The notes beneath the pieces were generated by a model. The model did not search any database. It was not told where the DNA came from and saw nothing but the letters and a program-made list of their open reading frames with translations. 64,000 nucleotides of DNA from Olsenella sp. An285. Its GTDB lineage: Bacteria; Actinomycetota; Coriobacteriia; Coriobacteriales; Atopobiaceae. The stretch is from positions 1 to 64,000 of the forward strand of contig NZ_NFIZ01000004.1 in assembly GCF_002159625.1 (NCBI RefSeq), in the 5' to 3' direction. Below, one piece after another: positions 1-64,000 of the stretch. Position 1 is the first letter of the stretch. The number at the start of each line of letters is the position of its first letter. The translations under genes and the position numbers were made by a program.

Positions 1-2519
1 CCGCCCGCCCGCCCGAGCTCCAGGCGCTTCTCTCGTCGCTCTTCCTGTCCCCGGCACCCGCGGTGTCACCCACGGGCGCCCTTCGCGTGCTCCTTCCCGC
101 CGGCCCCTCGGCAGAGCCGGAGCTCGTCGCGCGAGAGGTGGCCTCCCTTGCCAGGGACGGCATGCGCGACGTCGTCGTCGTTGCCCCGGACCCCGTCGGC
201 GCGTGGTCGGCCCTCGCGGGGCGCCTCGTCGCGCGCGGGGTCTCCGTGCGGGCGCAGCTCTCCGTTCCCGTGGCCTCGCTCGAGCTCGGTCGCGCGTACC
301 TCGAGTACGTCCGGGCGGTCGCGCGCCTTGTCGAGCTCGACGGGGCATGGCCTCCTGCCGAGGTCGTCCCTGACGCCCCGCGTTCCGGCACCGTCCGCGT
401 GCGCCTGGCGGACATGTCGTGGTGGCCGCCGCGGGACCTCTCGGACTTCCTCATCTCCGGCGCCTCGCACATGGACTCCTCCCGAGCGCGCCGCCTGGAC
501 GCCGAGTGGCGGGCCAACCGTCTGCTCACGCCCGCCGCGGTACTGACGCAGCTCCAGTCCGAGAGGGACGTCTCCCCGGAGGTGGCCTCCGCCACGCGCG
601 AGCTCCTCAGGGGGCGCCTGGGGTCTGCGGCCTCAAAGCTCTTCTCGCCCTACGTGCAGGGAGAGAAGACGTCAGCGCCCGTGGCCCACGAGGCGGCCGC
701 CGTGCTCTCCGCCATACTGGGCGTGGCCAAGAGCCTGAAGGAGCTCGGGCTCTCGGCGGACCCCGCCGAGCCGGGCCACGTTGGGCTCCCCGAGCTGGTG
801 GAGCTTGCCGTGGACGTCATCTCCCGCGCGCGGGCATCGCTCCGACCGGAGCGCGTTGTCGCCGGCGCCACGTGCCAGGCCCGTCTGATGTCCCCGCGAG
901 CGGCCGCCCGCCTCGCCCCCCTTTCCGCAGACGCGCTCCTGCTCCTTGGCCAGACCTCGACCGAGTCGCCCGTCTCCGCGCCCGACGACGTGCTCCACGC
1001 CCTTCTCGACGCCTATGGCGTGGAGCCCGGCTCTGGCGCGATGGACGAGGCGCGCGCCCGCCTTGCGGCGGTGGTGCGCGTTCCGAGGGAGGGTCTCGTT
1101 CTGGAGAGGACCCTCTTTGGCGCGGACGGAAAGGAGCGCTACCCCTCGGTGATGATGACCGAGCTGCTGGCCTGCTACGGGCTTGCGGCGGACTCGTCGG
1201 CGGAGGAGATCGACGACGCCCTGGGCTCCGGGCGCGTGGGCTCTCGCTCGGAGGCCCTCGTGTGCGAGAACGTCTCCTCCACGGGAGAGGCGGCCCCTCG
1301 GCAGGGGAGCGAGACGCCGTCTCCCGCGGGCAGGATCGACCCCTCGGAGCGCGAGTGCGTCTCCCCGCCGCCCGAGGGCGTCGCCGCCGAGGATGCCAGG
1401 CCGCTTCTCTCCGCCTCGCAGATCGAGACGTACCTCGAGTGCCCCTACAAGTGGTTCAGCCTCAGGCGCCTGAGGCTGCGCGACGCAGACGCCGGCTTCA
1501 CCGGAGCGGAGATGGGCACCTTCGCGCACCGCGTGCTCGAGGTCACCCGCAGGGAGCTTCTCGCCCGCGCGCAGGAGCGCGCCCTCGACGGGCACGAGCT
1601 CGCGGACCTTCGCGCCGCCCATGAGGGCGCGATGCAGCTCGCCTCCTACCGCGAGGCGGTGGGGCGCCTCGAGGCGAGGGCGCAGGAGGACCCCGCGGCT
1701 CGCCTGATGGGGTCCTCGGTTGCCGACCCCGCGGCGCTCGAGGAGGCGCGCGCCGTGCTCGGGGAGGAGTTCGACGCCCACCTCTCGCATCAGTACCAGC
1801 TCGAGCGCGGCCGCCGACCCCTGCCTCAGGCGCTCGTTCCGCACGACGCCCGCCAGGCCGGGCAGCTCCGCGCGCTGCGCCGGGACCTCTCGACGCTCCT
1901 GGACTACGAGGCGGGCGCGCTCGTTGGGTTCGAGCCTCGCTACTTCGAGTGGGGGTTCGGGCGCGGCGGTGCCGAGGTCGAGTATGCGGGCGTGCGCCTC
2001 ACGGGCACGATCGACCGCATAGACGTGGACGCGCACGGCCAGGCCGTGGTCATCGACTACAAGCACAAGTCGGACGTCGGTTTTGCGGGGGAGTACGACG
2101 TCTTTCCCAGGGACGGTGCGGACCCCTCCGCCCTCCAGCTGCCCAGACGCGTTCAGTCGCTCGTGTACGGCCAGGTGGTCAGGCGCGCGTTCCCCGGCCT
2201 CAGGGTCCGGGCTGCCGTGTACCTCTGCACCAAGGGCGCCCACGCATTGGCCGGGGCGGTGGACGAGAACGTCCTGGACAACGTGTTTGGCTCGTGCGCC
2301 CCCTCGTCGCGGCGCCTGCCGCGCATCGCGGTCCCGCGCGACGCTGCCTTCGGGCGCGAGGGCCAGTGCGGCATGGAGGCCCTTCTCGACGCGTGCGAGG
2401 AGCTCGTCGCCGGCCGCATCGAGCGCATGCTCGCCGGGGACATAGAGGCCGCGCCCGTCGACGCGGACGCCTGCCTCTTCTGCCCGGTACTCAACTGCGA
2501 GAGGAGGCTTCGCAAGTGA
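1..2519 (+). CDS. addB: AddB-like ATP-dependent nuclease subunit B (5' end outside window)
   Basis: Probable B subunit of the AddAB helicase-nuclease that resects double-strand breaks for recombination. The frame is open from base 3, so the gene begins upstream; the GTG at 63 is only the first visible start and roughly 840 residues are seen. The C-terminal half carries the AddB landmarks: an ECPYKWF cysteine segment near 1440, a PD-(D/E)XK nuclease core (GTIDRIDVD followed by VIDYKHK near 2010-2065), and a terminal CLFCPVLNC cluster that with the upstream Cys would bind 4Fe-4S. The stop overlaps the GTG start of addA (GTGA), so the two are translationally coupled. The visible N-terminal part is diverged and shows no intact Walker A motif. 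Confidence 0.85.
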   Translation, partial: ARPPELQALLSSLFLSPAPAVSPTGALRVLLPAGPSAEPELVAREVASLARDGMRDVVVVAPDPVGAWSALAGRLVARGVSVRAQLSVPVASLELGRAYLEYVRAVARLVELDGAWPPAEVVPDAPRSGTVRVRLADMSWWPPRDLSDFLISGASHMDSSRARRLDAEWRANRLLTPAAVLTQLQSERDVSPEVASATRELLRGRLGSAASKLFSPYVQGEKTSAPVAHEAAAVLSAILGVAKSLKELGLSADPAEPGHVGLPELVELAVDVISRARASLRPERVVAGATCQARLMSPRAAARLAPLSADALLLLGQTSTESPVSAPDDVLHALLDAYGVEPGSGAMDEARARLAAVVRVPREGLVLERTLFGADGKERYPSVMMTELLACYGLAADSSAEEIDDALGSGRVGSRSEALVCENVSSTGEAAPRQGSETPSPAGRIDPSERECVSPPPEGVAAEDARPLLSASQIETYLECPYKWFSLRRLRLRDADAGFTGAEMGTFAHRVLEVTRRELLARAQERALDGHELADLRAAHEGAMQLASYREAVGRLEARAQEDPAARLMGSSVADPAALEEARAVLGEEFDAHLSHQYQLERGRRPLPQALVPHDARQAGQLRALRRDLSTLLDYEAGALVGFEPRYFEWGFGRGGAEVEYAGVRLTGTIDRIDVDAHGQAVVIDYKHKSDVGFAGEYDVFPRDGADPSALQLPRRVQSLVYGQVVRRAFPGLRVRAAVYLCTKGAHALAGAVDENVLDNVFGSCAPSSRRLPRIAVPRDAAFGREGQCGMEALLDACEELVAGRIERMLAGDIEAAPVDADACLFCPVLNCERRLRK

Positions 2520-5500
2520 GCGAGAAGAACCGGACGGCCTCGCCGGCGCCCGCGATCGACCTCGCGGGGCTCAATGACCGGCAGCGCAGGATAGCCGAGA
2601 CGCTCGACGACCCGCTCTTCGTCGAGGCGGGGGCGGGGTCGGGCAAGACGTTCACCCTCACGCAGCGCATAGCGTGGGCGCTCGCTCCGGGCTCCGGGGA
2701 GGGTGGCGAGCCCTTCCTGGAGGGGCTCGACCAGGTGCTCGTCATCACCTTCACGGAGGCCGCCGCTCGCGAGATCAAGGAGCGCGTGCGCTCCACGCTC
2801 CGCCGCGCGGGCATGGGGGAGGCGGCGCTCGCGGTGGACGACGCGTGGATCTCCACGATTCACGGCATGTGCCGGCGCATCCTCGTGCGCCACGCCCTCG
2901 ACCTGGGACTCGATCCGTCCTTCTCGGTGGTAGCGGACTCTCGGCAGGCCGCTCTCTTTGACCGTGCGATGGACGATGTCATGCGCGTCGCCAGGAGGGA
3001 CGAGGGGCTCGCCGGCGTGTTCGAGGAGTACGACCTGGGGACCTACTCACCGCAGACCGGCTACACCGGGCTGATGGGCCTCGTGGAGCGCCTCGTGCGC
3101 GAGGGCGGCTCGCTCCCCGGGGGCGTGGGCTCGCTCGAGCCCGCCCCAGGCGGATGGGACGCCGCCGTCGACGCGGCGCACGAGCTGGCCATGCGGATGG
3201 AGGAGCTCGGCGCGGTGCCGCGGCTCAGCGCGTCCGCATCGGCCGCCGTGGGGACGTCCCTCGAGGCGCTTCGCGCGCTCGAGGCCCTTCCTCGGCCGGA
3301 GCGAACGCCCGAGGCAGTTGCCGAGGCGCTCTCCTCCGTCAGCGTGCCGCGCTCGTCGAAGGCCATCGCTGCCGAGGTGACGGCCGTCAAGTCGGCACTC
3401 GCGCTCGCGAGGGCGGAGCTCGCCTTTGCCCGGGTGGCGCCGCTGGCGCAGCCGCTTCTCGAGCTTGCGCGGCGCGTGGAGGCCCGCTACGCGGAGGTCA
3501 AGCGCGAGGAGCGCTGCCTCGACAACGACGACCTCGTTCGCCTTGCCCTGATCGCCGTGCGGGACCACGAGGAGGTCCGGCGCGACTACGTCGGGCGCTT
3601 CCGCCTGGTGATGGTCGACGAGTTCCAGGACACCGACGAGACGCAGCTCGAGCTCATAGGGATCCTCTCCGGCGACGGGGCGCGCCATCTCTGCACGGTT
3701 GGCGACGCCCAGCAGTCCATCTATCGCTTCCGCGGCGCCAACGTCGGCGTCTTCCGCGGCCGCGGAAAGGAGGTCCCCGAGGGGGGCAGCGTCCGACTGG
3801 ACACCAACTACCGGAGCCATGCCGACGTGCTCGCCCTGGTGGAGCGCGTCTGCACGGGCGGCGAGGCGGCAGGTGCCCGCGGCGCGATGCCCGACTTCAT
3901 GCACCTCGACGCCAACCCCGAGCGAGAGGACGCCTATCGCGCCCGCGAGCTCCCGCGCATCGACGTCGAGGTGTGCGCCGGACCCGGCGCCTCCGGGTTC
4001 GCCACGAGACACCAGACCTCGACCATGGCGGCGCAGGTGGCCGACGCGCTCGCGCGCTATCGGGCCGCAGGCGAGCGTCCTGGAGACATGGCGCTGCTCC
4101 TGGGGGTCACCACCCATGCGGACTCCTACATCGACGCCATTCGCGCCCGGGGCATGGAGTGCGTGGTCACCGGCGGCTCCACCTTCACCTCAACGGACGA
4201 GGTCAAGGTGGTGCGCGCGCTGCTTCACACTCTCGCCAACCCGGCGGACACCCAGTCCGGGCTCTTCCCGCTCCTTGCCAGCGAGATGTTCGGCCTCGAT
4301 GCCAACGACTTCTGCGAGCTTGGCACGCGGGCACAGGAGAAGCTCGACGCTCCCACCAAGCGGGGGATCGATCGCGGCCTCTCGGACATGACCTTCTATC
4401 GCGACCGCGAGCCGTCCGCCCGTCTCCGCCGCGCCCATGAGGTCATCGTCCGCGCTCTCGAGGACGTGCGCACGCGCCCCGTGGCAGACGTCTGCGAGGA
4501 CGTGGTGCGAGACTCCGGCTGGCTCGCCCGCCTCGAGGCCGGCGGGCCCGAGGGCCTTGCCCGCGCGGCCAACGTGCTCGCTGCCGTGCGCTATGTGCGC
4601 GACCTCACGTCCGAGCTCGGTCTCGGCCCCGCACGCGCCGCCGTCGAGTTCGACCTCTGGCTCGACGCCGCAAAGGTGCCCCCCGCATCCCTTGCGGGAG
4701 CGGAGGGTGCCGGCGGCGGAACCGTGCGCGTCATGACGGTTCACGCATCGAAGGGCCTGGAGTTTCCGGTCTGCGCGGTGGCGGAGTGCTGGGGCAACCC
4801 GCGCTCTGACGCGCAGGTCGCATGCGGGCGCTCGGGCGCCGGCAAGACCTTCGTGCTCAGACCGGCGAATATGGACTCCAAGCTCCTGGCAGGCATAGGC
4901 TCCGAGGAGCTCGAGCCCAGCGCGGATCGCTCTGCCGCCATGCCGCTCTCGGCGCGCTACCTCGCGCTTCGCGCCCAGAACGACGAGGAGGAGGCGCAGG
5001 AGAAGGCTCGCCTGCTCTACGTGGCGCTCACGCGCGCCCGCGAGGCGCTCATCGTGGGCGTGAACGCGGCGTCCGGAAGGGGGGGCGTCTCCTCCGCGCT
5101 CGCGGGGGCCGCGCTCGAGGCGCTTTCGGGCGGGGAGTGGGTTCCCGAGCCGGGCGAGCGTGCGGTGGACTACGGCGGCTCGGCCCCCGCGCGCCTGCGA
5201 TGCGTGACGGTTGGCTCCGAGGGCAAGGGGCCCGATCGCCGCGTCGTCGCGTGCTCGGGCGGCACGCTCCCCGGCTTTGACGGGCCTCTTCCGGACGACC
5301 CGGCGGAGGTTCCGCGCTGGGGTCTCGGGGACGCCGAGAAGGACCTCGGCCAGGAGGGCCCCGCTCCCTTCGACCTCTACGAGACGGACGTCTCCGCGCG
5401 CCCCGCAGCGCCCTGCTCATGGCGTGCCCGTGAGGGCGTCTTCAGCTACTCGAGCGTTCACGCCGCCCTTGCCGAGGCGGGTCCCCGCCCGCCCATGCCC

Positions 5501-6064
5501 ACGCGCGAGCAGCGCGAGGCGGAGGCTGCGGGAGCCCCCTCGACCGAGGACGCCGACCGCGCCACCAACCTGGGCTCTGCCTTCCACGAGCTCGCGCAGG
5601 CCATGGTGGAGCGCGGCGGCCCGGTGGGGGAGGACCGCATTGCGGCGCAGGTGCGGCGCTGGAACCTCTCCGCCCGCGCGGAGGCGCGGCTTCGTGCGGC
5701 GCTCGAGCGCTGGGAGGGCTCGGGCCTGCGCGCAGAGGCCCTCTCCTGGCCGCTCGTGCGCCCCGAGGTGCCGTTCTTCCAGCGCGTGGATTCCCCGTAC
5801 GGCGACTACCTCGAGGGTGCCATCGACCTGCTCTGCACCGACGCCTCCACGCGCCGAGCACTCGTGGTGGACTACAAAACCGGCGACGCCGGGCTCTCGC
5901 CGGAGGAGGTCCGCGAGCGTCACGCCATGCAGGCGGAGTTCTACGCGGGGGTCCTTCTCACCGAGGGGTTCGAGCGCGTGGACGCCGCCTTCGTCTGCGT
6001 GGAGCGGGACGACCCCGAGGCTCCCGACCAGCCTCTCGTGGCCCGTTACTCCTTCGGCGCGTAG
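2516..6064 (+). CDS. addA: AddA-like ATP-dependent helicase/nuclease
   Basis: UvrD/Rep-family helicase fused to a RecB-type nuclease, partner of the upstream AddB. The product is 1182 residues if it starts at the GTG of the GTGA overlap with addB; the frame is open further upstream but there it only shadows addB. Walker A (EAGAGSGKTFTLTQ) lies near residues 37-50, Walker B (VDEFQDTD) near 366, a helicase motif (VMTVHASKGLEFPV) near 740, and the C-terminal nuclease motif VVDYKTGD near 1117. Length and domain order match AddA. The first codons contain the GAGAAGAAC nonamer discussed in the findings. Identification is secure; the substrate-recognition (Chi) sequence cannot be read from the gene. 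Confidence 0.92.
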   Translation: MSEKNRTASPAPAIDLAGLNDRQRRIAETLDDPLFVEAGAGSGKTFTLTQRIAWALAPGSGEGGEPFLEGLDQVLVITFTEAAAREIKERVRSTLRRAGMGEAALAVDDAWISTIHGMCRRILVRHALDLGLDPSFSVVADSRQAALFDRAMDDVMRVARRDEGLAGVFEEYDLGTYSPQTGYTGLMGLVERLVREGGSLPGGVGSLEPAPGGWDAAVDAAHELAMRMEELGAVPRLSASASAAVGTSLEALRALEALPRPERTPEAVAEALSSVSVPRSSKAIAAEVTAVKSALALARAELAFARVAPLAQPLLELARRVEARYAEVKREERCLDNDDLVRLALIAVRDHEEVRRDYVGRFRLVMVDEFQDTDETQLELIGILSGDGARHLCTVGDAQQSIYRFRGANVGVFRGRGKEVPEGGSVRLDTNYRSHADVLALVERVCTGGEAAGARGAMPDFMHLDANPEREDAYRARELPRIDVEVCAGPGASGFATRHQTSTMAAQVADALARYRAAGERPGDMALLLGVTTHADSYIDAIRARGMECVVTGGSTFTSTDEVKVVRALLHTLANPADTQSGLFPLLASEMFGLDANDFCELGTRAQEKLDAPTKRGIDRGLSDMTFYRDREPSARLRRAHEVIVRALEDVRTRPVADVCEDVVRDSGWLARLEAGGPEGLARAANVLAAVRYVRDLTSELGLGPARAAVEFDLWLDAAKVPPASLAGAEGAGGGTVRVMTVHASKGLEFPVCAVAECWGNPRSDAQVACGRSGAGKTFVLRPANMDSKLLAGIGSEELEPSADRSAAMPLSARYLALRAQNDEEEAQEKARLLYVALTRAREALIVGVNAASGRGGVSSALAGAALEALSGGEWVPEPGERAVDYGGSAPARLRCVTVGSEGKGPDRRVVACSGGTLPGFDGPLPDDPAEVPRWGLGDAEKDLGQEGPAPFDLYETDVSARPAAPCSWRAREGVFSYSSVHAALAEAGPRPPMPTREQREAEAAGAPSTEDADRATNLGSAFHELAQAMVERGGPVGEDRIAAQVRRWNLSARAEARLRAALERWEGSGLRAEALSWPLVRPEVPFFQRVDSPYGDYLEGAIDLLCTDASTRRALVVDYKTGDAGLSPEEVRERHAMQAEFYAGVLLTEGFERVDAAFVCVERDDPEAPDQPLVARYSFGA

Positions 6065-6182
6065 GGGCGCGGCGTCGCCCGTCTTCGGGCGTCCGTCCGC
6101 GCCCAGGACCAGCTGAACCGTTCCGGCCTTGGGCGCGCGCCGGGAGAGCCCGGGCCGGCCGATGGAGATAATCTGCACCCGC

Positions 6183-6212
6183 GACCTGCGAAAACAAAAT
6201 GAATCGCAGGTC
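6183..6212. repeat. 8-bp inverted repeat in the addA-dnaE spacer
   Basis: GACCTGCG and CGCAGGTC flank a 14-base A-rich loop. This is the only obvious structure in the 243-bp spacer between addA and dnaE. It lacks a following T-run, so it could be a weak terminator or an operator. A near match to the GAGAAGAAC motif (TAGAAGAAC) lies 50 bases further on. Confidence 0.5.
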
Positions 6213-6307
6213 AGGCAAGCACCCTCGCCCGCCACCGCCCGTGCCCAAACGGCTATCCTAGAAGAACATGACGCCAGACGGACACCAAGCTGACGGGACA
6301 CCATCAC

Positions 6308-9300
6308 ATGGCCTTCGTGCACCTCCACAACCACTCGGACTTCTCGATCCTCGACGCTGCCACGCGCGTCTCCGACATGGTCAAGCGCGCCGTTGACCTC
6401 GAGATGCCGGCGCTCGCCCTCACGGACCACGGCTACATGTTCGGCATCCCGGACTTTGACATGGAGTGCCGCAAGTACAACGACGCCCAGAAGGACATGG
6501 GCCAGTGGCGCCACGACGTCGAGTGCTTCCAGAAGGGCTGGGAGCTCGAGGAGCCGGAACCGGACGCCGAGGACGCCAGGCCGCACGACCGCGTGCACGC
6601 CCAGTGGGCCTCCGACGTGCGCATCTGGAACGAGACCCATGACCTCGACGCCGTGCGCGCCAACCGCCCGTCGCTGCTCATCAAGCCCATCTTTGGCTGC
6701 GAGGCCTACTTCATCACGGACGACTGCATCGAGAAGGGCACGCGGCAGCACCGCTACCACCTGATCCTCCTGGCAAAGAACGAGACCGGCTACGTCAACC
6801 TCATGAAGATGATGAGCGAGGCCGCCTCGGGCGAGATGTTCTACTACTACCCGCGCACCACGCTCGACATGCTGCGCCGCTACCACGAGGGCATCATCTG
6901 CACCTCGGCGTGCGTCTCGGGCATCATTCCGCGCATGTACTTCCAGGGCCGCCCGGACGAGGCCAAGCGCTGGGCGCTCACGTACCAGGAGATCTTTGGC
7001 GAGGACTTCTACCTCGAGGTCCAGGACCACGGACTTGCGGACGAGGCCTGGGGCGGCTTCACGGACCGCACGCTCTCCGAGCAGATCGTGCGGCTCGGCC
7101 AGGAGCTGGGCATCAAGGTCATCGCCACCAACGACAACCACTACCTCACGCGCGACGAGGCGCCCACGCAGGACGTGCTCAGCTGCATCGGCACGGCCTC
7201 CAAGGTGGACGACGTCAACCGCAAGCGCATGACGGGCACCGAGTTCTACATCAAGAGCGAGGCCGAGATGCGCGAGCTCTTCTCGTGGTGCCCGGAGGTC
7301 ATCGACAACACCCTCGAGGTAGCGGACAAGTGCTCCTACGAGCTGGACTGGACGCACATGTACCTGCCTAAGTTCCCGGATCTCGAGCCCGGGGAGACCT
7401 CCGAGGAGCGCTTCCGCAAGGAGTGCGAGACCGGCCTCGCCCGACGCTACGGGGAGGACTGGCGCGAGCTCACCATCGGCGGCGAGAACGTGCGCGAGCG
7501 CTTTGAGTACGAGTACAAGGTCATCTGCGAGAAGGGCTTCGCGGACTACTTCCTCATCGTGCAGGAGTACGTGCGCTGGGCCAAGAGAAACGGCATCGGC
7601 GTCGGCCCCGGCCGCGGGTCTGCCGCGGGCGCCATCGTGGCCTACGCCATGGACATCACCACGTTCGACCCGCTCGAGAACGGCCTCATGTTCGAGCGCT
7701 TCCTCTCCCCGCAGCGCTCCGAGATGCCGGATATCGACATGGACTTCGACGACGAGCGTCGCCTCGAGGTCGTGGAGCACGTCCGCCAGCTCTACGGCCC
7801 CGAGCGCGTCTGCCACGTCATCACCTACTCCACGATTAAGGCCAAGCAGGCCATCAACGACGCCGCGCGCGTGCTGGGCTTCCCCGTGTGGCAGGGTCAG
7901 CGCCTCTCCAAGATGCTCAACAACGACCCCAAGCTCACGCTGGACAGCGCCCTGCACAAGAGCGAGAAGCACGCGGACCAGTACTCTCCCGACTTCGAGG
8001 ACGCCTACAACAACGACGCCGACTCCCGCCGCATCATAGACGCGGCGCTCTCCATCGAGGGCCTGCACCGCGGCGAGGGCGTCCACGCCTGCGCCGTCCT
8101 CATCGCCCCCACGCCGGTGAACGACCACGTGCCCACCAAGATAGACACCAAGGGCGGCGTGGAGATCACCCAGTACGAGGGCCACTCGGTCGCGGACATG
8201 GGCCTGCTCAAGATGGACTTCCTGGGCCTTCGCACCCTCACCGTCATCTCCAAGGCCCTCGCCAACATCAGGGCCAACCACGGCGTGGACATCAACGTCG
8301 ACGAGATTCCCTTCGACGACCCGGAGATCTACAAGCTCATGCGCGAGGGTCGCACGGCGGGCGTCTTCCAGATCGAGTCCGCGGGCATGACGTCCACGAT
8401 CAAGAACATGCGCCCCACCGAGTACAAGCAGGTGGTCGCACTCATCGCCCTCTACCGTCCCGGCCCCCTGGGCGCCGGCATGGTCACGAGCTACATCAAC
8501 CGCATGAACGGGCGCGAGGAGGCCGTCTCCTACGACCCGCGCCTCGACGACATCCTGGGCGAGACCTACGGCACGATGGTCTACCAGGAGCAGGTCATGA
8601 AGATCTCGATGAAGATGTCGGGCTTCTCGGCCGGAGAGTCCGACTCGCGCATCCGAAAGCCCGTGGCCAAGAAGAAGATCAAGCTCCTCACCTCCACCGT
8701 CTTCCACTGGGACGACGGCAAGGACGAGACCACCTATGACCACTGGATGAACGGCGCGGTCACCAACGGCTACAAGAAGGAGATCGCGCAGCGCATCTGG
8801 GACGACGTCCTCGAGTTCGCCTCGTACGCGTTCAACAAGAGCCACTCGGCCGGCTACGCCATCCTCGTCATGCAGACGGCCTGGCTCAAGGCCCACTACC
8901 CGCGCGAGTACATGGCCTCGGTCCTCACGTCCTACATGGGCAAGACCGACAAGATCGTCCACTACGTCACGGCCTACCGCCACGAGGGCGTGGCCATCCT
9001 GCCGCCTGACATCAACGAGTCCGGCCGCGACTTCACCGCCACCTCCGAGGGCGTGCGCTTTGGCTTCGCCGGCATCCGCGGCGTGGGCGAGGGCGTGGGC
9101 GAGGCCATCATGGCGGAGCGCGAGAAGAACGGCCCCTTCGAGAACCTCCACGACTTCGTGGAGCGCATGGACACCGGCCAGGCCAACCGTCGCGTGGTGG
9201 AGGCGCTCATCTGCTCGGGCGCCTTCGACTCCACGGGCTACACCCGCATGCAGCTCATGCGCTTCGTGGACAAGGCCAATCCCGAGAACATCATCGACGC

Positions 9301-10138
9301 CGCCGCCAAGCGCCAGAAGACGCGCGCCGCGGGACAGTTCTCCATGTTCGACCTCTTTGGCGACGTGGAGGGCTCCGGCTGGGAGAGCACCGTCCCCGAG
9401 CCGGACGGAGAGGAGTGGGACCGCTCGACCAAGCTCGCCAAGGAGCACGAGGTCCTGGGCCTCTACGTCTCCGACCACCCGCTGCGCCCCTACGAGTACG
9501 CGCTCGCCAAGAACCGCGACTACACCATCGCCGACATCGAGGTCGCCGAGGAGGTCACGGACGCAACGGGCGGCGTCCACGAGCGCTTCAAGGTACCCGA
9601 GGGCAAGGTCATCCGCCTGGCCGGCATGCTCGGCGCCATCCAGAAGAAGACCACCAAGAACGGCGACTCCATGGCCATCGTGACGCTCGAGGACATGGAG
9701 GGCGAGGTCACGCTCGTCATCTTCCCCAAGCTCTACAAGAAGTGCGCCCAGACCCTCGCGGGCGAGGTGGACGAGGAGACCGGCGAGAGCACGGGCGACG
9801 TCTTCGTCAAGGTGGAGGGCAAGCTCGAGCGCTCCGACCGCGGCAACCAGATCATCTGCATGTCCGTGGAGCCCCTTATCCTGGACGAGAAGTCCAACCG
9901 CCCCAAGGTCATGGAGGTCAACATCCCCGCGGGCCTGCTCACGCGCCCCTACATGGACAGCCTGGGCCAGATCCTCGGCCGCTACCCCGGCCTCGACCAC
10001 GTGGAGCTGCGGGTGGAGTCGTCCTCCGGCGACGTCATGCGCATGGAGCTCCCCACGAGGATCGACGCGCGCAACATGGTGCTCCTGGCCGAGATGGTGG
10101 ACCTCGTGGGACGCCAGGGCCACGTGAAGGTGGCGTAG
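6308..10138 (+). CDS. dnaE: DNA polymerase III alpha subunit
   Basis: Replicative DNA polymerase catalytic subunit, 1276 residues, slightly longer than typical DnaE. The N-terminal PHP domain begins FVHLHNHSDFSILDAATR. The polymerase active-site motif PDIDMDFDD lies near residues 473-481, preceded by the GVGPGRGSAAGA loop. Helix-hairpin-helix motifs follow, and an OB-fold (LAGMLGAIQKKTTKNG) begins near 1100. Residues about 60-115 are a charged insertion within the PHP region. The ATG at 6308 immediately precedes the conserved PHP start. It stands alone between the addAB operon and the superoxide reductase gene; no clear promoter was seen. Confidence 0.97.
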   Translation: MAFVHLHNHSDFSILDAATRVSDMVKRAVDLEMPALALTDHGYMFGIPDFDMECRKYNDAQKDMGQWRHDVECFQKGWELEEPEPDAEDARPHDRVHAQWASDVRIWNETHDLDAVRANRPSLLIKPIFGCEAYFITDDCIEKGTRQHRYHLILLAKNETGYVNLMKMMSEAASGEMFYYYPRTTLDMLRRYHEGIICTSACVSGIIPRMYFQGRPDEAKRWALTYQEIFGEDFYLEVQDHGLADEAWGGFTDRTLSEQIVRLGQELGIKVIATNDNHYLTRDEAPTQDVLSCIGTASKVDDVNRKRMTGTEFYIKSEAEMRELFSWCPEVIDNTLEVADKCSYELDWTHMYLPKFPDLEPGETSEERFRKECETGLARRYGEDWRELTIGGENVRERFEYEYKVICEKGFADYFLIVQEYVRWAKRNGIGVGPGRGSAAGAIVAYAMDITTFDPLENGLMFERFLSPQRSEMPDIDMDFDDERRLEVVEHVRQLYGPERVCHVITYSTIKAKQAINDAARVLGFPVWQGQRLSKMLNNDPKLTLDSALHKSEKHADQYSPDFEDAYNNDADSRRIIDAALSIEGLHRGEGVHACAVLIAPTPVNDHVPTKIDTKGGVEITQYEGHSVADMGLLKMDFLGLRTLTVISKALANIRANHGVDINVDEIPFDDPEIYKLMREGRTAGVFQIESAGMTSTIKNMRPTEYKQVVALIALYRPGPLGAGMVTSYINRMNGREEAVSYDPRLDDILGETYGTMVYQEQVMKISMKMSGFSAGESDSRIRKPVAKKKIKLLTSTVFHWDDGKDETTYDHWMNGAVTNGYKKEIAQRIWDDVLEFASYAFNKSHSAGYAILVMQTAWLKAHYPREYMASVLTSYMGKTDKIVHYVTAYRHEGVAILPPDINESGRDFTATSEGVRFGFAGIRGVGEGVGEAIMAEREKNGPFENLHDFVERMDTGQANRRVVEALICSGAFDSTGYTRMQLMRFVDKANPENIIDAAAKRQKTRAAGQFSMFDLFGDVEGSGWESTVPEPDGEEWDRSTKLAKEHEVLGLYVSDHPLRPYEYALAKNRDYTIADIEVAEEVTDATGGVHERFKVPEGKVIRLAGMLGAIQKKTTKNGDSMAIVTLEDMEGEVTLVIFPKLYKKCAQTLAGEVDEETGESTGDVFVKVEGKLERSDRGNQIICMSVEPLILDEKSNRPKVMEVNIPAGLLTRPYMDSLGQILGRYPGLDHVELRVESSSGDVMRMELPTRIDARNMVLLAEMVDLVGRQGHVKVA

Positions 10139-10236
10139 GGAGGGCCTCCCGCCGGTATGGCGCCCCCCTCCGCTGGGTACGAATACGGGTACGACGTCGC
10201 AGTGGGCGGCGCCGCCCGGGAGAGAGAGGATCTGCC

Positions 10237-10617
10237 ATGGCCGAGGTCAAGTTCTACCGCTGCAACCACTGCGGCAACGTCGTCGCCGTCGTGAGGGACG
10301 GGGGCGTCACCCCCAGCTGCTGCGGCGAGCCCATGGAGCTGCTCGTCGCCGGCTCCACGGACGCAGCCACCGAGAAGCACGTGCCCGTCGCCACCAGGGA
10401 CGGCAACCACATCGTGGTGCGCGTGGGCGCGGTCGACCACCCCATGGCGCCCGAGCACTACATCGAGTGGATCGCGCTTGCCACGGACGGCAAGCTCTGC
10501 CTCAAGCACCTCAAGCCGGGCGACGAGCCGGCCGCCAAGTTCGGCGCCTGCTGCGCCGAGGGCGGCACCGTGTACGCGTACTGCAACCTCCACGGCCTCT
10601 GGAAGGCCGACCTCTAG
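10237..10617 (+). CDS. dfx: Desulfoferrodoxin (superoxide reductase)
   Basis: Reduces superoxide to hydrogen peroxide without making oxygen, a typical defence of anaerobes. The 126-residue protein has the two-iron class layout: an N-terminal desulforedoxin centre with C9, C12 and the CC pair at 28-29, then the catalytic centre with its His residues (EKHVPVA, DHPMAPEHYIEW) and the terminal YCNLHGLW Cys/His pair. The ATG at 10237 follows a GAGAGAGGA ribosome site. A perfect 14-bp palindrome, GGGCGGCGCCGCCC, sits at 10204-10217 just before that site and could be an operator or a hairpin. The gene is monocistronic, with a strong terminator after it. Confidence 0.95.
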   Translation: MAEVKFYRCNHCGNVVAVVRDGGVTPSCCGEPMELLVAGSTDAATEKHVPVATRDGNHIVVRVGAVDHPMAPEHYIEWIALATDGKLCLKHLKPGDEPAAKFGACCAEGGTVYAYCNLHGLWKADL

Positions 10618-10666
10618 GGCGCACCCCGGCGGGCGCGCGCCCGCCCAGGACCGCTCGCGGCGACTC

Positions 10667-10691
10667 GGGCCCCGGGAGACCGGGGCCCTTT
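10667..10691 (+). terminator. Rho-independent terminator after dfx
   Basis: GGGCCCCGG and CCGGGGCCC form a perfect 9-bp stem around a GAGA tetraloop and are followed by TTT. The structure ends the superoxide reductase transcript. Confidence 0.85.
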
Positions 10692-10762
10692 CCGTTGCCG
10701 CGCGGAGGCTGTGAGACAATGAGGAGACAGAAGAGGGACGATTCGTCGACGGGAGCCCAAGC

Positions 10763-12604
10763 ATGAGGATCGCAATCGCACAGACGAGCACGCGTGCCGG
10801 GGACTTCGAGGCCACGGCCGCGCACATGGTCGAGCTCTCCGCCCGTGCGGCGGAGCAAGGGGCCGACCTCCTCGTCTTCCCGGCGCCCGCGCTCTGCGGG
10901 ACGTCTCCCGTGGCGTACCCGGACCGGGAGGGCTACCTGCTCGATCTTGCCGAGTGTCTCGTGCGCCTGGCGGACGACCTTGCGTGTCCCTGCCTCGTGC
11001 CCGTGCTCACGGACCTCGACGGCGTGCCCCTGCCCGAGGCCATGCTCATCGCGGACGGAGACATCACGCCCGTGCGCCTCTCCACCTACATCGCCTCCAT
11101 GGCGCAGGGTGACGGTGAGGCGGACGCGCGAGCCCTTCCGGAGCTCGAGTTCGCGGGAGCGCGCCTGGGCGTCGCCTTCACGTACGACGATCTCGACGAT
11201 TACGACGACTACCAGTACGACGTCGACGTCATCCTCTTCCTCTCCGGCTACGGCTTTGCCACGGACGACCCGTCGAGCGCGCTCGGCAGCTCGCTCGCAG
11301 AGGGCCGCTACCTCGCGGACGCGGAGGCCACCGGGGCCTGGATCGTGGGCGTGGGTCCGCTCGGCTGCTACGAGTCCCAGGTCTTCTGCGGCTCGAGCTT
11401 CGTCCTCGCGCCGTGGGGCGAGCTCGCGGCGCAGGCGCCGAGCCTCGAGGAGGCTCTGCTCGTGTGCGACGTGGACCCCTCCGCCGAGGGCCCGCTTGCC
11501 GAGCCCCTCACGCCCGAGGTCTATGACGCGCCGCTCGCCACGTGGGGCGCCCTCGTGAGCGGCCTCTCCGGGGCGATCGAGCGCTCGGGGAGCGACGGTG
11601 CCTGCGTCCTTCTGGACGGGAGCCTGAGCTCGCTTCTCGTGGCGACGCTCGCCACGGACGCGCTCGGCCCCACGCGCGTTCACGCGCTCGTGGCGGCGGG
11701 CGAGGCGTCCCGCTCGGCAGCCGAGCAGTCGGTCCGCGCGCTGCGCCTGCCCGACGGCGCCGTGACGCGCCTCGACTCTCCCGGGGAGGGGGACGCCCAG
11801 CTCGCGCGCGACATCGCGCAGGTCCGCCTCTCCGAGCTCGCCCGGCAGACGGGCTCGCTCGCCCTGGGCTCCGACGACAAGACGACGCTCGCGCTCGAGC
11901 CCCCGCTCGGCGTCACGGCAGCGCGCCTCCAGCCCGTCGGCGACCTCTATCGCTCGGACGTCGTGGCCCTCGCGCACCTTCGCAACACCATCTCCCCCGT
12001 GATTCCCGCCTCCGCCTTCGCCGGTCTGGCAGCGCCCGACGTAGAGGGGCTTGCGGAGGCGTTCCCCTCGGTCGAGGGCAGGGTGGAGTTCGTCGACCTC
12101 GTGCTCTCGAGCAGGGTGGAGTGGGAGCTCCCGCTCACGGACATCGTCTCGGAGCGCGGCCACGCCGAGCTCGTCACCGCCATCATCGAGCGCTTGAGGG
12201 AGACGGCGCCCGCGCGCGCGGGTCGCGGCGCGGTGCTGGCCGTCTCCTCCAAGACGCTCGAGGAGGCGCGCGAGCCGTGGGGCCTCGCCTGGGCGGACCA
12301 CGTGCGCTCCCGGGACGAGCGAGCGGGAGAGGGCATCATGCGCGCGCTCGCCAGGGGCATCGGCAGCATGGGTGCCGAGAGCCAGGGGGACGAGAAGGAC
12401 GAGGAGCCCCGTGAGCCGACCGAGGCCGAGCAGCGGCGCGACATGAGCGATCTCCTGGGGTACCTACGGGACTTTCTCCCGGGCGGGGGCTTCTCGGGCA
12501 TGGGTCCCATGGGCCCGGCGGCTGCGGACGAGTCGCGGGGACGACACGACGGCGAGGACGGCCCCTCGCATCCCCTGTGGGACGGGCCCTTCTCCGAGAA
12601 CTGA
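10763..12604 (+). CDS. NAD synthetase-like pseudoenzyme (nitrilase plus synthetase folds, catalytic residues lost)
   Basis: A 613-residue protein with the architecture of glutamine-dependent NAD+ synthetase: nitrilase-like residues about 1-255 starting MRIAIAQTSTRAGDFEATA, then a synthetase-like domain. Both active sites look ruined. The nitrilase Glu is lost (FPAPALCG where active enzymes have FPE), the Lys position reads VRLSTY, and the nucleophile Cys position reads VAFTYDD instead of an ICED-type motif. The PP-loop SGGxDS of the synthetase is replaced by LDGSLSSL. The later GDLYRSDV segment is retained. Residues about 530-613 are an acidic, Gly/Met-rich tail. The frame is intact and codon use is normal, so this looks like a maintained pseudoenzyme, not decay. 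Family assignment is from recalled motifs; function unknown. Confidence 0.75.
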   Translation: MRIAIAQTSTRAGDFEATAAHMVELSARAAEQGADLLVFPAPALCGTSPVAYPDREGYLLDLAECLVRLADDLACPCLVPVLTDLDGVPLPEAMLIADGDITPVRLSTYIASMAQGDGEADARALPELEFAGARLGVAFTYDDLDDYDDYQYDVDVILFLSGYGFATDDPSSALGSSLAEGRYLADAEATGAWIVGVGPLGCYESQVFCGSSFVLAPWGELAAQAPSLEEALLVCDVDPSAEGPLAEPLTPEVYDAPLATWGALVSGLSGAIERSGSDGACVLLDGSLSSLLVATLATDALGPTRVHALVAAGEASRSAAEQSVRALRLPDGAVTRLDSPGEGDAQLARDIAQVRLSELARQTGSLALGSDDKTTLALEPPLGVTAARLQPVGDLYRSDVVALAHLRNTISPVIPASAFAGLAAPDVEGLAEAFPSVEGRVEFVDLVLSSRVEWELPLTDIVSERGHAELVTAIIERLRETAPARAGRGAVLAVSSKTLEEAREPWGLAWADHVRSRDERAGEGIMRALARGIGSMGAESQGDEKDEEPREPTEAEQRRDMSDLLGYLRDFLPGGGFSGMGPMGPAAADESRGRHDGEDGPSHPLWDGPFSEN

Positions 12605-12619
12605 CCCCGTGGGAGCCGC

Positions 12620-12660
12620 TTGCCTTCTCCTCTGTCCGTGCTATGATGGAACGAACGTTC
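12620..12660 (+). promoter_or_regulatory. ruvCAB promoter with SOS (LexA) box
   Basis: A TTGCCT (12620-12625) and TATGAT (12642-12647) pair is separated by 16 bases. The sequence GAACGAACGTTC at 12649-12660 directly follows and fits the Gram-positive/actinobacterial LexA consensus GAAC-N4-GTTC. It sits about 57 bases before ruvC, in position to block initiation. SOS control of ruvCAB is the expected biology. Confidence 0.75.
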
Positions 12661-12716
12661 GTATTGCGAGACGCGCCTCTGGTCTCGCGCGTCTGCACAG
12701 GGGGAGGTGACGGGAC

Positions 12717-13223
12717 CTGGTCGTCCTTGGCATAGACCCGGGGCTGGCCCACACGGGCTGGGGCGTCGTCGAGACGCGCGGGTCCGTGTGCCGCGCGCGA
12801 GCGTACGGCTGCGTCACCACGCACGCGAGCGAGCCCATAGACATGCGCCTCGGAAGGATATACGCCGAGCTCAGGCGTGTCATAGAGCGCTATGGTCCCA
12901 CTGAGCTCGCCATCGAGAGCATCTACTTCGGCGAGAACACCAAGTCCGCCATCGCCACCGCCCAGGCCCGCGGCGCCGCCATCGTCGCGTGCTCCACGGC
13001 GGGGCTCTCGGTGGGGGAGTACACCCCCATGCAGATAAAGCAGGCGGTGGTGGGCACCGGTGCGGCTGACAAGCGCCAGGTCATCTATATGGTGAGGAGC
13101 GTTCTCGCCCTCGACCACGACCCGCGACCCGATCACGCGGCGGATGCCCTGGCCGCGGCGGTCTGCCACGCCAACGTAACCAGAACCAAGAGCCTCGAGG
13201 AGGCAAGGAGGGTCCTCACGTGA
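12717..13223 (+). CDS. ruvC: Holliday junction resolvase RuvC (apparent CTG start)
   Basis: Endonuclease that cuts Holliday junctions with RuvAB. The 168-residue product has Asp7 in VLGIDPGL, the IESIYFGEN glutamate, and the terminal DHAADA acidic pair. The in-frame stop at 12708 leaves no ATG, GTG or TTG before the catalytic Asp. The only good start is CTG at 12717, six bases beyond a perfect GGGGAGGTGA ribosome site. The next conventional start, GTG at 12786, would remove the catalytic Asp7. First gene of ruvCAB; the stop overlaps ruvA by four bases. Confidence 0.93.
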   Translation: MVVLGIDPGLAHTGWGVVETRGSVCRARAYGCVTTHASEPIDMRLGRIYAELRRVIERYGPTELAIESIYFGENTKSAIATAQARGAAIVACSTAGLSVGEYTPMQIKQAVVGTGAADKRQVIYMVRSVLALDHDPRPDHAADALAAAVCHANVTRTKSLEEARRVLT

Positions 13224-13858
13224 TAGTTCAGCTCACCGGCACGCTGTTGGAGGTGCTCCCCAGTCGCATAGTGCTGGACGTGGGGGGAGTGGGCTACGAG
13301 CTCGGCGTCTCGTCCACCACGGCCGCGGCGCTCCCGCACGCGGGAGAGGCGGGCGTGACCGTGCTCGCCCGTATGATCGTGCGCGAGGACGCGATGGAGC
13401 TCTACGGCTTTGCCACGCGCGACGAGCGCGCCCTCTTCGACCAGCTTCGCGCCATATCCGGCGTGGGGCCGCGCCTTGCGCTCGCCGTCCTCTCCACGTT
13501 CACCCCCGCCGCGCTCGCCCAGATCGTGACCGCGCAGGACGCCTCACGCATGGCGCAGGTCCCCGGGGTGGGCCGCAAGAAGGCGAGCCGCCTCATCGTT
13601 GAGCTCTCGGACGTCTTCTCAAAGAACGCTGAGCTCAGAGGTCTCGTGGGGCTCTCCGAGCCCGGTGCGGCGTCGCTTCCCCTCTCCCAGGCCGCCGCAA
13701 GTGCGGGCGTGGAGGCGGACGCGACGGAGGCGCTTCTTTCCATGGGGTTCACCTCGCAGGAGGCCGAGCTCGCCCTCGAGGGCCATGCGGAGGCCGGTGC
13801 CAACACCATCGAGCAGGTGCTCGCCTACGCGCTGCGCCGCCTGGGGAGTGGTAGGTGA
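13220..13858 (+). CDS. ruvA: Holliday junction branch migration protein RuvA
   Basis: DNA-binding subunit of the RuvAB branch-migration motor, 212 residues. It begins with the conserved OB-fold sequence [20 protein letters not shown]. The central helix-hairpin-helix motifs are visible ([30 protein letters not shown]), and a C-terminal three-helix domain ([17 protein letters not shown]) would contact RuvB. It starts at the GTG that overlaps the ruvC stop and ends overlapping ruvB, so the three genes are coupled. Confidence 0.96.
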
Positions 13859-14913
13859 TGTGGGAGGCGAGCGAGAAGGACCTCTTTGCCGGAGCCGCGG
13901 CGCCGCGACCCTCCGGGCCGCGCGACGTCACGGGCGAGCTCACGGCGGACGACCTTGACCAGGACCGCACGCTCCGCCCGCGCACCCTCGACGAGTACAT
14001 CGGCCAGGAGCGCGTGCGCGAGAACCTTCGCGTGCTCATCCAGGCGGCGCGCGACCGCGGGGAGTCGCTCGACCACGTGATCTTCTCGGGCCCCCCGGGG
14101 CTGGGCAAGACCACGCTCGCGGGCATCGTGGCAAACGAGATGGGCGCCAAGATGCACACCACCTCGGGCCCCGCCATCGAGCGCGCGGGGGACCTCGCCG
14201 CCATCCTCACCAACCTCGAGCCCGGTGACGTCCTCTTCGTGGACGAGATACACCGTCTCAACCACCAGATCGAGGAGGTCCTGTACCCGGCGATGGAGGA
14301 CTTCTTCCTCGACATCGTCATTGGCAAGGGGCCGGCCGCGCGCTCCATCAGGATCGACGTCCCGCACTTCACCCTCGTGGGCGCCACCACGCGCACGGGC
14401 CTGCTCACGGGCCCGCTGCGCGACCGCTTTGGCATCTCGTACCGCCTCGACTACTACACTACCTCCGAGCTCGCCGTCATCGTCACGCGCTCCGCCACCA
14501 TCCTTGGCGTGGACATAGACGCCCAGGGCGCGGCGGAGATCGCCTCGCGCTCGCGCGGCACGCCGCGCCTCGCCAACCGCCTTCTCAAGCGCGTGCGCGA
14601 CTACGCGCAGGTCAAGCGCGAGGGCAGCATCACCTGGGACGTTGCGGCGGAGGCGCTCGAGTTCTTCGAGATTGACGCCCTCGGCCTCGACACCATGGAC
14701 GTGAGGATACTCACCGCGCTCTGCCAGACGTTCCGCGGGCGCCCCGTGGGGCTCACCACCGTTGCGAGCGCCGTCTCTGAGGACCCCTCGACGCTCGAGG
14801 ACGTCTACGAGCCCTACCTCCTGCAGCGCGGTCTCATCGTGCGCACGCCGCAGGGCAGGCAGGCCACGCTCGCCGCCTTCGATCACCTTGGGATCGAGCC
14901 CCCCTCCCAGTAG
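13858..14913 (+). CDS. ruvB: Holliday junction branch migration helicase RuvB
   Basis: AAA+ motor of the RuvAB complex, 351 residues from the ATG at 13858; the GTG one codon earlier is an alternative. Walker A is [11 protein letters not shown], Walker B is [10 protein letters not shown], sensor 1 is GATTRTG, and the arginine-finger region is GPLRDRFGI. The C-terminal winged helix is present ([10 protein letters not shown]). The ATG overlaps the ruvA TGA. The second residues carry the GAGAAGGAC motif in frame. Last gene of the operon, followed by a terminator. Confidence 0.97.
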
Positions 14914-14915
14914 GG

Positions 14916-14952
14916 GCGGATTGTGGGGAGCTTCCCAAGGGCCGCTTTTTTT
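14916..14952 (+). terminator. Terminator after ruvB
   Basis: An imperfect hairpin (GCGG...CCGC with an inner GGGG/CCC pairing) is followed by seven T residues. It ends ruvCAB and abuts the next promoter. Confidence 0.75.
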
Positions 14953-14980
14953 GCTCGGCGCGGGACGGCACATGTATCAT
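14951..14980 (+). promoter_or_regulatory. Promoter for the EIIA gene
   Basis: TTGCTC at 14951-14956 and TATCAT at 14975-14980 are separated by 18 bases, just downstream of the ruvB terminator and about 40 bases before the EIIA start. Confidence 0.5.
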
Positions 14981-15021
14981 GGGGTGGAGGCGTCTACCAC
15001 CATCCCCGCGGGGATGAAACA

Positions 15022-15498
15022 ATGGAACAGGGGGCTCACGTGAGCGACTTCGTCAAGGCAGAGAACGTCTTCGTGGAGAGCGGCATCAAGACCCGCGAGG
15101 ACATGATTCGATTCATCTCGGAAAAGGCCGTAGAGCTCGGCGTGGCCGACGACGCTGATACCGTCAACGCCGCCTTCCTCGCCCGCGAGGACATGGGCGA
15201 GACCGGCATGACCGACGGCTTCGCCGTCCCGCACGCCAAGAGCGCCGCCATCAAGAGGGCGGCCGTGCTCGTGGTCAAGAACGACGAGCCCATCGACTGG
15301 CCGAGCTTCGACGGCAAGCCCATCGACGTGGCAATCGCCCTTCTCGTCCCGGACGACGAGGCGGGCACCGTCCACATCCGCCTGCTCTCCAAGACGGCGG
15401 TCCTTCTGATGAAAGACGAGTTCAAGGCCCTCGTGCGCGGCACGGACGACCCGCAGTCCATCGCAGACGCCGTGAACGCTGGAATCGACGACGAGTAG
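15022..15498 (+). CDS. PTS EIIA domain protein (fructose/mannitol type)
   Basis: Single-domain phosphocarrier of the PTS EIIA-2 family, about 158 residues. The phosphorylatable His lies in GFAVPHAKS, the hallmark of this family. No EIIB or EIIC is nearby, so it may act as a regulatory EIIA or serve a distant permease. Two starts are possible: ATG 15022 (GGGGAT upstream) and GTG 15040, which has a GGGGG run five bases before it and gives SDFVKAENVFVESG as the first residues. The ATG was chosen for completeness. It has its own promoter after the ruvB terminator and ends 28 bases before the DJ-1 gene, probably forming an operon with it. Confidence 0.88.
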   Translation: MEQGAHVSDFVKAENVFVESGIKTREDMIRFISEKAVELGVADDADTVNAAFLAREDMGETGMTDGFAVPHAKSAAIKRAAVLVVKNDEPIDWPSFDGKPIDVAIALLVPDDEAGTVHIRLLSKTAVLLMKDEFKALVRGTDDPQSIADAVNAGIDDE

Positions 15499-15526
15499 GC
15501 CGCCCGCGCGCCCTCAAGGAGGCACC

Positions 15527-16105
15527 ATGTTCAAGCAGGCAACAGACAGTCGCGTGGCCGTGTTCATCGCCCCGGGGCTCGAGGAGATCGAGGGCCTCAC
15601 GGTGGTGGACCTGCTCTATCGCGCAGGGATTCCCTGCGATACCGTGGCCGTCACGCCCGAGCACGAGGTCACGTCCTCCCACGAGGTGGCCATCGTCTGC
15701 AAGAGGTCCATCGCAGACGAGGGCTTCTCGTTCGACGACTACGACATGCTCGTTCTGCCCGGAGGCATCCCCGGAACGCCCAACCTGCGCGCGTGCCAGC
15801 CGCTTTGCGACGAGGTCTCGGCGCGCGCGGGCGCCGGCCGTCCCGTCGCGGCCATCTGCGCCGCTCCCTCCATCTTTGCCGAGCTCGGTCTTCTCGAGGG
15901 GCGTCGGGCCACCTCAAACCCCGGCTTCCAGCACGTCCTTTCCGAGCACGGTGCGGAGCTCCTGCCCAACGAGCCCGTGGTCGTGGACGGCAACCTCATC
16001 ACGAGCCAGGGGGCGGGCACGGCGATGCTCTTTGCCCTTGAGATCGTGCGCCACTATCTAGGGGACGAGGCGGTGGAGCGCGTTCGCGCGGGCGTGGTGC
16101 TGTAG
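15527..16105 (+). CDS. DJ-1/PfpI family protein
   Basis: A 192-residue protein of the DJ-1/ThiJ/PfpI superfamily, probably of the YajL/DJ-1 subgroup proposed to act in oxidative or carbonyl stress. Visible hallmarks are [13 protein letters not shown] with the conserved Glu, the LPGGIPG loop, and the nucleophile-elbow Cys in [14 protein letters not shown]. The start is supported by AAGGAGGCACC before ATG 15527. It is likely cotranscribed with the EIIA gene and ends in a strong terminator. The exact enzymatic activity cannot be read from sequence. Confidence 0.9.
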
Positions 16106-16132
16106 CCCCGACGTCCCTTTGGAACGCCCCTT

Positions 16133-16167
16133 GCGCCGCCGCCCCTCCTTGGGGCGGCGGCGCTTCT
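16133..16167 (+). terminator. Terminator after the DJ-1 gene
   Basis: A perfect 13-bp GC stem (GCGCCGCCGCCCC with its complement) encloses a TCCTT loop and is followed by TTCT. It is very stable although the T-run is short. Confidence 0.8.
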
Positions 16168-16194
16168 CGTCGGCGCCTCGTGTACCATGGACGC

Positions 16195-16572
16195 ATGGAG
16201 AGAAGAGAGCTCACATATCGCGACTACGCCGCGTTCGCCCGGCAGACGCCCGATGAGATCGCGCGTGACTGTGAGGTGCAGGTCTTTCGCGCCACGGGGC
16301 CGGGTGGGCAGGGCGTGAACACGACCGACTCGGCCGTGCGCATGCGCCACGTTCCCACCGGCATCACCGTGGTCTCTCGCGAGTCTAGGAGCCAGCTTCA
16401 GAACCGCGAGCGCTGCGTCCGGAAGATCCTGGAGACGTGCCGACGCCGCTCCGTTCCCCCGCGGCCCCGCAAGAAGACTCGCGTCCCCGCGTCTCAGAGG
16501 CGCAGGCGCCTGGAGTCCAAGCGCTCCCGGGGTCAGCTCAAGCAGCTTCGTCGCCGCGTGGACGGGGAGTAG
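16195..16572 (+). CDS. Peptide-chain-release-factor-like GGQ protein (ArfB/YaeJ type)
   Basis: A stand-alone class I release-factor catalytic domain, 125 residues from ATG 16195. The GGQ tripeptide that drives peptidyl-tRNA hydrolysis is in [20 protein letters not shown]. There is no codon-recognition domain, and the C-terminus is very basic ([20 protein letters not shown]). Both fit ArfB-type rescue of stalled ribosomes, where the basic tail enters the empty mRNA channel. The ATG lacks a clear ribosome site, but TACCAT lies directly upstream at 16183-16188, so a leaderless transcript is possible. GTG 16180 is an alternative start. Confidence 0.8.
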
Positions 16573-16622
16573 GGGACGATCGTCGCCGCGCTCGTCCGAG
16601 GACTCGTGCAGGGGGGGCAAGC

Positions 16623-17411
16623 ATGTCGGCTGTGCTGAGGGACTGCGTCTACGGGCAGGCCGTTGCAGACGCGCTGGGCGTGCCGTACGAGTTTCGTGCG
16701 CGCGACACGTTCCGCTGCGAGGGGATGGTGGGCTACGGCAGCCACCACCAGCCCGCGGGCACCTGGAGCGACGACACCTCGATGGCGCTCGCACTCTGCG
16801 ACAGCTATCGCGAGCTGGGCCGCATTGACGTGGGGGACATCCGGGAGCGCTTTGTCGCGTGGTATTGGACGGGCGTCTACACGGTGGACGGCATGTTTGA
16901 CATCGGCGGGGCCACGGCTCGCGCGCTCGAGCGGGGCCGCGGGTGCGACGGCCCGCGCGACAACGGGAACGGGTCGCTCATGCGCACGGTCCCCCTTGCC
17001 TTCACGGGCGCAGCGGACGATGAGGTGCGCGCGGTCTCTGCGATCACGCACGCGCACCACACCTCGACGGAGGCCTGCGTGAGGATGGTGCGGGTGGCGA
17101 GGGCGCTCGCCGCCGGCGAGCCCCTCGAGAGCGCGGTCCCGGACTTCGACGCCCTTCTCGCCACTCCGCGGGAGCGGGTCGGATCGGGAGGCTACGTGCT
17201 GGACACCTACCGGGTGGCGCTCTGGTGCCTCGTCACCACCAGCAGCTACGAGGAGTGCGCACTCGCCGCGGTCAACCTCGGGGAAGACACCGACACCACC
17301 GCCGCCGTTGCCGGCGCGCTCGCGGGTATCGTCTACGGCATGGAGGGGATTCCGGAGGGCTGGCTCTCCGCTCTTCGCGGCAGGGACGTCATCGAGGCGT
17401 GCCTGTTCTGA
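16623..17411 (+). CDS. ADP-ribosylglycohydrolase family protein
   Basis: DraG/ARH-type hydrolase that removes ADP-ribose, 262 residues. The metal-binding motifs are present: GTWSDDTSMALALCDSY near residue 48 (conserved DD) and GEDTDTTAAVAGALAG near 220 (conserved DTD). An N-terminal YGQAVADALGVPYEF and a central NGNGSLMR are also typical. ATG 16623 follows CAGGGGGGGCAAGC. It lies 50 bases after the GGQ gene and may be cotranscribed. No ADP-ribosyltransferase or nitrogenase gene is nearby, so the substrate is unknown. The frame is open upstream, but that stretch overlaps the GGQ gene. Confidence 0.9.
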   Translation: MSAVLRDCVYGQAVADALGVPYEFRARDTFRCEGMVGYGSHHQPAGTWSDDTSMALALCDSYRELGRIDVGDIRERFVAWYWTGVYTVDGMFDIGGATARALERGRGCDGPRDNGNGSLMRTVPLAFTGAADDEVRAVSAITHAHHTSTEACVRMVRVARALAAGEPLESAVPDFDALLATPRERVGSGGYVLDTYRVALWCLVTTSSYEECALAAVNLGEDTDTTAAVAGALAGIVYGMEGIPEGWLSALRGRDVIEACLF

Positions 17412-17487
17412 GCTCTGCCGCCGCAGGGCGCCGGGCGTCTGCCGCCCGCGATCATTTTGCCTGACCTTGCGCGTGGCCTGGTGGGGG

Positions 17488-17955
17488 CTAGACGTTTCCG
17501 ACCCAGCGGTTCACGTCAGCCCCTGCCGTCACAAGCAGAAAGGCCGCCGCGACGGACGTGACGGCGGCAAGCGCCCAGAGGTCGAAGGCCGCGTCGAACG
17601 GCGCTAGCTGCACGGGAAACATCACGCGCCCTCCGACCTCGGGGTCAAGGCCGATCATCGTGAGCACCAGGGTCGCCACGGCAACAAAGACCGAAATCAC
17701 CGCGACCATGCCAAAGAGAATACGGCTCATGAAGAGCGCGCTTGTCCGGGACGCCTCGCGCGCCTCGTCGCTTCTGTGTGCGAGGCCGCGCAGGTTGAGC
17801 GCGCGGCGGCGCATGACGAGATAGCCCGTCAGCGAGACAAAGGCGAGCACCAGGTGAAAGAGGGCAAAGATGCCTATGCAGGGGTTGACCACGCCGAGCA
17901 GGCAGGAGCAACAGAGAAGTCCGAACCCGATCCAGAACGCCCGTGACTGTTTCAT
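17488..17955 (-). CDS. Small integral membrane protein of unknown function
   Basis: A 155-residue protein with about four hydrophobic segments, the first being FWIGFGLLCCSCLLGVVNPC and the last near the C-terminus (ALAAVTSVAAAFLLVTAGA). A basic, Arg-rich loop separates segments 2 and 3. No recognised domain or motif. The ATG at 17955 is preceded by GGGAGG eight bases upstream; a longer frame exists but lacks this signal. It converges with the ADP-ribosylglycohydrolase gene and diverges from the MIF-like gene. Confidence 0.65.
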   Translation of the reverse strand: MKQSRAFWIGFGLLCCSCLLGVVNPCIGIFALFHLVLAFVSLTGYLVMRRRALNLRGLAHRSDEAREASRTSALFMSRILFGMVAVISVFVAVATLVLTMIGLDPEVGGRVMFPVQLAPFDAAFDLWALAAVTSVAAAFLLVTAGADVNRWVGNV

Positions 17956-17973
17956 CGCGCGAAGCCTCCCGAT

Positions 17974-18006
17974 TGTGTGAGAATGGGCAGAGACGATTGT
18001 CACACA
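17974..18006. promoter_or_regulatory. Inverted repeat between divergent genes
   Basis: TGTGTGA (17974-17980) and TCACACA (18000-18006) are inverted across 19 bases in the short space between the membrane-protein gene and the MIF-like gene. The position suggests a shared operator; the regulator is unknown. Confidence 0.4.
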
Positions 18007-18020
18007 GAAGAGGGGCCGCC

Positions 18021-18371
18021 ATGCCCGTCGTCCACACCTACTGCAGCGCACCCATCTCCGAGTCCGCGCGCGAGGCGCTCAAGACCGCGTACGGAAGGGC
18101 CATCGAGGCCGTTCCCGGCAAGTCCGAGGCATGGCTCATGTGCCTCTTCGAGGGCTCGACGCCCATCTACTTCGCGGGGGACGACTCCGAGCCCTCCGCC
18201 TACGTCGAGGTGGGCGTCTTCGCGCGCTCCGAGGTTCCCGCCGCCGCGTGGGAGCGCTTCACCGAGGAGGTCACCCCCGCCATCTCTCGTGAGCTGGGCG
18301 TCGACCCCTCGCGCCTCTACATCAGCTACGGCTGGACGCCGAGCTTTGGCTGGAACGGGGCGAACTTCTGA
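18021..18371 (+). CDS. MIF-like tautomerase family protein
   Basis: A 116-residue member of the macrophage migration inhibitory factor / phenylpyruvate tautomerase group, larger than 4-oxalocrotonate tautomerases. It has the Pro1 catalytic N-terminus after Met removal (MPVVHTYC), the central PGKSEAWLMCLFEG segment, and the MIF-type ending LYISYGWTPSFGWNGANF. ATG 18021 is preceded by AGAGGGG. The next gene overlaps its stop by one base. Its natural substrate is unknown. Secreted MIF homologues can mimic host cytokines, but no signal peptide is visible here. Confidence 0.8.
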   Translation: MPVVHTYCSAPISESAREALKTAYGRAIEAVPGKSEAWLMCLFEGSTPIYFAGDDSEPSAYVEVGVFARSEVPAAAWERFTEEVTPAISRELGVDPSRLYISYGWTPSFGWNGANF

Positions 18372-18580
18372 TGGAGGAGGGGCACCTGGGGGATGCGGAG
18401 CGCCTTGCGGCGTACGACGCCTTCGCGGAGGACGTGCGCGCCGAGCTGGCCGCCACGAAGGAGCGCATGGCCGAGCTCGCTGCCGCGGGCAAGGTGAAGA
18501 CCGCGACCTATCGTCAGCTCTTTGCCGCGCGCGTGACCCTCAAGGAGATCGACGCGCGCCTCGCCGAGCGCGGACTGTAG
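18371..18580 (+). CDS. Small charged helical protein, unknown
   Basis: Encodes 69 residues, almost entirely predicted helix, rich in Ala, Glu, Arg and Lys (RAELAATKERMAELAAAG). No recognised domain. ATG 18371 overlaps the stop of the MIF-like gene (TGATGG), which suggests translational coupling and makes the frame more believable. It might be a small partner or regulatory protein. Codon use is like its neighbours. Confidence 0.55.
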   Translation: MEEGHLGDAERLAAYDAFAEDVRAELAATKERMAELAAAGKVKTATYRQLFAARVTLKEIDARLAERGL

Positions 18581-18600
18581 GCTGGTCGCCTCCGCCTGCC

Positions 18601-18831
18601 TGCAATTTGGGCCTTCGGGTCAGTAACTTGGACCCCTCGCTGCAAAAGCTCGCTTCGGGTCAGTGGATTTCTGTCTCCACGAGACAAATAGATTTGATAC
18701 TTGATACTATTTCCTGGCATGACATTGATATGCGTTTTTGGGAATATGCTGTGAGGGACTTATTTCCACCGTCCCGAAGCCGTGTTTTGCAGAGATACTC
18801 GGAAGCCACTGTCCCGAAGGCGTGAATTGCA
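18601..18831. repeat. Nested inverted-repeat element with AT-rich core (element A)
   Basis: Four copies of a unit containing GCTTCGGGNCAGT are arranged as two nested inverted pairs: 18601-18624 with 18808-18831, and 18641-18667 with 18765-18791. They enclose an AT-rich core at 18668-18764, unlike the surrounding very GC-rich sequence. The core has a small GTCTC-CAC-GAGAC hairpin and no convincing frame. It fills most of the 306-bp gap after the small helical gene. The architecture suggests a MITE-like or REP-like element; no transposase is present. Confidence 0.55.
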
Positions 18832-18886
18832 TTGATCCCTTCCGGTCGACTAGGGCGATTTCCTGAGAGACGGGGATTCCCGCCTG

Positions 18887-19033
18887 CTAGCGCCCCGCAG
18901 GGCCGAGGCAGCGCTCGAGGCCGGCTGAGGAAAGGCGCGCGCCCAACGAGGCGCGCTCGCGAAGCGCCTCCTCGTCGAGGGGCTGCTCGCCCATGACGGC
19001 GTCGTCGTAGAAGCGGTAGAACCCGGCGCTCAC
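18887..19033 (-). CDS. Possible short ORF in frame after the ABC exporter stop
   Basis: After the TAG that ends the ABC exporter at 19055, the same reading frame stays open for about 55 codons to TAG at 18887. It contains plausible protein sequence (FYRFYDDAVMGEQPLDEEAL, then RERASLGARLSSAGLERCL). It could start at GTG 19033 (48 residues) or at a CTG three codons earlier, or be reached by stop-codon readthrough. The ribosome site is weak. It may also be a remnant of a deleted gene. Confidence 0.3.
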   Translation of the reverse strand: MSAGFYRFYDDAVMGEQPLDEEALRERASLGARLSSAGLERCLGPAGR

Positions 19034-19054
19034 GAAGCGCAGCGCGTCCCCGGC

Positions 19055-20833
19055 CTACTCCGCCGGAGCGAACTGCGCCTCGTAGATCCTCTTGTAGCGG
19101 CCGCCCGCGGCGAGCAGCTCGTCGTGCGTGCCGCGCTCGGCGATGCGGCCGTCCGCCACCACGCAGATGAGGTCGGCGTCGCGCACGGTGGAGAGGCGGT
19201 GCGCCACCACGAAGCTCGTGCGGCCCTCCATGAGGCGGGCGAGCGCCCGCTGCACCAGCAGCTCGGTGCGCGTGTCGATGTTGCTCGTGGCCTCGTCCAG
19301 GATGAGCATGGCCGGGCGCGCCAGGACCACGCGCGCGATGCACAGGAGCTGCCGCTGCCCAGCGGAGAGCGAGGCGGAGCCGTCCAGGACGGTGTCGTAG
19401 CCCTGTGGCAGGCGCATGATGAAGTCATCTGCGTAGGCCTCGCGGCAGGCCGCGCGCACCTCGTCCAGGGTCGCGTCCCGGCGGCCCAGGGACACGTTCT
19501 CGCGCACGGTGGCGCGGCGAACCCAGGTGTCCTGCAGCACCATGCCCCAGCCCGCGCGCAGGCTCTCGCGCGTCCAGTCGCGCACGTCGCGCCCGGCGAC
19601 CACGACGGACCCACCGGCCACGTCGTAGAAGCGCATGAGCAGGTTGATGAGGGTGGTCTTGCCGCAGCCCGTCTCGCCCACGAGGGCGATGCGCATGCCG
19701 GGGCGCACGGCGAGGTCCACGTCGCGCAGCACCAGGCGGTCGGCGTCGTATCCAAAGGCGACGTGGCGGAACTCGACGTCGCCGCGCGGGGCGGACAGCG
19801 TGGCGGCCTCGGCGGCATCGGGCACCTCGGCGGGCTCGTCCATGAGGGCGAAGAGGCGGCGTGCGCAGGCGACCGAGTTCTGCAGCTCGGTGGCGACGCC
19901 GGAGATGTCGTTGAAGGGCTTGGCGTACTGGTCCGCGTAGCCCAGGAAGGCGGAGAGGCCGCCCACGGTGATGCCGCCGGACATGGCGACGAACGCGCCA
20001 AAGATGCCGATCGCCGCGTACACGAGGGCGTTGGCAAAGCGCGTGGTGGGGTTCACCAGGGACGAGAAGAACACCGCCTTGAAGCTCTCCTGGCCAAGGG
20101 CGGCGTCCGTCTTGGCAAAGCGGGCGTGCACGCTCTCCTGCACCTCGAAGGTCTCCACGGCGGAGATGCCGCCCACCATCTCCTCGACGTAGGCGGTGAG
20201 CTCGCCGCGCAGGCGCGTCTGGCCCGAGAAGTGCTTGGCGCTGTGCGTCGCGATGAAGCGCGCCGTGAAGATGGAGACGGGCGTGAGCAGCGCCACGACC
20301 GCGGCGATCGCCGGGTTGAGCGCAAACATGAAGACGAGTGTCACCACGATGGTGAGCACGCCCACCGGCAGCTGCTGGAAGGCCATGAGCAGGCCGTTGG
20401 TGAGCATGTCGGCGTCCGTGACGATGCGGCTGGCAAGGTCCCCGTGGCCGTGCGCGTCAAGGTAGGAGAGGGGGAGCTCCTGCAGGTGGTCGAAGGCACG
20501 ACGGCGAAGCTCGAGCGAGGCCCCGAAGGCCAGGCGGTTGGTGACGGCGGTGAGCGCCCACTGGCAGGCGGCCGTGAGCGCGAGTGCCAGCGCTATGAGC
20601 GCGAGGGTGCCCTGGAGTCCCGCGAAGTCCACCTCGCCCGGGCCCACCACGCAGTCGACGGCGCGTCCGGAGAGCACGGGGAGCGAGAGCGTCCCCACCA
20701 CCACGGCAACCGTGAGCAGCGCCGCGAGCGCAACCTTGCCGCGCTGGGCAGAGAAGAGCCCCAGCACGCGGCGCACCGTGTCGTCCCCGCCGGCGTGGGG
20801 GGCCGTGTCGGCCCGAAGGTCCTTCTCGCTCAT
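19055..20833 (-). CDS. ABC exporter half-transporter, catalytic ATPase half
   Basis: Membrane-spanning plus ATPase half-transporter, 592 residues. Six hydrophobic helices occupy residues about 25-310. The nucleotide-binding domain has Walker A (GETGCGKTTLI), signature SLSAGQRQLLCIARV, Walker B with an intact catalytic Glu (MLILDEATSNIDT) and the H-loop (VVAHRLSTV). ATG 20833 follows GAGGAGGTGGCGCG and overlaps the upstream half-transporter stop (ATGA). The two halves would form a heterodimeric multidrug or peptide exporter. The signature reads SAGQ where SGGQ is usual. Substrate unknown. Confidence 0.93.
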   Translation of the reverse strand: MSEKDLRADTAPHAGGDDTVRRVLGLFSAQRGKVALAALLTVAVVVGTLSLPVLSGRAVDCVVGPGEVDFAGLQGTLALIALALALTAACQWALTAVTNRLAFGASLELRRRAFDHLQELPLSYLDAHGHGDLASRIVTDADMLTNGLLMAFQQLPVGVLTIVVTLVFMFALNPAIAAVVALLTPVSIFTARFIATHSAKHFSGQTRLRGELTAYVEEMVGGISAVETFEVQESVHARFAKTDAALGQESFKAVFFSSLVNPTTRFANALVYAAIGIFGAFVAMSGGITVGGLSAFLGYADQYAKPFNDISGVATELQNSVACARRLFALMDEPAEVPDAAEAATLSAPRGDVEFRHVAFGYDADRLVLRDVDLAVRPGMRIALVGETGCGKTTLINLLMRFYDVAGGSVVVAGRDVRDWTRESLRAGWGMVLQDTWVRRATVRENVSLGRRDATLDEVRAACREAYADDFIMRLPQGYDTVLDGSASLSAGQRQLLCIARVVLARPAMLILDEATSNIDTRTELLVQRALARLMEGRTSFVVAHRLSTVRDADLICVVADGRIAERGTHDELLAAGGRYKRIYEAQFAPAE

Positions 20834-22560
20834 CGCGCCACCTCCTCTGCGGTGAGCTGCGACTCGCAGATCTCCCGGTAGACCGGGCACGTGTCGAGCA
20901 GCTCCTCGTGCGTTCCCAGGCCCACCTGGCGCCCGCCGTCAAGAACGAGGACCTGGTTGGCCTGGCGGACGGTGGTGACGCGCTGGGAGATCATGATCAC
21001 GGCCGCGTCCGCACAGTCGCGGCGGATGGCGCGGCGCAGGGCGGCGTCGGTGGCGAAGTCGAGTGCGGAGGAGGCGTCGTCCAGCACGAGGACGCCCGGT
21101 CTCCTGGCGAGGGTGCGCGCGACGGCGAGGCGCTGGCGCTGGCCGCCGGAGAAGTTGCGGCCGAACTGCTCGACCTCCGCCTCGAGGCCGCCGTCCTTGC
21201 CGTCCACCACGCCCGCGGCCTGTGCGGTCTCGAGCGCGGCGCGCAGGTCGCCCTCGGTGGCGTTCGGTCCGCCCCAGCGCAGGTTGGAGGCTATCGTGCC
21301 CGAGAAGAGCGTGGCGCCCTGCTCCACGAGCGAGACCGCGCGGCGCAGGCTCGAGCGCGTGAGGTCGCGCACGTCGGAGCCTCCCACGCGGACGGAGCCC
21401 TCCGTGACGTCGTAGAAGCGCATGGCAAGGCTCGCGAGCGTGGACTTGCCCGAGCCGGTGCCGCCGATGACGCCGAGGGTCTGCCCGGGCATGAGCGAGA
21501 AGCTCACGTGGTCGAGCGCGTGCCCGGCGCCGCCGGGGTAGGTGAAGCTCACGTCGTCGAAGGCGATGGCGGGCTCCCCGGGAAGGAGGGCGGCCTCGTG
21601 GGAGCCGTCAGTCATGGACGGGGCGGTCTCGAAGACCTCGTTTACGCGCCGGGCGCAGGCCGAGGCCTTGGAGAGCAGCATGATGAGGTTCGTGAGCTTG
21701 AGGAGCTCCACGAGCGCCTGGCTCACGTAGCTCACGAGGGCGACGAGCTGGCCCTGCGTGAGGTGCCCGACGTTCACCTGACCGCCGCCCACCCACAGGA
21801 GGGCGATGAGGCCGCAGTTGATGGCGGCGTACGTGAGCGGGTTCACGAGGGCGGAGATGTCGCCGGTGGTGACCTGCCGCGCGCGCACGGCGTCGGCCGC
21901 CTGGGCAAAGGTGGCGCGCTCGGAGTCCTCGCGGCGGAAGGCCCGCAGCACGCGCACGCCCTCGAGGTTCTCCGCCACCCGGAGCTGGACCTCGTCGAGC
22001 CCGCGCTGGATCTGGCGGTAGCGCTCGGTGGTCACGCGCATGAAGCCCATGACGATGGCGCCCGAGACGAGCACCGCCGCCAGGAGCGCCGCACCCTCCA
22101 CGCCGTCCACCAGAAACGCGGCCACGACGGTGCCAAAGGTGACGAAGGGGGAGCGCAGGATGAGCCTGAAGAACATGTTGAGGCCGTCCTGCACCTGCTG
22201 GGAGTCGTTGGTGATGCGGGTCACGAGACTCGCGCGCCCGATGCGCTCCACGTCCTCGCGCGAGAGCTCGAGCACGTGGCGGAAGAGGTCGTCGCGCATG
22301 GCGGTTCCAAACGCGGAGGCGAGGCGCGAGCAGAAGTACTGCGCCGTGACCGAGATTACCCACGCGAAGACGCCCACGCCCACGAGCAGCGCGCCGTGCC
22401 AGAGCACGTATCCCGCATCGCGGTTGGCAATGCCGACGTCTATGACCTGCGCCATGACAAGGGGGACGAGGAGCTGCAGCAGCGCCTCCAGCCCCTTGAA
22501 GAGCGGGGCGAGCACGCACTCGGCGTAGTGCCCCGCAAGGTACCTTCTGAGCTTGAACAT
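20830..22560 (-). CDS. ABC exporter half-transporter, degenerate ATPase half
   Basis: A 576-residue half-transporter, partner of the downstream gene. Six hydrophobic segments in the first 300 residues, then Walker A (GGTGSGKSTLA), signature NFSGGQRQRLAVARTL and Walker B VLVLDDASSALD. The Glu after Walker B is replaced by Asp, and the H-loop is MISQRVTTV without the usual His. Such asymmetry is known in TM287/288- and BmrCD-type heterodimers, which have one non-hydrolysing site. The start is ATG 22560. The operon order is this gene then the catalytic half, with a four-base overlap. Confidence 0.93.
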   Translation of the reverse strand: MFKLRRYLAGHYAECVLAPLFKGLEALLQLLVPLVMAQVIDVGIANRDAGYVLWHGALLVGVGVFAWVISVTAQYFCSRLASAFGTAMRDDLFRHVLELSREDVERIGRASLVTRITNDSQQVQDGLNMFFRLILRSPFVTFGTVVAAFLVDGVEGAALLAAVLVSGAIVMGFMRVTTERYRQIQRGLDEVQLRVAENLEGVRVLRAFRREDSERATFAQAADAVRARQVTTGDISALVNPLTYAAINCGLIALLWVGGGQVNVGHLTQGQLVALVSYVSQALVELLKLTNLIMLLSKASACARRVNEVFETAPSMTDGSHEAALLPGEPAIAFDDVSFTYPGGAGHALDHVSFSLMPGQTLGVIGGTGSGKSTLASLAMRFYDVTEGSVRVGGSDVRDLTRSSLRRAVSLVEQGATLFSGTIASNLRWGGPNATEGDLRAALETAQAAGVVDGKDGGLEAEVEQFGRNFSGGQRQRLAVARTLARRPGVLVLDDASSALDFATDAALRRAIRRDCADAAVIMISQRVTTVRQANQVLVLDGGRQVGLGTHEELLDTCPVYREICESQLTAEEVAR

Positions 22561-22713
22561 GCGGCCTCCGTTGGGTCTGCAACCCTTTCATTCTAGCGTG
22601 TGGGGCGCTCCGCACGTTCTTCTCGTCGTGCGGCATCCCATACGGGCGTGTCTGGTCGTGGGAGGGGGCGACCGTGGATGTGGACGAGCGGGCCCTGCCA
22701 GGCGCTCCGCGAT

Positions 22714-22964
22714 GCGCAAAACCCCGGCGATTGGGCAGTGCGGGCAGGTTGCGTCCCCGGAAGGACCCTCCCGGCGGATTTGCCATGCGATTGGGCAACA
22801 TCTTTGATATAGGAAGATTACGTAATCAAGTATGTTGCCCAATTGCCCTCTCAGACGGACGAGAGTGGGCGAGAAGAACAAGCGGGACGTTAATTTGAGC
22901 GCCGTGCCTTGCCGCACGGCAGCGAAGGCATCAAAGGTATTGCCCAATCGCCGCGGATTTTCGC
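22714..22964. repeat. Nested inverted-repeat element (element B) in a 590-bp spacer
   Basis: The spacer 22561-23151 holds no convincing gene. Four copies of a GCGATTGGGCA-type unit form two nested inverted pairs: 22714-22737 with 22941-22964 (21 of 24 match), and 22787-22801 with 22832-22846 (one mismatch in 15). At the centre is a perfect palindrome, GATTACGTAATC (22816-22827), in AT-rich sequence. The motif GAGAAGAAC occurs twice in the spacer: inverted at 22616, in the loop of a CCGCACG/CGTGCGG hairpin, and forward at 22871. Architecture resembles element A, but the sequence is different. Confidence 0.6.
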
Positions 22965-23151
22965 GGGGTGTCGGCGCGCTCCGTCAGGCTCCGTCGTGCC
23001 CGGGGCCGTTCCGTGCCCTACCCGCTGTTCCGTTGAGGGCCGGGTCGGCGGGGCGACGTGCCAAGGTTTCACGGCAGAAAGGGCTCGCCCGAGGCCGCGC
23101 TGACGAGCGGCCTCGGGCGAGCCGGAGAGAGGTCGAGCGAGATGGGTGCGG

Positions 23152-25947
23152 CTACTCCTCCGCGAGCACCTTGCTCGGGGTGATGGGCAGGTCGCGCACG
23201 TAGCGGCCCGTGGCGTGCGCCACCGCGCTCATGACCGCGGGGGAGGGCGTGTTGATGACGACCTCGCCGATGGACTTGGCGCCGAAGGGGCCGGTGGGCT
23301 CGAAGCTGGGCATGAACTCCACGCGGGGCTCGGGCACGTCCATGCGGGTGGGCAGCTTGTAGGTCATGAAGCTGCCCGTGCGCAGGTTGCCGCGCTCGTC
23401 GCGCGAGACGTCCTCGGTGAGCGCCATGCCGATGCCCTGGGCGATGCCGCCCTCGGCCTGCACGCGCGCGAGCGCCGGGTTGATGACGGTGCCGCAGTCC
23501 ACGACGGCCGCGTAGTCGGTGACCGTGACCTTGCCCGTGGCCTTGTCGACCTCCACCTCGGCGACGCCTGCCATGTAGGGCGGCGGGGAGGTGGGCTGGG
23601 CGTTGGTGCCGTGGCCCTCGAGCATGCCCGGGTGCAGGCCAAAGCCGATGAGCTTGTTGGCCAGCGCGGCGACGGTCATCTCCTGCTCGGTGCCGTCCTC
23701 GGCGACGCAGCGCACGGACTCGCCGTCGAACTCCACGTCCTTCTCGTCCACGCCAAAGACGCGGGCCGCCTGCTCGCGGATCTGGCGCTTGAGGTCCTCG
23801 GCCGCGCGAACGACGGCGCCGCCGGTGGTGTAGGTGCCCGAGGAGGCGTAGGCGCCGGTGTCGAAGGGGGAGGTGTCGGTGTCCACGCCCTTGGTGACGA
23901 TGCGGTCGACGTCGCAGCCCAGGGCCTCGGCGGCCATCTGGGCGAGGATCGTGTCCGCGCCGGTGCCCACGTCCGTGGCGCCGATGGAGAGCACGTAGAA
24001 GCCGTCATCCTCGAGTCGGATGTCAACGTTGGCGATGTCCACCATCGCGATGCCGGAGCCCTGCATCGTGAGGGCGCAGCCGATGCCGCGCACGCGGTCG
24101 CCGAGGTCCTCGCTGAGGGGCCGGTCGCGCCAGCCCACCATGTCCATCGCGCGCTCGAGGCACTCGTCCAGGCGGCAGCTGTAGAGGTGCTCGTCGTTCA
24201 GCTGCCAGAGGGTCTCGCCGGGCTTCACCAGGTTCTTGAGGCGCAGCTCGCACGGATCCATGCCCAGCTCATCGGCCATCTCGTTGACGGCGGACTCCAC
24301 GGCGAAGCAGCCCTGCGTCGCGCCGTAGCCGCGGTACGCGCCGCCCGGCGTGGTGTTGGTGTAGACCACGTCGTAGGAGAAGCGGCTGGCCGTGGCGTGG
24401 TTGTAGACGGGCAGCGCCTTGCCGCCCACGAGCGTGACCGTGGTGGTGCCGTGGTAGCCGTAGGCGCCGGCGTTGGAGAGGGCGTAGAGGTCGATGGCCT
24501 CGATCGTGCCGTCGCGCCGCGCGCCCATGCGGACCTTGAGGACCATCTCGTGGCGCGTGTTGGAGCAGCACATGGTCTCCTCGCGCGTGTAGGTGCACAC
24601 GCACGGCCGGCCGGTCTTCAGCGCGGCGAAGGCGGCGAAGGGCTCGTTGCAGCCGCTCTGCTTGGCGCCAAAGCCTCCGCCCACGCGCGGCTTGATGACG
24701 CGCACCTGGGACTTGGGGATGCCGAGGGCGTTTGCCACCTGGCGGCGGATGTGGAAGGGCACCTGCGTGGAGCTCACCACGGTGAGGCGGCCGAAGGCGT
24801 CGGTGTAGGCGAAGGATCGGAACGTCTCCATCATGGACTGCTGCGTGGCCTGCGTGCGGTAGGTGCGCTCGATGACCACGTCGGAGGCGGCGAAGGCGGC
24901 CTCGAGGTCCCCGTGGACGCGCTCGCCGTGCGCCACGAGGTTGCGCGCCGGGTCGCCGGACTTGTCCCCGCCGTAGGTCCAGTCGTCCTCGTCGTGGATG
25001 ACGGTGGCGTTGTCCAGCGCCTCCTCCACGTCCACGATGGCGGGGAGCTGCTCATAGGTGACCTTCACGGCCTTCACGCCCGCGGCGGCCGCGGCCTCGG
25101 TCTCTGCCACGACCATGGCCACCTCGTCGCCCACGTAGCGCACGTGGCGGTCGAGAAGGACGGTGTCGTAGGGGCTCGGCTCGAGGAAGGACTGGCCGGC
25201 CAGGGTGAAGCGGTTGTGCGGCACGTCGTCCGGGCCAAAGACCGCCACGACGCCCGGGACCTCGAGCGCGCGGCTCTTGTCGACGTCCGTGACGATGGCG
25301 TTGGCATGGCGGCTGCGCACGAGCTTCACCACGAGGGCGCCCTCGGGCGCGAGGTCGGCGGTGTAGACGGGCGCGCCGGCGAGAAGCGCCCCGGAGTCCT
25401 TCTTGGCCACCGGGCGGGCGATCTCGCGGTGCTCGGTGCCGGACTCGGTGGTGGCGTCCGCGGGCACCTCGCGCGGCGGCAGCTCGCCGCCGTTCGCGTG
25501 GCGAGCGAGGAAGCGGCGGATCGCGCGCATCTGGCTCGCGTAGCCGGAGCAGCGGCAGAGGTTGCCGGAGAGGTAGCGGCGCACGGTCTCGTCGTCCGCG
25601 CCCGGGTGGGCGGCGTCGAGCGCGAGCACGGCCATCTCCAGGCCGGGAGCGCAGAATCCGCACTGCTCGGCGCCCTCCTCGGCGAGGCACTGGGCCAGGA
25701 GCTCGCGGCGGCCGTCGCGCATGCCCTCGAGCGTGGTGACCTCGCGGCCGTCGGCGCGCGCCATCATGACGGAGCAGGAGAGCACGGGCTCGCCGTCAAG
25801 GAGCACGGTGCAGAGTCCGCAGTTGGAGGTCTCGCAGGCGCACTTCACGGACTTGTAGCCGTGCGCGCGGCAGAAGTCGAAGAGCGTCATGTCCGGGCGG
25901 ACGTCCTCCGAGAGCGCCACGCCGTTCAAGGTGAGGTTGACGAGCAT
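23152..25947 (-). CDS. Xanthine dehydrogenase-type molybdenum hydroxylase, fused Fe-S and Mo subunits
   Basis: A 931-residue fusion of the small 2Fe-2S subunit and the large molybdopterin subunit of the xanthine dehydrogenase/aldehyde oxidase family. The N-terminus has the plant-type cluster (C38, C43, C46, C58) and the second cluster QCGFCAPG...NLCRCSGY. From about residue 180 comes the Mo-cofactor domain, with GGGFGAKQ, PGGAYRGYGATQ and the catalytic Glu in GAKSIGEVVINTP. The FAD subunit is encoded just upstream with a 3-base gap. ATG 25947. Likely substrates are purines or another N-heterocycle; xpt lies about 13 kb away, but nothing in the operon fixes the substrate. Confidence 0.9.
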   Translation of the reverse strand: MLVNLTLNGVALSEDVRPDMTLFDFCRAHGYKSVKCACETSNCGLCTVLLDGEPVLSCSVMMARADGREVTTLEGMRDGRRELLAQCLAEEGAEQCGFCAPGLEMAVLALDAAHPGADDETVRRYLSGNLCRCSGYASQMRAIRRFLARHANGGELPPREVPADATTESGTEHREIARPVAKKDSGALLAGAPVYTADLAPEGALVVKLVRSRHANAIVTDVDKSRALEVPGVVAVFGPDDVPHNRFTLAGQSFLEPSPYDTVLLDRHVRYVGDEVAMVVAETEAAAAAGVKAVKVTYEQLPAIVDVEEALDNATVIHDEDDWTYGGDKSGDPARNLVAHGERVHGDLEAAFAASDVVIERTYRTQATQQSMMETFRSFAYTDAFGRLTVVSSTQVPFHIRRQVANALGIPKSQVRVIKPRVGGGFGAKQSGCNEPFAAFAALKTGRPCVCTYTREETMCCSNTRHEMVLKVRMGARRDGTIEAIDLYALSNAGAYGYHGTTTVTLVGGKALPVYNHATASRFSYDVVYTNTTPGGAYRGYGATQGCFAVESAVNEMADELGMDPCELRLKNLVKPGETLWQLNDEHLYSCRLDECLERAMDMVGWRDRPLSEDLGDRVRGIGCALTMQGSGIAMVDIANVDIRLEDDGFYVLSIGATDVGTGADTILAQMAAEALGCDVDRIVTKGVDTDTSPFDTGAYASSGTYTTGGAVVRAAEDLKRQIREQAARVFGVDEKDVEFDGESVRCVAEDGTEQEMTVAALANKLIGFGLHPGMLEGHGTNAQPTSPPPYMAGVAEVEVDKATGKVTVTDYAAVVDCGTVINPALARVQAEGGIAQGIGMALTEDVSRDERGNLRTGSFMTYKLPTRMDVPEPRVEFMPSFEPTGPFGAKSIGEVVINTPSPAVMSAVAHATGRYVRDLPITPSKVLAEE

Positions 25948-25950
25948 CGT

Positions 25951-26763
25951 TTACGCCTCCTTCTTGGCGCGGGGCTTCGCGGTCGCGCGCTCCACGGCGC
26001 GACGGACGAGGACGGGGGCCACCTTGCGGCGCCACTCGGCGGTCCCGCGCAGGTCGTCCCCAAAGTCCAGGCTCTCGGCGAGCTCGCACGTGGCGTCGAG
26101 CTCGGCGGGGGAGAAGTCGCGGCGCAGCGGGATGCGCTCGCCGCCGGTGATGAGCGTCGCCTTCTTGGGGCGGGCTCCCACCGTGACGTGCCAGGAGCCC
26201 TGCCAGCAGGCCGCCGCCGCGTTGAGCGCGGAGAAGTCCGTGGCCGCGTTGCGCACGGACTCGAAGGCGGCCTGGTAGCGGTGCTTGCGCACGACGATGT
26301 GGGTGAGGACGTCGTTTCTCGCCCCGCGCTCCACGAAGGGGATGATGGGCATGACGCCCGCCCCCTCGAGCACGACCTCGGTGTCGAGGGCCAGCAGGGC
26401 GCAGACGATGTCCGAGAAGCCCATGCGCGCGTAGAGCGAGCCGCCCACGGTGGCGAGGTTGCGGAACTGCGTGCCCACGATGTCGCGTACGGCCTCGGTG
26501 AAGATGCCGCAGGTCGACGCCGCAAAGCCCTCGTGGTTCTCCAGCTGGCCGAGGGTCACCATCGCGCCGATGCGCCACGCGTCCTCGGTCTCCTCGATCT
26601 TGTCGAGCCCGCAGCGGGAGAGGTCGATCCCCAGCGGCGAGGTGCGGTCGGCGAGGCGCAGCCACATCATGCCGCCGATCACCGTGGCCATGCGGTTCTC
26701 CTGAAGGAGCTCGTACGCCTGGCGCGTGGTGCCGGGGCGGACGTACTTCTCGAAGGTGAGCAC
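25951..26763 (-). CDS. FAD-binding subunit of the molybdenum hydroxylase
   Basis: A 270-residue FAD subunit of the xanthine dehydrogenase family that passes electrons from the Fe-S clusters to the final acceptor. The FAD-binding segments are ATVIGGMMWLRLAD near residue 26 and NLATVGGSLYARMGFSD near 101. The GTG start at 26763 is preceded by AGAGGAGGACAC. It is the first gene of a two-gene operon with the fused Fe-S/Mo subunit. Its C-terminus is Arg/Lys-rich. No maturation chaperone gene is nearby. Confidence 0.88.
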   Translation of the reverse strand: MLTFEKYVRPGTTRQAYELLQENRMATVIGGMMWLRLADRTSPLGIDLSRCGLDKIEETEDAWRIGAMVTLGQLENHEGFAASTCGIFTEAVRDIVGTQFRNLATVGGSLYARMGFSDIVCALLALDTEVVLEGAGVMPIIPFVERGARNDVLTHIVVRKHRYQAAFESVRNAATDFSALNAAAACWQGSWHVTVGARPKKATLITGGERIPLRRDFSPAELDATCELAESLDFGDDLRGTAEWRRKVAPVLVRRAVERATAKPRAKKEA

Positions 26764-26801
26764 GTGTCCTCCTCTTTGTGTTGTGGCGGGAACCTCTCAA
26801 T

Positions 26802-26816
26802 GATACCGCAGGTATC
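26802..26816. promoter_or_regulatory. Palindromic operator candidate upstream of the hydroxylase operon
   Basis: GATACC-GCA-GGTATC is a perfect 6-3-6 inverted repeat about 40 bases before the FAD-subunit start, where a repressor of the molybdenum hydroxylase operon would be expected. A TTTGAAG element lies just upstream on the minus strand. No regulator gene is adjacent. Confidence 0.45.
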
Positions 26817-26874
26817 GGGCATCGTCTTCAAACGCGTTATCCTTTTGGGAGCGCAACGCCGCCGGACGTCCGAC

Positions 26875-26930
26875 GCGCCTCGCGGGCGTCTTCTGGCGCG
26901 CCTCGCGGGCGTCTTCTGGCGCGCCTCGCC
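26875..26930. repeat. 23-bp tandem repeat
   Basis: A unit beginning GCGCCTCGCGGGCGTCTTCT occurs at 26875, 26898 and partly at 26921, an exact 23-bp spacing. It sits directly beside inverted-repeat element C in the spacer between the divergent hydroxylase and ECF operons. Confidence 0.7.
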
Positions 26931-26931
26931 C

Positions 26932-27012
26932 GGCAATGTACAGAAATCTCGGAGCTCCCTGGGCGCCAACTGGGGGAACGCCAGGCGAACTCCGGGTTTT
27001 CTGTACATTGCC
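26932..27012. repeat. Inverted repeat with TGTACAGAAA arms (element C)
   Basis: A perfect 15-bp arm GGCAATGTACAGAAA (26932-26946) is matched by its complement at 26998-27012; pairing continues imperfectly inward (CTCGGAG against CTCCGGG). The arm core CAATGTACAGAAA is shared with element F at 35.8 kb although the interior differs. It lies between divergent operons and leaves the ecfA start about 117 bases away. Confidence 0.75.
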
Positions 27013-27129
27013 GAGAGGGACGCCCCCGGAGACCCGCCGGACGGTGGCCTCCGCATCCCCGCGTCGGGGCGGTCGCGTTGCGGGTAGAATGGGTGACCGT
27101 TTGTGCTGACGCAAGCGAGAGGGGGCGAG

Positions 27130-27954
27130 ATGGGCGAGATGGCCGTTGAGGCGCGCGGGGTCTGCCACGCGTACGTGCCCGGCAGGCAGGACCTGCGCGA
27201 CGTCTCGCTCGATGTCGCCCCCGGCGAGCTCGTGGCAATAGTGGGCGAGAACGGCTCCGGAAAGACCACGCTCGCCCGTCACATCAACGCGCTCATCCCC
27301 CTGCAGGAGGGTGAGATCAGGGTGTTTGGCCTCGACGTCTCCGACCCCGCGCTCGTGTGGGAGGTGCGCCGTACCTGCGGCATGGTGTTCCAGAACCCGG
27401 AGAACCAGTTCGTCTCCTCGGTGGTGGGAGAGGACGTGGCCTTTGGCCCCCTCAACTTCGGCGCGGCCGAGAAGGACGCGCGCGCCGCGGCCGCGGCCGC
27501 CCTCGCCGCCGTGGGCCTTCCTGGCTTCGAGCGGCGCGATGTCCACGGGCTCTCCGGCGGGCAGCAGCAGCGCGTGGCGCTCGCGGGCGTGCTCGCCTCG
27601 GGCCCGCGCGTCATCGTCCTGGACGAGGCCACCTCGATGATCGACCCGCGCGGCAGAGACGAGCTCATGGCGGCCGTCTCCCGCGTCCGCCGCGAGCGCG
27701 GGACCACCGTCGTCTGGGTCACGCACGACATGGAGCTCGCCGCCCGGGCGGACCGCGTGGTGGTCATGCGCGCGGGCGAGGTAGCGGCGGCGGGCGCCCC
27801 GGAAGACGTGCTCGCGGACGAGGCGCTGCTGGAGGGCGCGGGCCTGGAGCCCCCGCTCGTGGTGCGCGCCTGGCACGAGCTCGAGCGCGCCGGGGCGGTC
27901 CGCGGGCCCGCGCCCGTCACGGTGGAGGGGCTGGTGAGCGCGCTGTGCGGCTGA
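27130..27954 (+). CDS. ecfA1: ECF transporter ATPase A1
   Basis: ATP-binding subunit of an energy-coupling-factor vitamin or micronutrient importer, 274 residues. Walker A is GENGSGKTTLARH, the Q-loop region is MVFQNPENQFVSSVVGEDVAFG (typical of EcfA), the signature is LSGGQQQRVALAG, Walker B is VIVLDEATSMIDPRG, and the H-loop is WVTHDMEL. ATG 27130 follows GAGGGGGCGAG. It leads a tight operon A1-A2-T-S. The final codons overlap the start of A2 by ten bases. Confidence 0.93.
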   Translation: MGEMAVEARGVCHAYVPGRQDLRDVSLDVAPGELVAIVGENGSGKTTLARHINALIPLQEGEIRVFGLDVSDPALVWEVRRTCGMVFQNPENQFVSSVVGEDVAFGPLNFGAAEKDARAAAAAALAAVGLPGFERRDVHGLSGGQQQRVALAGVLASGPRVIVLDEATSMIDPRGRDELMAAVSRVRRERGTTVVWVTHDMELAARADRVVVMRAGEVAAAGAPEDVLADEALLEGAGLEPPLVVRAWHELERAGAVRGPAPVTVEGLVSALCG

Positions 27955-28790
27955 CGCTCGAGGGCATACGCCTCACCTACGAGGGGCCGGCGGGGGAGCG
28001 CGTGGCGGCGCTCGACGACGTCTCGCTCGAGGTGTCCGGCGGGGTGACGGGCCTCATGGGCCAGACGGGCTCGGGCAAGACCACGCTCCTCGAGGTCATG
28101 GCCGGCGTGACCCGCCCGGACGCGGGCCGCATGCTCGTTGACGGGGCGGAAGCCTCCCACGGGGCCGGCGCCCGCGCGATCGCCTCCTCGGTGGGGCTCG
28201 TCTTCCAGATTCCCGAGCGGCAGTTCTTCGAGCCCACGGTGGCAGACGAGCTCGCGTTTGGCCTGCTCGCCCGCGGCGCCTCGGGAAAGGAGGCCCGCGA
28301 GCGGTCGGCGCACGCACTCTCCCTCATGGGCCTCTCCCTGGACGAGCTGGGCAGGCGCTCTCCCTTCGCCCTCTCGGGCGGGCAGCAGCGTCGCGTGGCC
28401 GTTGCGTCGGTCCTCGCCACGCGGCCGGGACTCCTCCTTCTGGACGAGCCCACCGCGGGGCTCGACCCGCGCGCCCGCGACGCGTGCCTCGCCGCCGTGG
28501 CGGCCGCGGCGCGGGAGGGCGCCACGGTGGTGATGGCGAGCCACGACGCCAACGCCCTCGCCTCCGTGGCGGACCGCGTGGTGTGCCTCGACGCCGGGCG
28601 CGTGACGCTCGACGGGCCCGCGCGGGAGCTCCTCGGCAACGCCGCCCTCATGCGCGACCACGGCCTCGAGGCGGCGTGCGCCGCACGCGCCGCCGCGGCG
28701 CTCAGGCGCTCCGGCGTTGCCGTGGAGGGGAACCCGCTCACGGCGGAGGAGCTCGCCCGGGCCGTCCTTCGGGGGAGGGGGCTCGCATGA
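27945..28790 (+). CDS. ecfA2: ECF transporter ATPase A2
   Basis: The second ATPase of the ECF module, 281 residues. Walker A is GQTGSGKTTLLEV, the Q-loop region is LVFQIPERQFFEPTVADELAFG, the signature is LSGGQQRRVAVASV, and Walker B is LLLLDEPTAGLDPRA. The start is GTG 27945, inside the end of A1, giving an N-terminus RLTLEGIRLTYEGP. With A1 it forms the heterodimeric engine that drives EcfT. It ends overlapping EcfT by four bases (ATGA). Confidence 0.93.
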   Translation: MRLTLEGIRLTYEGPAGERVAALDDVSLEVSGGVTGLMGQTGSGKTTLLEVMAGVTRPDAGRMLVDGAEASHGAGARAIASSVGLVFQIPERQFFEPTVADELAFGLLARGASGKEARERSAHALSLMGLSLDELGRRSPFALSGGQQRRVAVASVLATRPGLLLLDEPTAGLDPRARDACLAAVAAAAREGATVVMASHDANALASVADRVVCLDAGRVTLDGPARELLGNAALMRDHGLEAACAARAAAALRRSGVAVEGNPLTAEELARAVLRGRGLA

Positions 28791-29518
28791 GGGGGGTCTC
28801 CGGATACGTCTGGGCGGACTCGCCCCTGCACCGCATGGGCGCCGGTGCCAAGCTCGCAGGTCTTGTCGCCTGCGTGGCGCTCGTGGTGCTGGCCTCCTCG
28901 CCCCTGGAGCTCCTCCTGGTCTGCGCGCTCGTGGCCGCGCTCGTGGCGCTCTCGCGCGTGGGATGGCGCTCGGCCGCGCGCTCCGCGTGGGGCCTCAGGT
29001 GGTTCCTCCTTGCGGTGCTCGTCATGAACGCGTTCTTCTTCGGCGCAGAGGACCCCGTCATCTCGGTTGGTCCCGCGCACCTCACGGTTGCCGGCGCCGC
29101 CCAGGGCGTTCGCGTGGTGGTGCGCACGCTGCTCGTGGTGGTGCTGGGGACCCTCCTCACCGCGACCACGCGCCCGCAGGAGCTCATCGACGGCGTGCGC
29201 GCGCTGCTGCGGCCGCTCGCCCGCGTGGGATTTCCCGCGGAGGCCGCGGCGCTCGCCGTTGGAGTGACCGTGCAGTTTGTGCCCACGCTGCTCCGCGAGA
29301 GCCGCCAGCTCATGAGGGCGCAGACAATACGTTGCGGAACCGTCGTCTCTCATGCTATTATGCGACGCGCCGTCAGTTATATGCGGCTGCTCGTTCCTAT
29401 ATTCGTGTCCGCGATCCGTCGCGCCGACGAGCTCTCCGTCGCGATGGAGGCGCGCGGGTACCGTCTGCCCCCGTCCCGGCGCGCCGCCGACGGGGGAGAA
29501 AGGGAGATGCACGCATGA
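28787..29518 (+). CDS. ecfT: ECF transporter transmembrane subunit T
   Basis: Integral membrane coupling protein of the ECF module, 243 residues, with hydrophobic helices over most of residues 20-130. It carries the C-terminal coupling motif (ELSVAMEARGYR) that engages the ATPases; the ARG signature is diagnostic of EcfT. ATG 28787 overlaps the A2 stop and the end overlaps the S component. The stretch 29325-29410 (residues about 180-208) is noticeably less GC-rich than the rest and encodes a less typical segment, IRCGTVVSHAIMRRAVSY. Confidence 0.92.
   Translation: MRGVSGYVWADSPLHRMGAGAKLAGLVACVALVVLASSPLELLLVCALVAALVALSRVGWRSAARSAWGLRWFLLAVLVMNAFFFGAEDPVISVGPAHLTVAGAAQGVRVVVRTLLVVVLGTLLTATTRPQELIDGVRALLRPLARVGFPAEAAALAVGVTVQFVPTLLRESRQLMRAQTIRCGTVVSHAIMRRAVSYMRLLVPIFVSAIRRADELSVAMEARGYRLPPSRRAADGGEREMHA
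29332..29361 (+). promoter_or_regulatory. Possible internal promoter inside ecfT
   Basis: TTGCGG (29332-29337) and TATTAT (29356-29361) are 18 bases apart inside the AT-richer patch of ecfT, about 150 bases before the S-component start. It could give separate expression of the S component. Only sequence resemblance supports this. Confidence 0.35.
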
Positions 29519-30057
29519 GTCAGGTCAAGAGAATCGTCATCGCCGCGGTGTGCGCCGCGCTCTGCATCGTGCTGCCGATGGCGTTCCACTCCATCCCCAA
29601 CGCGGGCGCCACGTGGCTGCCCATGCACATCCCGGTGATGATTTCCGGGCTCGTGGCCGGGCCCGTGGCGGGTGCCGTGACGGGTCTTCTGGGTCCCGTG
29701 CTCTCCGGCCTCCTCACCGGCATGCCGGCCGCCCCGATGCTGCCGCCCATGACCTGCGAGCTCTTCACCTACGGCCTGGTCTCGGGCCTGCTCTCCAGGT
29801 TCGTGCGCACGGGCAGCGTCACCCGCGACCTCTACGTCGCGCTCATCGGCGCCATGCTCGCCGGCCGCGTGGTGAACGGCGTCCTGCGCGCGCTGATCTT
29901 CTCGCCGGGCGCCTACTCGCTCGAGGCGTGGGTCGCCGCGTCCTTTGTCACGAGCCTCGTGGGCATCGTGCTGCAGCTTGCCGTGGTCGTGCCCATCGTG
30001 GTGTCGCTCGAGCGCGCCGGACTCGTTCCGCCCCGCTACCCCGAGAAGGACGCGTAG
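29515..30057 (+). CDS. ECF transporter substrate-specific (S) component
   Basis: A 180-residue membrane protein with five to six hydrophobic segments and many small residues, as in S components that bind the vitamin or micronutrient. It begins SQVKRIVIAAVCAALCIVLP and contains HIPVMISGLVAGPVAGAVTG and GLLTGMPAAPMLPPMTCEL. The overlap with ecfT and the complete A1-A2-T-S set point to a dedicated transporter. The substrate cannot be read. No riboswitch was recognised upstream, and the neighbouring molybdenum hydroxylase is divergently transcribed. The C-terminus ends PEKDA, another in-frame GAGAAGGAC site. Confidence 0.88.
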   Translation: MSQVKRIVIAAVCAALCIVLPMAFHSIPNAGATWLPMHIPVMISGLVAGPVAGAVTGLLGPVLSGLLTGMPAAPMLPPMTCELFTYGLVSGLLSRFVRTGSVTRDLYVALIGAMLAGRVVNGVLRALIFSPGAYSLEAWVAASFVTSLVGIVLQLAVVVPIVVSLERAGLVPPRYPEKDA

Positions 30058-30102
30058 GCGCGAAAGCGCGCCAAGCCTGTGCGTCGAACCTCTCGCTTTG
30101 AG

Positions 30103-30176
30103 GCGGGAGTGCGACCCAGGGGGCACCTGATGCCCGCACATGACAACAGGTTCCGTGAGAGACCCCGCACTCCCGC
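30103..30176. repeat. Inverted repeat after the S component (element D)
   Basis: GCGGGAGTGCG (30103-30113) and its complement (30166-30176) are perfect 11-bp arms. Interleaved with them are the direct repeat ATGCCCGCAC (near 30130 and 30193) and an inverted TGACAA/TTGTCA pair. It lies within the 226-bp spacer between convergent genes. Confidence 0.6.
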
Positions 30177-30205
30177 GCCGTGACTTGTCAGAATGCCCGC
30201 ACCTG

Positions 30206-30240
30206 GCGGCCGCACATATGAGTGCGGCCGCTTTCTCTTC
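30206..30240 (+). terminator. Terminator of the ECF operon
   Basis: GCGGCCGCAC and GTGCGGCCGC form a perfect 10-bp stem with an ATATGA loop, followed by TTTCTCTT. It lies between the convergent S-component and dipeptidase genes. Confidence 0.85.
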
Positions 30241-30283
30241 AAATGCCGAGAAGTGCCATCAGCCGAGGGTGCCGAACGCCGCC

Positions 30284-31306
30284 CTACCCGCGCGCGTAGC
30301 GCTCGAAGAACGAGAGCGCGTTCTCCGCGCAGAGCTTCCTCGTCACGGTCCCGCCAAAGCGCGCCACGAGAAGGTCCTGGAAGGCGGGGAGGGTCTGCGC
30401 GCCGTCGAGGAAGGCGGGGACGTCCGTGCCGTCGAAGTCCGAGCCCAGCGCCACGACGTCCTCGCCGCCGAGGTCGAGCCAGTGCTCGACGTGCGCGGCC
30501 ACCTCGTCGAAGGCGATGCTGCGCCCGCGCTCGCCCTCGGCGCCCTCCACGAGGAAGCCGCAGCAGTAGTTGAGGCCCACGATGCCGCCGCGGTCGCGAA
30601 TCTCGCGGAACTGGTCGTCCGTGAGGTTCCTGCGGTGGGCGCACACGGCGCGCGAGTTGGAGTGGCTCGCCACGAAGGGGCGTCGAGCTCGGGCCGCAAC
30701 GTCGGCGAAGCCCTCGTCGTTGAGGTGGGAGACGTCGAGCACGACGCCCGCGCGCTCCATCTGGGCGAGGACGTCCGCGCCAAGGCTCGAGAGGCCCGCG
30801 TGGGAGTCGTGGCCGCTCGCGAGGGGGCCCGCCGCGTTCCAGGTGAGCGATGCCATGAGGAGGCCGCGCTCCGCGAGGCGCTCCACGAGGCCGGGGTCGG
30901 CGGCAAAGAGCCGCGCGTTCTCGATGGTCCTCACCGCCACGAAGCGGCCGGCGTCGAGGGCGGGCCTGATGTCCGCCGCGCCCCGGGCAAGGGTCACCGA
31001 GCCCGCGTTCTTCTCGGCCTCCCGCTCGACGCAGGAGAAGACGTGGTCACAGAAGGCGACCGCCTGCTCGGGCGAGAGCTCGTCAAGGATGAAGCACGCC
31101 ATGCACTGGGCCCACGGGGTGTCGCCCACGCGCTCGAGCGAGACGTGGCAGTGGTTGCGGGCGAGCTCGGCGCAGCCCGCGGGGTCGGCCTCGTCCTCCG
31201 GGCCATAGAACTCGAGGCCCGTCGCGGCGCGCAGCTCGGCGGGAAGCGAGCGCCACGCCAGGCGGTCGGCGGTGTCGCAGTGCAGGTCGAAGACGGGAAG
31301 TGCCAT
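30284..31306 (-). CDS. Membrane dipeptidase (peptidase M19)
   Basis: Zinc dipeptidase of the renal-dipeptidase family, 340 residues. Metal ligands are in FDLHCDT at the start and SHSNSRAVCAHRRNLTDDQ; DVSHLNDEGF and GSDFDGTDVPAF are further family motifs. The start is ATG 31306 with AAGGGGC upstream; the frame is open further, but that part overlaps the MFS gene. No signal peptide, so it is probably cytoplasmic. It would hydrolyse dipeptides, including some with D-residues. It is read in the same direction as the MFS gene, 60 bases downstream of it. Confidence 0.92.
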   Translation of the reverse strand: MALPVFDLHCDTADRLAWRSLPAELRAATGLEFYGPEDEADPAGCAELARNHCHVSLERVGDTPWAQCMACFILDELSPEQAVAFCDHVFSCVEREAEKNAGSVTLARGAADIRPALDAGRFVAVRTIENARLFAADPGLVERLAERGLLMASLTWNAAGPLASGHDSHAGLSSLGADVLAQMERAGVVLDVSHLNDEGFADVAARARRPFVASHSNSRAVCAHRRNLTDDQFREIRDRGGIVGLNYCCGFLVEGAEGERGRSIAFDEVAAHVEHWLDLGGEDVVALGSDFDGTDVPAFLDGAQTLPAFQDLLVARFGGTVTRKLCAENALSFFERYARG

Positions 31307-31365
31307 GGGTGCCCCTTTCTTGGTCTGACGCGGGGCACAGTCTAGCACGCTCGCGGCCGCACGGG

Positions 31366-32568
31366 TCAGGCCGCGGCCCTCTCCAGCATGGCTCCGAGCC
31401 GCGCCACGCAGAACGCCGCGCCCGCAGCGGCGACGATGCCTCCGACCACACCCACGAGCCCGATGCCGGGACCGTCGCAGACGAGGCCGCCCACGACCGA
31501 CCCCAGGCCTATGCCCACGTTGAAGAGGCCCGAGAAGATGGACATGGCCACGGCCGACGCGCCCTCGGGGGTCACGCGGATGATCTCTGCCTGGGCGGCC
31601 ACGTTGTAGGCGGTGGCGCTGACGCCCCAGAGGGCGCAGACGACAAAGGGGCCGGCGGCGAGCCCGGCGAGGGGCGCGAGGGCGAGAAGCGCCGCGGTGA
31701 TGCCCACCATGGTGGCAGAGAGGAACGCGCGTCGGTGCGCGTCGAAGAGGCGGGCGAAGAGCCAGCTGCCCGCGAGCCCCGCCACGCCAAAGACCGTGAG
31801 CGCCACGGTGACGAGCTCGCTTGGGACGTGGGCGACCTGCTGCAGGAAGGGCTCGATGTAGCTGTAGGCGGTGTAGTAGCCGCACGAGAAGAGGATGGTG
31901 GCCAGATAGATGCCCAGAAGCGGGCGGTTGCTCCCGAGCTCGGGGAGGCGGGCGAGCGTGAAGGGCTCTCCCTTGGGGAGGCGCGGGAAGAGGGCGAGAA
32001 GCCCGACGAGCGCCACGAGGCCCATGGCGCAGACGCAGGCGAACGTCATGCGCCAGCCAAGCGCGAGGCCGAGGGCGCGCCCGAGGGGGAGGCCAAAGAT
32101 CATGGCCACGGAGGTGCCCGTGACGATCATGGACATGGCGAGGGAGGCGTGCTCCGGGGCGACGAGGCGCACGGCGAAGGGGGAGGCAACGGACCAGAAG
32201 ACCGCGTGCGAGGCGGCGACCACAAGGCGCGCGAGCACGAGCAGCTCGAAGGTGGGGGCAACGGCGGAGGCGACCTGACCTGCGCAGAAGAGGGCGAGCA
32301 CCGTGGTGATGAGCCCCTTGGGCGGAATGCGGCTCGCCGCGATCATGAGCGGCAGGGAAAGGGCCGCGACCGCCCAGGCATAGACGGAGATCATCAGCCC
32401 CGCGCCGGACTCGGAGAGGCCGAAGGCCCCCGCGATGTCCGTGAGGAGCCCAATGGGCACGAACTCCGACGTGTTGAGGAGAAACGCGGAGAGCGTGAGC
32501 GCCAGGAGTGGCAGGAGCTCGCGCGCGGGCATCGCTGCCCGGTGCGGGGCGGGGGTGGGGGAGGTCAC
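31366..32568 (-). CDS. MFS exporter (sugar/drug efflux, DHA1-like)
   Basis: A major facilitator superfamily transporter of 400 residues with 12 hydrophobic segments. The first helix sequence TLSAFLLNTSEFVPIGLL and the motif ASPFAVRLVAPEH fit the SotB/AraJ-like efflux subgroup. GTG 32568 is preceded by GAGAGGAAGCACC; an internal ATG 15 codons later is an alternative. A TATAGT -10 box lies at 32602-32607 on the minus strand. The gene probably reads on into the dipeptidase. Substrate unknown. Confidence 0.88.
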   Translation of the reverse strand: MTSPTPAPHRAAMPARELLPLLALTLSAFLLNTSEFVPIGLLTDIAGAFGLSESGAGLMISVYAWAVAALSLPLMIAASRIPPKGLITTVLALFCAGQVASAVAPTFELLVLARLVVAASHAVFWSVASPFAVRLVAPEHASLAMSMIVTGTSVAMIFGLPLGRALGLALGWRMTFACVCAMGLVALVGLLALFPRLPKGEPFTLARLPELGSNRPLLGIYLATILFSCGYYTAYSYIEPFLQQVAHVPSELVTVALTVFGVAGLAGSWLFARLFDAHRRAFLSATMVGITAALLALAPLAGLAAGPFVVCALWGVSATAYNVAAQAEIIRVTPEGASAVAMSIFSGLFNVGIGLGSVVGGLVCDGPGIGLVGVVGGIVAAAGAAFCVARLGAMLERAAA

Positions 32569-32721
32569 GGTGCTTCCTCTCTGGCAGGTCGGGTCGCGCA
32601 GACTATAGCGCAAAGACACTGAGGTCTGATAGTCCTATTGGGGTATATCGCATGCGAATCAGCATGTATTTCGCCGAAAGACGCAAAGTTGATGCACAAA
32701 AGGGGACGTGCCGGTTGCATG

Positions 32722-32777
32722 TTTGGGGACGTGCCTGAAACGTGCAGAATGTTGCACGTTTCAGGCACGTCCCCAAA
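32722..32777. repeat. Perfect inverted repeat GGGGACGTGCC family (element E)
   Basis: Perfect 25-bp arms (32722-32746 and 32753-32777) around a 6-base loop; the arm core is GGGACGTGCCTGAAACGTGC. A partial GGGGACGTGCCGG copy precedes it at 32703. The same core recurs in elements H and J. Next to it, at 32815-32841, a CAGTCG/CGACTG stem holds the inverted GAGAAGAAC motif (32824-32832) in its loop. Both lie in the 273-bp gap downstream of the small membrane gene. Confidence 0.85.
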
Positions 32778-32841
32778 TGTGCAAATCGGGCGCCGTCCCG
32801 TGGGGGCGACGCCCGAGGCAGTCGTTCTTCTCGACTGATGC

Positions 32842-33273
32842 CTAGCGCTCGGCCTGCTCCTTGATCTTGCCGGAGAGCACGAAGCACGCGATGGCGAAGA
32901 CGAGCGAGACGACGTACAGGACGGTGTCGGTGCTCACGCCGTCGAGCGCCACGCCGAGCAGCATGCCAATCACGGCGAAGATCACGGCGACGAGGCTCAT
33001 GACGCGGAAGGGGCCGATCTTGCGCGGCGTGTTCGCGCCGCGGATGCCCGCGAAGGCGTAGATGAGGTAGAAGATGCCGGACACGATGCCCCAGATGCCG
33101 AAGATGATCGACCACGCCTGGAGGTTGAAGTCGATTCCGCCGACCGCCACGGTGTCGGCGGGGTCGAGCAGGGACATCCCGGCGAGCATGATGCCGCCGA
33201 AGACGAGAAACGCGATGGCGTCGAGGACGTACAGGAAGCAGATGATCTTGAGGAGCTTGCGCTCTTTTGACAT
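32842..33273 (-). CDS. Four-helix membrane protein, unknown
   Basis: A 143-residue protein with four clear hydrophobic segments (for example ICFLYVLDAIAFLVFGGIML and TVLYVVSLVFAIACFVLSGK) and short charged ends. No recognised family motif. ATG 33273 follows AAGGAGGAACCC. It is divergent from ddl, with about 135 bases between. An uncharacterised membrane protein; a role in envelope functions could be suggested only from the ddl neighbour. Confidence 0.7.
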   Translation of the reverse strand: MSKERKLLKIICFLYVLDAIAFLVFGGIMLAGMSLLDPADTVAVGGIDFNLQAWSIIFGIWGIVSGIFYLIYAFAGIRGANTPRKIGPFRVMSLVAVIFAVIGMLLGVALDGVSTDTVLYVVSLVFAIACFVLSGKIKEQAER

Positions 33274-33368
33274 GGGTTCCTCCTTGGCGAGGACGGGCGC
33301 GGGACCCCGCGCTCCGCAGGGTTTCAACTGACGGAATAACTATACAGCGAAGCCCGGCGCGGGCCCCC

Positions 33369-33374
33369 TATAAT
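33369..33374 (+). promoter_or_regulatory. -10 box of ddl
   Basis: A consensus TATAAT lies 35 bases before the ddl ATG. No good -35 hexamer is present at the usual distance. Confidence 0.5.
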
Positions 33375-33408
33375 GAGCTGTTGCGCAAATTACGACGAGA
33401 GGCACGGC

Positions 33409-34455
33409 ATGACCAGGGTCGCACTTCTGTTTGGCGGCGTCTCGACCGAGCACGACATCTCCTGCAAGTCCGCGGACAACGTGATCAAGGCCCTGGGCGG
33501 TCGCTTTGACCTCGTTCTCGTGGGCATCACGCGGGAGGGGCGGTGGCTTCGCTACTCCGGTGACCCGTCCGAGGTGACGGGCGACTGGGAGGGCCACGAC
33601 TGCGCGCCCGTTGCCGTGGTGCCCGGCGGAGGGCTCGCGGAGCTCTCCTCGGACGGCACGGTGCGTCCACTTTCCGTTGACGTCGCGCTGCCCGTCCTCC
33701 ACGGACAGGGCGGCGAGGACGGCACGGTGCAGGGGACGCTCGAGGTCGCCGGCGTGCCCTACGTGGGCTGCGGCGTCATGGCCAGCGCAATTTGCATGGA
33801 CAAGGACGCGTCGCACCGCCTTGCGGCGTCAGCCGGGGTGAGGTCCCCGCGCTGCGAGGTGCTCTGGCGCGGATGCTCCGCCGATGAGCGTGCCGCCGCG
33901 GCAGAGGCCTGCGGAGGCTTTCCCGTGTTCGTCAAGCCCGCGCGCGGGGGCTCCTCCATCGGCGTCTCCCGAGCGGCGGACCAGGAGGCCTACGACGCCG
34001 CCGTCGACGCCGCCTTCGAGCTCGACGAGAAGGTCGCGGTGGAGGAGGCCATCACCGGCGTGGAGGTGGGCTGCGCCATCGTGGGCGACGCCGTGCGCGG
34101 GACCTGGATGGGCGAGCCCGACGAGATCGTGGTGTCCGGCGACGGCTTCTTCAGGATCCACCTGGAGAAGGACCCAGGCGCCAACACGGAGCTGCGCTGC
34201 CCCGCCGCCCTGCCCGATGACGTGATGGGGCGCGTGCGCGCCGCCGGCACGGCGGTCTACGAGGCGCTGGGCTGCGAGGGCCTCGCCCGCGTGGACCTCT
34301 TCGTCACGCCCGAGGGGGAGGTCGTCTTCAACGAGGTCAACTCCATGCCCGGGCTCACGTACTACTCGCGCTTCCCGCAGATGATGCGCGTCGCCGGCCA
34401 CGAGCTCGGGGACGTGCTCGCGGGGCTGATCGAGGATCGTCTGGGGCGCGCCTAG
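33409..34455 (+). CDS. ddl: D-alanine--D-alanine ligase
   Basis: ATP-grasp ligase that makes D-Ala-D-Ala for peptidoglycan, 348 residues. Motifs include VALLFGGVSTEHDISCKSA at the start, LPVLHGQGGEDGTVQG, the ATP-binding FPVFVKPARGGSSIGVS and the C-terminal FNEVNSMPGLTYYSRFP. The start is ATG 33409 with AGAGG upstream; the frame continues upstream without a better start. Enzyme specificity (Ala versus Lac or Ser) cannot be settled by eye. It reads toward the GH3 lipoprotein gene 35 bases later, so the two may form a cell-wall operon. Confidence 0.95.
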   Translation: MTRVALLFGGVSTEHDISCKSADNVIKALGGRFDLVLVGITREGRWLRYSGDPSEVTGDWEGHDCAPVAVVPGGGLAELSSDGTVRPLSVDVALPVLHGQGGEDGTVQGTLEVAGVPYVGCGVMASAICMDKDASHRLAASAGVRSPRCEVLWRGCSADERAAAAEACGGFPVFVKPARGGSSIGVSRAADQEAYDAAVDAAFELDEKVAVEEAITGVEVGCAIVGDAVRGTWMGEPDEIVVSGDGFFRIHLEKDPGANTELRCPAALPDDVMGRVRAAGTAVYEALGCEGLARVDLFVTPEGEVVFNEVNSMPGLTYYSRFPQMMRVAGHELGDVLAGLIEDRLGRA

Positions 34456-34490
34456 CAGCGCTCCCTCACCATTACGCTAAGGAGAAGAAC

Positions 34491-35735
34491 ATGCAGAGAA
34501 CCCCCAACATCACCCGTCGCGGCGCCGTTGCCTCCGCCGGCGCATGCCTCGCCCTTGCCCTGGGCGCGTGCTCGAGCCCCGATGCCGCCCAGGACCAGAC
34601 CGACGAGAGGGGGGAGACGGGCACTGTGAGCGACCGCGCGCCGGAGGGGGACGAGCCCCAGGCGAGCGAGGAGCCCGAGGAGGCCGTCTCCGAGGTCGAC
34701 AGGATCGTCTCCGGAATGACGCTCGAGCAGAAGGTCGCCCAGCTCTTCGTCGTGCGGCCGGAGGCCATCACGGGCGTGGAGACCGCCGTCGCGGCGGGGG
34801 AGACCACCCGCCAGGCCCTTCTCGACATGCCGGTGGGCGGCATCGTCTACTTTGCCGCGAACCTCGTCGACTCCGATCAGACGCGCGAGATGCTGCGCAA
34901 CACCGCGGCCTACTCCGAGGAGGCGAGCGGCCTTCCCATCTTCCTCTGCGTGGACGAGGAGGGCGGCACGGTCTCGCGCGTGGGTGGGAGCTCCGGCTTT
35001 GGCGTGGACAACGTGGGCAACATGTGCGACGTGGGCGCCACCGGGGACACCGACTACGCTCGCGAGGTGGCCAAGCACATTGGCACCTATCTTCAGTACC
35101 TGGGCTTCAACGTCGACTTTGCCCCGGACGCGGACATCGCCAACAACCCCGAGAGCGACACGATGCGCCTGCGCTCCTTCGGCTCCACCGCCGACGTCGT
35201 GGCGCCGATGGTCGAGGCGCAGGTGGAGGGCTTTGCCGAGGCGGGCGTGCTCTGCTCCGCCAAGCACTTCCCCGGCATCGGCGGCGCGATGGGGGACTCG
35301 CACGACGGCCGCATCTACTCCGAGAAGACCCTCGACGAGATTCGCGCCGAGGAGCTCAGGCCCTTCCAGGCCGCCATCGAGGCGGACGTTCCCTTCATCA
35401 TGGTGGGCCACCTCTCCATGCCCACCATCACCGGTGACGGCGACCCCGCGACGATCTCCAGCGAGATCATCACCGACCTCCTTCGAAACGAGCTCGGCTA
35501 CCAGGGCATCATCATCACCGACTCCATGGCCATGGGTGCCGCGCTCGAGTCGCTGACCCTGGACCGCCTTGGCGTGGCGCCGCTTCTCGCCGGTGCCGAC
35601 ATGGTGCTCATGCCCGAGGACCTCCAGGCTGCGTACCAGGGTGTCCTCGACGCCGTGGCAGCCGGCGAGCTCACCGAGGAGCGGATCGACGACTCCGTGC
35701 GCCGTGTCGTGAGGACCAAGCTCGAGCGTCTGTGA
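34491..35735 (+). CDS. Glycoside hydrolase family 3 lipoprotein (beta-N-acetylhexosaminidase type)
   Basis: A 414-residue exported GH3 enzyme. The N-terminus has TRRGAVASAG followed by a hydrophobic run and the lipobox LALGACSS; paired arginines make Tat export possible. An acidic linker (residues about 30-65) precedes the barrel. NagZ/GH3 markers are CVDEEGGTVSR, AKHFPGIGGAMGDSHDGR with the catalytic His, and the nucleophile Asp in IITDSMAMGA. Probable role: cell-wall turnover outside the membrane, which fits the adjacent ddl. The start follows AAGGAGAAGAAC, where the ribosome site merges with a GAGAAGAAC motif. Confidence 0.92.
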   Translation: MQRTPNITRRGAVASAGACLALALGACSSPDAAQDQTDERGETGTVSDRAPEGDEPQASEEPEEAVSEVDRIVSGMTLEQKVAQLFVVRPEAITGVETAVAAGETTRQALLDMPVGGIVYFAANLVDSDQTREMLRNTAAYSEEASGLPIFLCVDEEGGTVSRVGGSSGFGVDNVGNMCDVGATGDTDYAREVAKHIGTYLQYLGFNVDFAPDADIANNPESDTMRLRSFGSTADVVAPMVEAQVEGFAEAGVLCSAKHFPGIGGAMGDSHDGRIYSEKTLDEIRAEELRPFQAAIEADVPFIMVGHLSMPTITGDGDPATISSEIITDLLRNELGYQGIIITDSMAMGAALESLTLDRLGVAPLLAGADMVLMPEDLQAAYQGVLDAVAAGELTEERIDDSVRRVVRTKLERL

Positions 35736-35769
35736 CGGGGTTACGGGCCTGCCGGTTGGGGAGAAGAAC

Positions 35770-35870
35770 GCCCCCTCCCGCCAATGTACAGAAAAGTCGG
35801 ACTTTCCCGCGCGATTTCCCTGATGGGCGCCGGGGAAGTCCGACTTTTCTGTACATTGGCGGGAGGGGGC
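35770..35870. repeat. Perfect 35-bp inverted repeat between convergent genes (element F)
   Basis: Arms 35770-35804 and 35836-35870 are exact complements and contain the CAATGTACAGAAA core of element C. The spacer is 31 bases. The right arm ends eight bases from the P-type ATPase stop. A GAGAAGAAC motif at 35761-35769 directly precedes the left arm. It is placed to act as a bidirectional terminator, but no T-run follows either arm. Confidence 0.9.
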
Positions 35871-35878
35871 TGAGGCCC

Positions 35879-37789
<1,911 letters not shown>

Positions 37790-37810
37790 GACGGCTCCTC
37801 TGCAAATTGG

Positions 37811-37885
37811 GTCTGCAAATTGGGGACAGTCCCCATTTCACATAAAACTTTTCTGCAAATTGGGGACTGTCCCCAATTTGCAGAC
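37811..37885. repeat. Perfect 24-bp inverted repeat abutting the HMA stop (element G)
   Basis: Arms 37811-37834 and 37862-37885 are exact complements with the self-complementary core GGGGACNGTCCCC. The outer base touches the TAG of the HMA gene at 37886. An extra direct copy of TGCAAATTGG lies just before at 37801 and another in the spacer. It sits between HMA and ATPase genes of one apparent operon. Confidence 0.9.
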
Positions 37886-38104
37886 CTAGCGGACGATCTC
37901 GCAGTCGGGCTCGATTTTGGCGGCGAGGGCCACCACGCGGTCCAGCACGTCGTCGAAGCGGTCATCGGGGGCGGTGAGCGTGAGCTTCTGGGTCATGAAG
38001 TTGACCTTTGCGTCGTCCACGCCGTCGACCTTCTTGATGGCGTCCTCGAGCTTGAGCGCGCAGTTGGCACAATCGATCTCGTCGAGCTTGAATGACTTGC
38101 GCAT
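37886..38104 (-). CDS. Free-standing HMA metal-binding protein
   Basis: A 72-residue heavy-metal-associated domain, ferredoxin-like fold, with the metal-binding pair C12 and C15 in EIDCANCALKLEDAIKK. The CANC motif preceded by Asp (DCANC) is typical of Zn/Cd-type N-terminal domains of P-ATPases. It probably replaces the missing N-terminal domain of the adjacent ATPase or acts as its metallochaperone. ATG 38104 follows GGGAAAGGAAACGCC. It lies 29 bases after the ArsR gene stop, in one operon. Confidence 0.88.
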   Translation of the reverse strand: MRKSFKLDEIDCANCALKLEDAIKKVDGVDDAKVNFMTQKLTLTAPDDRFDDVLDRVVALAAKIEPDCEIVR

Positions 38105-38133
38105 GGCGTTTCCTTTCCCGCGGGCTCCGCCCG

Positions 38134-38457
38134 CTACTCGCAGATGTGGGACATGCCCTGGTTGAGCATCGTGTAGACGTGGTCGTCGGCGAGGGAGTAG
38201 ACGACGTTTCGCCCGTCTCTCTGGAACTTCACGAGCCGCGCCTGCTTGAGGGTGCGCAGCTGGTGGGAGACGGCGCTCTGCGTGCTCCCGGTCTGCTCGG
38301 CGATGTCTGCGACGCAGAGCTCGCGGCCCATGAGGGCAAAGAGGATCTTGATGCGTGTGGTGTCGCTGAAGACCTTGAAGAGGTCGGCGAGGTCGTAGAG
38401 CAGCTCCTCGTCCGGCATCTCGTCGGGCGTCTCCCCAACGGTCAGCTTCTCCGCCAT
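38134..38457 (-). CDS. ArsR/SmtB-family metal-sensing repressor
   Basis: A winged-helix repressor of 107 residues. The recognition helix is TGSTQSAVSHQLRTLKQARL. The last helix has D92, H93, H104 and E107 (DDHVYTMLNQGMSHICE), the alpha-5 type site used by Zn sensors such as SmtB and CzrA. ATG 38457. Expected to repress its own operon (HMA protein and P-ATPase) until Zn or Cd accumulates. Two operator-like palindromes lie just upstream. ELCVADI replaces the ELCVCDL metal motif of CadC, so an alpha-3N lead/cadmium site is absent. Confidence 0.92.
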   Translation of the reverse strand: MAEKLTVGETPDEMPDEELLYDLADLFKVFSDTTRIKILFALMGRELCVADIAEQTGSTQSAVSHQLRTLKQARLVKFQRDGRNVVYSLADDHVYTMLNQGMSHICE

Positions 38458-38479
38458 GTTCGCTCCTTCCAAATGAGCA

Positions 38480-38497
38480 TATGAACACGTGCTCATA
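38480..38497. promoter_or_regulatory. SmtB/CzrA-type operator 1
   Basis: TATGAACACGTGCTCATA is an 18-bp near-palindrome starting 22 bases upstream of the ArsR gene. It matches the ATGAACA-type half sites known for this regulator family. Confidence 0.7.
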
Positions 38498-38516
38498 TAT
38501 TACCTACGGATGATTA

Positions 38517-38534
38517 TATGAGCATGTGTTCATA
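38517..38534. promoter_or_regulatory. SmtB/CzrA-type operator 2
   Basis: TATGAGCATGTGTTCATA is a second copy 37 bases from the first, in opposite orientation. The two share the consensus ATGARCAYRTGYTCAT. The pair lies between the ArsR gene and the upstream xpt, whose stop is at 38582. Confidence 0.7.
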
Positions 38535-38581
38535 TGTCAAGGGAGAATTCCGCAGAACGGAGAAGAGGGGGGGGGACTGGC

Positions 38582-39160
38582 CTACGCGAACTCGATCTCG
38601 CCGGTCTCGGCGTTCATGGACTTCACCACTGCGAGGGACTCCACCTGGTAGCCGCGGCGGCGCAGCTCGTCGCCCCCGGGCTGGAAGCCCTTCTCGATGG
38701 CGATGCCGATGCCCTCCACGATGACGCCCGCCTCGTCGCAGATCTCGAGCAGGCCGTTCATCGCGCAGCCCATGGCCATGAAGTCGTCGATGATGAGCAC
38801 GTGCTCGCCGGGGGAGAGGAAGCGCTTGGCAACGATGACCTGGTACTCGCGTCCCTTGGTGTAGCTCGTGATGTTGGTGCGGTACTGGTCCCCGTCCATG
38901 TTCTTGGACTCGGTCTTGCGCGCGAAGACCACCGGGACCCCGCCGAAGTGCGTCGCGGCGACGCAGGCGATGCCGATGCCGGAGGCCTCGATGGTGAGGA
39001 TCTTGTCGATGCGCTTGCCGGCGAAGAGGCGCGCCCACTCGGCGCCCATGTGGTCGTAGAGGGCCACGTCGCACTGGTGGTTGAGGAAGTTGTCGACCTT
39101 GAGGACGTTTCCCTCGCGTACGATGCCGTCCCGACGGATGCGATCCTCAAGCTCCTGCAT
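38582..39160 (-). CDS. xpt: Xanthine phosphoribosyltransferase
   Basis: Purine-salvage enzyme that joins xanthine to PRPP, 192 residues. The Xpt start [20 protein letters not shown], the [14 protein letters not shown] segment and the PRPP loop [17 protein letters not shown] are all present. ATG 39160 is preceded by GAGGGAGGGCAC. In many Firmicutes a guanine riboswitch precedes xpt; none was recognised in the 128-bp leader here. The gene is separate from its neighbours, although the TIM-barrel gene ends shortly upstream on the same strand. Confidence 0.93.
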
Positions 39161-39288
39161 GTGCGTGCCCTCCCTCGCGCGTGTTATGTCCCAACCATTA
39201 TGCACGCGCGCAGGAGGTTTTGGCAGCTCGTCCGAAAACTCGCTGAAATCGGGGAGGGGTGCGCGGTGTCGCGCGGCGGCGTCTGGGG

Positions 39289-40257
39289 CTATCGCGCCTT
39301 GCGGCCGAAGAAGGGGAGCCTGGGCAGACGCCCGCGGAAGGGGCTCACGAAGTCCTCCTCGCCGATCTGCTCGGCGGCCTCCACCTCGGGGGGCACCGTC
39401 TGGACAACGCCGTTGGGGACGTCTGCCACGGGCATGTCGGTTATGTCCGGCACGACGGTGGCGACGGAGCGCTCCTCGCCGGCCGCCGTCGCCACCGCCT
39501 CGGCCTTCTCGCGGTAGCGGACCATCATGTCGCGCTGGAGCTCGGTGACGCTGGGGGGCGCCCAGATGAGGGCGTTCGCGCCGGAGGCGATGGTGGTCGC
39601 GGCGGTCTCGTCGTCGCGCCCGCCGGTGGCGATGATGGGGAGCGCGGGGAAGGCGGCGCGAAGCTCCGCGATGACCTCGGGGGTGCGGCGCCCGGCGGCG
39701 ACGTTGATGATGCGCGCGCCCGCCTGGACCTTCTCGGCGGCCTCGTTGTCGAAGCGCGTGATCGTGGCGACCACGGGGATGTCCACGGTGGAGACCACCT
39801 GGCTCACCATCTCGGGGGTGGCGGGGGAGTTGAGCACCACGCCGGCAGCGCCCTGCATCTCCGAGACGGCGGCGAGCTCGGCGGCGCGCCTGCCGGTGGT
39901 GGTGCCGCCGCCCACGCCCACGAAGAGCGGGGCCTCGGCCACCGTGAGCAGCGCCTGCGTGATGGCGGGCTGCGCGGTGAAGGGGTAGACGGCAAAGATC
40001 GCGTCCGCGTTCGAGTTGCGGATGGCGGCGACGTCGGTGGAGTAGAGCAGGGTGCGGATGCGACGCCCGAAGAGCGTGAAGCCGGAGCACCCCTCGTAGT
40101 TCTCGGGCACGCGCAGCGGCGCCTTGCGCAGGCGGCCCTCGATGGGCATGGGGCCGTCAGCGGCGGGCACGAGGTCGTGCGCGCCGCCAGCGGGAAAGAT
40201 GCCGGGCTTGATGACCTGCTCGGAGGCCTGTCTGGTCGTGCTCTCAGGGTCGTGCAT
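39289..40257 (-). CDS. TIM-barrel-like protein of unknown function
   Basis: A 322-residue protein resembling a family usually labelled only hydrolase. The core (residues about 40-250) has the repeated beta/alpha pattern with [58 protein letters not shown] and [18 protein letters not shown], like phosphate-binding barrels such as IMPDH or ThiG folds. The GGG and TGG loops may bind a phosphate. The C-terminal 70 residues are a low-complexity Val/Pro/Glu tail with a basic end. ATG 40257 follows GAGGAGGCCCC. No reaction can be assigned. Confidence 0.6.
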
Positions 40258-40321
40258 GGGGCCTCCTCGACATGTCGTTTCGAATGTGTGGTCGATCGGA
40301 ACTTTCAGCCACTACCGTATT

Positions 40322-40350
40322 CCCCGTGAACGCGTTACGTATTCACGGGG
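40322..40350. terminator. Hairpin between the aldo/keto reductase and barrel genes
   Basis: CCCCGTGAA and TTCACGGGG form a perfect 9-bp stem with an 11-base loop. It is placed 40 bases beyond the aldo/keto reductase stop and 65 bases before the barrel gene. It is probably a terminator, although no T-run follows on the minus strand. Confidence 0.5.
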
Positions 40351-40393
40351 AGCGGGAACGTGACAGGCTGGTAAGAATGGGCTGACGCGGCGC

Positions 40394-41545
40394 TTACTCC
40401 TCGGCCTCGAACTCCGCCGCCACCCCGCGCAGGAGCTCGCGGATGGGCAGGTGCTGCGGGCAGGCGCGCTCGCAGGCGCCGCAGCCGATGCACTCCGAGG
40501 CCAGTCCGTGCCCGTGACCGGTGTGGACCGCCTTGTAGTAGAAGCCGGCCGAGTCCTCGCCGTAGGCGCGCTTGGCGTTGAGGCAGGAGAAGACGTCGGG
40601 GATGTTGATCTTCTTGGGGCAGCCGTCCACGCAGTAGCGGCAGGCGGTGCACTCGATTGCGTTCTGGCCGCGCAGGATCTGCGTGACGCGGGCGACGGCC
40701 TCGCGCTCGGCGGGGGAGAGCGGGACGAGCGGCGAGAAGGTCGACACGTTCTCGGCGATCATCTCGGGCGTGCCCATGCCGGAGAGCACCATCTCAACGC
40801 CGGGGAGCCCGGCGGCGAAGCGCAGGGCGTAGCTCGCGGGGGAGCCGGGCCCGGCGGCGGCGAGGACGTCGCGCGCCTCGTCGGGCAGGTTGACCAGCCG
40901 TCCGCCCTTGACGGGCTCCATCACGATGACGGGCTTGCCGTGCGCGGCGGCCACCTCGCAGCACTCGCGGCTCTGGATGACGCCGTTCTCCCAGTCGAGA
41001 TAGTTGACCTGCAGCTGGACGAACTCGACGTCGGGGTGGTCGGTCAGGATGCGGTCGAGGAACGCGGCGTTGCTGTGGAACGAGAAGCCCACGTGGCGCA
41101 CGAGCCCCGCGTCGCGCGCGGCAAAGGCCTCGTCGTAGGCGCCGCAGCGCTGGTACTTCTCGTAGTTGCCCATGCCCTGGGAGTGCATGAGGTAGAAGTC
41201 GAAGTGGTCCACGCCGCAGGCGCGCAGCTGGTCCTCGATGAGCGGGCGGATGTCCTCGCGGCGCTCGAAGTTGCCGGGGGAGAGCTTGTCCGCGAGGAGG
41301 AACTCGTCACGGTCGTGGCGGGAGGCGAGCGCCGCCGCGACGGCGGGCTCCGAGTTGCCGGAGTGATAGGGGCGCGCGGTGTCGAAGTAGTTGAGCCCTC
41401 CGTCGATGAAGGCGTCGACCATCTGCGAGAACGTGGCGATGTCGACGCTCTTGTCCTCGTTCACGGGCAGGCGCATGCAGCCAAAGCCGAGCTTGCCGCG
41501 CGCGGCCTCGAAGGGCGCGGCGTGCGTGGTCGTGGTGTCGCTCAT
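40394..41545 (-). CDS. Aldo/keto reductase with C-terminal 4Fe-4S domain
   Basis: A 383-residue oxidoreductase. Residues about 15-285 form an aldo/keto reductase barrel: GFGCMRLP, FDTARPYHSGNSE with the catalytic Tyr, LLADKLSP with the Lys, and FYLMHSQGMG with the His. The C-terminus is ferredoxin-like, with CTACRYCVDGCPKKINIPD and CIGCGACERACPQHLPIRE, room for two 4Fe-4S clusters. Such fusions are common in anaerobes, where electrons may come from ferredoxin. The substrate is unknown. ATG 41545 follows AGAGGGGATCTC. Confidence 0.92.
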   Translation of the reverse strand: MSDTTTTHAAPFEAARGKLGFGCMRLPVNEDKSVDIATFSQMVDAFIDGGLNYFDTARPYHSGNSEPAVAAALASRHDRDEFLLADKLSPGNFERREDIRPLIEDQLRACGVDHFDFYLMHSQGMGNYEKYQRCGAYDEAFAARDAGLVRHVGFSFHSNAAFLDRILTDHPDVEFVQLQVNYLDWENGVIQSRECCEVAAAHGKPVIVMEPVKGGRLVNLPDEARDVLAAAGPGSPASYALRFAAGLPGVEMVLSGMGTPEMIAENVSTFSPLVPLSPAEREAVARVTQILRGQNAIECTACRYCVDGCPKKINIPDVFSCLNAKRAYGEDSAGFYYKAVHTGHGHGLASECIGCGACERACPQHLPIRELLRGVAAEFEAEE

Positions 41546-41590
41546 GAGATCCCCTCTCGATCGTCGTGTCTGGTGGACATTCTACGCCGC

Positions 41591-41666
41591 CGCCTGCACG
41601 AAACGGGACGTGCCTGAAACGTGCAAGCTCTTGCACGTTTCAGGCACGTCCCCCTTCGTGCAGGCG
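41591..41666. repeat. Inverted repeat GGGACGTGCC family abutting the TauE stop (element H)
   Basis: Arms of 37 bases (41591-41627 and 41630-41666) pair with two mismatches. The outermost base touches the TAG of the TauE gene at 41667. The core GGGACGTGCCTGAAACGTGC is identical to elements E and J; H and J also share the TGCACGAAAC flank. Confidence 0.9.
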
Positions 41667-42437
41667 CTACGAGAGGGCGAGCTGGGCCAGCTTGATGAGC
41701 GCCACGGCTATCGACCCTACGGCAACGATGCCCTTGAGCAGAGGCGCGTTGATCCGGTGCGCGTTGAAGCTTCCCAGGAGGACCCCCGCCCCGTGCGCGA
41801 GCAGCGCCACGGGCAGGAGCGCCCACACCTCGGTGCCTACGCCGCCGCCCAGGAGGTAGCCCGCCGCCGCGGGGACCGCGATGGCCACCGAGTCCAGGAG
41901 CGACATCCCCACCGCCATGCGCGGCCCCACGCCCATGAGCATGAGCACGGGCACCACGAGCACGGGGCCTCCCGCGCCAGAGGCGGCGCACACGACGGCG
42001 GTGATCAGGCCGACGGCAAAGAGGCGGCCGGCACCGGGCATGGGGGCGCGGGACGCACCGTCCTTCTCGCTGCCGCGCATGCGGAGAAGAACGGAGGCCC
42101 CGGAGCCCAGGACCACGAGGTAGAGGACGACGGTCAGTACCTCAGCGGGCAGCACGACCCCCACCTGCGTGCCGGCGAGCGCCCCGAGGAAGCTGCCGGC
42201 GAGCAGCCCCGCGCTCGCACGCAGCGGGAGGTCCCCGGTGCGGCGGTAGGCGGGGCAGCCGAGCGTGCCGGAGACGACGAACGCGGCGAAGGAGAGGGCG
42301 AGCCCCTCGACGGGCGCGAGGCCGAGAAAGCCGGCGTAGAACATCGGGAGCAGGAAGCCCGCGATGCCGGTGAGCCCCACACAGGCTCCCACGAGGGCGT
42401 TCGCGAGGGCGACGAGGGCGAGCGTGTCGGCGCCCAC
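41667..42437 (-). CDS. TauE/SafE-family membrane permease
   Basis: A 256-residue permease with about eight hydrophobic segments and the two-repeat pattern of the TauE/SafE (sulfite/organo-anion exporter) family. Repeat landmarks are GACVGLTGIAGFLLPMFY and AVVCAASGAGGPVLVVPVLM. A charged loop with GSEKDGAS separates the halves. GTG 42437 overlaps the amidohydrolase stop by one base (TAGTG), so the two are coupled. A substrate linked to the amidohydrolase reaction is plausible. Confidence 0.85.
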   Translation of the reverse strand: MGADTLALVALANALVGACVGLTGIAGFLLPMFYAGFLGLAPVEGLALSFAAFVVSGTLGCPAYRRTGDLPLRASAGLLAGSFLGALAGTQVGVVLPAEVLTVVLYLVVLGSGASVLLRMRGSEKDGASRAPMPGAGRLFAVGLITAVVCAASGAGGPVLVVPVLMLMGVGPRMAVGMSLLDSVAIAVPAAAGYLLGGGVGTEVWALLPVALLAHGAGVLLGSFNAHRINAPLLKGIVAVGSIAVALIKLAQLALS

Positions 42438-43807
42438 TACGCGACCGCCCCGCTCTTCTCGGCGGAGCGCGCCGCGGCTTCGGCCATGTCGTCGAGGTGC
42501 GCCTGGTAGCCCGCGGCGCGCTCCATGATGGCGGCCTCGTCAAGCGTGAGGACCTCGCGGTCGCGCATGACGAGGCGGCCGTCCACGATCATGTCGCGCA
42601 CGTCGGCGGCGCCCGCGCACTCCACGAGCGTGTTCACCACGTTGCCGGTGGGATACATGCCGGGGTTCACCAGGTCCACGGTGATGAGGTCCGCCACGGC
42701 GCCGAGCTCCACGGCGCCCGCGCCCTCCGTGCCCATGAAGGCGGCGCCGCTCTCGGTGGCCATGTTGACGATGGCGCGCGCCGGCATGACGGCCGGGTCG
42801 GCGATGGGCACGCCGTGAGTGACGTTCATGATGGATCGGAAGAGGCGCATCTCCGCCCAGAGGGAGAGGCCGCCGTGGGCCGCGCCGTCCGTGCCGAGGC
42901 CCTCGATGACGCCGCGGCTGCGCAGGCTCGGCGTCTCGGGCGTGGCCTTGGCGCAGTTGGAGAACGGGCAGTGGCACACCTTGACGCCGCGCTCCACGAG
43001 GATGTTCTTCTCGACCTCCGAGAGCATGAGGCAGTGGGCCCCGAGGAAGCGCTCGGAGAGGACGCCGCCCAGGCGCTCGAGATACTCGAAGGGGCGCACG
43101 CCCTGGTTCTGCAGGGTGTAGTTGACCTCGGTCGCGTACTCGTTCATGTGGGCCTGAAGGAGGGCGCCGCGCTCGTTGGCGTGGTCGGCGGTCTTGCGGA
43201 TGAGCTCCTCGGAGCAGCTCATGAGCGCGCGCAGGGCGTAGGCCACGCGGATGCGGCCATTCGCGGCGCCGTCCCAGCGCTCGTAGAGGTCGTCCGCCGC
43301 CGCCACGGCCTCGTCGCAGGTCATGGCTATCGAGGCGGGGAGCCCCGGCTGGTCCATCGTGGAGACGGAGAGCGTGGCGCGAAGACCCGCAGCCTCGTAG
43401 ACGGAGGCGGCCTCGTCCATGAAGTAGCTGCCGGCGTCCACGAGCGAGGTGGTGCCGGACTTGATCATCTCGAGCGCGGAGAGCTCGGCGGAGAGGCGCA
43501 TGAGCTCGGGCGTGAGCGTGGACTCGAAGGGCAGCATGATGCGCGTCCAGATCATGGGGAGCTCGTCGAGGACGCGGCCCTTGAGGAGCTGCTGGCCCGT
43601 GTGGGTGTGGCAGTCCACGAGGCCGGGCATGACGAGCCTGCCGCGCCCGTCGATGCGCGTGGCGGCCTCGAGCGCGGCGTCTGCCTCGGCGTCGGCGGCG
43701 CGCAGCAGGGCGATGCGGCCCGCCTCGACGCCGACGGTCTGGTGGCGCGCGACGCCCGCCGCGTGGGGGAGAAGGACGGTCGCGTCAGAAATCAGAATAT
43801 CAAGCAT
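42437..43807 (-). CDS. Amidohydrolase (5'-deoxyadenosine/SAH/MTA deaminase-like)
   Basis: A metal-dependent amidohydrolase of the TrzA/MtaD/SsnA group, 456 residues. Metal ligands are in LVMPGLVDCHTHTGQQLLKG (HxH), LLQAHMNE, GAHCLMLSE and LGTDGAAHGG. The family mostly deaminates adenosine-like or guanine-like compounds or s-triazines. ATG 43807 follows TTGGAGGCAACC. It is followed by the coupled TauE gene and preceded by the DUF3100-type membrane pair, so it probably acts on an imported amine-bearing compound. Confidence 0.88.
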   Translation of the reverse strand: MLDILISDATVLLPHAAGVARHQTVGVEAGRIALLRAADAEADAALEAATRIDGRGRLVMPGLVDCHTHTGQQLLKGRVLDELPMIWTRIMLPFESTLTPELMRLSAELSALEMIKSGTTSLVDAGSYFMDEAASVYEAAGLRATLSVSTMDQPGLPASIAMTCDEAVAAADDLYERWDGAANGRIRVAYALRALMSCSEELIRKTADHANERGALLQAHMNEYATEVNYTLQNQGVRPFEYLERLGGVLSERFLGAHCLMLSEVEKNILVERGVKVCHCPFSNCAKATPETPSLRSRGVIEGLGTDGAAHGGLSLWAEMRLFRSIMNVTHGVPIADPAVMPARAIVNMATESGAAFMGTEGAGAVELGAVADLITVDLVNPGMYPTGNVVNTLVECAGAADVRDMIVDGRLVMRDREVLTLDEAAIMERAAGYQAHLDDMAEAAARSAEKSGAVA

Positions 43808-43820
43808 GGTTGCCTCCAAT

Positions 43821-43846
43821 ATGACAAGGGGACAGTCCCTTTGTCA
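43821..43846. repeat. Short palindrome with GGGGACAGTCCC core (element I)
   Basis: Arms of 12-13 bases (ATGACAAGGGGAC with one mismatch) form a near-perfect hairpin sharing the core of element G. It lies in the 80-bp gap between the small membrane gene and the amidohydrolase. Confidence 0.75.
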
Positions 43847-43887
43847 TGTTATGTGGACGAGGGGGGTGATCCCGCTGCCCCTTGGCG

Positions 43888-44334
43888 CTAGATGGCGCCG
43901 GTGAGGGTGAGGAGAAGCTGCGAGATGATGGCCGTGATGACGAAGGAGCCCGTCATGAAGACGATGCCCACGACGACCATCTTCCAGCCCTGGCGAGCGA
44001 AGAAGCCGAGCTGGTCCGCCACGCCGATGCCGGCGAACGCGCCCACGAGCGCGAGCGGCGCCGTAAGGTTGATCACGCCCACCGAGGCGATGACGAAGTC
44101 GCGCACGGGGCTCCAGGGCCCGGCGACCAGAAGGCCCAGGACGGAGACATAGGCCACGATCGGGAGCTTGAGCGGGATGAGCTTGGTGCACGCCATGCCC
44201 GCGAGCGAGAGCGCCACGAGGATGAGGATGCCCGGCAGGCTCTCCACGATGCCCACCTGGAAGCCCACGAGGTTGGCGAGCGCGATGCCCACCGCGGAAA
44301 CGAGGAAGAGAAACGCCCACTCGGTGCTGCGCAT
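43888..44334 (-). CDS. Small membrane partner of the DUF3100-type protein
   Basis: A 148-residue, very hydrophobic protein with about five membrane segments (SLPGILILVALSLAGMACTK; KMVVVGIVFMTGSFVITAII). No catalytic motif. It lies one base after the DUF3100-type gene and before the amidohydrolase, which suggests a two-subunit transporter for the amidohydrolase substrate. ATG 44334; a GTG at 44343 overlapping the upstream gene is an alternative. The partnership is inferred from gene order. Confidence 0.7.
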   Translation of the reverse strand: MRSTEWAFLFLVSAVGIALANLVGFQVGIVESLPGILILVALSLAGMACTKLIPLKLPIVAYVSVLGLLVAGPWSPVRDFVIASVGVINLTAPLALVGAFAGIGVADQLGFFARQGWKMVVVGIVFMTGSFVITAIISQLLLTLTGAI

Positions 44335-44335
44335 G

Positions 44336-45217
44336 CTACTCACCGTCCTTCTCGGCCGTGCCGTCCGTGCCTGCCGCGGCCTCGCGCTCGGCGAGCACCG
44401 CGGAGGGCTCGTGGCGCAGCGCCGAGAAGCGCGGCTCGAGCGTCCTGTAGAGCCAGGCCGCGAGCGGAAGCGCCACGAACATGGCGAGGTACACGCCGTC
44501 GATGCCGGCGATGGTCTGGCTCGCGGAGGCGAGCGCCGTGATCTGGTCTGCCTGGCCGGGGTAGATGGCCCCGAGCACGCCCGTGGCGGCCGCCATCATG
44601 ATGCCGGCACCCACGCCGGCGGCAAGGCCAAGCGAGAGCGGGTCAAAGAGCCCGAACGCGGCCACGAGGCTGGCGAGAAGCCCGAAGTAGATGGTGCCGA
44701 GCATGCCGCCCACCACGTAGATGGCGAGGCTGCCCTTTGCCTCGGGGCTCTCCGCGCCGTAGACGTCCGTGGTGACGGCGAGGTTGGTCTCTCGGTTGAT
44801 GGAGCTCGCGGCGCCGATGGTCTCGCGCTTGAGGCCGAGGGCCAGCGCCACGGGCACGGCGATGAGGATCGTGAGGATGTCGCCGAAGGCGTGGGCGAAA
44901 AGCGCCGGGCCAGCGGAGATGACGGTGTCGAGCGAGGCGCCCGCGTTGATGCCGAGCTTGGCGATGAAGGGGCAGATGGCCACGATCACGAGCTTGGAGG
45001 CGGCCTTCACCTGCGGCGTCTTGAAGATCTTGGCCACGCTGGGGCCGGAGAGGATGCCCAGGATCAGGGAGTAGAAGATGGGGAAGAGGATGAGCGTTCC
45101 GGGGCCTATGGGAATCGAGATCTGGCCGATGGCGCTTGCCACGACGGCGAAGACCAGGGCCACGAGGTAGATCTTCCACTCGGCGCGGATGCGCTCTGCG
45201 AGTGACGCGTAGGACAT
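44336..45217 (-). CDS. DUF3100-type membrane protein (putative transporter)
   Basis: A 293-residue integral membrane protein with about eight hydrophobic segments. It resembles the DUF3100 family: WKIYLVALVFAVVASAIGQI, the FAHAFGDILTILIAVPVALA segment, and GAGIMMAAATGVLGAIYP. The family is uncharacterised and is often encoded beside peptidases or amidohydrolases. The C-terminus is hydrophilic and ends TAEKDGE, an in-frame GAGAAGGAC site. ATG 45217 follows AGAGGAGAACC. First gene of a four-gene operon. Confidence 0.65.
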   Translation of the reverse strand: MSYASLAERIRAEWKIYLVALVFAVVASAIGQISIPIGPGTLILFPIFYSLILGILSGPSVAKIFKTPQVKAASKLVIVAICPFIAKLGINAGASLDTVISAGPALFAHAFGDILTILIAVPVALALGLKRETIGAASSINRETNLAVTTDVYGAESPEAKGSLAIYVVGGMLGTIYFGLLASLVAAFGLFDPLSLGLAAGVGAGIMMAAATGVLGAIYPGQADQITALASASQTIAGIDGVYLAMFVALPLAAWLYRTLEPRFSALRHEPSAVLAEREAAAGTDGTAEKDGE

Positions 45218-45287
45218 GGTTCTCCTCTCGCTGCTTTGGGTTTGTGTGCGAGAAGAGATTGGCACGTTATGCGACGTAAACCGTGGG

Positions 45288-45361
45288 GCTTGCACGAAAC
45301 GGGACGTGCCTGAAACGTGCAAGCTCTTGCACGTTTCAGGCACGTCCCCCTTCGTGCAAGC
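45288..45361. repeat. Inverted repeat GGGACGTGCC family (element J)
   Basis: Arms of 36 bases (45288-45323 and 45326-45361) pair with two mismatches. The sequence is identical to element H over the inner 60 or so bases. It begins 11 bases after the stop of the membrane-anchored acidic protein gene. Confidence 0.9.
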
Positions 45362-45372
45362 GCCCCCTCGGC

Positions 45373-46419
45373 TCAGTACAGGGCGAGCGCCATCTCGAAG
45401 GTGTCGAACAGGTCCTGCTCGTCCACGACCCACGTGTCGTCCACGAGGTCGAGCTCGAAGGTGTACATGTAGGTCTCGGCGCCCTCCCCGAGGTCGGCGA
45501 GGACGTCCTCGGCTGCGGCCGCGACGTGCGCGCGGTGCTCGTCCGTGGGCGTTCCGTCGCTCCTGCCCCAGAGGTCGTTGTCGATCAGGTACGTGCCGAA
45601 GGCGTCGTCGAGCGCCCAGAAGAGCTCGCTTGCGCCGGGCGAGGTGACGTCGGCGCAGCCCGACGCGGTGCCGTCGCTGAAGGCGTACGCGTAGCTTACC
45701 TTGGCGTCCACGTTCTCGAGGAGAAGCGTCGCGAGCGCGCCCGCGTCGAGGCCGAGCTCTGCGGCGCTGTATCCCTCGATGTCGAGCATCTTTGCGTCGA
45801 GGTAGGCGGTCACGGTGTCGTGGAGCCTCCCGGAGCCGGGGTCGGCGAGGAGCTCGTCCAGGCGCGCCTGGAGGGCCGTCGCTGCCGCCTCGTCGTCGGC
45901 GTCCTGCTCGGGGACGTACTCCTCCCAGTCATCGCTCGCCCAGTCGTCCCCGTCGTCCTCGAAGAAGACGTCCCCGAGGCTCTCCACGGCCTCGCCCGCC
46001 CCCTCCACCGCGCTGCCCACGAGGGACGCGGCGCAGCTCACGAGGGAAGAGCCAAAGCTGACGATAAGAACGAGCGCTATGACGACCTTGGTGACGAGGC
46101 GCCGGTCCTTCTCGGTCCTCTGCTGCACCTCGCCCGTGGCATCCGCCCTACGCCGTGGGGCTCCCCGCCTTCTGCGCGCTGTCCTGCGGGGCTCGTCTAT
46201 GGACGGCGCGTCGTAGTCGTGCCCGCGGGCGACGGGCGCCTGGTAGTTGTCCTCGGGCTTGTGGGGCGTGCCGCCGGGCTCGCCGTGCGCGGCGTACTCG
46301 ACCTCCGGCTCATCGTCCTCGGCGAGGAAGTCGGGCTCGCCGCCGGGCATCTCGGGCTCGCCGGCGTTGAAGGGGTCCACCTGGGACTCGTCTGAGCGAG
46401 AGAAGCGGAACGCGGCCAC
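45373..46419 (-). CDS. Membrane-anchored acidic protein, unknown
   Basis: A 348-residue protein with three parts. A hydrophilic, probably cytoplasmic N-terminus (residues 1-105) ends in an Arg-rich stretch. A single membrane segment follows (VTKVVIALVLIVSFGSSLVS, about 108-128), then an acidic extracellular domain (DDGDDWASDDWEEYVPEQD onward) rich in Asp, Glu and Ala. No recognised domain. GTG 46419 follows GGAGGGGGCAGCC. It is divergent from the SPFH gene. The architecture resembles envelope proteins of unknown role seen in Actinobacteria. Confidence 0.65.
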   Translation of the reverse strand: MAAFRFSRSDESQVDPFNAGEPEMPGGEPDFLAEDDEPEVEYAAHGEPGGTPHKPEDNYQAPVARGHDYDAPSIDEPRRTARRRRGAPRRRADATGEVQQRTEKDRRLVTKVVIALVLIVSFGSSLVSCAASLVGSAVEGAGEAVESLGDVFFEDDGDDWASDDWEEYVPEQDADDEAAATALQARLDELLADPGSGRLHDTVTAYLDAKMLDIEGYSAAELGLDAGALATLLLENVDAKVSYAYAFSDGTASGCADVTSPGASELFWALDDAFGTYLIDNDLWGRSDGTPTDEHRAHVAAAAEDVLADLGEGAETYMYTFELDLVDDTWVVDEQDLFDTFEMALALY

Positions 46420-46520
46420 GGCTGCCCCCTCCGTACGGCGAAAATGTTGGTATCAGTATATTGAAACCCGGCCGCGTTGGGTATGCTGTGAGGACCTAAC
46501 GGGCGTTCTAGGGAGTGCCA

Positions 46521-47486
46521 ATGCCTCAGCTCATCGGTCTCGTTCTTCTCGTCCTCGTGGTCTTTCTCGTTGTCGGCCTCGTGACCGGCAACCTGTTCTT
46601 CGTGGTCAAGCAGCAGCACGCCGTGATCATCGAGCGGCTGGGAAAGTTCTACAAGATCGTGGGCGCGGGCTTCCACGTGAAGATTCCGTTCGTGGACCGC
46701 AAGGCCGCCACGGTCTCCCTGCGCACGATGAAGAACGGCTTCAACATCGATGTCAAGACCGAGGACAACGTCACCATCGGCCTCGAGATCTCCGCCCAGT
46801 ACCACGTGAGCTACGAGCGCGGCGAGACCCCGCAGCAGTCCGGCGTCTACAAGAGCTACTACATGCTCCAGCAGCCCGTGGCGCAGATGCGCGACTTCAT
46901 CACGGACGCCCTGCGCTCCTCGATTCCCGTCTACACGCTCGACGAGGTCTTTGCCAAGAAGGACGACATCGCCAAGGACGTCAACGCCACCGTGTCCGAG
47001 CAGATGGCGGCTTACGGCTTCACGCTCGTCTCCACGCTCATCACCAAGATCGCGCTGCCGGCCGAGGTCGAGGACTCGATGAACCAGATCAACGCCGCCC
47101 AGCGCACCAAGGCCGCGGCGCAGGACCTGGCCGAGGCGGACCGCATCCGTCGCGTGACCGAGGCCGTGGCCGAGGCCGAGGCCATGGAGAAGGCCGGCGA
47201 GGGCATCGCCAACCAGCGTAAGGCCATCGCCTCCGGAATCTCCGAGTCCCTGGCCACCATCCAGGAGACGGGCGTCTCTGCCGCCGAGGCCAACCAGCTC
47301 TTCATGTTCACGCAGTGGACGGAGATGATGTCCGACTTCGCCAAGACCGGCAAGAGCTCCACCGTGGTGCTGCCGAGCGACTTCACCAGCACGGCGAGCA
47401 TGTTCGAGCAGATGGTGGCCGCCGGTGCGGCGGGGGAGGGCGCCAAGGTCCCGCCGGTGCCGCCGATTCCTCCGACGGAGAAGTGA
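46521..47486 (+). CDS. SPFH/stomatin-like protein
   Basis: A band 7 membrane-scaffold protein of 321 residues. One N-terminal membrane segment (LIGLVLLVLVVFLVVGLVTG) is followed by the SPFH domain (IIERLGKFYKIVGAGFHVKI, then PFVDRKAATVSLR), and a helical coiled region (DLAEADRIRRVTEAVAEAEA) that would drive oligomerisation. ATG 46521 follows TCTAGGGAGTGCC; GTG 46515 is an alternative. No NfeD-type protease is adjacent. The family organises membrane microdomains; the specific role is unknown. A strong hairpin terminator follows. Confidence 0.9.
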   Translation: MPQLIGLVLLVLVVFLVVGLVTGNLFFVVKQQHAVIIERLGKFYKIVGAGFHVKIPFVDRKAATVSLRTMKNGFNIDVKTEDNVTIGLEISAQYHVSYERGETPQQSGVYKSYYMLQQPVAQMRDFITDALRSSIPVYTLDEVFAKKDDIAKDVNATVSEQMAAYGFTLVSTLITKIALPAEVEDSMNQINAAQRTKAAAQDLAEADRIRRVTEAVAEAEAMEKAGEGIANQRKAIASGISESLATIQETGVSAAEANQLFMFTQWTEMMSDFAKTGKSSTVVLPSDFTSTASMFEQMVAAGAAGEGAKVPPVPPIPPTEK

Positions 47487-47509
47487 CGCACGGCTTCACG
47501 GGAAAGACC

Positions 47510-47753
47510 GTCGCGCCGCCGCACCCGATTGGTTGAGGTGCGGCGGCGCGACGCTTTTTCGGGCCGGTCTGTCGTCCTTTCGCACCGGACGGGTTGGGGT
47601 GCGGGAGGACGACGCTTTTGCGGCTGGATTTGTCGACTTCTCGCACCTGATTCAATGGGGTGCAAAAGAGCGACGGAACGCGACGCGGAAGTGTCGTCCT
47701 TTCGCACCTGCCCCTGCGCTCCCGACGTGGCGCGGGGCGAGAAGGACCGTCGG
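47510..47753. repeat. 61-bp tandem array of hairpins (element K), first unit a terminator
   Basis: Four units start at 47510, 47571, 47632 and 47693, exactly 61 bp apart. Each begins GTCG...CGCACC. Units 1-3 fold back through an 11-base loop to GGTGC...CGAC, with the inner stem changing compensatorily: GCCGCC pairs with GGCGGC in unit 1, TCCTTT with GGGAGGA in unit 2. Unit 1 has a perfect 16-bp stem followed by GCTTTTT (to 47559) and would terminate the SPFH transcript. Unit 4 lost its right arm and carries GAGAAGGAC at 47739. It fills the spacer between convergent genes. Confidence 0.85.
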
Positions 47754-47761
47754 CTCGGGTG

Positions 47762-48424
47762 TCAGCCCAGGATCGCGGCGGGCAGCTCGCGGAGGCTCCC
47801 CAGCACGGCGGCGCAGCGTTCGGTGAGGTCGGACGTGGGCGTCGCCCACTCGGGAATGAGGTAGGTGGCCATGCCGGCCGCGCACGCCGCGAGCGCGCCG
47901 TTGACGGAGTCCTCCACGGCGGCGCACGAGCGGGGATCGAGGGCCATGCGGCGCGCCGCCTCGAGATAGATGTCCGGCGCCGGCTTGGCGTGCTCGATCT
48001 GGTCGCCGAAGGTCATGGACGAGAAGAACGGGGACATCCCAAACCGGTCCATCAGGGGCAGGGCGTGCTCGCGGATCGTCGAGGTGGCGAGCGCCACGGT
48101 GATTCCGGCTTCGGTGAGTGCCCGCAGCGCCTCGAGGGCGCCCGCGCAGGGCTCGAGGCTCTCCTCGCGAATGGCGTAGAAGAGCTCCACCTGGTGCGCG
48201 AAGAGCCGCTCCGTGAGCGCGGGATCCCCGAGGTGCTCGTTCATGATTGCGCGGGCGTTGGGCAGGCTGCACCCCACGTATGCGTCCCAGATGCGGTCGG
48301 GCACGTCGAGTCCCAGGTCAGCCGCGGCTCGGCGCCACGCGGTCTGGCTCACGCGCTCGGTGTCCACGAGGGTGCCGTCCATGTCAAAGATCACTGCCTG
48401 CGGCAGGGCGTGCGATGCGCTCAT
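47762..48424 (-). CDS. HAD-family phosphatase (beta-phosphoglucomutase-like)
   Basis: A 220-residue HAD hydrolase. The nucleophile motif is VIFDMDGTLVDTERVS near residue 11, motif II is ALATST, and motifs III/IV are HAKPAPDIYLEA and CAAVEDSVNGALAA. The cap domain after motif I is of the small helical type found in phosphoglucomutase-like and phosphoglycolate phosphatases. ATG 48424 follows AAGGACCCAC. Substrate unknown. It converges with the SPFH gene. Confidence 0.9.
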   Translation of the reverse strand: MSASHALPQAVIFDMDGTLVDTERVSQTAWRRAAADLGLDVPDRIWDAYVGCSLPNARAIMNEHLGDPALTERLFAHQVELFYAIREESLEPCAGALEALRALTEAGITVALATSTIREHALPLMDRFGMSPFFSSMTFGDQIEHAKPAPDIYLEAARRMALDPRSCAAVEDSVNGALAACAAGMATYLIPEWATPTSDLTERCAAVLGSLRELPAAILG

Positions 48425-48572
48425 GTGGGTCCTTCTTGGTCGTCGGGGGCGATACCGACGTGGCATTGTATCTGCCCGTGCCCCGGCCGTTCCGCGAGAA
48501 AGAGCTTTTGACAAAATCACGACCGTTTGGGACGCGATTTGTGGCAATAGCTCTTTTTTGACGAGCCTGACA

Positions 48573-48643
48573 GCCTGACAGTTGGCCCCGGGGTTGACAG
48601 TTGGCCCCGGGCCAACTGTCAACCCCGGGGCCAACTGTCAGGC
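48573..48643. repeat. 71-bp perfect palindrome abutting the FtsX stop (element L)
   Basis: Two exact 35-bp arms meet at a single central base; each arm contains two copies of TGACAGTTGGCCCC, so the element is also internally repetitive. The outer base touches the TGA of the downstream FtsX gene at 48644. There is no T-run. DNA like this would extrude as a cruciform or form a very stable RNA hairpin. Confidence 0.95.
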
Positions 48644-51600
48644 TCAAAGCACCTCGCTGCGGAGGGCCTCCACGAGGTCGAGGGCGTGCGTCTTGCGCAG
48701 CGCGTAGGCCACACTCGCGGCGAGCACCGCCACCACCACCGCAAACGCAAGTGCCAGGTGGCTCCAGGGCACCACGAACGCAAGGCCGCTCACCGAGAGG
48801 GACATCGCCCGCCACAGGGCAAGCTCCACGACGAGCGCGAGCGCCGTCCCCAACGCGAGCCCGCGCAGCGCGTAGTCGGCGCACTCCGCGAGGATCATGC
48901 GCCGGAACGCCCGCTCTCCCATTCCGGCGGATCGCAGCGCGGCGAACTCGCGCGTGCGCAGCATCATGCCCGAGGCGATGGTGTTGAAGACGTTGGCCAC
49001 GGCAATGAGCGCGAGGATCGCGGCAAAGCAGACGAGGAACACCTGGACGGTGAAGGACATTGCGCGGGCGTCGCGCTGCTGGGCGATGAGGTTGCTGGTG
49101 CCGAGGCTCTCGACGCCGGGCAGGCCCGAGGCTGCGTCCTGCATCTGGCGCAGGACCTCGGCGTCGTCCGCGCCTGCCGCAAGGCGAACGTGGTGGCACG
49201 CCCACGGCGTGCGCGAGCCGTCGAGAAGCGCCTCGAGCGCGCCGGGGGACTCGCGCACGGCGCGCGCCGGCATGACGAGGGCGGGGAAGTCGCCCTTGAG
49301 CTGCGCCGCGCTCACGGAGACGTGCTCGCCGAGGTCGTCGGGTGAGGTTACCGTGACCGGCAGGCTCGCGGCGACGTGCGTCGCCTCCCCAACGGGAACC
49401 TCGACCTGCCCGGAGAGGTCCGAAGCGCCCTCCGGCACGTAGTAGGCGGCCGGCTCGCCGTCGCCCCAGGCGATGAGGGGGTCGCCGTAGCCCTCGCGCG
49501 CGTCCAGCGCGAGGAGCTCGACCGCGCCGCTCGTGCCGGGCGCCAGGAGCTCGCGCTCTCCGTAGCGCATGCCGTCGGTCGCGCTCACGGTGCTCACGAG
49601 CAGGGCGGAGAGGCGTGCCGGGTCGGCGTTCTCCGCGGCTACGACGCCGGCGTCCGCGAGCGCGCGCCAGCTTGTGTCGTCCACGAGATAGATGCTCGCG
49701 GAGGCGGTGCCGTCCGCAGAGGCGTTGACGCCGCCGCTCGACCCCGGGACGACGCCCTCGGGCGTGACGGGGACAAGAGCCTCGGAGAGGCGCACCGTGG
49801 CCTGGGCCTGCACGTCGTAGGCCGCTGTCGAGACCCCCTCGATCGCGGCGATGCGCCCGAGCATGCCGTCTGCGGTGTCGAGGGCCGCCGAGCGCGCGTC
49901 CTTCTCGCCCGCGGCGTCTGGTCCGCTCTCGTCGGCGACCGTGAGCTCGAGGTCGTATGCGAACGCGCCCTCGCCGTAGGCCACGCCCACGGCGCCGGAG
50001 AGCATGTCGTTCACCACGCCCGCGGTCACCAGAAGCGTCACGGAGACGGCGAGGGAGAGCACCGCCACGCGGGCCTTGCCCGCCGAGACCAAGAGGGTGC
50101 GGCGGGCGAGAAACGCCGGCATGCCGCCGAGTCGCGCCGCGAGGCCGCGCGGGCGGTGACGATCGGGGGAGAGGTCGTCCAGGGCGCTGTGGCGACGTCT
50201 GAGGGCGCGGCGCAGGCGGCGGTTCGGACGCACGTCGGCAGCCTGGCGGATGGCGTCCACGGCTGAGACCCGCCCCGCACGCACGGCCGGCACCATGGCG
50301 CTCACCAGCAGCGCGAGCACGGCGAGAAGGACCGTGAGGCCCACGCACCACGGGCGCACGGAGAGCGTCACCGCGGAGGCCGTGCCGACCATGCGGGCCC
50401 AGCCCGTCCCGGTGACGGCGAAGGCGGCTGCCGCGCCCGCCAGGCCGAGCAAAACGCCGAGCGGGATGCCCGCGGCGCCCACGACGGCTGCCTCCACGAG
50501 CACGGCGTGCCTGAGCTGGCGGCGCGACGCGCCGAGCGAGGAGAGCAGGCCAAACTGCCGCGTGCGCTCGGAGACCGAGATCGTGAAGGCGTTGGTGATG
50601 AGGCTCACCGCGGCCGCCACCACGACGGTGGCGAGCGTGGCTGCGAAGATGCCCAGCGTGTCGAAGATGAGGCGGTCCGGGGTGAGGCCCTCGTAGGTCA
50701 GCAGGCCCGTGTTGAGGGCGGTCGGACGGTCGTCGTCCGCGGGGCGCAGCGTCTCGACGAGCCCCTCGAGCTCCTCGTAGCTTGCGCAGGAGGTCGAGAA
50801 GTACGCGGTCTCGCGGGGGATGGTCGCGCCCCCGGTGGCGTCGGTGCACACGTAGGCGGTGTGGCCCGGGATCTCCCAGTCGGGGTCGACGAAGCCGACC
50901 ACGGTGTAGGTGCGCGGCTCGGAGGCGCCCTCGAGCGTCTCGGCGATCTGGCCCTGCTCGACGTTGGGCGAGCCGTACGGGTCGGTGCCCACGATGACGC
51001 TCTGGTACATGACGCTGTTCTCGGCACCGACCTCCTGGGCCGCCCCGTCCTCGTAACGCGCGACGCGCCGGCCGAGGACGAGCGTGACCTCGGAGCCCAC
51101 GGCGAGCGGGCCCTCTGCCGCCACCCCGGCATCGACCCCGGGGAGCTCCGAGGCACCGGGAGAGAGCTCGACGCCGCGCAGGTTGGAGGTGAGCGCGATC
51201 TCGCCGTCCCTCTCGGGCAGGCGGCCGGAGTCGAGGGCGGGGCTCGGAATCACCTCGTAGGCAAGGTCGCCCCGGGCGCGCGCGGTCCCGCCCTGCTCCT
51301 GCGGCAGCGTCAGGACGGAGAGGTAGGTGCCGCACGCCTTGGCGTCATCTGCCGAGAAGGGCGCGGCGCCGAGGTCGCGCCGGGTGGCCAGCCGGTCGAG
51401 TCTCGCGCCCGCGACCTCACGCAGCCGCTCGAGCTCGGCGTCGTCGGTCTCCCAGAGCTCAACCTGCCAGACGCCGCCCGTCTCGCGGCTCTGGTTGGCG
51501 AGCCCCTCCTGGAGGCTCGTCACGCTGGCGAGCACGGCCATGAGGAGGCCCGTTGCCAGCGCGATGCCCACCACCGTGACGGCGGTGCGTACACGGTTGG

Positions 51601-51751
51601 CAGCCAGCGACCTCAGCGTGTACCTCACGAACACGGAGTGTCCCAAAGAGGGACAGGACACTTTTGGGACACGGGGAGCGGGGCCGCCGGGACTTTTGGG
51701 AACGCCTGTCCCGTATCCCAAAAGTGTCCTGTCCCTCTTTGGGACACCCAT
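48644..51751 (-). CDS. Large FtsX-like ABC permease (second of two)
   Basis: An ABC-exporter permease of the FtsX/MacB type, about 1035 residues if started at ATG 51751, where TGATG couples it to the upstream permease. The typical N-terminus FVRYTLRSLAANRVRTAVTV begins only at residue about 41. Residues 1-39 are encoded by palindromic element M. GTG 51634 is the alternative start. There are about eight membrane segments with two FtsX modules (SERTRQFGLLSSLGASRRQL and RTREFAALRSAGMGERAFRR) and two large extracellular domains. It is paralogous to the next gene and presumably forms a heterodimer with it, driven by the ATPase at 55 kb. Substrate unknown. Confidence 0.88.
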   Translation of the reverse strand: MGVPKRDRTLLGYGTGVPKSPGGPAPRVPKVSCPSLGHSVFVRYTLRSLAANRVRTAVTVVGIALATGLLMAVLASVTSLQEGLANQSRETGGVWQVELWETDDAELERLREVAGARLDRLATRRDLGAAPFSADDAKACGTYLSVLTLPQEQGGTARARGDLAYEVIPSPALDSGRLPERDGEIALTSNLRGVELSPGASELPGVDAGVAAEGPLAVGSEVTLVLGRRVARYEDGAAQEVGAENSVMYQSVIVGTDPYGSPNVEQGQIAETLEGASEPRTYTVVGFVDPDWEIPGHTAYVCTDATGGATIPRETAYFSTSCASYEELEGLVETLRPADDDRPTALNTGLLTYEGLTPDRLIFDTLGIFAATLATVVVAAAVSLITNAFTISVSERTRQFGLLSSLGASRRQLRHAVLVEAAVVGAAGIPLGVLLGLAGAAAAFAVTGTGWARMVGTASAVTLSVRPWCVGLTVLLAVLALLVSAMVPAVRAGRVSAVDAIRQAADVRPNRRLRRALRRRHSALDDLSPDRHRPRGLAARLGGMPAFLARRTLLVSAGKARVAVLSLAVSVTLLVTAGVVNDMLSGAVGVAYGEGAFAYDLELTVADESGPDAAGEKDARSAALDTADGMLGRIAAIEGVSTAAYDVQAQATVRLSEALVPVTPEGVVPGSSGGVNASADGTASASIYLVDDTSWRALADAGVVAAENADPARLSALLVSTVSATDGMRYGERELLAPGTSGAVELLALDAREGYGDPLIAWGDGEPAAYYVPEGASDLSGQVEVPVGEATHVAASLPVTVTSPDDLGEHVSVSAAQLKGDFPALVMPARAVRESPGALEALLDGSRTPWACHHVRLAAGADDAEVLRQMQDAASGLPGVESLGTSNLIAQQRDARAMSFTVQVFLVCFAAILALIAVANVFNTIASGMMLRTREFAALRSAGMGERAFRRMILAECADYALRGLALGTALALVVELALWRAMSLSVSGLAFVVPWSHLALAFAVVVAVLAASVAYALRKTHALDLVEALRSEVL
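51639..51746. repeat. Perfect 31-bp inverted repeat, in frame at the 5' end of an FtsX gene (element M)
   Basis: Arms 51639-51669 and 51716-51746 are exact complements, each containing GTCCCAAAGAGGGAC, itself a small hairpin. The spacer is 46 bases with a third GGGACTTTTGGGA copy. The element occupies the whole interval between the FtsX stop (51751) and the conserved FtsX start (51634) and keeps an open frame across all 39 codons. Confidence 0.9.
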
Positions 51752-54693
51752 CACATCACGTCCGATCTGAGGGCGTCCACGAGGTTGAGGGCGTGCGTCC
51801 TGCGCAGCGCGTAGCCGGCGCTCAGGGCGAGCACGGCCACCACCACGGCAAACGCCAGCGCCACGTGGCCCCACGGCATCTCGAGCACGAGCGTGGAGAT
51901 CGAGCCGCTCATCGCCTGGAAGAGGGCGTAGTTGATCAGCGTCGCCAGGGCCACGCCGCCAACGAGCCCCTTGACGGCCACGTCGGAGCACTCGGCCACG
52001 ATCATGCGCCGGAAGCTGCGTCGCCCCATGCCCGCGGACTGCAGCGCCGCGAACTCACGCGTGCGCAGCATGAGCCCGGAGGCGATGGTGTTGAAGACGT
52101 TGGCGACGGAGATCGCCAGCGTGATGGCCACGAAGCAGTAGAGGAACACGTTGACGGTGAGCTCCATCGCGCGGCTCTGGCGGGCCAGCTCCGCGAGGTT
52201 GTAGGCCCCCAGGGAGCCGTAATCCGCGACGTCCTCCAGCGCCTCTTCCAGCGCGTCGAGCGTCTCGGCGTCGTCGGCCCCCGGCGCAAGCGTCGCATAG
52301 ACCGTGCTCGAGGACATCCCCTGGCGCACGGTCTCGTTGGCGCCGCTCGCCGCCACGGCGCGCGCGGGCATGATGACGTTGGGGGCGTTGGCGCCCAGGT
52401 CGTCTGCCGAGAAGGACGAGGCATCGCCGAGCCCCTCCGCATATGCGGCCACGGGCACCTGAGCGACGGCGGCCATCCCCAGCTCGTCCGCCGGCGCGGC
52501 CAAGACGGTCTCCATCGTGTCGTCGTCGGTGGTGACGAGGCCGAAGGTGCCGTCGTCTGCGGGCCCGAGCCACTGGTCAGCGGACATGTTCTCGGGGTCG
52601 GCAAGCAGCTCGATCGTGTCAGCCGCTCCCGTGAAGGGACGCACCGTGCCATAGGTCTCGTCGTTGGTGACGCTGGCGGCGTTGAGGACGACGCAGGAGA
52701 GCTCGGCAGGGTCCTTCTCGGCATCCGAGAGTCCGAGCGACTCCGTGAGCGCGCGCCACGTGGCGTCGTCGAGCAGAACGAGATGCGCGGATCCGTAGCC
52801 TGAGGCGTCAAGGTAGTATGCGCCGTAGGGGCTCTCCTGCATGAAGGTCTCGAGGGCATCCCCGTCCACGCCGGCGGCGTCGAGGTGAAACGCCGCGGAG
52901 CCCTGTGAGGTGACGCTCGCCGCCGACACGCCCGCGATCTGCTCGGTGCGCCCGGCGAGCGCGTTGGTCTGCGCCACGAGGTTGCCGACGGGGAGGTAGT
53001 CGTCGTCCGTCTCGGCGAAGAGGCTCACCCTGAGGTCGGCGGTGCCCGTGTCGATATAGCCCGTGGCGCCGTGGAGGTAGTCGCTCACGAGTCCGGCGGT
53101 CACGAGCAGTGCCACGGAGACGGCGAGGGCGATCACGGAGACCCGCTGCTTGCCGGCCGAGACCGCGAGCGTTCGCCGGGCGAGAAACGCCGGCATGCCG
53201 CCGAGGCGCGCTGCGAGGCCGCGGGGCCGGCGACGGTCGGCGGAGAGGTCGTCCAGGGCGGTGCGGCGTCGCGCGAAGACGCGGCGCAGGCGGCGGCTCG
53301 GGCGGATGTCGGCCGAGGAGCGGATCGCGTCGACGGCAGAGACCCGACTCGCGCGCAGGGCGGGCGCGAACGCGCTCGCGAGCAGCGTGACCGCCGAGAG
53401 CCCGACGGCGAGCGCGAGGTCGGCGGGCGCCACGACCAGGCTCACCGAGGTCGTCTCCCGCAGCATCGCCGTCCAGCCGTCGGCCGTGACGGCAAAGGCG
53501 ACGGCGGCCCCGCCCACGCCGAGCGCGAGCCCCAGCGGGATGCCCACGAGCCCGAGGACACCGGCCTCCACGAGGACGGTCCTTCTCAGCTGGCGGCGCG
53601 ACGCCCCGAGCGACGAGAGCAGGCCGAACTGGCGCGTGCGCTCGGAGATGGAGATGGTGAAGGCTCCCGATATGAGCGAGACGGCGGCCACCATGATTAC
53701 GACGGCGAGCACCGCCGCGATCTGCGCGAGCGAGTCGATGATGGCGCGGCCTCGGTCGAGGCTCTGATAGATGAGAAGGGTTGTGTTGTAGCTCCACGAG
53801 TCGACGCCGGCGGAGGTGATGGCGTCGCCAATTTGGCCCGCGCTCTCATAGCCGACGGTCGAGAAGTACGCGGTGCCGGCGACCTCTCCGGAGGCGGTCG
53901 CGGCGGGCTCGTCGTAGCAGACGAAGGCGGCGCTGCCCGTCTCGTAGCCCGTCTCGACGAAGCCGACCACGGTGTAGGCGCGCGGCTCGCCCACGTCGGA
54001 GAGCGTCTCGCCGTCCATCAGCGAGGCGCCGGAGTGCCAACGGTGCGTCGGGTCCGTTCCGTCATGGCGCTGCCCGAGCGCGAGCGTGACCGTGGAGCCC
54101 ATCTCGAGCGGGCCGTCTGAGACGGCGCCCGCCTCGACTCCGGCGATCTCGGAGGGGCCGGCGGTGAGCTCGGCCCCCTGAAGATACGTGGGCAGCGCGA
54201 TTTCGCCCGCTCGCTCGGGGAGGCGCCCCTCGGCCACGGTGGGCCCTGGGATGACAGCGTACTGGTCGTCGCCGGCAGAGCGCGCGGTGCCGGCCTGCTC
54301 CTCGGGCAGGGAGAGGACGCCGAGATGCGTGCCGTTGTCCTCGGCGCTCTCGACGCTGAGCACGGCGGCCCCGAGGTCGCGGCGCAAAGCGAGCCGGTCG
54401 AGGTGCTCGCCCGTTGCGGCGCGCAGCTCGTCCACCGTCTCGTCGTCCTCGTAGGTGAAGCCGGCCTGCCAGACGCCGCCGGAGGCGCACGACTGGGCTA
54501 TGAGCGCCGCGCGCAGGCTCGTCACGCTCACGAGCACCGCAGCGAGCAGCCCCGTCGCCAGCGCGATGCCCACCACGGTGACGGCGGTGCGCACGCGGTT
54601 GGCCGCTAGCGACCGCAGCGTGTACCTCACGAACACGGAGTGATTCAAAAGGGGCCTGCCCCCAATTGAATCACGCAGGTGCCTGGCGGCCAT
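51751..54693 (-). CDS. Large FtsX-like ABC permease (first of two)
   Basis: Paralogue of the following permease, 980 residues from ATG 54693, two bases after the ATPase stop. Residues 1-19 (MAARHLRDSIGGRPLLNHS) are partly encoded by palindromic element N; the conserved FVRYTLRSLAANRVRTAVTV follows. The FtsX modules contain SERTRQFGLLSSLGASRRQL and RTREFAALQSAGMGRRSFRR. Extracellular domains of about 220 and 280 residues lie between membrane segments. Operon order is ATPase, this gene, second permease. The adjacent two-component system and a shared operator suggest regulated export or sensing of a peptide or envelope stress. Confidence 0.9.
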   Translation of the reverse strand: MAARHLRDSIGGRPLLNHSVFVRYTLRSLAANRVRTAVTVVGIALATGLLAAVLVSVTSLRAALIAQSCASGGVWQAGFTYEDDETVDELRAATGEHLDRLALRRDLGAAVLSVESAEDNGTHLGVLSLPEEQAGTARSAGDDQYAVIPGPTVAEGRLPERAGEIALPTYLQGAELTAGPSEIAGVEAGAVSDGPLEMGSTVTLALGQRHDGTDPTHRWHSGASLMDGETLSDVGEPRAYTVVGFVETGYETGSAAFVCYDEPAATASGEVAGTAYFSTVGYESAGQIGDAITSAGVDSWSYNTTLLIYQSLDRGRAIIDSLAQIAAVLAVVIMVAAVSLISGAFTISISERTRQFGLLSSLGASRRQLRRTVLVEAGVLGLVGIPLGLALGVGGAAVAFAVTADGWTAMLRETTSVSLVVAPADLALAVGLSAVTLLASAFAPALRASRVSAVDAIRSSADIRPSRRLRRVFARRRTALDDLSADRRRPRGLAARLGGMPAFLARRTLAVSAGKQRVSVIALAVSVALLVTAGLVSDYLHGATGYIDTGTADLRVSLFAETDDDYLPVGNLVAQTNALAGRTEQIAGVSAASVTSQGSAAFHLDAAGVDGDALETFMQESPYGAYYLDASGYGSAHLVLLDDATWRALTESLGLSDAEKDPAELSCVVLNAASVTNDETYGTVRPFTGAADTIELLADPENMSADQWLGPADDGTFGLVTTDDDTMETVLAAPADELGMAAVAQVPVAAYAEGLGDASSFSADDLGANAPNVIMPARAVAASGANETVRQGMSSSTVYATLAPGADDAETLDALEEALEDVADYGSLGAYNLAELARQSRAMELTVNVFLYCFVAITLAISVANVFNTIASGLMLRTREFAALQSAGMGRRSFRRMIVAECSDVAVKGLVGGVALATLINYALFQAMSGSISTLVLEMPWGHVALAFAVVVAVLALSAGYALRRTHALNLVDALRSDVM
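54640..54674. repeat. Palindrome in the 5' coding end of an FtsX gene (element N)
   Basis: GTGATTCA (54640-54647) and TGAATCAC (54667-54674) are perfect arms, continued by GGGGCC/GCCCCC. It lies at the same place relative to the conserved FtsX start as element M in the paralogous gene, with a different sequence. Confidence 0.8.
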
Positions 54694-54695
54694 GG

Positions 54696-55376
54696 CTAGC
54701 GCACCCTCGTGTCGGAGGCGATGCGCCCGTCCTCGAGGGCGATCACGCGGTCCGCCGTGAGCGCGATGTCCTCGTCGTGCGTAATCACGATGAGCGTCTG
54801 CCCGAGCTCCCTGTTGGACTTTCGAAGCAGGGACATGATCTCGGCCGAGTTCCTGGAGTCGAGGTTGCCGGTGGGTTCGTCCGCCAGCACGACGGCCGGC
54901 GCGTTCATGAGGGCCCGGCCTATGGCCACGCGCTGCTGCTGGCCGCCGGAGAGCTGGTTGGGGAGGTGGTGCTCGCGTCCCTCGAGGCCGAGCACGTGGA
55001 GCATGTTGGTGAGGCGCCTCTCGTTGACGGCCCGGCCGTCCATGAGGACGGGCAAGCACATGTTCTCCACCACGTCGAGGACGGGCACGAGGTTGTAGAA
55101 CTGGTACACCAGCCCCACCTCGCGCCTGCGGAAGACCGCGAGCTGCTCGTCGGAGCGCTTGAAGACGTCCTCGCCGTTGAGCCTCACGGTGCCGGAGGTG
55201 GGCCGGTCCACGCCGCCCATCATGTGGAGCAGCGTGGACTTGCCGGAGCCCGAGCTGCCTATGATCGCCACGAACTCGCCCGCCCCGACGGAGAAGCTCA
55301 CGTCGTCGAGCGCGCGCACGGCGGTGTCGCCGCTGCCGTAGGTCTTGGTGAGGTGCTCGATCTGCAGGATGTCCAT
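54696..55376 (-). CDS. ABC transporter ATPase (MacB/LolD type)
   Basis: Nucleotide-binding subunit for the FtsX permeases, 226 residues. Walker A is GSSGSGKSTLLHMMGG, the Q-loop LVYQFYNLVPVLDVVENM is typical of the LolD/MacB/FtsE group, the signature is LSGGQQQRVAIGRAL, Walker B is VVLADEPTGNLDS, and the H-loop is VITHDEDIA. ATG 55376 is preceded by GAGGAGGCAGC. First gene of the operon. A palindrome 67 bases upstream matches one in front of the two-component operon. Confidence 0.95.
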   Translation of the reverse strand: MDILQIEHLTKTYGSGDTAVRALDDVSFSVGAGEFVAIIGSSGSGKSTLLHMMGGVDRPTSGTVRLNGEDVFKRSDEQLAVFRRREVGLVYQFYNLVPVLDVVENMCLPVLMDGRAVNERRLTNMLHVLGLEGREHHLPNQLSGGQQQRVAIGRALMNAPAVVLADEPTGNLDSRNSAEIMSLLRKSNRELGQTLIVITHDEDIALTADRVIALEDGRIASDTRVR

Positions 55377-55442
55377 GCTGCCTCCTCGTTCTTGTCGTCA
55401 ATTCTATGATGGGGGAGGGTGGCTGCGCGGCCGTGACGCGCA

Positions 55443-55460
55443 CGTGACGGATTCGTCACG
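55443..55460. promoter_or_regulatory. Palindromic operator upstream of the FtsX-transporter operon
   Basis: CGTGACGGATTCGTCACG is an inverted repeat with GTGACG half sites. It matches 57486-57503 at 16 of 18 positions. A further GTGACG lies just before it at 55432. A likely target of the adjacent response regulator. Confidence 0.6.
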
Positions 55461-55512
55461 CTGGACGCATCGCCGCCGCGAGTCGAGCCGCGAGGGTATG
55501 CGCGCGGCCCCG

Positions 55513-55609
55513 GAGGGTATGTACACCCAGCCATCGAGTGCGGGCAGAAAACCCGCAGGTCAGAGCTCTGCCGAGAAGAACGCGCCGAAGGGAAGGCGTA
55601 CATACCCTC
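55513..55609. repeat. Inverted repeat with GAGGGTATGTAC arms (element O)
   Basis: Perfect 12-bp arms at 55513-55524 and 55598-55609, nested inside looser GAGGGTATGCG/CACACCCTC copies at 55492 and 55623. Between them are a TGCGGG/CCCGCA hairpin and a GAGAAGAAC motif at 55573. It fills the 301-bp gap after the histidine kinase gene. Confidence 0.7.
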
Positions 55610-55677
55610 GAGGGGTGGCGTACACACCCTCTCGAGTCGGGGCCGGCGCCCGGAGCCGGGCGTCCCCGGTGCCCGTC

Positions 55678-56736
55678 CTACACCACGGCCTTGAAGAACA
55701 CGACGTCGAAGCGCGCCCCGCCGCCCGCGGCGCTGCCCGCGCGGATGGATCCGCCCTGGGCGACGACGAGGCTTTGCGCAAGTGCAAGCCCGATGCCCAC
55801 GCCCGCGGGGTCGACCTCGGAGCCCGCGCCCGCCGCCCGCGCGTCCTTCTCGCCCCCGCGATAGAAGCGCTCGAAGACGTGCGGCAGGTCCTCCGGGGCG
55901 ATGCCGGGTCCCGTGTCCTCCACGCAGAGCCTGAACGCGAGCGCGTCCTCGGCGCAGCTCACGCGCACCTCGCCGCCCGCGGGCGTGTGCTCGAGGCAGT
56001 TCTTGAGCACGTTCTCGAGCGCCTCCGCGGTCCAGGAGAGGTCCCCCTCAAAGCCCGCCCCCGCCGGAGTGTCCACCACCAGCCGCACGTCCGCGAGGTC
56101 GAAGGCCACGGCCAGCGGCTCGGCCGCCCGCGCCACGAGCTCGGCGCCCTCCACGCGGGCGCGCACGAAGCTCACCACGCCCGCATCGATGCGCGCGAGC
56201 TTGAGCAGGCTCGCCACGAGCCACTCCACGCGGTCCTCGAGCCGCTCCATCGTGCGCAGCCGCGCGACCTCCGCCTCGTGCGCGCCTGCGGCCACGAGGT
56301 CGCGCCGCACGAGCGAGGTCATGAGGGCGAGCGAGGTGAGCGGCGTCTTGAGCTGGTGGGATATGTCCGCGAGGGCGTCTGCGAGGGCGTTTCTCTCGTG
56401 CTCGAGGTCCTCGTTGGCGAGGGTGAGCCGGCTGCGCATCTTGTCGAGCTCCGAGGCCAGGATGGCCAGCTCGCCCTCGCGCATGCGCTCGAGGCTCACG
56501 TCGCGCGAGCCGTGGAGGATGTCGTCCACCTGCGCCGCCAGGCGCGCGAGCGCACGGTAGCGCGCCCGCGTGGCAACGAGCCACACGACGAGCAGGGCCG
56601 CCGCTGTTCCCGCGACGCACGCCGCCGCCACCGGCCCCGCCAGGTGCCACGCGCAGACGGCGCCGGCGGCACCAACGACGACGGACGCCGCGACCGTCCT
56701 TCTGACCTCGCGGTTGCGCAGGAGCACGACCGTCAC
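55678..56736 (-). CDS. Sensor histidine kinase
   Basis: A membrane histidine kinase, 352 residues. Two hydrophobic segments lie close together (residues about 13-55) with almost no extracellular loop, as in intramembrane-sensing kinases. A HAMP-like linker is followed by the H-box DISHQLKTPLTSLALM, N-box ENVLKNCLEHTP, and G-boxes VEDTGPGIAP and GVGIGLALAQ. The ATP lid carries an insertion, GGEKDARAAGAGSEVDPA, that contains the GAGAAGGAC motif. GTG 56736 follows the response-regulator stop directly. Short-loop kinases typically sense through a partner ABC transporter, which fits the neighbouring FtsX system. Confidence 0.92.
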   Translation of the reverse strand: MTVVLLRNREVRRTVAASVVVGAAGAVCAWHLAGPVAAACVAGTAAALLVVWLVATRARYRALARLAAQVDDILHGSRDVSLERMREGELAILASELDKMRSRLTLANEDLEHERNALADALADISHQLKTPLTSLALMTSLVRRDLVAAGAHEAEVARLRTMERLEDRVEWLVASLLKLARIDAGVVSFVRARVEGAELVARAAEPLAVAFDLADVRLVVDTPAGAGFEGDLSWTAEALENVLKNCLEHTPAGGEVRVSCAEDALAFRLCVEDTGPGIAPEDLPHVFERFYRGGEKDARAAGAGSEVDPAGVGIGLALAQSLVVAQGGSIRAGSAAGGGARFDVVFFKAVV

Positions 56737-57429
56737 CTACTCTCCGCCGCCCGCGCGGTAGCCCAGGCCCCTCACGGTGACTATGAGGGAGGGGTCGGAC
56801 GGGTCGTCCTCGAGCTTGTCGCGCAGGCGCTTGATGTAGACCGAGAGCGTGTTCTCCTCAACGTAGGCGCCGGCGTCGTCCCAGAGGGCCTCGCGCATCA
56901 TGTCGCGCGTGACCAGGCGTCCCGCGTTCTTGGCAAAGAGGAGCAGCAGGCGGTACTCAAGGGCTGAGAGCACGACCTCCCGCCCGTCCTTCTCCACGTG
57001 CGCCCGGTCGGGGTCTATGGTCACGCGCCCCAGGCGCAGGACGGTGCGCTCCGGGTGCGCGCGGCGGATGGCAGCGCGGATGCGCGCCACGAGCTCGCGC
57101 GGGCGGAAGGGCTTGGCCACGTAGTCGTCGGCGCCCATGGTGAGCCCGGTCACGGTGTTGAGCTCGTCGTCCGCGGCGGTGAGAAAGATCACGGGGACGC
57201 CCGGCGTGGCGGACTTGATGGCGTTGCACACGGCAAAGCCGTTGCCCTGCGCGAGCGTCAGGTCCACGAGCGCGAGCGCATAGTCGGCGTGCGGGCGACA
57301 GGCGAGGGCCACGGCTCCCGCCTGGGTGGGGGAGGAGTCCACGACAAAGCCCTCGTTGGCCAGGAGCTCGGAGAGCCCCTCCACGATGAGCGGATCGTCC
57401 TCGGCGAGCAGAATGCGCGGCTGGTGCAC
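56737..57429 (-). CDS. OmpR-family response regulator
   Basis: A 230-residue regulator. The receiver has the acidic pocket (AEDDPLI), the phosphorylated Asp in LALVDLTLAQ, and the Lys in YVAKPFRPREL. The C-terminal winged helix has LSALEYRLLLLFAKNAGRLV and TLSVYIKRLRDKL. GTG 57429 follows GAGGGAGGGAGACCC. It is cotranscribed with the kinase. TATACT at about 57456 on the minus strand may be the -10 box, with a palindrome at 57486-57503 upstream. Confidence 0.95.
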   Translation of the reverse strand: MHQPRILLAEDDPLIVEGLSELLANEGFVVDSSPTQAGAVALACRPHADYALALVDLTLAQGNGFAVCNAIKSATPGVPVIFLTAADDELNTVTGLTMGADDYVAKPFRPRELVARIRAAIRRAHPERTVLRLGRVTIDPDRAHVEKDGREVVLSALEYRLLLLFAKNAGRLVTRDMMREALWDDAGAYVEENTLSVYIKRLRDKLEDDPSDPSLIVTVRGLGYRAGGGE

Positions 57430-57485
57430 GGGTCTCCCTCCCTCGTCTCCTGCTCTGAGTATAGGCGCCGAGAAGAGCGCGGTCC

Positions 57486-57503
57486 CGTGACGGTTCCGTC
57501 ACG
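57486..57503. promoter_or_regulatory. Palindromic operator upstream of the two-component operon
   Basis: CGTGACGGTTCCGTCACG is nearly identical to the palindrome before the FtsX-transporter operon. A related CGTCACGTTCCGTGAACGG lies 25 bases further on, nearer to cstA. It suggests autoregulation by the response regulator. Confidence 0.6.
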
Positions 57504-57652
57504 GTGGCGAAGCCCCCGTCCCCCGTCACGTTCCGTGAACGGTATGTTTCTCGCCGGTTAGCGGTCAGAAACCATGTCCGTAACGCGTCAGGCAGACAGA
57601 TGTTAAGCGCGCAACATGTCGTGCGGTTCCAACGATCCGCAAAGGGGGAAAC

Positions 57653-59452
57653 ATGAACGGAATCGTCATCGTGCTCGTGGCGGCCGTGGTGCTCGTCGCC
57701 GGGTACCTGCTCTACGGCCGCTGGCTCGCGCGTGCGTGGGGCATCGACGCCGAGGCCATCACGCCGGCACGTCGCCTGGAGGACGGCAAGAACTTCTCGC
57801 CCGCCTCGTGCTTCACCGCCTTCTCGCACCAGTTCAGCTCCATCTGCGGCGCCGGCCCCGTCACGGGCACCATCGCCGCGATGATGTTCGGCTGGCTTCC
57901 GGTGCTGCTGTGGGTGCTCGTGGGCGGCATCTTCTTCGGCGCCGTGCACGACTTCGGGGCGCTCTACGCCTCGGTGCGCAACAACGGCAAGTCGCTCGCC
58001 CAGCTGATCGAGAAGTACATCGGCCACACCGGCCGTCGCCTGTTCCTGATCTTCTCCTGGCTCTTCACGATCATCGTGATCGCTGCCTTCGTCGACATGG
58101 TCGCGGGCACGTTCAAGGCGACCTTCGACGCCGCGGGCGCCGTTGATGCCGCCGTCTCCTACGCGGGCGGCGCGGCCGGCACGATCTCGATCCTCTTCAC
58201 CTTCGTGGCCATCGCCTTCGGCTGGATAAACCGCCGCTTCGGCCTCTCCGGCTGGAGGGAGCTCCTGCTCGCCGTGGTCCTCTTCGTCCTGATGTTTGCC
58301 GTGGGCATGCAGTTCCCGGTCTACCTGGACAAGAACGGCTGGTTCGCCGTCATCATGGTCTACCTGCTCTTTGCCGCCGCCATGCCAATCCAGACGCTCA
58401 AGCAGCCGCGCGACTACCTCACCTCCATCATGATGCTCGTCATGATCGCGTGCGCCGTCATCGGCGTCTTCGTGCTCGGCGCGGGCGGCCAGGCCACCAT
58501 GACCGCGCCGATGGTCGCCGACCTCGACGCCCTCGCCGCCAAGGGCAGCTACGTCTTCCCGCTGCTCTTCGTCTCCGTGGCGTGCGGCGCGCTCTCCGGC
58601 TTCCACAGCCTCGTCTCCACCAACACCTCCTCCAAGCAGGTGTCCAGCGAGAAGGACGCGCTGCCCGTGGGCTACGGCGCCATGGTGCTCGAGTCCTTCG
58701 TGGGCGTGCTCGCCATCGTCTTCGCGGCGATCATGTTCTCCGACCTCAACACCGCCGGCACGGGCCTGCTCAACAACGGTGCGGCGGCGACCCCGTTCCA
58801 GATCTTCTCGCAGGGCGTCGCGCGCGGCATGACGGCCTTCGGCGTGGACTCCACGCTCGCCACCGTCTTCATGACGATGTGCGTCTCCGCGCTCGCGCTC
58901 ACCTCCGTCGACGCCGTGGCGCGCATCGGCCGACTCTCCTTCCAGGAGTTCTTCGCCAAGAGCAACGATGCGGCAGAGGAGGCCGGCGCTGGAGCGACCG
59001 GCGCGGCCAGGTTCTTCTCCAACACCTGGGTCGCCACCGTGCTCACGCTGGCGCTGGGCCTCGCCCTCGCCTTTGGCGGGTACAACAACATCTGGCCGCT
59101 CTTTGGCGCGTCCAACCAGCTGCTCGGCGGCATGACGATGATCATGCTCGCGGTCTTCTGCAAGTGCACGGGCCGCAAGGGATTCATGCTCTACGTGCCG
59201 GTGGCCTTCCTGCTGCTGAGCACCTTCACCTCGCTCGTCCAGAGCATCATCGGCTGCGCGAGCGCCCTCGCCGCGAGCGGCGCGGCCGTGATCGCGACCT
59301 CGGGCCTGCAGCTCGTCTTTGCCATCCTGCTCGTGGTGCTCGGCCTCATCGTGGCCTACAACTGCCTGAAGGAGCTCTTCACCAAGGATGCCGGGTCGCT
59401 CCCCGACGAGGAGCCCGAGTGGTCCGAGCTCGGTCGGGAGCACTGCGCGTAG
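57653..59452 (+). CDS. cstA: Carbon starvation protein CstA-family transporter
   Basis: An integral membrane transporter of 599 residues with about 16 hydrophobic segments, of the CstA/BtsT family (peptide or pyruvate uptake). Hallmarks are FSPASCFTAFSHQFSSICGA, CGAGPVTGTIAAMMFGWLP, SGFHSLVSTNTSSKQV and LFGASNQLLGGMTMIMLAVF. ATG 57653 follows AAAGGGGGAAAC. It is divergent from the two-component operon across a 223-bp region with GTGACG-type repeats, so it may share that regulator. A G+C-rich terminator follows. Confidence 0.92.
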   Translation: MNGIVIVLVAAVVLVAGYLLYGRWLARAWGIDAEAITPARRLEDGKNFSPASCFTAFSHQFSSICGAGPVTGTIAAMMFGWLPVLLWVLVGGIFFGAVHDFGALYASVRNNGKSLAQLIEKYIGHTGRRLFLIFSWLFTIIVIAAFVDMVAGTFKATFDAAGAVDAAVSYAGGAAGTISILFTFVAIAFGWINRRFGLSGWRELLLAVVLFVLMFAVGMQFPVYLDKNGWFAVIMVYLLFAAAMPIQTLKQPRDYLTSIMMLVMIACAVIGVFVLGAGGQATMTAPMVADLDALAAKGSYVFPLLFVSVACGALSGFHSLVSTNTSSKQVSSEKDALPVGYGAMVLESFVGVLAIVFAAIMFSDLNTAGTGLLNNGAAATPFQIFSQGVARGMTAFGVDSTLATVFMTMCVSALALTSVDAVARIGRLSFQEFFAKSNDAAEEAGAGATGAARFFSNTWVATVLTLALGLALAFGGYNNIWPLFGASNQLLGGMTMIMLAVFCKCTGRKGFMLYVPVAFLLLSTFTSLVQSIIGCASALAASGAAVIATSGLQLVFAILLVVLGLIVAYNCLKELFTKDAGSLPDEEPEWSELGREHCA

Positions 59453-59478
59453 CGGTCGCGCGCTGATAGCCCTCCCGT

Positions 59479-59511
59479 GGCCCCGCCGTCCCTGGGACGG
59501 TGGGGCCTTTC
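59479..59511 (+). terminator. Terminator after cstA
   Basis: GGCCCCGCCGTCC pairs with GGACGGTGGGGCC (one G-U pair) around CTG and is followed by TTTCT. Confidence 0.85.
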
Positions 59512-59540
59512 TCGCGTCGGGCGCCGGCCCGGGTCCTGCC

Positions 59541-59789
59541 GCGTTGCGGGATTCGGGGCTGTGGCAGCCGGCGGCAGGAGAGCGTTGCGGGTTCCGGGGC
59601 TGTGGCAGCCGGCGGCGGGGGAGCGTTGCGGGATTCGGGGCTGTGGCGGGGATTGCTCTGCCATGAGCCCAGATTCCGCAACGGGGGCGGAGAGATTCGC
59701 AGGTCGCCTCTCTTCTCGCATGCCACAGCCCCCAATGACGCAACGCCGCGGGCGAAGGGAGTGCCATGGCCTCCGATTCCGCGACGGCC
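59541..59789. repeat. 41-bp tandem repeat with inverted copies (element P)
   Basis: Units beginning GCGTTGCGGGATTCGGGGCT start at 59541, 59582 and 59623, an exact 41-bp period. Three more diverged copies follow in reverse orientation, ending near 59684, 59746 and 59787 (each contains GCCA...CCCNNATTCCGCRAC or similar). The last direct unit and the first reverse unit fold as a long hairpin. It occupies most of the 398-bp gap between cstA and trpB2. Confidence 0.8.
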
Positions 59790-59802
59790 TGCGCCCGCCG
59801 CG

Positions 59803-59838
59803 GGCGAGAAGGACGCGCGGCCGCAGGTCCTTCTCGCC
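59803..59838. repeat. Inverted pair of the GAGAAGGAC motif after trpB2
   Basis: GGCGAGAAGGAC at 59803-59814 and its exact complement at 59827-59838 form a 12-bp stem with a 12-base loop containing GCGGCCGC. It ends 12 bases from the trpB2 stop. This arrangement is like DNA uptake sequences paired as terminators in Neisseria and Haemophilus. Confidence 0.85.
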
Positions 59839-59850
59839 GAGCGTCGGGCG

Positions 59851-61236
59851 CTACTGGATTCCCGGGACGTGCGGAATCGTGGCGAAGCCGGCCTCGAGCT
59901 CCTCGTCGGTGGGGACGTGGTCCTCCATCTCGCCGCGGTTGTATCTGTCGTAGGCGACCATGTCGAAGTAGCCCGTTCCCGTGAGGCCAAAGAGGATGGT
60001 CTTGGCCTCGCCGGTCTCACGGCACCTCTCGGCCTCGCGCATGGCCACGAGGATGGCGTGGGCGCTCTCGGGCGCCGGCAGGATGGTCTCGAGCTTGGCG
60101 AACCGCTCGCCCGCCTCGAAGACCTCCGTCTGGCGCACGGCCACGGCCTCGAGGTAGCCGTCGTGGTGCAGCTTGGAGACGATGGGGCTCATGCCGTGGT
60201 AGCGGAGTCCTCCCGCGTGGTCGGGGCTGGGGATGAAGCCGTTGCCGAGCGTGTACATCTTCACGAGAGGGCAGGTCTGGCCCGTGTCCGCGAAGTCGTA
60301 GGCGTACCGGCCGCGCGTGAGCGAGGGGCAGCTCGCGGGCTCCACCGCGACGAAGCGCGTGCCGGGACGCTCTCCGCGCAGCTTGTCGCGCATGAAGGGG
60401 GCGATGAGGCCGCCGAGGTTGGAGCCGCCGCCCGCACAGCCGATCACGACGTCCGGGTACTCGCCTATCGCGCGCAGGGCCTCGTAGCTCTCGAGGCCTA
60501 TCACGCTCTGGTGGAGCACCACCTGGTTGAGGACGCTGCCGAGCTGGTAGCGGCCGCGGTTCTCCGGCACGTGGAGGGCCCGCTCCACGGCCTCGGAGAT
60601 GGCGGTGCCGAGCGAGCCGGAGGAGTCGGGGTGGGCGGCCAGGATGCGCCGTCCCGCCTCGGTGGTGTCGCTCGGCGACGGCGTCACCGTGGCGCCGAAG
60701 GTCTCCATGATGTTGCGCCGGAACGGCTTCTGCTCAAAGGAGCACTTGACCATGAAGACGTCGAGGTCAAGGCCATAGTGCGCGGCGGCCTCGGCAAGCG
60801 CGGTGCCCCACTGCCCCGCGCCCGTCTCGGTGGTGATGGTGGTGAGGCCCTGCGCGGCGGCGTAGTAGGCCTGTGCGAGCGCGGAGTTGAGCTTGTGGGA
60901 GCCGCTCGTGTTGTTGCCCTCGAACTTGTAGTAGATGTGCGCGGGCGTGTCGAGCGCGCTCTCGAGGTTGTACGCGCGGCACAGTGGGCTCGGCCGGTAG
61001 ACCTTGTACATCTCGCGCACGGGCGCGGGGATCTCGACGTAGGCGGTGTCGTCGTCGAGCTCCTGGTCTATCAGCGCGTCCGCGAAGACGGGCGCGAGGT
61101 CCTCGTGCGTGGCCACGGCGCCGTTTGGCAGGCGCATGGGCTCGGGCTTCTCCGGCATGTCCGCCCGCAGGTTGTACCAGGCGGTGGGAATCTGGCTCTC
61201 GCCGAGGTAGGTGCGGTAGGGGGTGGTGCCGGTCAT
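59851..61236 (-). CDS. trpB2: Tryptophan synthase beta chain, TrpB2 type
   Basis: A PLP enzyme joining indole and serine to tryptophan, 461 residues, the longer TrpB2 form. The PLP lysine is in SGSHKLNSALAQAYY, the Glu/Gly segment in TTETGAGQWGTALAEAAA, and the phosphate-binding loop in GCAGGGSNLGGL. TrpB2 enzymes usually act without TrpA, and no other trp gene is present, which fits salvage of free indole. ATG 61236 is preceded by GAAAGGAGCGCGTC. Upstream lie a terminator hairpin and a Trp-rich leader peptide, evidence of transcription attenuation. Confidence 0.94.
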   Translation of the reverse strand: MTGTTPYRTYLGESQIPTAWYNLRADMPEKPEPMRLPNGAVATHEDLAPVFADALIDQELDDDTAYVEIPAPVREMYKVYRPSPLCRAYNLESALDTPAHIYYKFEGNNTSGSHKLNSALAQAYYAAAQGLTTITTETGAGQWGTALAEAAAHYGLDLDVFMVKCSFEQKPFRRNIMETFGATVTPSPSDTTEAGRRILAAHPDSSGSLGTAISEAVERALHVPENRGRYQLGSVLNQVVLHQSVIGLESYEALRAIGEYPDVVIGCAGGGSNLGGLIAPFMRDKLRGERPGTRFVAVEPASCPSLTRGRYAYDFADTGQTCPLVKMYTLGNGFIPSPDHAGGLRYHGMSPIVSKLHHDGYLEAVAVRQTEVFEAGERFAKLETILPAPESAHAILVAMREAERCRETGEAKTILFGLTGTGYFDMVAYDRYNRGEMEDHVPTDEELEAGFATIPHVPGIQ

Positions 61237-61270
61237 GACGCGCTCCTTTCGCAGTGGGTTCTTCTCGCAC

Positions 61271-61307
61271 AAGAAAAGGGCCCCCGGAACTGAGTCCGAG
61301 GGCCCTT
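61271..61307 (-). terminator. Attenuator hairpin in the trpB2 leader
   Basis: On the minus strand AAGGGCCCTCGGA pairs with TCCGGGGGCCCTT (13 bp) around CTCAGT and is followed by TTCTT. It lies between the Trp leader peptide and trpB2, in the position of the trp attenuator. The stretch GACGAGGCC just upstream can pair with its 5' arm as an antiterminator. Confidence 0.8.
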
Positions 61308-61328
61308 ATGCATGCGTGAGTGGCCTCG

Positions 61329-61424
61329 TCAGTCCGAGAGGGGAGTCGTCCTTGTCCACCACCACGCGCCAGCGCCGGCTGCGGCCGGAGCGCCGAGAAG
61401 AGCGATGTGCGCGAGACGGGACAT
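61329..61424 (-). CDS. trpL: Trp leader peptide with three consecutive Trp codons
   Basis: A 31-residue ORF beginning MSRLAHIALLG and continuing to GAWWWTRTTPLSD. TGG TGG TGG sits ten codons before the stop (WWW at residues 21-23), followed 21 bases after the stop by the attenuator hairpin. A GAAAGG site lies nine bases before ATG 61424. Ribosome stalling at the Trp codons when charged tRNA-Trp is scarce should favour the antiterminator and allow trpB2 expression. This is the classical attenuation design in front of a stand-alone trpB2. Confidence 0.82.
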   Translation of the reverse strand: MSRLAHIALLGAPAAAGAGAWWWTRTTPLSD

Positions 61425-61458
61425 GGGCGGCATCCTTTCGGTGACGATTGAGGAAAGG

Positions 61459-62113
61459 CTACAGGTCCCGTGTTTCCGCAGCGTTGCCGGGGAGAGAAGT
61501 GCCCGTTGCCGCCAGCTCCCGCGCCTCCCGGCGAAGGAGGGCCCGCGCGGCGCGCTCGTTGGGGTACGCGCGGGCGAGAAGAACGTGGAACCTCTGGTTG
61601 TGGCTCGGCTCGAGAAGGTGCGTGAGCTCGTGGGCCAGCACGTAGTCGAGGCAGGTGGGCGGGTAGGCGGCAAGGCGCACGTTCACGCGGATCCGCCCCG
61701 TGCGCGGGGTGCACGAGCCCCAGCGCGTGGACATCGCGCGCAGCTGCCAGGCGGTCGCGCGGGCGCCCACCGCCTCCTCCGCGCGCTCGACCGCCGCCGG
61801 CAGGGCGCGCGCGAGCTCGGCGCGGTAGAGCTCGTCGGGGGCGGTGCCGGCGGGAAGCGTCACGAGCGCGCCCCAGAGGGGGACGAGGCCGTCGTCCGGC
61901 GTCCCCTGCGACCGGCGCGCCACGTGGGTGCGAAGCCACGCCTCGTGCCCCTCCAGGAAGCCGCGCGCCTCCGCCAGCGAGGTGCGCGGAGGTATGGAGA
62001 GGTGGGCGGTGCCGTCCGCGCGCACGCGCAGGTTGAGCCTGCGGACGCGCTTGCGCTCGACCTCGACCTCGACGCCCCCCCACGACGAGGGTCCGGGTTG
62101 CCCGAGCTCCCAC
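61459..62113 (-). CDS. YgjP-like zinc metallopeptidase with 5' frameshift
   Basis: A YgjP/SprT-like metal-dependent hydrolase domain: VLAHELTHLLEPSHNQRFH supplies HExxH and a downstream His, and WGSCTPRTGRIRVNVRL is the typical central segment. The frame from GTG 62025 (188 residues) omits the conserved VEVEVERKRVRRLNLRV that is encoded just upstream. That stretch has no start in its own frame. The natural start, GTG 62113 three bases after the XRE stop, is in another frame (GARATRTLVVGG). The two join if one base is removed from the C7 tract at 62075-62081. So the gene is either phase-variable, a recent frameshift, or affected by a sequencing error. Confidence 0.75.
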
Positions 62114-62116
62114 GCC

Positions 62117-62704
62117 CTAGCCGCCGACCCTCATGAGCGCCTCGATGGCGAGGGCGAGCGGCACGCCCTTGAGCGCCCAGCCAAGGAAGGTGAGCGGGTA
62201 CTCGTTGTCATCCGGGCGCGCGCCGTTCTCGATGTAGTCGGCGACGTCGCGCGCCGTCTTCAGGCCCGCCTCGCGCTCGAGGGAGAAGGCGCGCCAGGAG
62301 AGCCACAGCGTGGGCAGGAGGAGCGCGGCGTAGACGGCCCAGTGCACCTGCCCGAGGCCGAGGATGCGAGCGATCTCGATCGCGAACACGGCCACCCAGC
62401 CGAGGCAGAGGGCCCCGTAGATGGTCTTGAGCTCCGAGCGCGACGCCTCGGCGAGCTCCGCCATGCGCCTCCTCTCGTCCTCGCCCAGAAGCTCCGGGAG
62501 GCCCATGCCCAGCGTGGATGCCGCGCCCACGAGGCTCTGGATGTCGGGGAGCGTCTTGCCGCGCTCCCAGTTGGAGACCGTCTGCCTCGAGACGTGGAGC
62601 TCCTCCGCGAGCGCCTCCTGCGTGAGGCCGCGCCCCTCGCGCGTCTGACGCAGCCGCTCGCCCACCCGCTCCCTGTCGCAGTCCTCCATGCGCACCTTGC
62701 CCAC
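62117..62704 (-). CDS. XRE-family regulator with membrane segments
   Basis: A 195-residue protein. The N-terminal helix-turn-helix (RLRQTREGRGLTQEALAEEL, then HVSRQTVSNWERGKTLPDIQ) is of the XRE/Cro type. Two hydrophobic segments follow (GALCLGWVAVFAIEIARILG; HWAVYAALLLPTLWLSW) and a weaker one near the end. Membrane-tethered XRE proteins of this shape often sit beside transporters. GTG 62704 is preceded by an excellent AAGGGAGGTG site; ATG 62689 is an alternative. It is divergent from the ABC-FtsX gene and may regulate it. Confidence 0.85.
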   Translation of the reverse strand: MGKVRMEDCDRERVGERLRQTREGRGLTQEALAEELHVSRQTVSNWERGKTLPDIQSLVGAASTLGMGLPELLGEDERRRMAELAEASRSELKTIYGALCLGWVAVFAIEIARILGLGQVHWAVYAALLLPTLWLSWRAFSLEREAGLKTARDVADYIENGARPDDNEYPLTFLGWALKGVPLALAIEALMRVGG

Positions 62705-62901
62705 GGCGCACCTCCCTTCGTCCGCTCAGAGTATGGCACGACGGCGCGACGGTGTCTGTCAAAAGTCTTTTGCGGCGCGGGTTTTCCGAGGTCGCGTGAG
62801 AGGGACAAACCGTGCGACCGAGCCACCCGGTCGTGCGGGCAGGTCTGCGCGAGGGGTCGTTTGGGTACCATGAAGTGGTCGAGGCACCATCTGGAGGACC
62901 C

Positions 62902-64000
62902 ATGCTCGAGCTCAAGGACATCTGCAAGCGCTACACCACCGACTCCTTCACCCAGGTCGCGCTCGACCACGTCTCCGTCGCCTTTCGCGACAACGAGTTC
63001 GTGGCCGTGCTGGGGCCCTCGGGCTCGGGCAAGACCACGATGCTCAACATCGTGGGCGGCCTCGACCACTTTGACGAGGGCGACCTCGTGATCGACGGCA
63101 TCTCCACCCGCGAGTACCGCGACCGCGACTGGGACACCTACCGCAACAACCGCATCGGCTTCGTCTTCCAGAGCTACAACCTCATCCCGCACCAGACGAT
63201 CCTCGCCAACGTGGAGCTCGCGCTCACGCTCTCGGGCGTGGGGCGCTCCGAGCGCCGGCGCCGCGCGCTCGACGCCCTCGCGCGCGTGGGCCTCGCCGAC
63301 CATGTGAACAAGCGCCCGAGCCAGCTCTCCGGCGGCCAGATGCAGCGCGTGGCCATAGCTCGCGCCCTCATCAACGACCCCGAGATCCTGCTCGCCGACG
63401 AGCCCACGGGCGCCCTCGACTCCGCCACCTCCGTGCAGGTCATGGACCTCCTCAAGGAGGTCGCGCGGGACCGCCTGGTGGTCATGGTCACGCACAACCC
63501 CGAGCTCGCGCGCCAGTACGCCACCCGCATCGTGGAGCTGCGCGACGGCCACATCACCGCCGACTCCGACCCCCTCGACCCCAACGCCGTCCCCCGGCGC
63601 GAGGCCAAGCGGGCGCGCCGAACCTCCATGAGCTTCCTCACCGCGCTCGGGCTCTCGTTCAACAACCTCATGACCAAGAAGGGCCGCACCATCATGACGG
63701 CCTTCGCCGGGTCCATCGGCATCATCGGCATCGCCGCGATCCTGGCGCTCGCAAACGGCGTGAACGACTACATCGCCAAGGTGGAGGAGGACACCCTCTC
63801 CAGCTACCCGCTCTCCATCACCAAGCAGAGCATGGACATCTCCGGGATGCTCTCGGAGGACGGGACGAGCGAGGGCCAGGCTGCCGAGAAGGACGACGAC
63901 CCCACCCAGATCCCCGAGTTCATGATGCTCACGGACATGTTCGCCTCCGTGGGCTCCAACGACCTCTCAGGGCTCAGGTCCTACCTCGAGACGAACCCCG
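62902..64000 (+). CDS. ABC transporter with fused ATPase and FtsX permease (3' end outside window)
   Basis: The frame from ATG 62902 is open to the window end; 366 residues are visible. The ATPase domain has Walker A ([16 protein letters not shown]), Q-loop [14 protein letters not shown], signature [15 protein letters not shown], Walker [14 protein letters not shown] and H-loop MVTHNPELA. After an Arg-rich linker comes a permease start ([20 protein letters not shown]) and an extracellular domain with [20 protein letters not shown]. This is the MacB-like fusion layout. Preceded by CTGGAGGACCC. Substrate unknown; the divergent XRE regulator may control it. Confidence 0.9.

Follow-up and report, generated by a model that had tools for sequence, protein, structure and literature searches.

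The gene considered here lies in a stretch of 64,000 nucleotides from Olsenella sp. An285 (hereafter the window), with a desulfoferrodoxin gene on its upstream side and the recombination genes ruvC, ruvA and ruvB on its downstream side (Table 1). Its reading frame is open across 613 codons, from an ATG at 10763 to a TGA at 12604, just as a preliminary description of the window had reported. The product exceeds the gathering scores of the Pfam families CN_hydrolase (51.3 bits, cut-off 23.2) and NAD_synthase (23.0 bits, cut-off 21), and its best sequence relative in the PDB is 5kha (1.7e-17). An AlphaFold model that drew on 37 members of the family (mean pLDDT 84.2, confident for most of residues 1-500 and below 50 for residues 538-549 and 572-613) finds its best fold match in the Streptomyces NAD+ synthetase 3n05, with Z 31.5 and an rmsd of 3.5 over 468 aligned residues. 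Given the Pfam scores, the sequence match to 5kha and the extent of this fold match, membership in the NAD synthetase family is firm, which upholds a relationship that the preliminary description had put forward for checking by structure prediction and alignment, and the protein is predicted to keep the two-domain NadE fold. It scores 83.7 bits with the NF010588 model of glutamine-hydrolysing NAD+ synthase, below the curated cut-off of 479, and 13.5 bits with the model of the M. tuberculosis-type NadE (PRK02628 / NF002730).

Table 1. Features at and around the NadE-like gene, in window coordinates
Feature	Position	Strand	Basis or remark
Desulfoferrodoxin gene, upstream neighbour	10249..10617	+	
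Intrinsic-terminator-like hairpin between the desulfoferrodoxin and NadE-like genes	10667..10688	+	
Pseudo-NAD-synthetase (putatively double-dead NadE homologue), 613 aa	10763..12604	+	ORF, Pfam, PDB match, predicted model
Nitrilase-fold glutaminase-like domain, about residues 1-250	10763..11512	+	Triad replaced by A41, S107, T140
Synthetase-like domain, about residues 251-530	11513..12352	+	SGGxDS reads DGSLSS, GNKSE reads DDKTT, K373 retained
Former PP-loop LDGSLSSL	11612..11635	+	Alignment with canonical NadE
C-terminal extension, residues 537-613 (acidic linker, predicted helix 554-574, predicted-disordered linker)	12371..12601	+	
Terminal peptide GPFSEN	12584..12601	+	F, S and N identical in 51/51 f1 and f3 proteins
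Sigma-70-like promoter 5' of ruvC	12620..12647	+	
LexA/SOS-box-like GAACGAACGTTC 5' of ruvC	12649..12660	+	
ruvC, ruvA, ruvB, apparently a separate unit	12720..14913	+	ruvC possibly starting three bases earlier

Apparent loss of both active sites

The nitrilase-type glutaminase triad of M. tuberculosis NadE consists of Cys176, Glu52 and Lys121, according to the accessible text of PMC6946656. In an alignment of 84 proteins, whose references include three canonical NadE proteins of the same class, the Glu, Lys and Cys columns of these three are occupied in the window protein by A41, S107 and T140, which lie in the strings FPAPAL (residues 39-44), VRLSTY (104-109) and FTYDD (139-143). Likewise, D285-S290 (DGSLSS, within LDGSLSSL at 284-291) fills the column of the synthetase motif SGGxDS. 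None of the 44 aligned proteins from family f1 (Atopobiaceae as delimited in the genome collection) has E, K or C in the triad columns, and SGGxDS, present in all three outgroup proteins, is found in 0/44 f1 and 0/7 f3 proteins, so that it is missing from 51/51. The loss of both active sites claimed in the preliminary description is borne out and extends to relatives, and we judge from these motifs that the window protein is a double pseudoenzyme. These losses, fixed alike in both families, exceed what chance would give.

The idea that the catalytic residues are merely shifted can be rejected for the window protein. Its only lysines are at 373, 497 and 545, which leaves the glutaminase half without any, and none of its cysteines (45, 65, 75, 77, 202, 209, 235 and 281) falls within five residues of T140; a Glu within two residues of its column is found in 0/44 f1 proteins. 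Among other f1 members, a Lys lies no more than six residues from its column in 7/44 and a Cys no more than five in 3/44. Side-family and f3 proteins show a gap at the Cys column, so that their loss of Cys depends on how the alignment is drawn; 3/23 f6, 1/1 f29 and 1/7 f3 proteins have a Cys within five residues of that column, and none of the side-family and f3 proteins has a Glu within two residues of the Glu column. Residues that are invariant in 37 f1 proteins are Q7, G210, S212, D372-K373-T374, D394, Y396 and R397. Of these, K373 (the lysine of the GNKSE segment) is kept in all 51 aligned f1 and f3 proteins, and its retention may be structural or may be a remnant of ligand binding.

Distribution and selection

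Our scan covered 296 genomes of the class, and a separate collection supplied 36 named relatives of the locus. The dead protein is present in 78 of the 79 f1 genomes, a family that here also includes Kribbibacterium (given a separate family at NCBI), and in 52/52 of the f3 genomes listed, and thus in 130/131 of the two families together. We infer that f3 corresponds to Coriobacteriaceae (Collinsella and kin) and f2 to Eggerthellaceae. One copy, in G241, gave a weak match in the scan and was confirmed by profile search and by position. The frame is open in 36/36 named relatives, on which ground we reject a sequencing error or a local pseudogene. A broken copy is found in the f1 genome G287 (C32:712-2521), where the gene is split over two frames with an internal TGA. 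The only f1 genome in which the protein is missing is G056, a single contig in which a match to ruvC is absent too; the locus was not found in the 240 kb examined, and either a deletion across both genes or an assembly fault would account for the absence.

Sequence change was assessed on 33 proteins, namely the window protein together with those of 32 named relatives (the full 36 less L032, L036, L042 and L044), with dN/dS taken from the 16 closest of 528 pairs. Whole-protein values in these pairs are 0.15-0.39; the glutaminase-like half taken alone gives 0.08-0.25 and the synthetase-like half 0.12-0.58, and the former is the lower in 15 of the 16. The half that was first to die is therefore now the better conserved one. 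For ruvA and ruvB of one pair the values are 0.03-0.04, and local alignments of the window protein's body to seven f3 members reach 27-31% identity. The dead protein is under purifying selection and is nonetheless evolving fast.

A constant peptide at the end of a variable tail

The preliminary description had also noted an added acidic tail. An extension is indeed present, but it is acidic only in part (residues 537-613 include 19 D/E, 7 K/R, 13 G and 8 P), and what is conserved of it is the terminal FSEN. Three residues, N(-1), S(-3) and F(-4) relative to the C-terminal end, are shared by 44/44 f1 proteins, by 7/7 f3 proteins (drawn from 7 of the 52 f3 genomes) and by the f5 protein, and they are the only invariant positions among the last 20. 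The two linkers before this peptide have a mean identity to the window protein of 16% and 32% within f1, and AlphaFold predicts the tail to be disordered, with pLDDT mostly below 40. An invariant terminal peptide behind a variable linker, which is what we would look for in an adaptor that docks by its tail, is thus what the dead protein has. An extreme case is the G241 protein (L228:5142-8396), a 1085-aa frame that ends NPFSIN just before ruvC and whose body, with a long acidic stretch, is nearly unrecognisable, its only match to the window protein being one of E 2e-6 over 39 residues.

Similar ends occur beyond the two families. The f5 protein of G226, in which the synthetase motif is intact, ends IFSKN, and all 21 aligned f6 proteins whose C-terminus is intact have Asn as the last residue (e.g. 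WDFLAN), two other f6 proteins being cut by a contig end or by unread bases. Other ends are seen in f4, f2 (G146), f29 and the outgroup, and likewise in the proteins read from f26, f27 and f28. A tail is also present in relatives, G226 and G288 among them, in which no NadE other than the tailed protein was found. The f6 ends resemble FSxN without being identical to it, and the two tails may be one invention, although the lack of such an end in the sister family f26 keeps us from assigning them to one.

The genome of the window (95.1% complete) was searched for codon patterns encoding F-S-x-N followed by a stop, allowing both Ser codon groups and TGG as the last codon. The pattern occurs at 14 places, three of which are true stops: one ends the dead NadE gene, one ends a frame of 33 aa, and the third belongs to a frame of 504 aa. 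By eye we judged this last frame spurious, given its antisense-like composition in G+C-rich DNA. We saw no other real gene ending in F-S-x-N in this genome, and a docking site shared with other proteins is therefore not indicated.

Gene neighbourhood

The surroundings of the gene are well conserved. A desulfoferrodoxin gene lies upstream in 35/36 named relatives (the sequence of the remaining one, L012, begins 100 bases before the gene), ruvA and ruvB lie downstream in 35/36 (L036 has neither in 6 kb), and both arrangements hold at 7/7 f3 loci; these counts rest on ruvA and ruvB, with ruvC confirmed for the window. No ruvA or ruvB is found near eight f6 loci or near the f5 gene of G226. At L086 and L172 (f5, G226), the copy whose synthetase motif is intact also has a desulfoferrodoxin gene ahead of it, and this pairing may thus predate the loss of both sites. 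Among three f6 loci no partner gene common to all was found: a metallo-beta-lactamase fold protein and an EamA transporter are each present in two of the three, and RelA/SpoT, RecJ-helicase, DeoC, histidine kinase, SPOUT methyltransferase and DUF2344 genes in one locus each.

The GAACGAACGTTC box, which we take to fit the Gram-positive LexA consensus, occurs once on the plus strand of the window. Across the window and the 36 named relatives it is exact in 34/37 loci, relaxed in two and absent from L036; it is exact in 7/7 f3 loci, and in seven further loci (f5 L086 and six of f1) it is exact in four, relaxed in two and missing from L086. Because this SOS-like box and a promoter-like sequence directly follow the stop codon of the dead NadE gene, ruvCAB seem to form a separate unit, and their position next to it says little about function. 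The seeming start of ruvC is a CTG at window position 12717 (CTGGTCGTCCTTGGC), as it is in the nearest relative, L009; three other relatives caught by the pattern start with ATG (two) or GTG (one). Elsewhere in the window, at 35781-35859 and 37796-37863, there is a dispersed palindromic repeat around CTGCAAATTGGGGACAGTCCCCAATTTGCAG, with more copies on other contigs, that looks like a REP-type element.

Steps of decay in living relatives

By their motifs, the relatives record what would be a stepwise decay, from canonical enzymes to proteins with a dead glutaminase site and then to proteins with both sites dead. Beyond the order, 3/3 outgroup proteins are canonical, with E, K, C and SGGxDS. 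In the side families the triad Glu and Lys are gone and SGGxDS is intact in 30/30 proteins (four from f4, 23 from f6 and one each from f5, f2 and f29, the f5 and f2 members being those of G226 and G146), and in f1 and f3 both the glutaminase and the synthetase motifs are lost. Scores with the NCBIfam NAD+ synthase model (cut-off 479) follow the same order: 725-747 for three outgroup proteins, 388-419 for three intermediates and 84-158 for four dead ones. In the f2 rows examined, most matching frames are only about 270-400 aa long and span the synthetase part alone (roughly profile positions 263-518), and the dead glutaminase domain seems to have been deleted there. Some f2 genera carry other NadE forms, and in one f2 genome, G058, an M. 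tuberculosis-type NadE is present and the old copy was not found.

The synthetase site was apparently lost a second time within f6. The protein of G448 lacks SGGxDS and GNKSE (the segments read KGDLASS and VDKTAL), ends WTFMSN and nests inside f6 with a fork support of 100 in a quick tree (SH-aLRT) that included 18 of the 44 f1 proteins. No other NadE was found in its assembly, which is 72% complete; its genus-mate G447 has a fragment that resembles the M. tuberculosis-type NadE by sequence, and in G451 (f6, 82% complete) such a NadE was likewise recognised by sequence and the tail protein was not found. In G477 (f5), both sites are dead, the protein ends LFSKN, and a separate short NadE is the only NadE found. 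The dead-copy gene of G477 spans two contigs, and the assemblies of both G448 and G477 are incomplete. Since the quick tree places G477 between f1+f3 and the f5 protein of G226, we count two independent losses of the synthetase site and regard a third as possible.

A complete NAD synthetase encoded elsewhere

The preliminary description had suggested looking for a second, complete nadE, and one exists: a single M. tuberculosis-type NadE is encoded at C29:44034-45977 of the same genome, with 875 bits against a cut-off of 473. When this copy and 40 orthologues taken elsewhere in f1 and f3 were examined at 14 catalytic or motif positions, all were intact in 41/41. By hand count, the M. tuberculosis-type NadE is over the cut-off in 131 of the 296 genomes (78 of f1, 52 of f3 and one of f2, G058), with G287 as the only f1 genome lacking a match, and 129 of these 131 also hold the dead protein, the exceptions being G056 and G058. 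Within f1 the mean pairwise tree distance is 1.69 for the dead protein against 0.45 for the true NadE, and the dead protein thus evolves faster than its active counterpart.

Proposed history and alternative roles

The gene has been conserved intact, an active enzyme has replaced its product, the terminal peptide is invariant and catalysis was lost more than once; the simplest account of all this would be that the ancestral NadE already had another task when it gave up its catalytic one. Our best guess for that task is docking through F-S-x-N. We therefore tentatively favour, at slightly less than an even chance, the view that the protein is a former glutamine-dependent NAD synthetase which was kept for another task, F-S-x-N docking, after a second NadE took over catalysis. 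A more specific version seems possible to us, if somewhat doubtful: the ancestral NadE would have been bifunctional by virtue of its C-terminal docking peptide, catalysis would have been dropped at least twice independently upon the arrival of other NAD synthetases, and the docking that was kept would link the scaffold to a conserved partner by way of a new F-S-x-N motif at the C-terminus. To judge from living relatives, the glutaminase site would have been lost first, the C-terminal tail would then have been gained, another NadE would have arrived and taken over catalysis, and the synthetase site would have decayed while the function of the tail was retained. The folded body would now act as a non-catalytic scaffold that may form oligomers and may have kept the ability to bind one of the enzyme's ligands, and the free terminal peptide would dock on a conserved partner protein, much as SSB and FtsZ tails do. 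No binding partner was found.

The preliminary description had envisaged either a regulator of the true NadE or a new role. The new role is well supported by a protein that is intact, conserved in two families, under selection and accompanied in the genome by a complete NadE, whereas regulation of NadE is possible with nothing specific pointing to it. A regulatory subunit that binds the true NadE and tunes its activity would have precedents in the dead paralogues of trypanosomes (accessible text of PMC5201418 and PMC3663545) and would fit the near-perfect co-occurrence of the two genes, but redundancy would also give that co-occurrence. Similarly, the partial distance correlation of the dead protein with NadE is positive (r 0.425 over all 41 genomes, 0.303 within f1), but that with ruvA matches or exceeds it (0.420 and 0.498), and the test is uninformative about co-evolution with NadE. 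Given also that the tail is found where the protein is the only NadE found and that a dead copy exists alongside a short NadE in G477, we consider such a subunit unlikely. Quite improbable, in our estimate, is a ligand sensor in which glutamine, NaAD, NAD or ATP would bind at the old sites and remain unconverted, with the tail relaying the signal; the constancy of K373 in both families, that of D394, Y396 and R397 in 37/37 f1 proteins and the stronger constraint on the glutaminase-like half speak for it, and the altered PP-loop, GNKSE and YKRR segments speak against it.

The remaining possibilities are more remote. A new catalytic activity through other residues could draw on the invariant positions of the f1 proteins, but these include no obvious new nucleophile, and the body diverges while the tip stays constant, so we give this idea little credence. 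Cooperation with RuvCAB in DNA repair appears very improbable. The position of the gene ahead of ruvA and ruvB and the joint absence of matches to the dead protein and ruvC in G056 agree with it, and the adjacency noted in the preliminary description stands. The functional link finds little support beyond position, for ruvC has an SOS-type promoter of its own right after the stop codon, the ruvA and ruvB genes are missing near L036, the eight f6 loci and the f5 gene of G226, and the partial distance correlation with ruvC is 0.09 and -0.04. Least credible of all is a functionless relic in slow decay, despite the fast evolution of the protein, its dispensability for NAD synthesis next to an intact NadE and the broken copy in G287, because open frames in every named relative, dN/dS far below 1, an invariant C-terminus and near-universal presence in f1 and f3 all argue for a function.

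If the favoured history of a displaced enzyme kept for docking is true, a doubly inactivated NAD synthetase has been conserved across families rather than arising sporadically, and every stage, from the dead glutaminase through the gain of the tail and the displacement of the enzyme to the dead synthetase, is represented by an extant relative. This series makes it testable whether a moonlighting task precedes catalytic loss. On a practical level, annotation by similarity could count the dead gene as a NAD synthetase of gut bacteria when the active sites sit in another gene. Our findings suggest that a former enzyme of gut bacteria now serves a different, non-catalytic job. Among the literature matches listed, a set that largely excludes subscription papers, there is no report of an inactive NAD synthetase in these bacteria, and the accessible main text of a 2012 survey of the family (PMC3376133) mentions neither Collinsella, Atopobium, Eggerthella or Slackia nor the word 'inactive'.

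Comparison with known systems

Glutamine-dependent NAD+ synthetases (PRK13981 / NF010588; PDB 3n05, 5kha, 4f4h) share with the window protein the order of domains, the length of the body and, as predicted, the fold (Z 25.4-31.5), and the sequence match to them is weak but clear. In contrast to these enzymes, the window protein has neither the triad nor SGGxDS, carries an extra tail ending FSEN and falls far short of the family cut-off. The M. tuberculosis-type NadE is related as a two-domain family in the wide sense; the copy in this genome is complete at the positions checked and is encoded elsewhere, and the window protein barely registers with its model. In SSB and FtsZ, a globular body is followed by a variable disordered linker and a conserved C-terminal docking peptide, and the dead NadE homologue has the same layout. 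This likeness is an analogy of arrangement, and we know of no sequence relation between its tail and those of SSB or FtsZ. Finally, the accessible text of PMC5201418 and PMC3663545 describes the trypanosome AdoMetDC prozyme and deoxyhypusine synthase, in which dead paralogues activate their enzymes. These systems likewise place an inactive relative beside an active enzyme, but there the dead protein forms a heteromer with its close paralogue, whereas the dead NadE homologue looks like an older enzyme that has been displaced.
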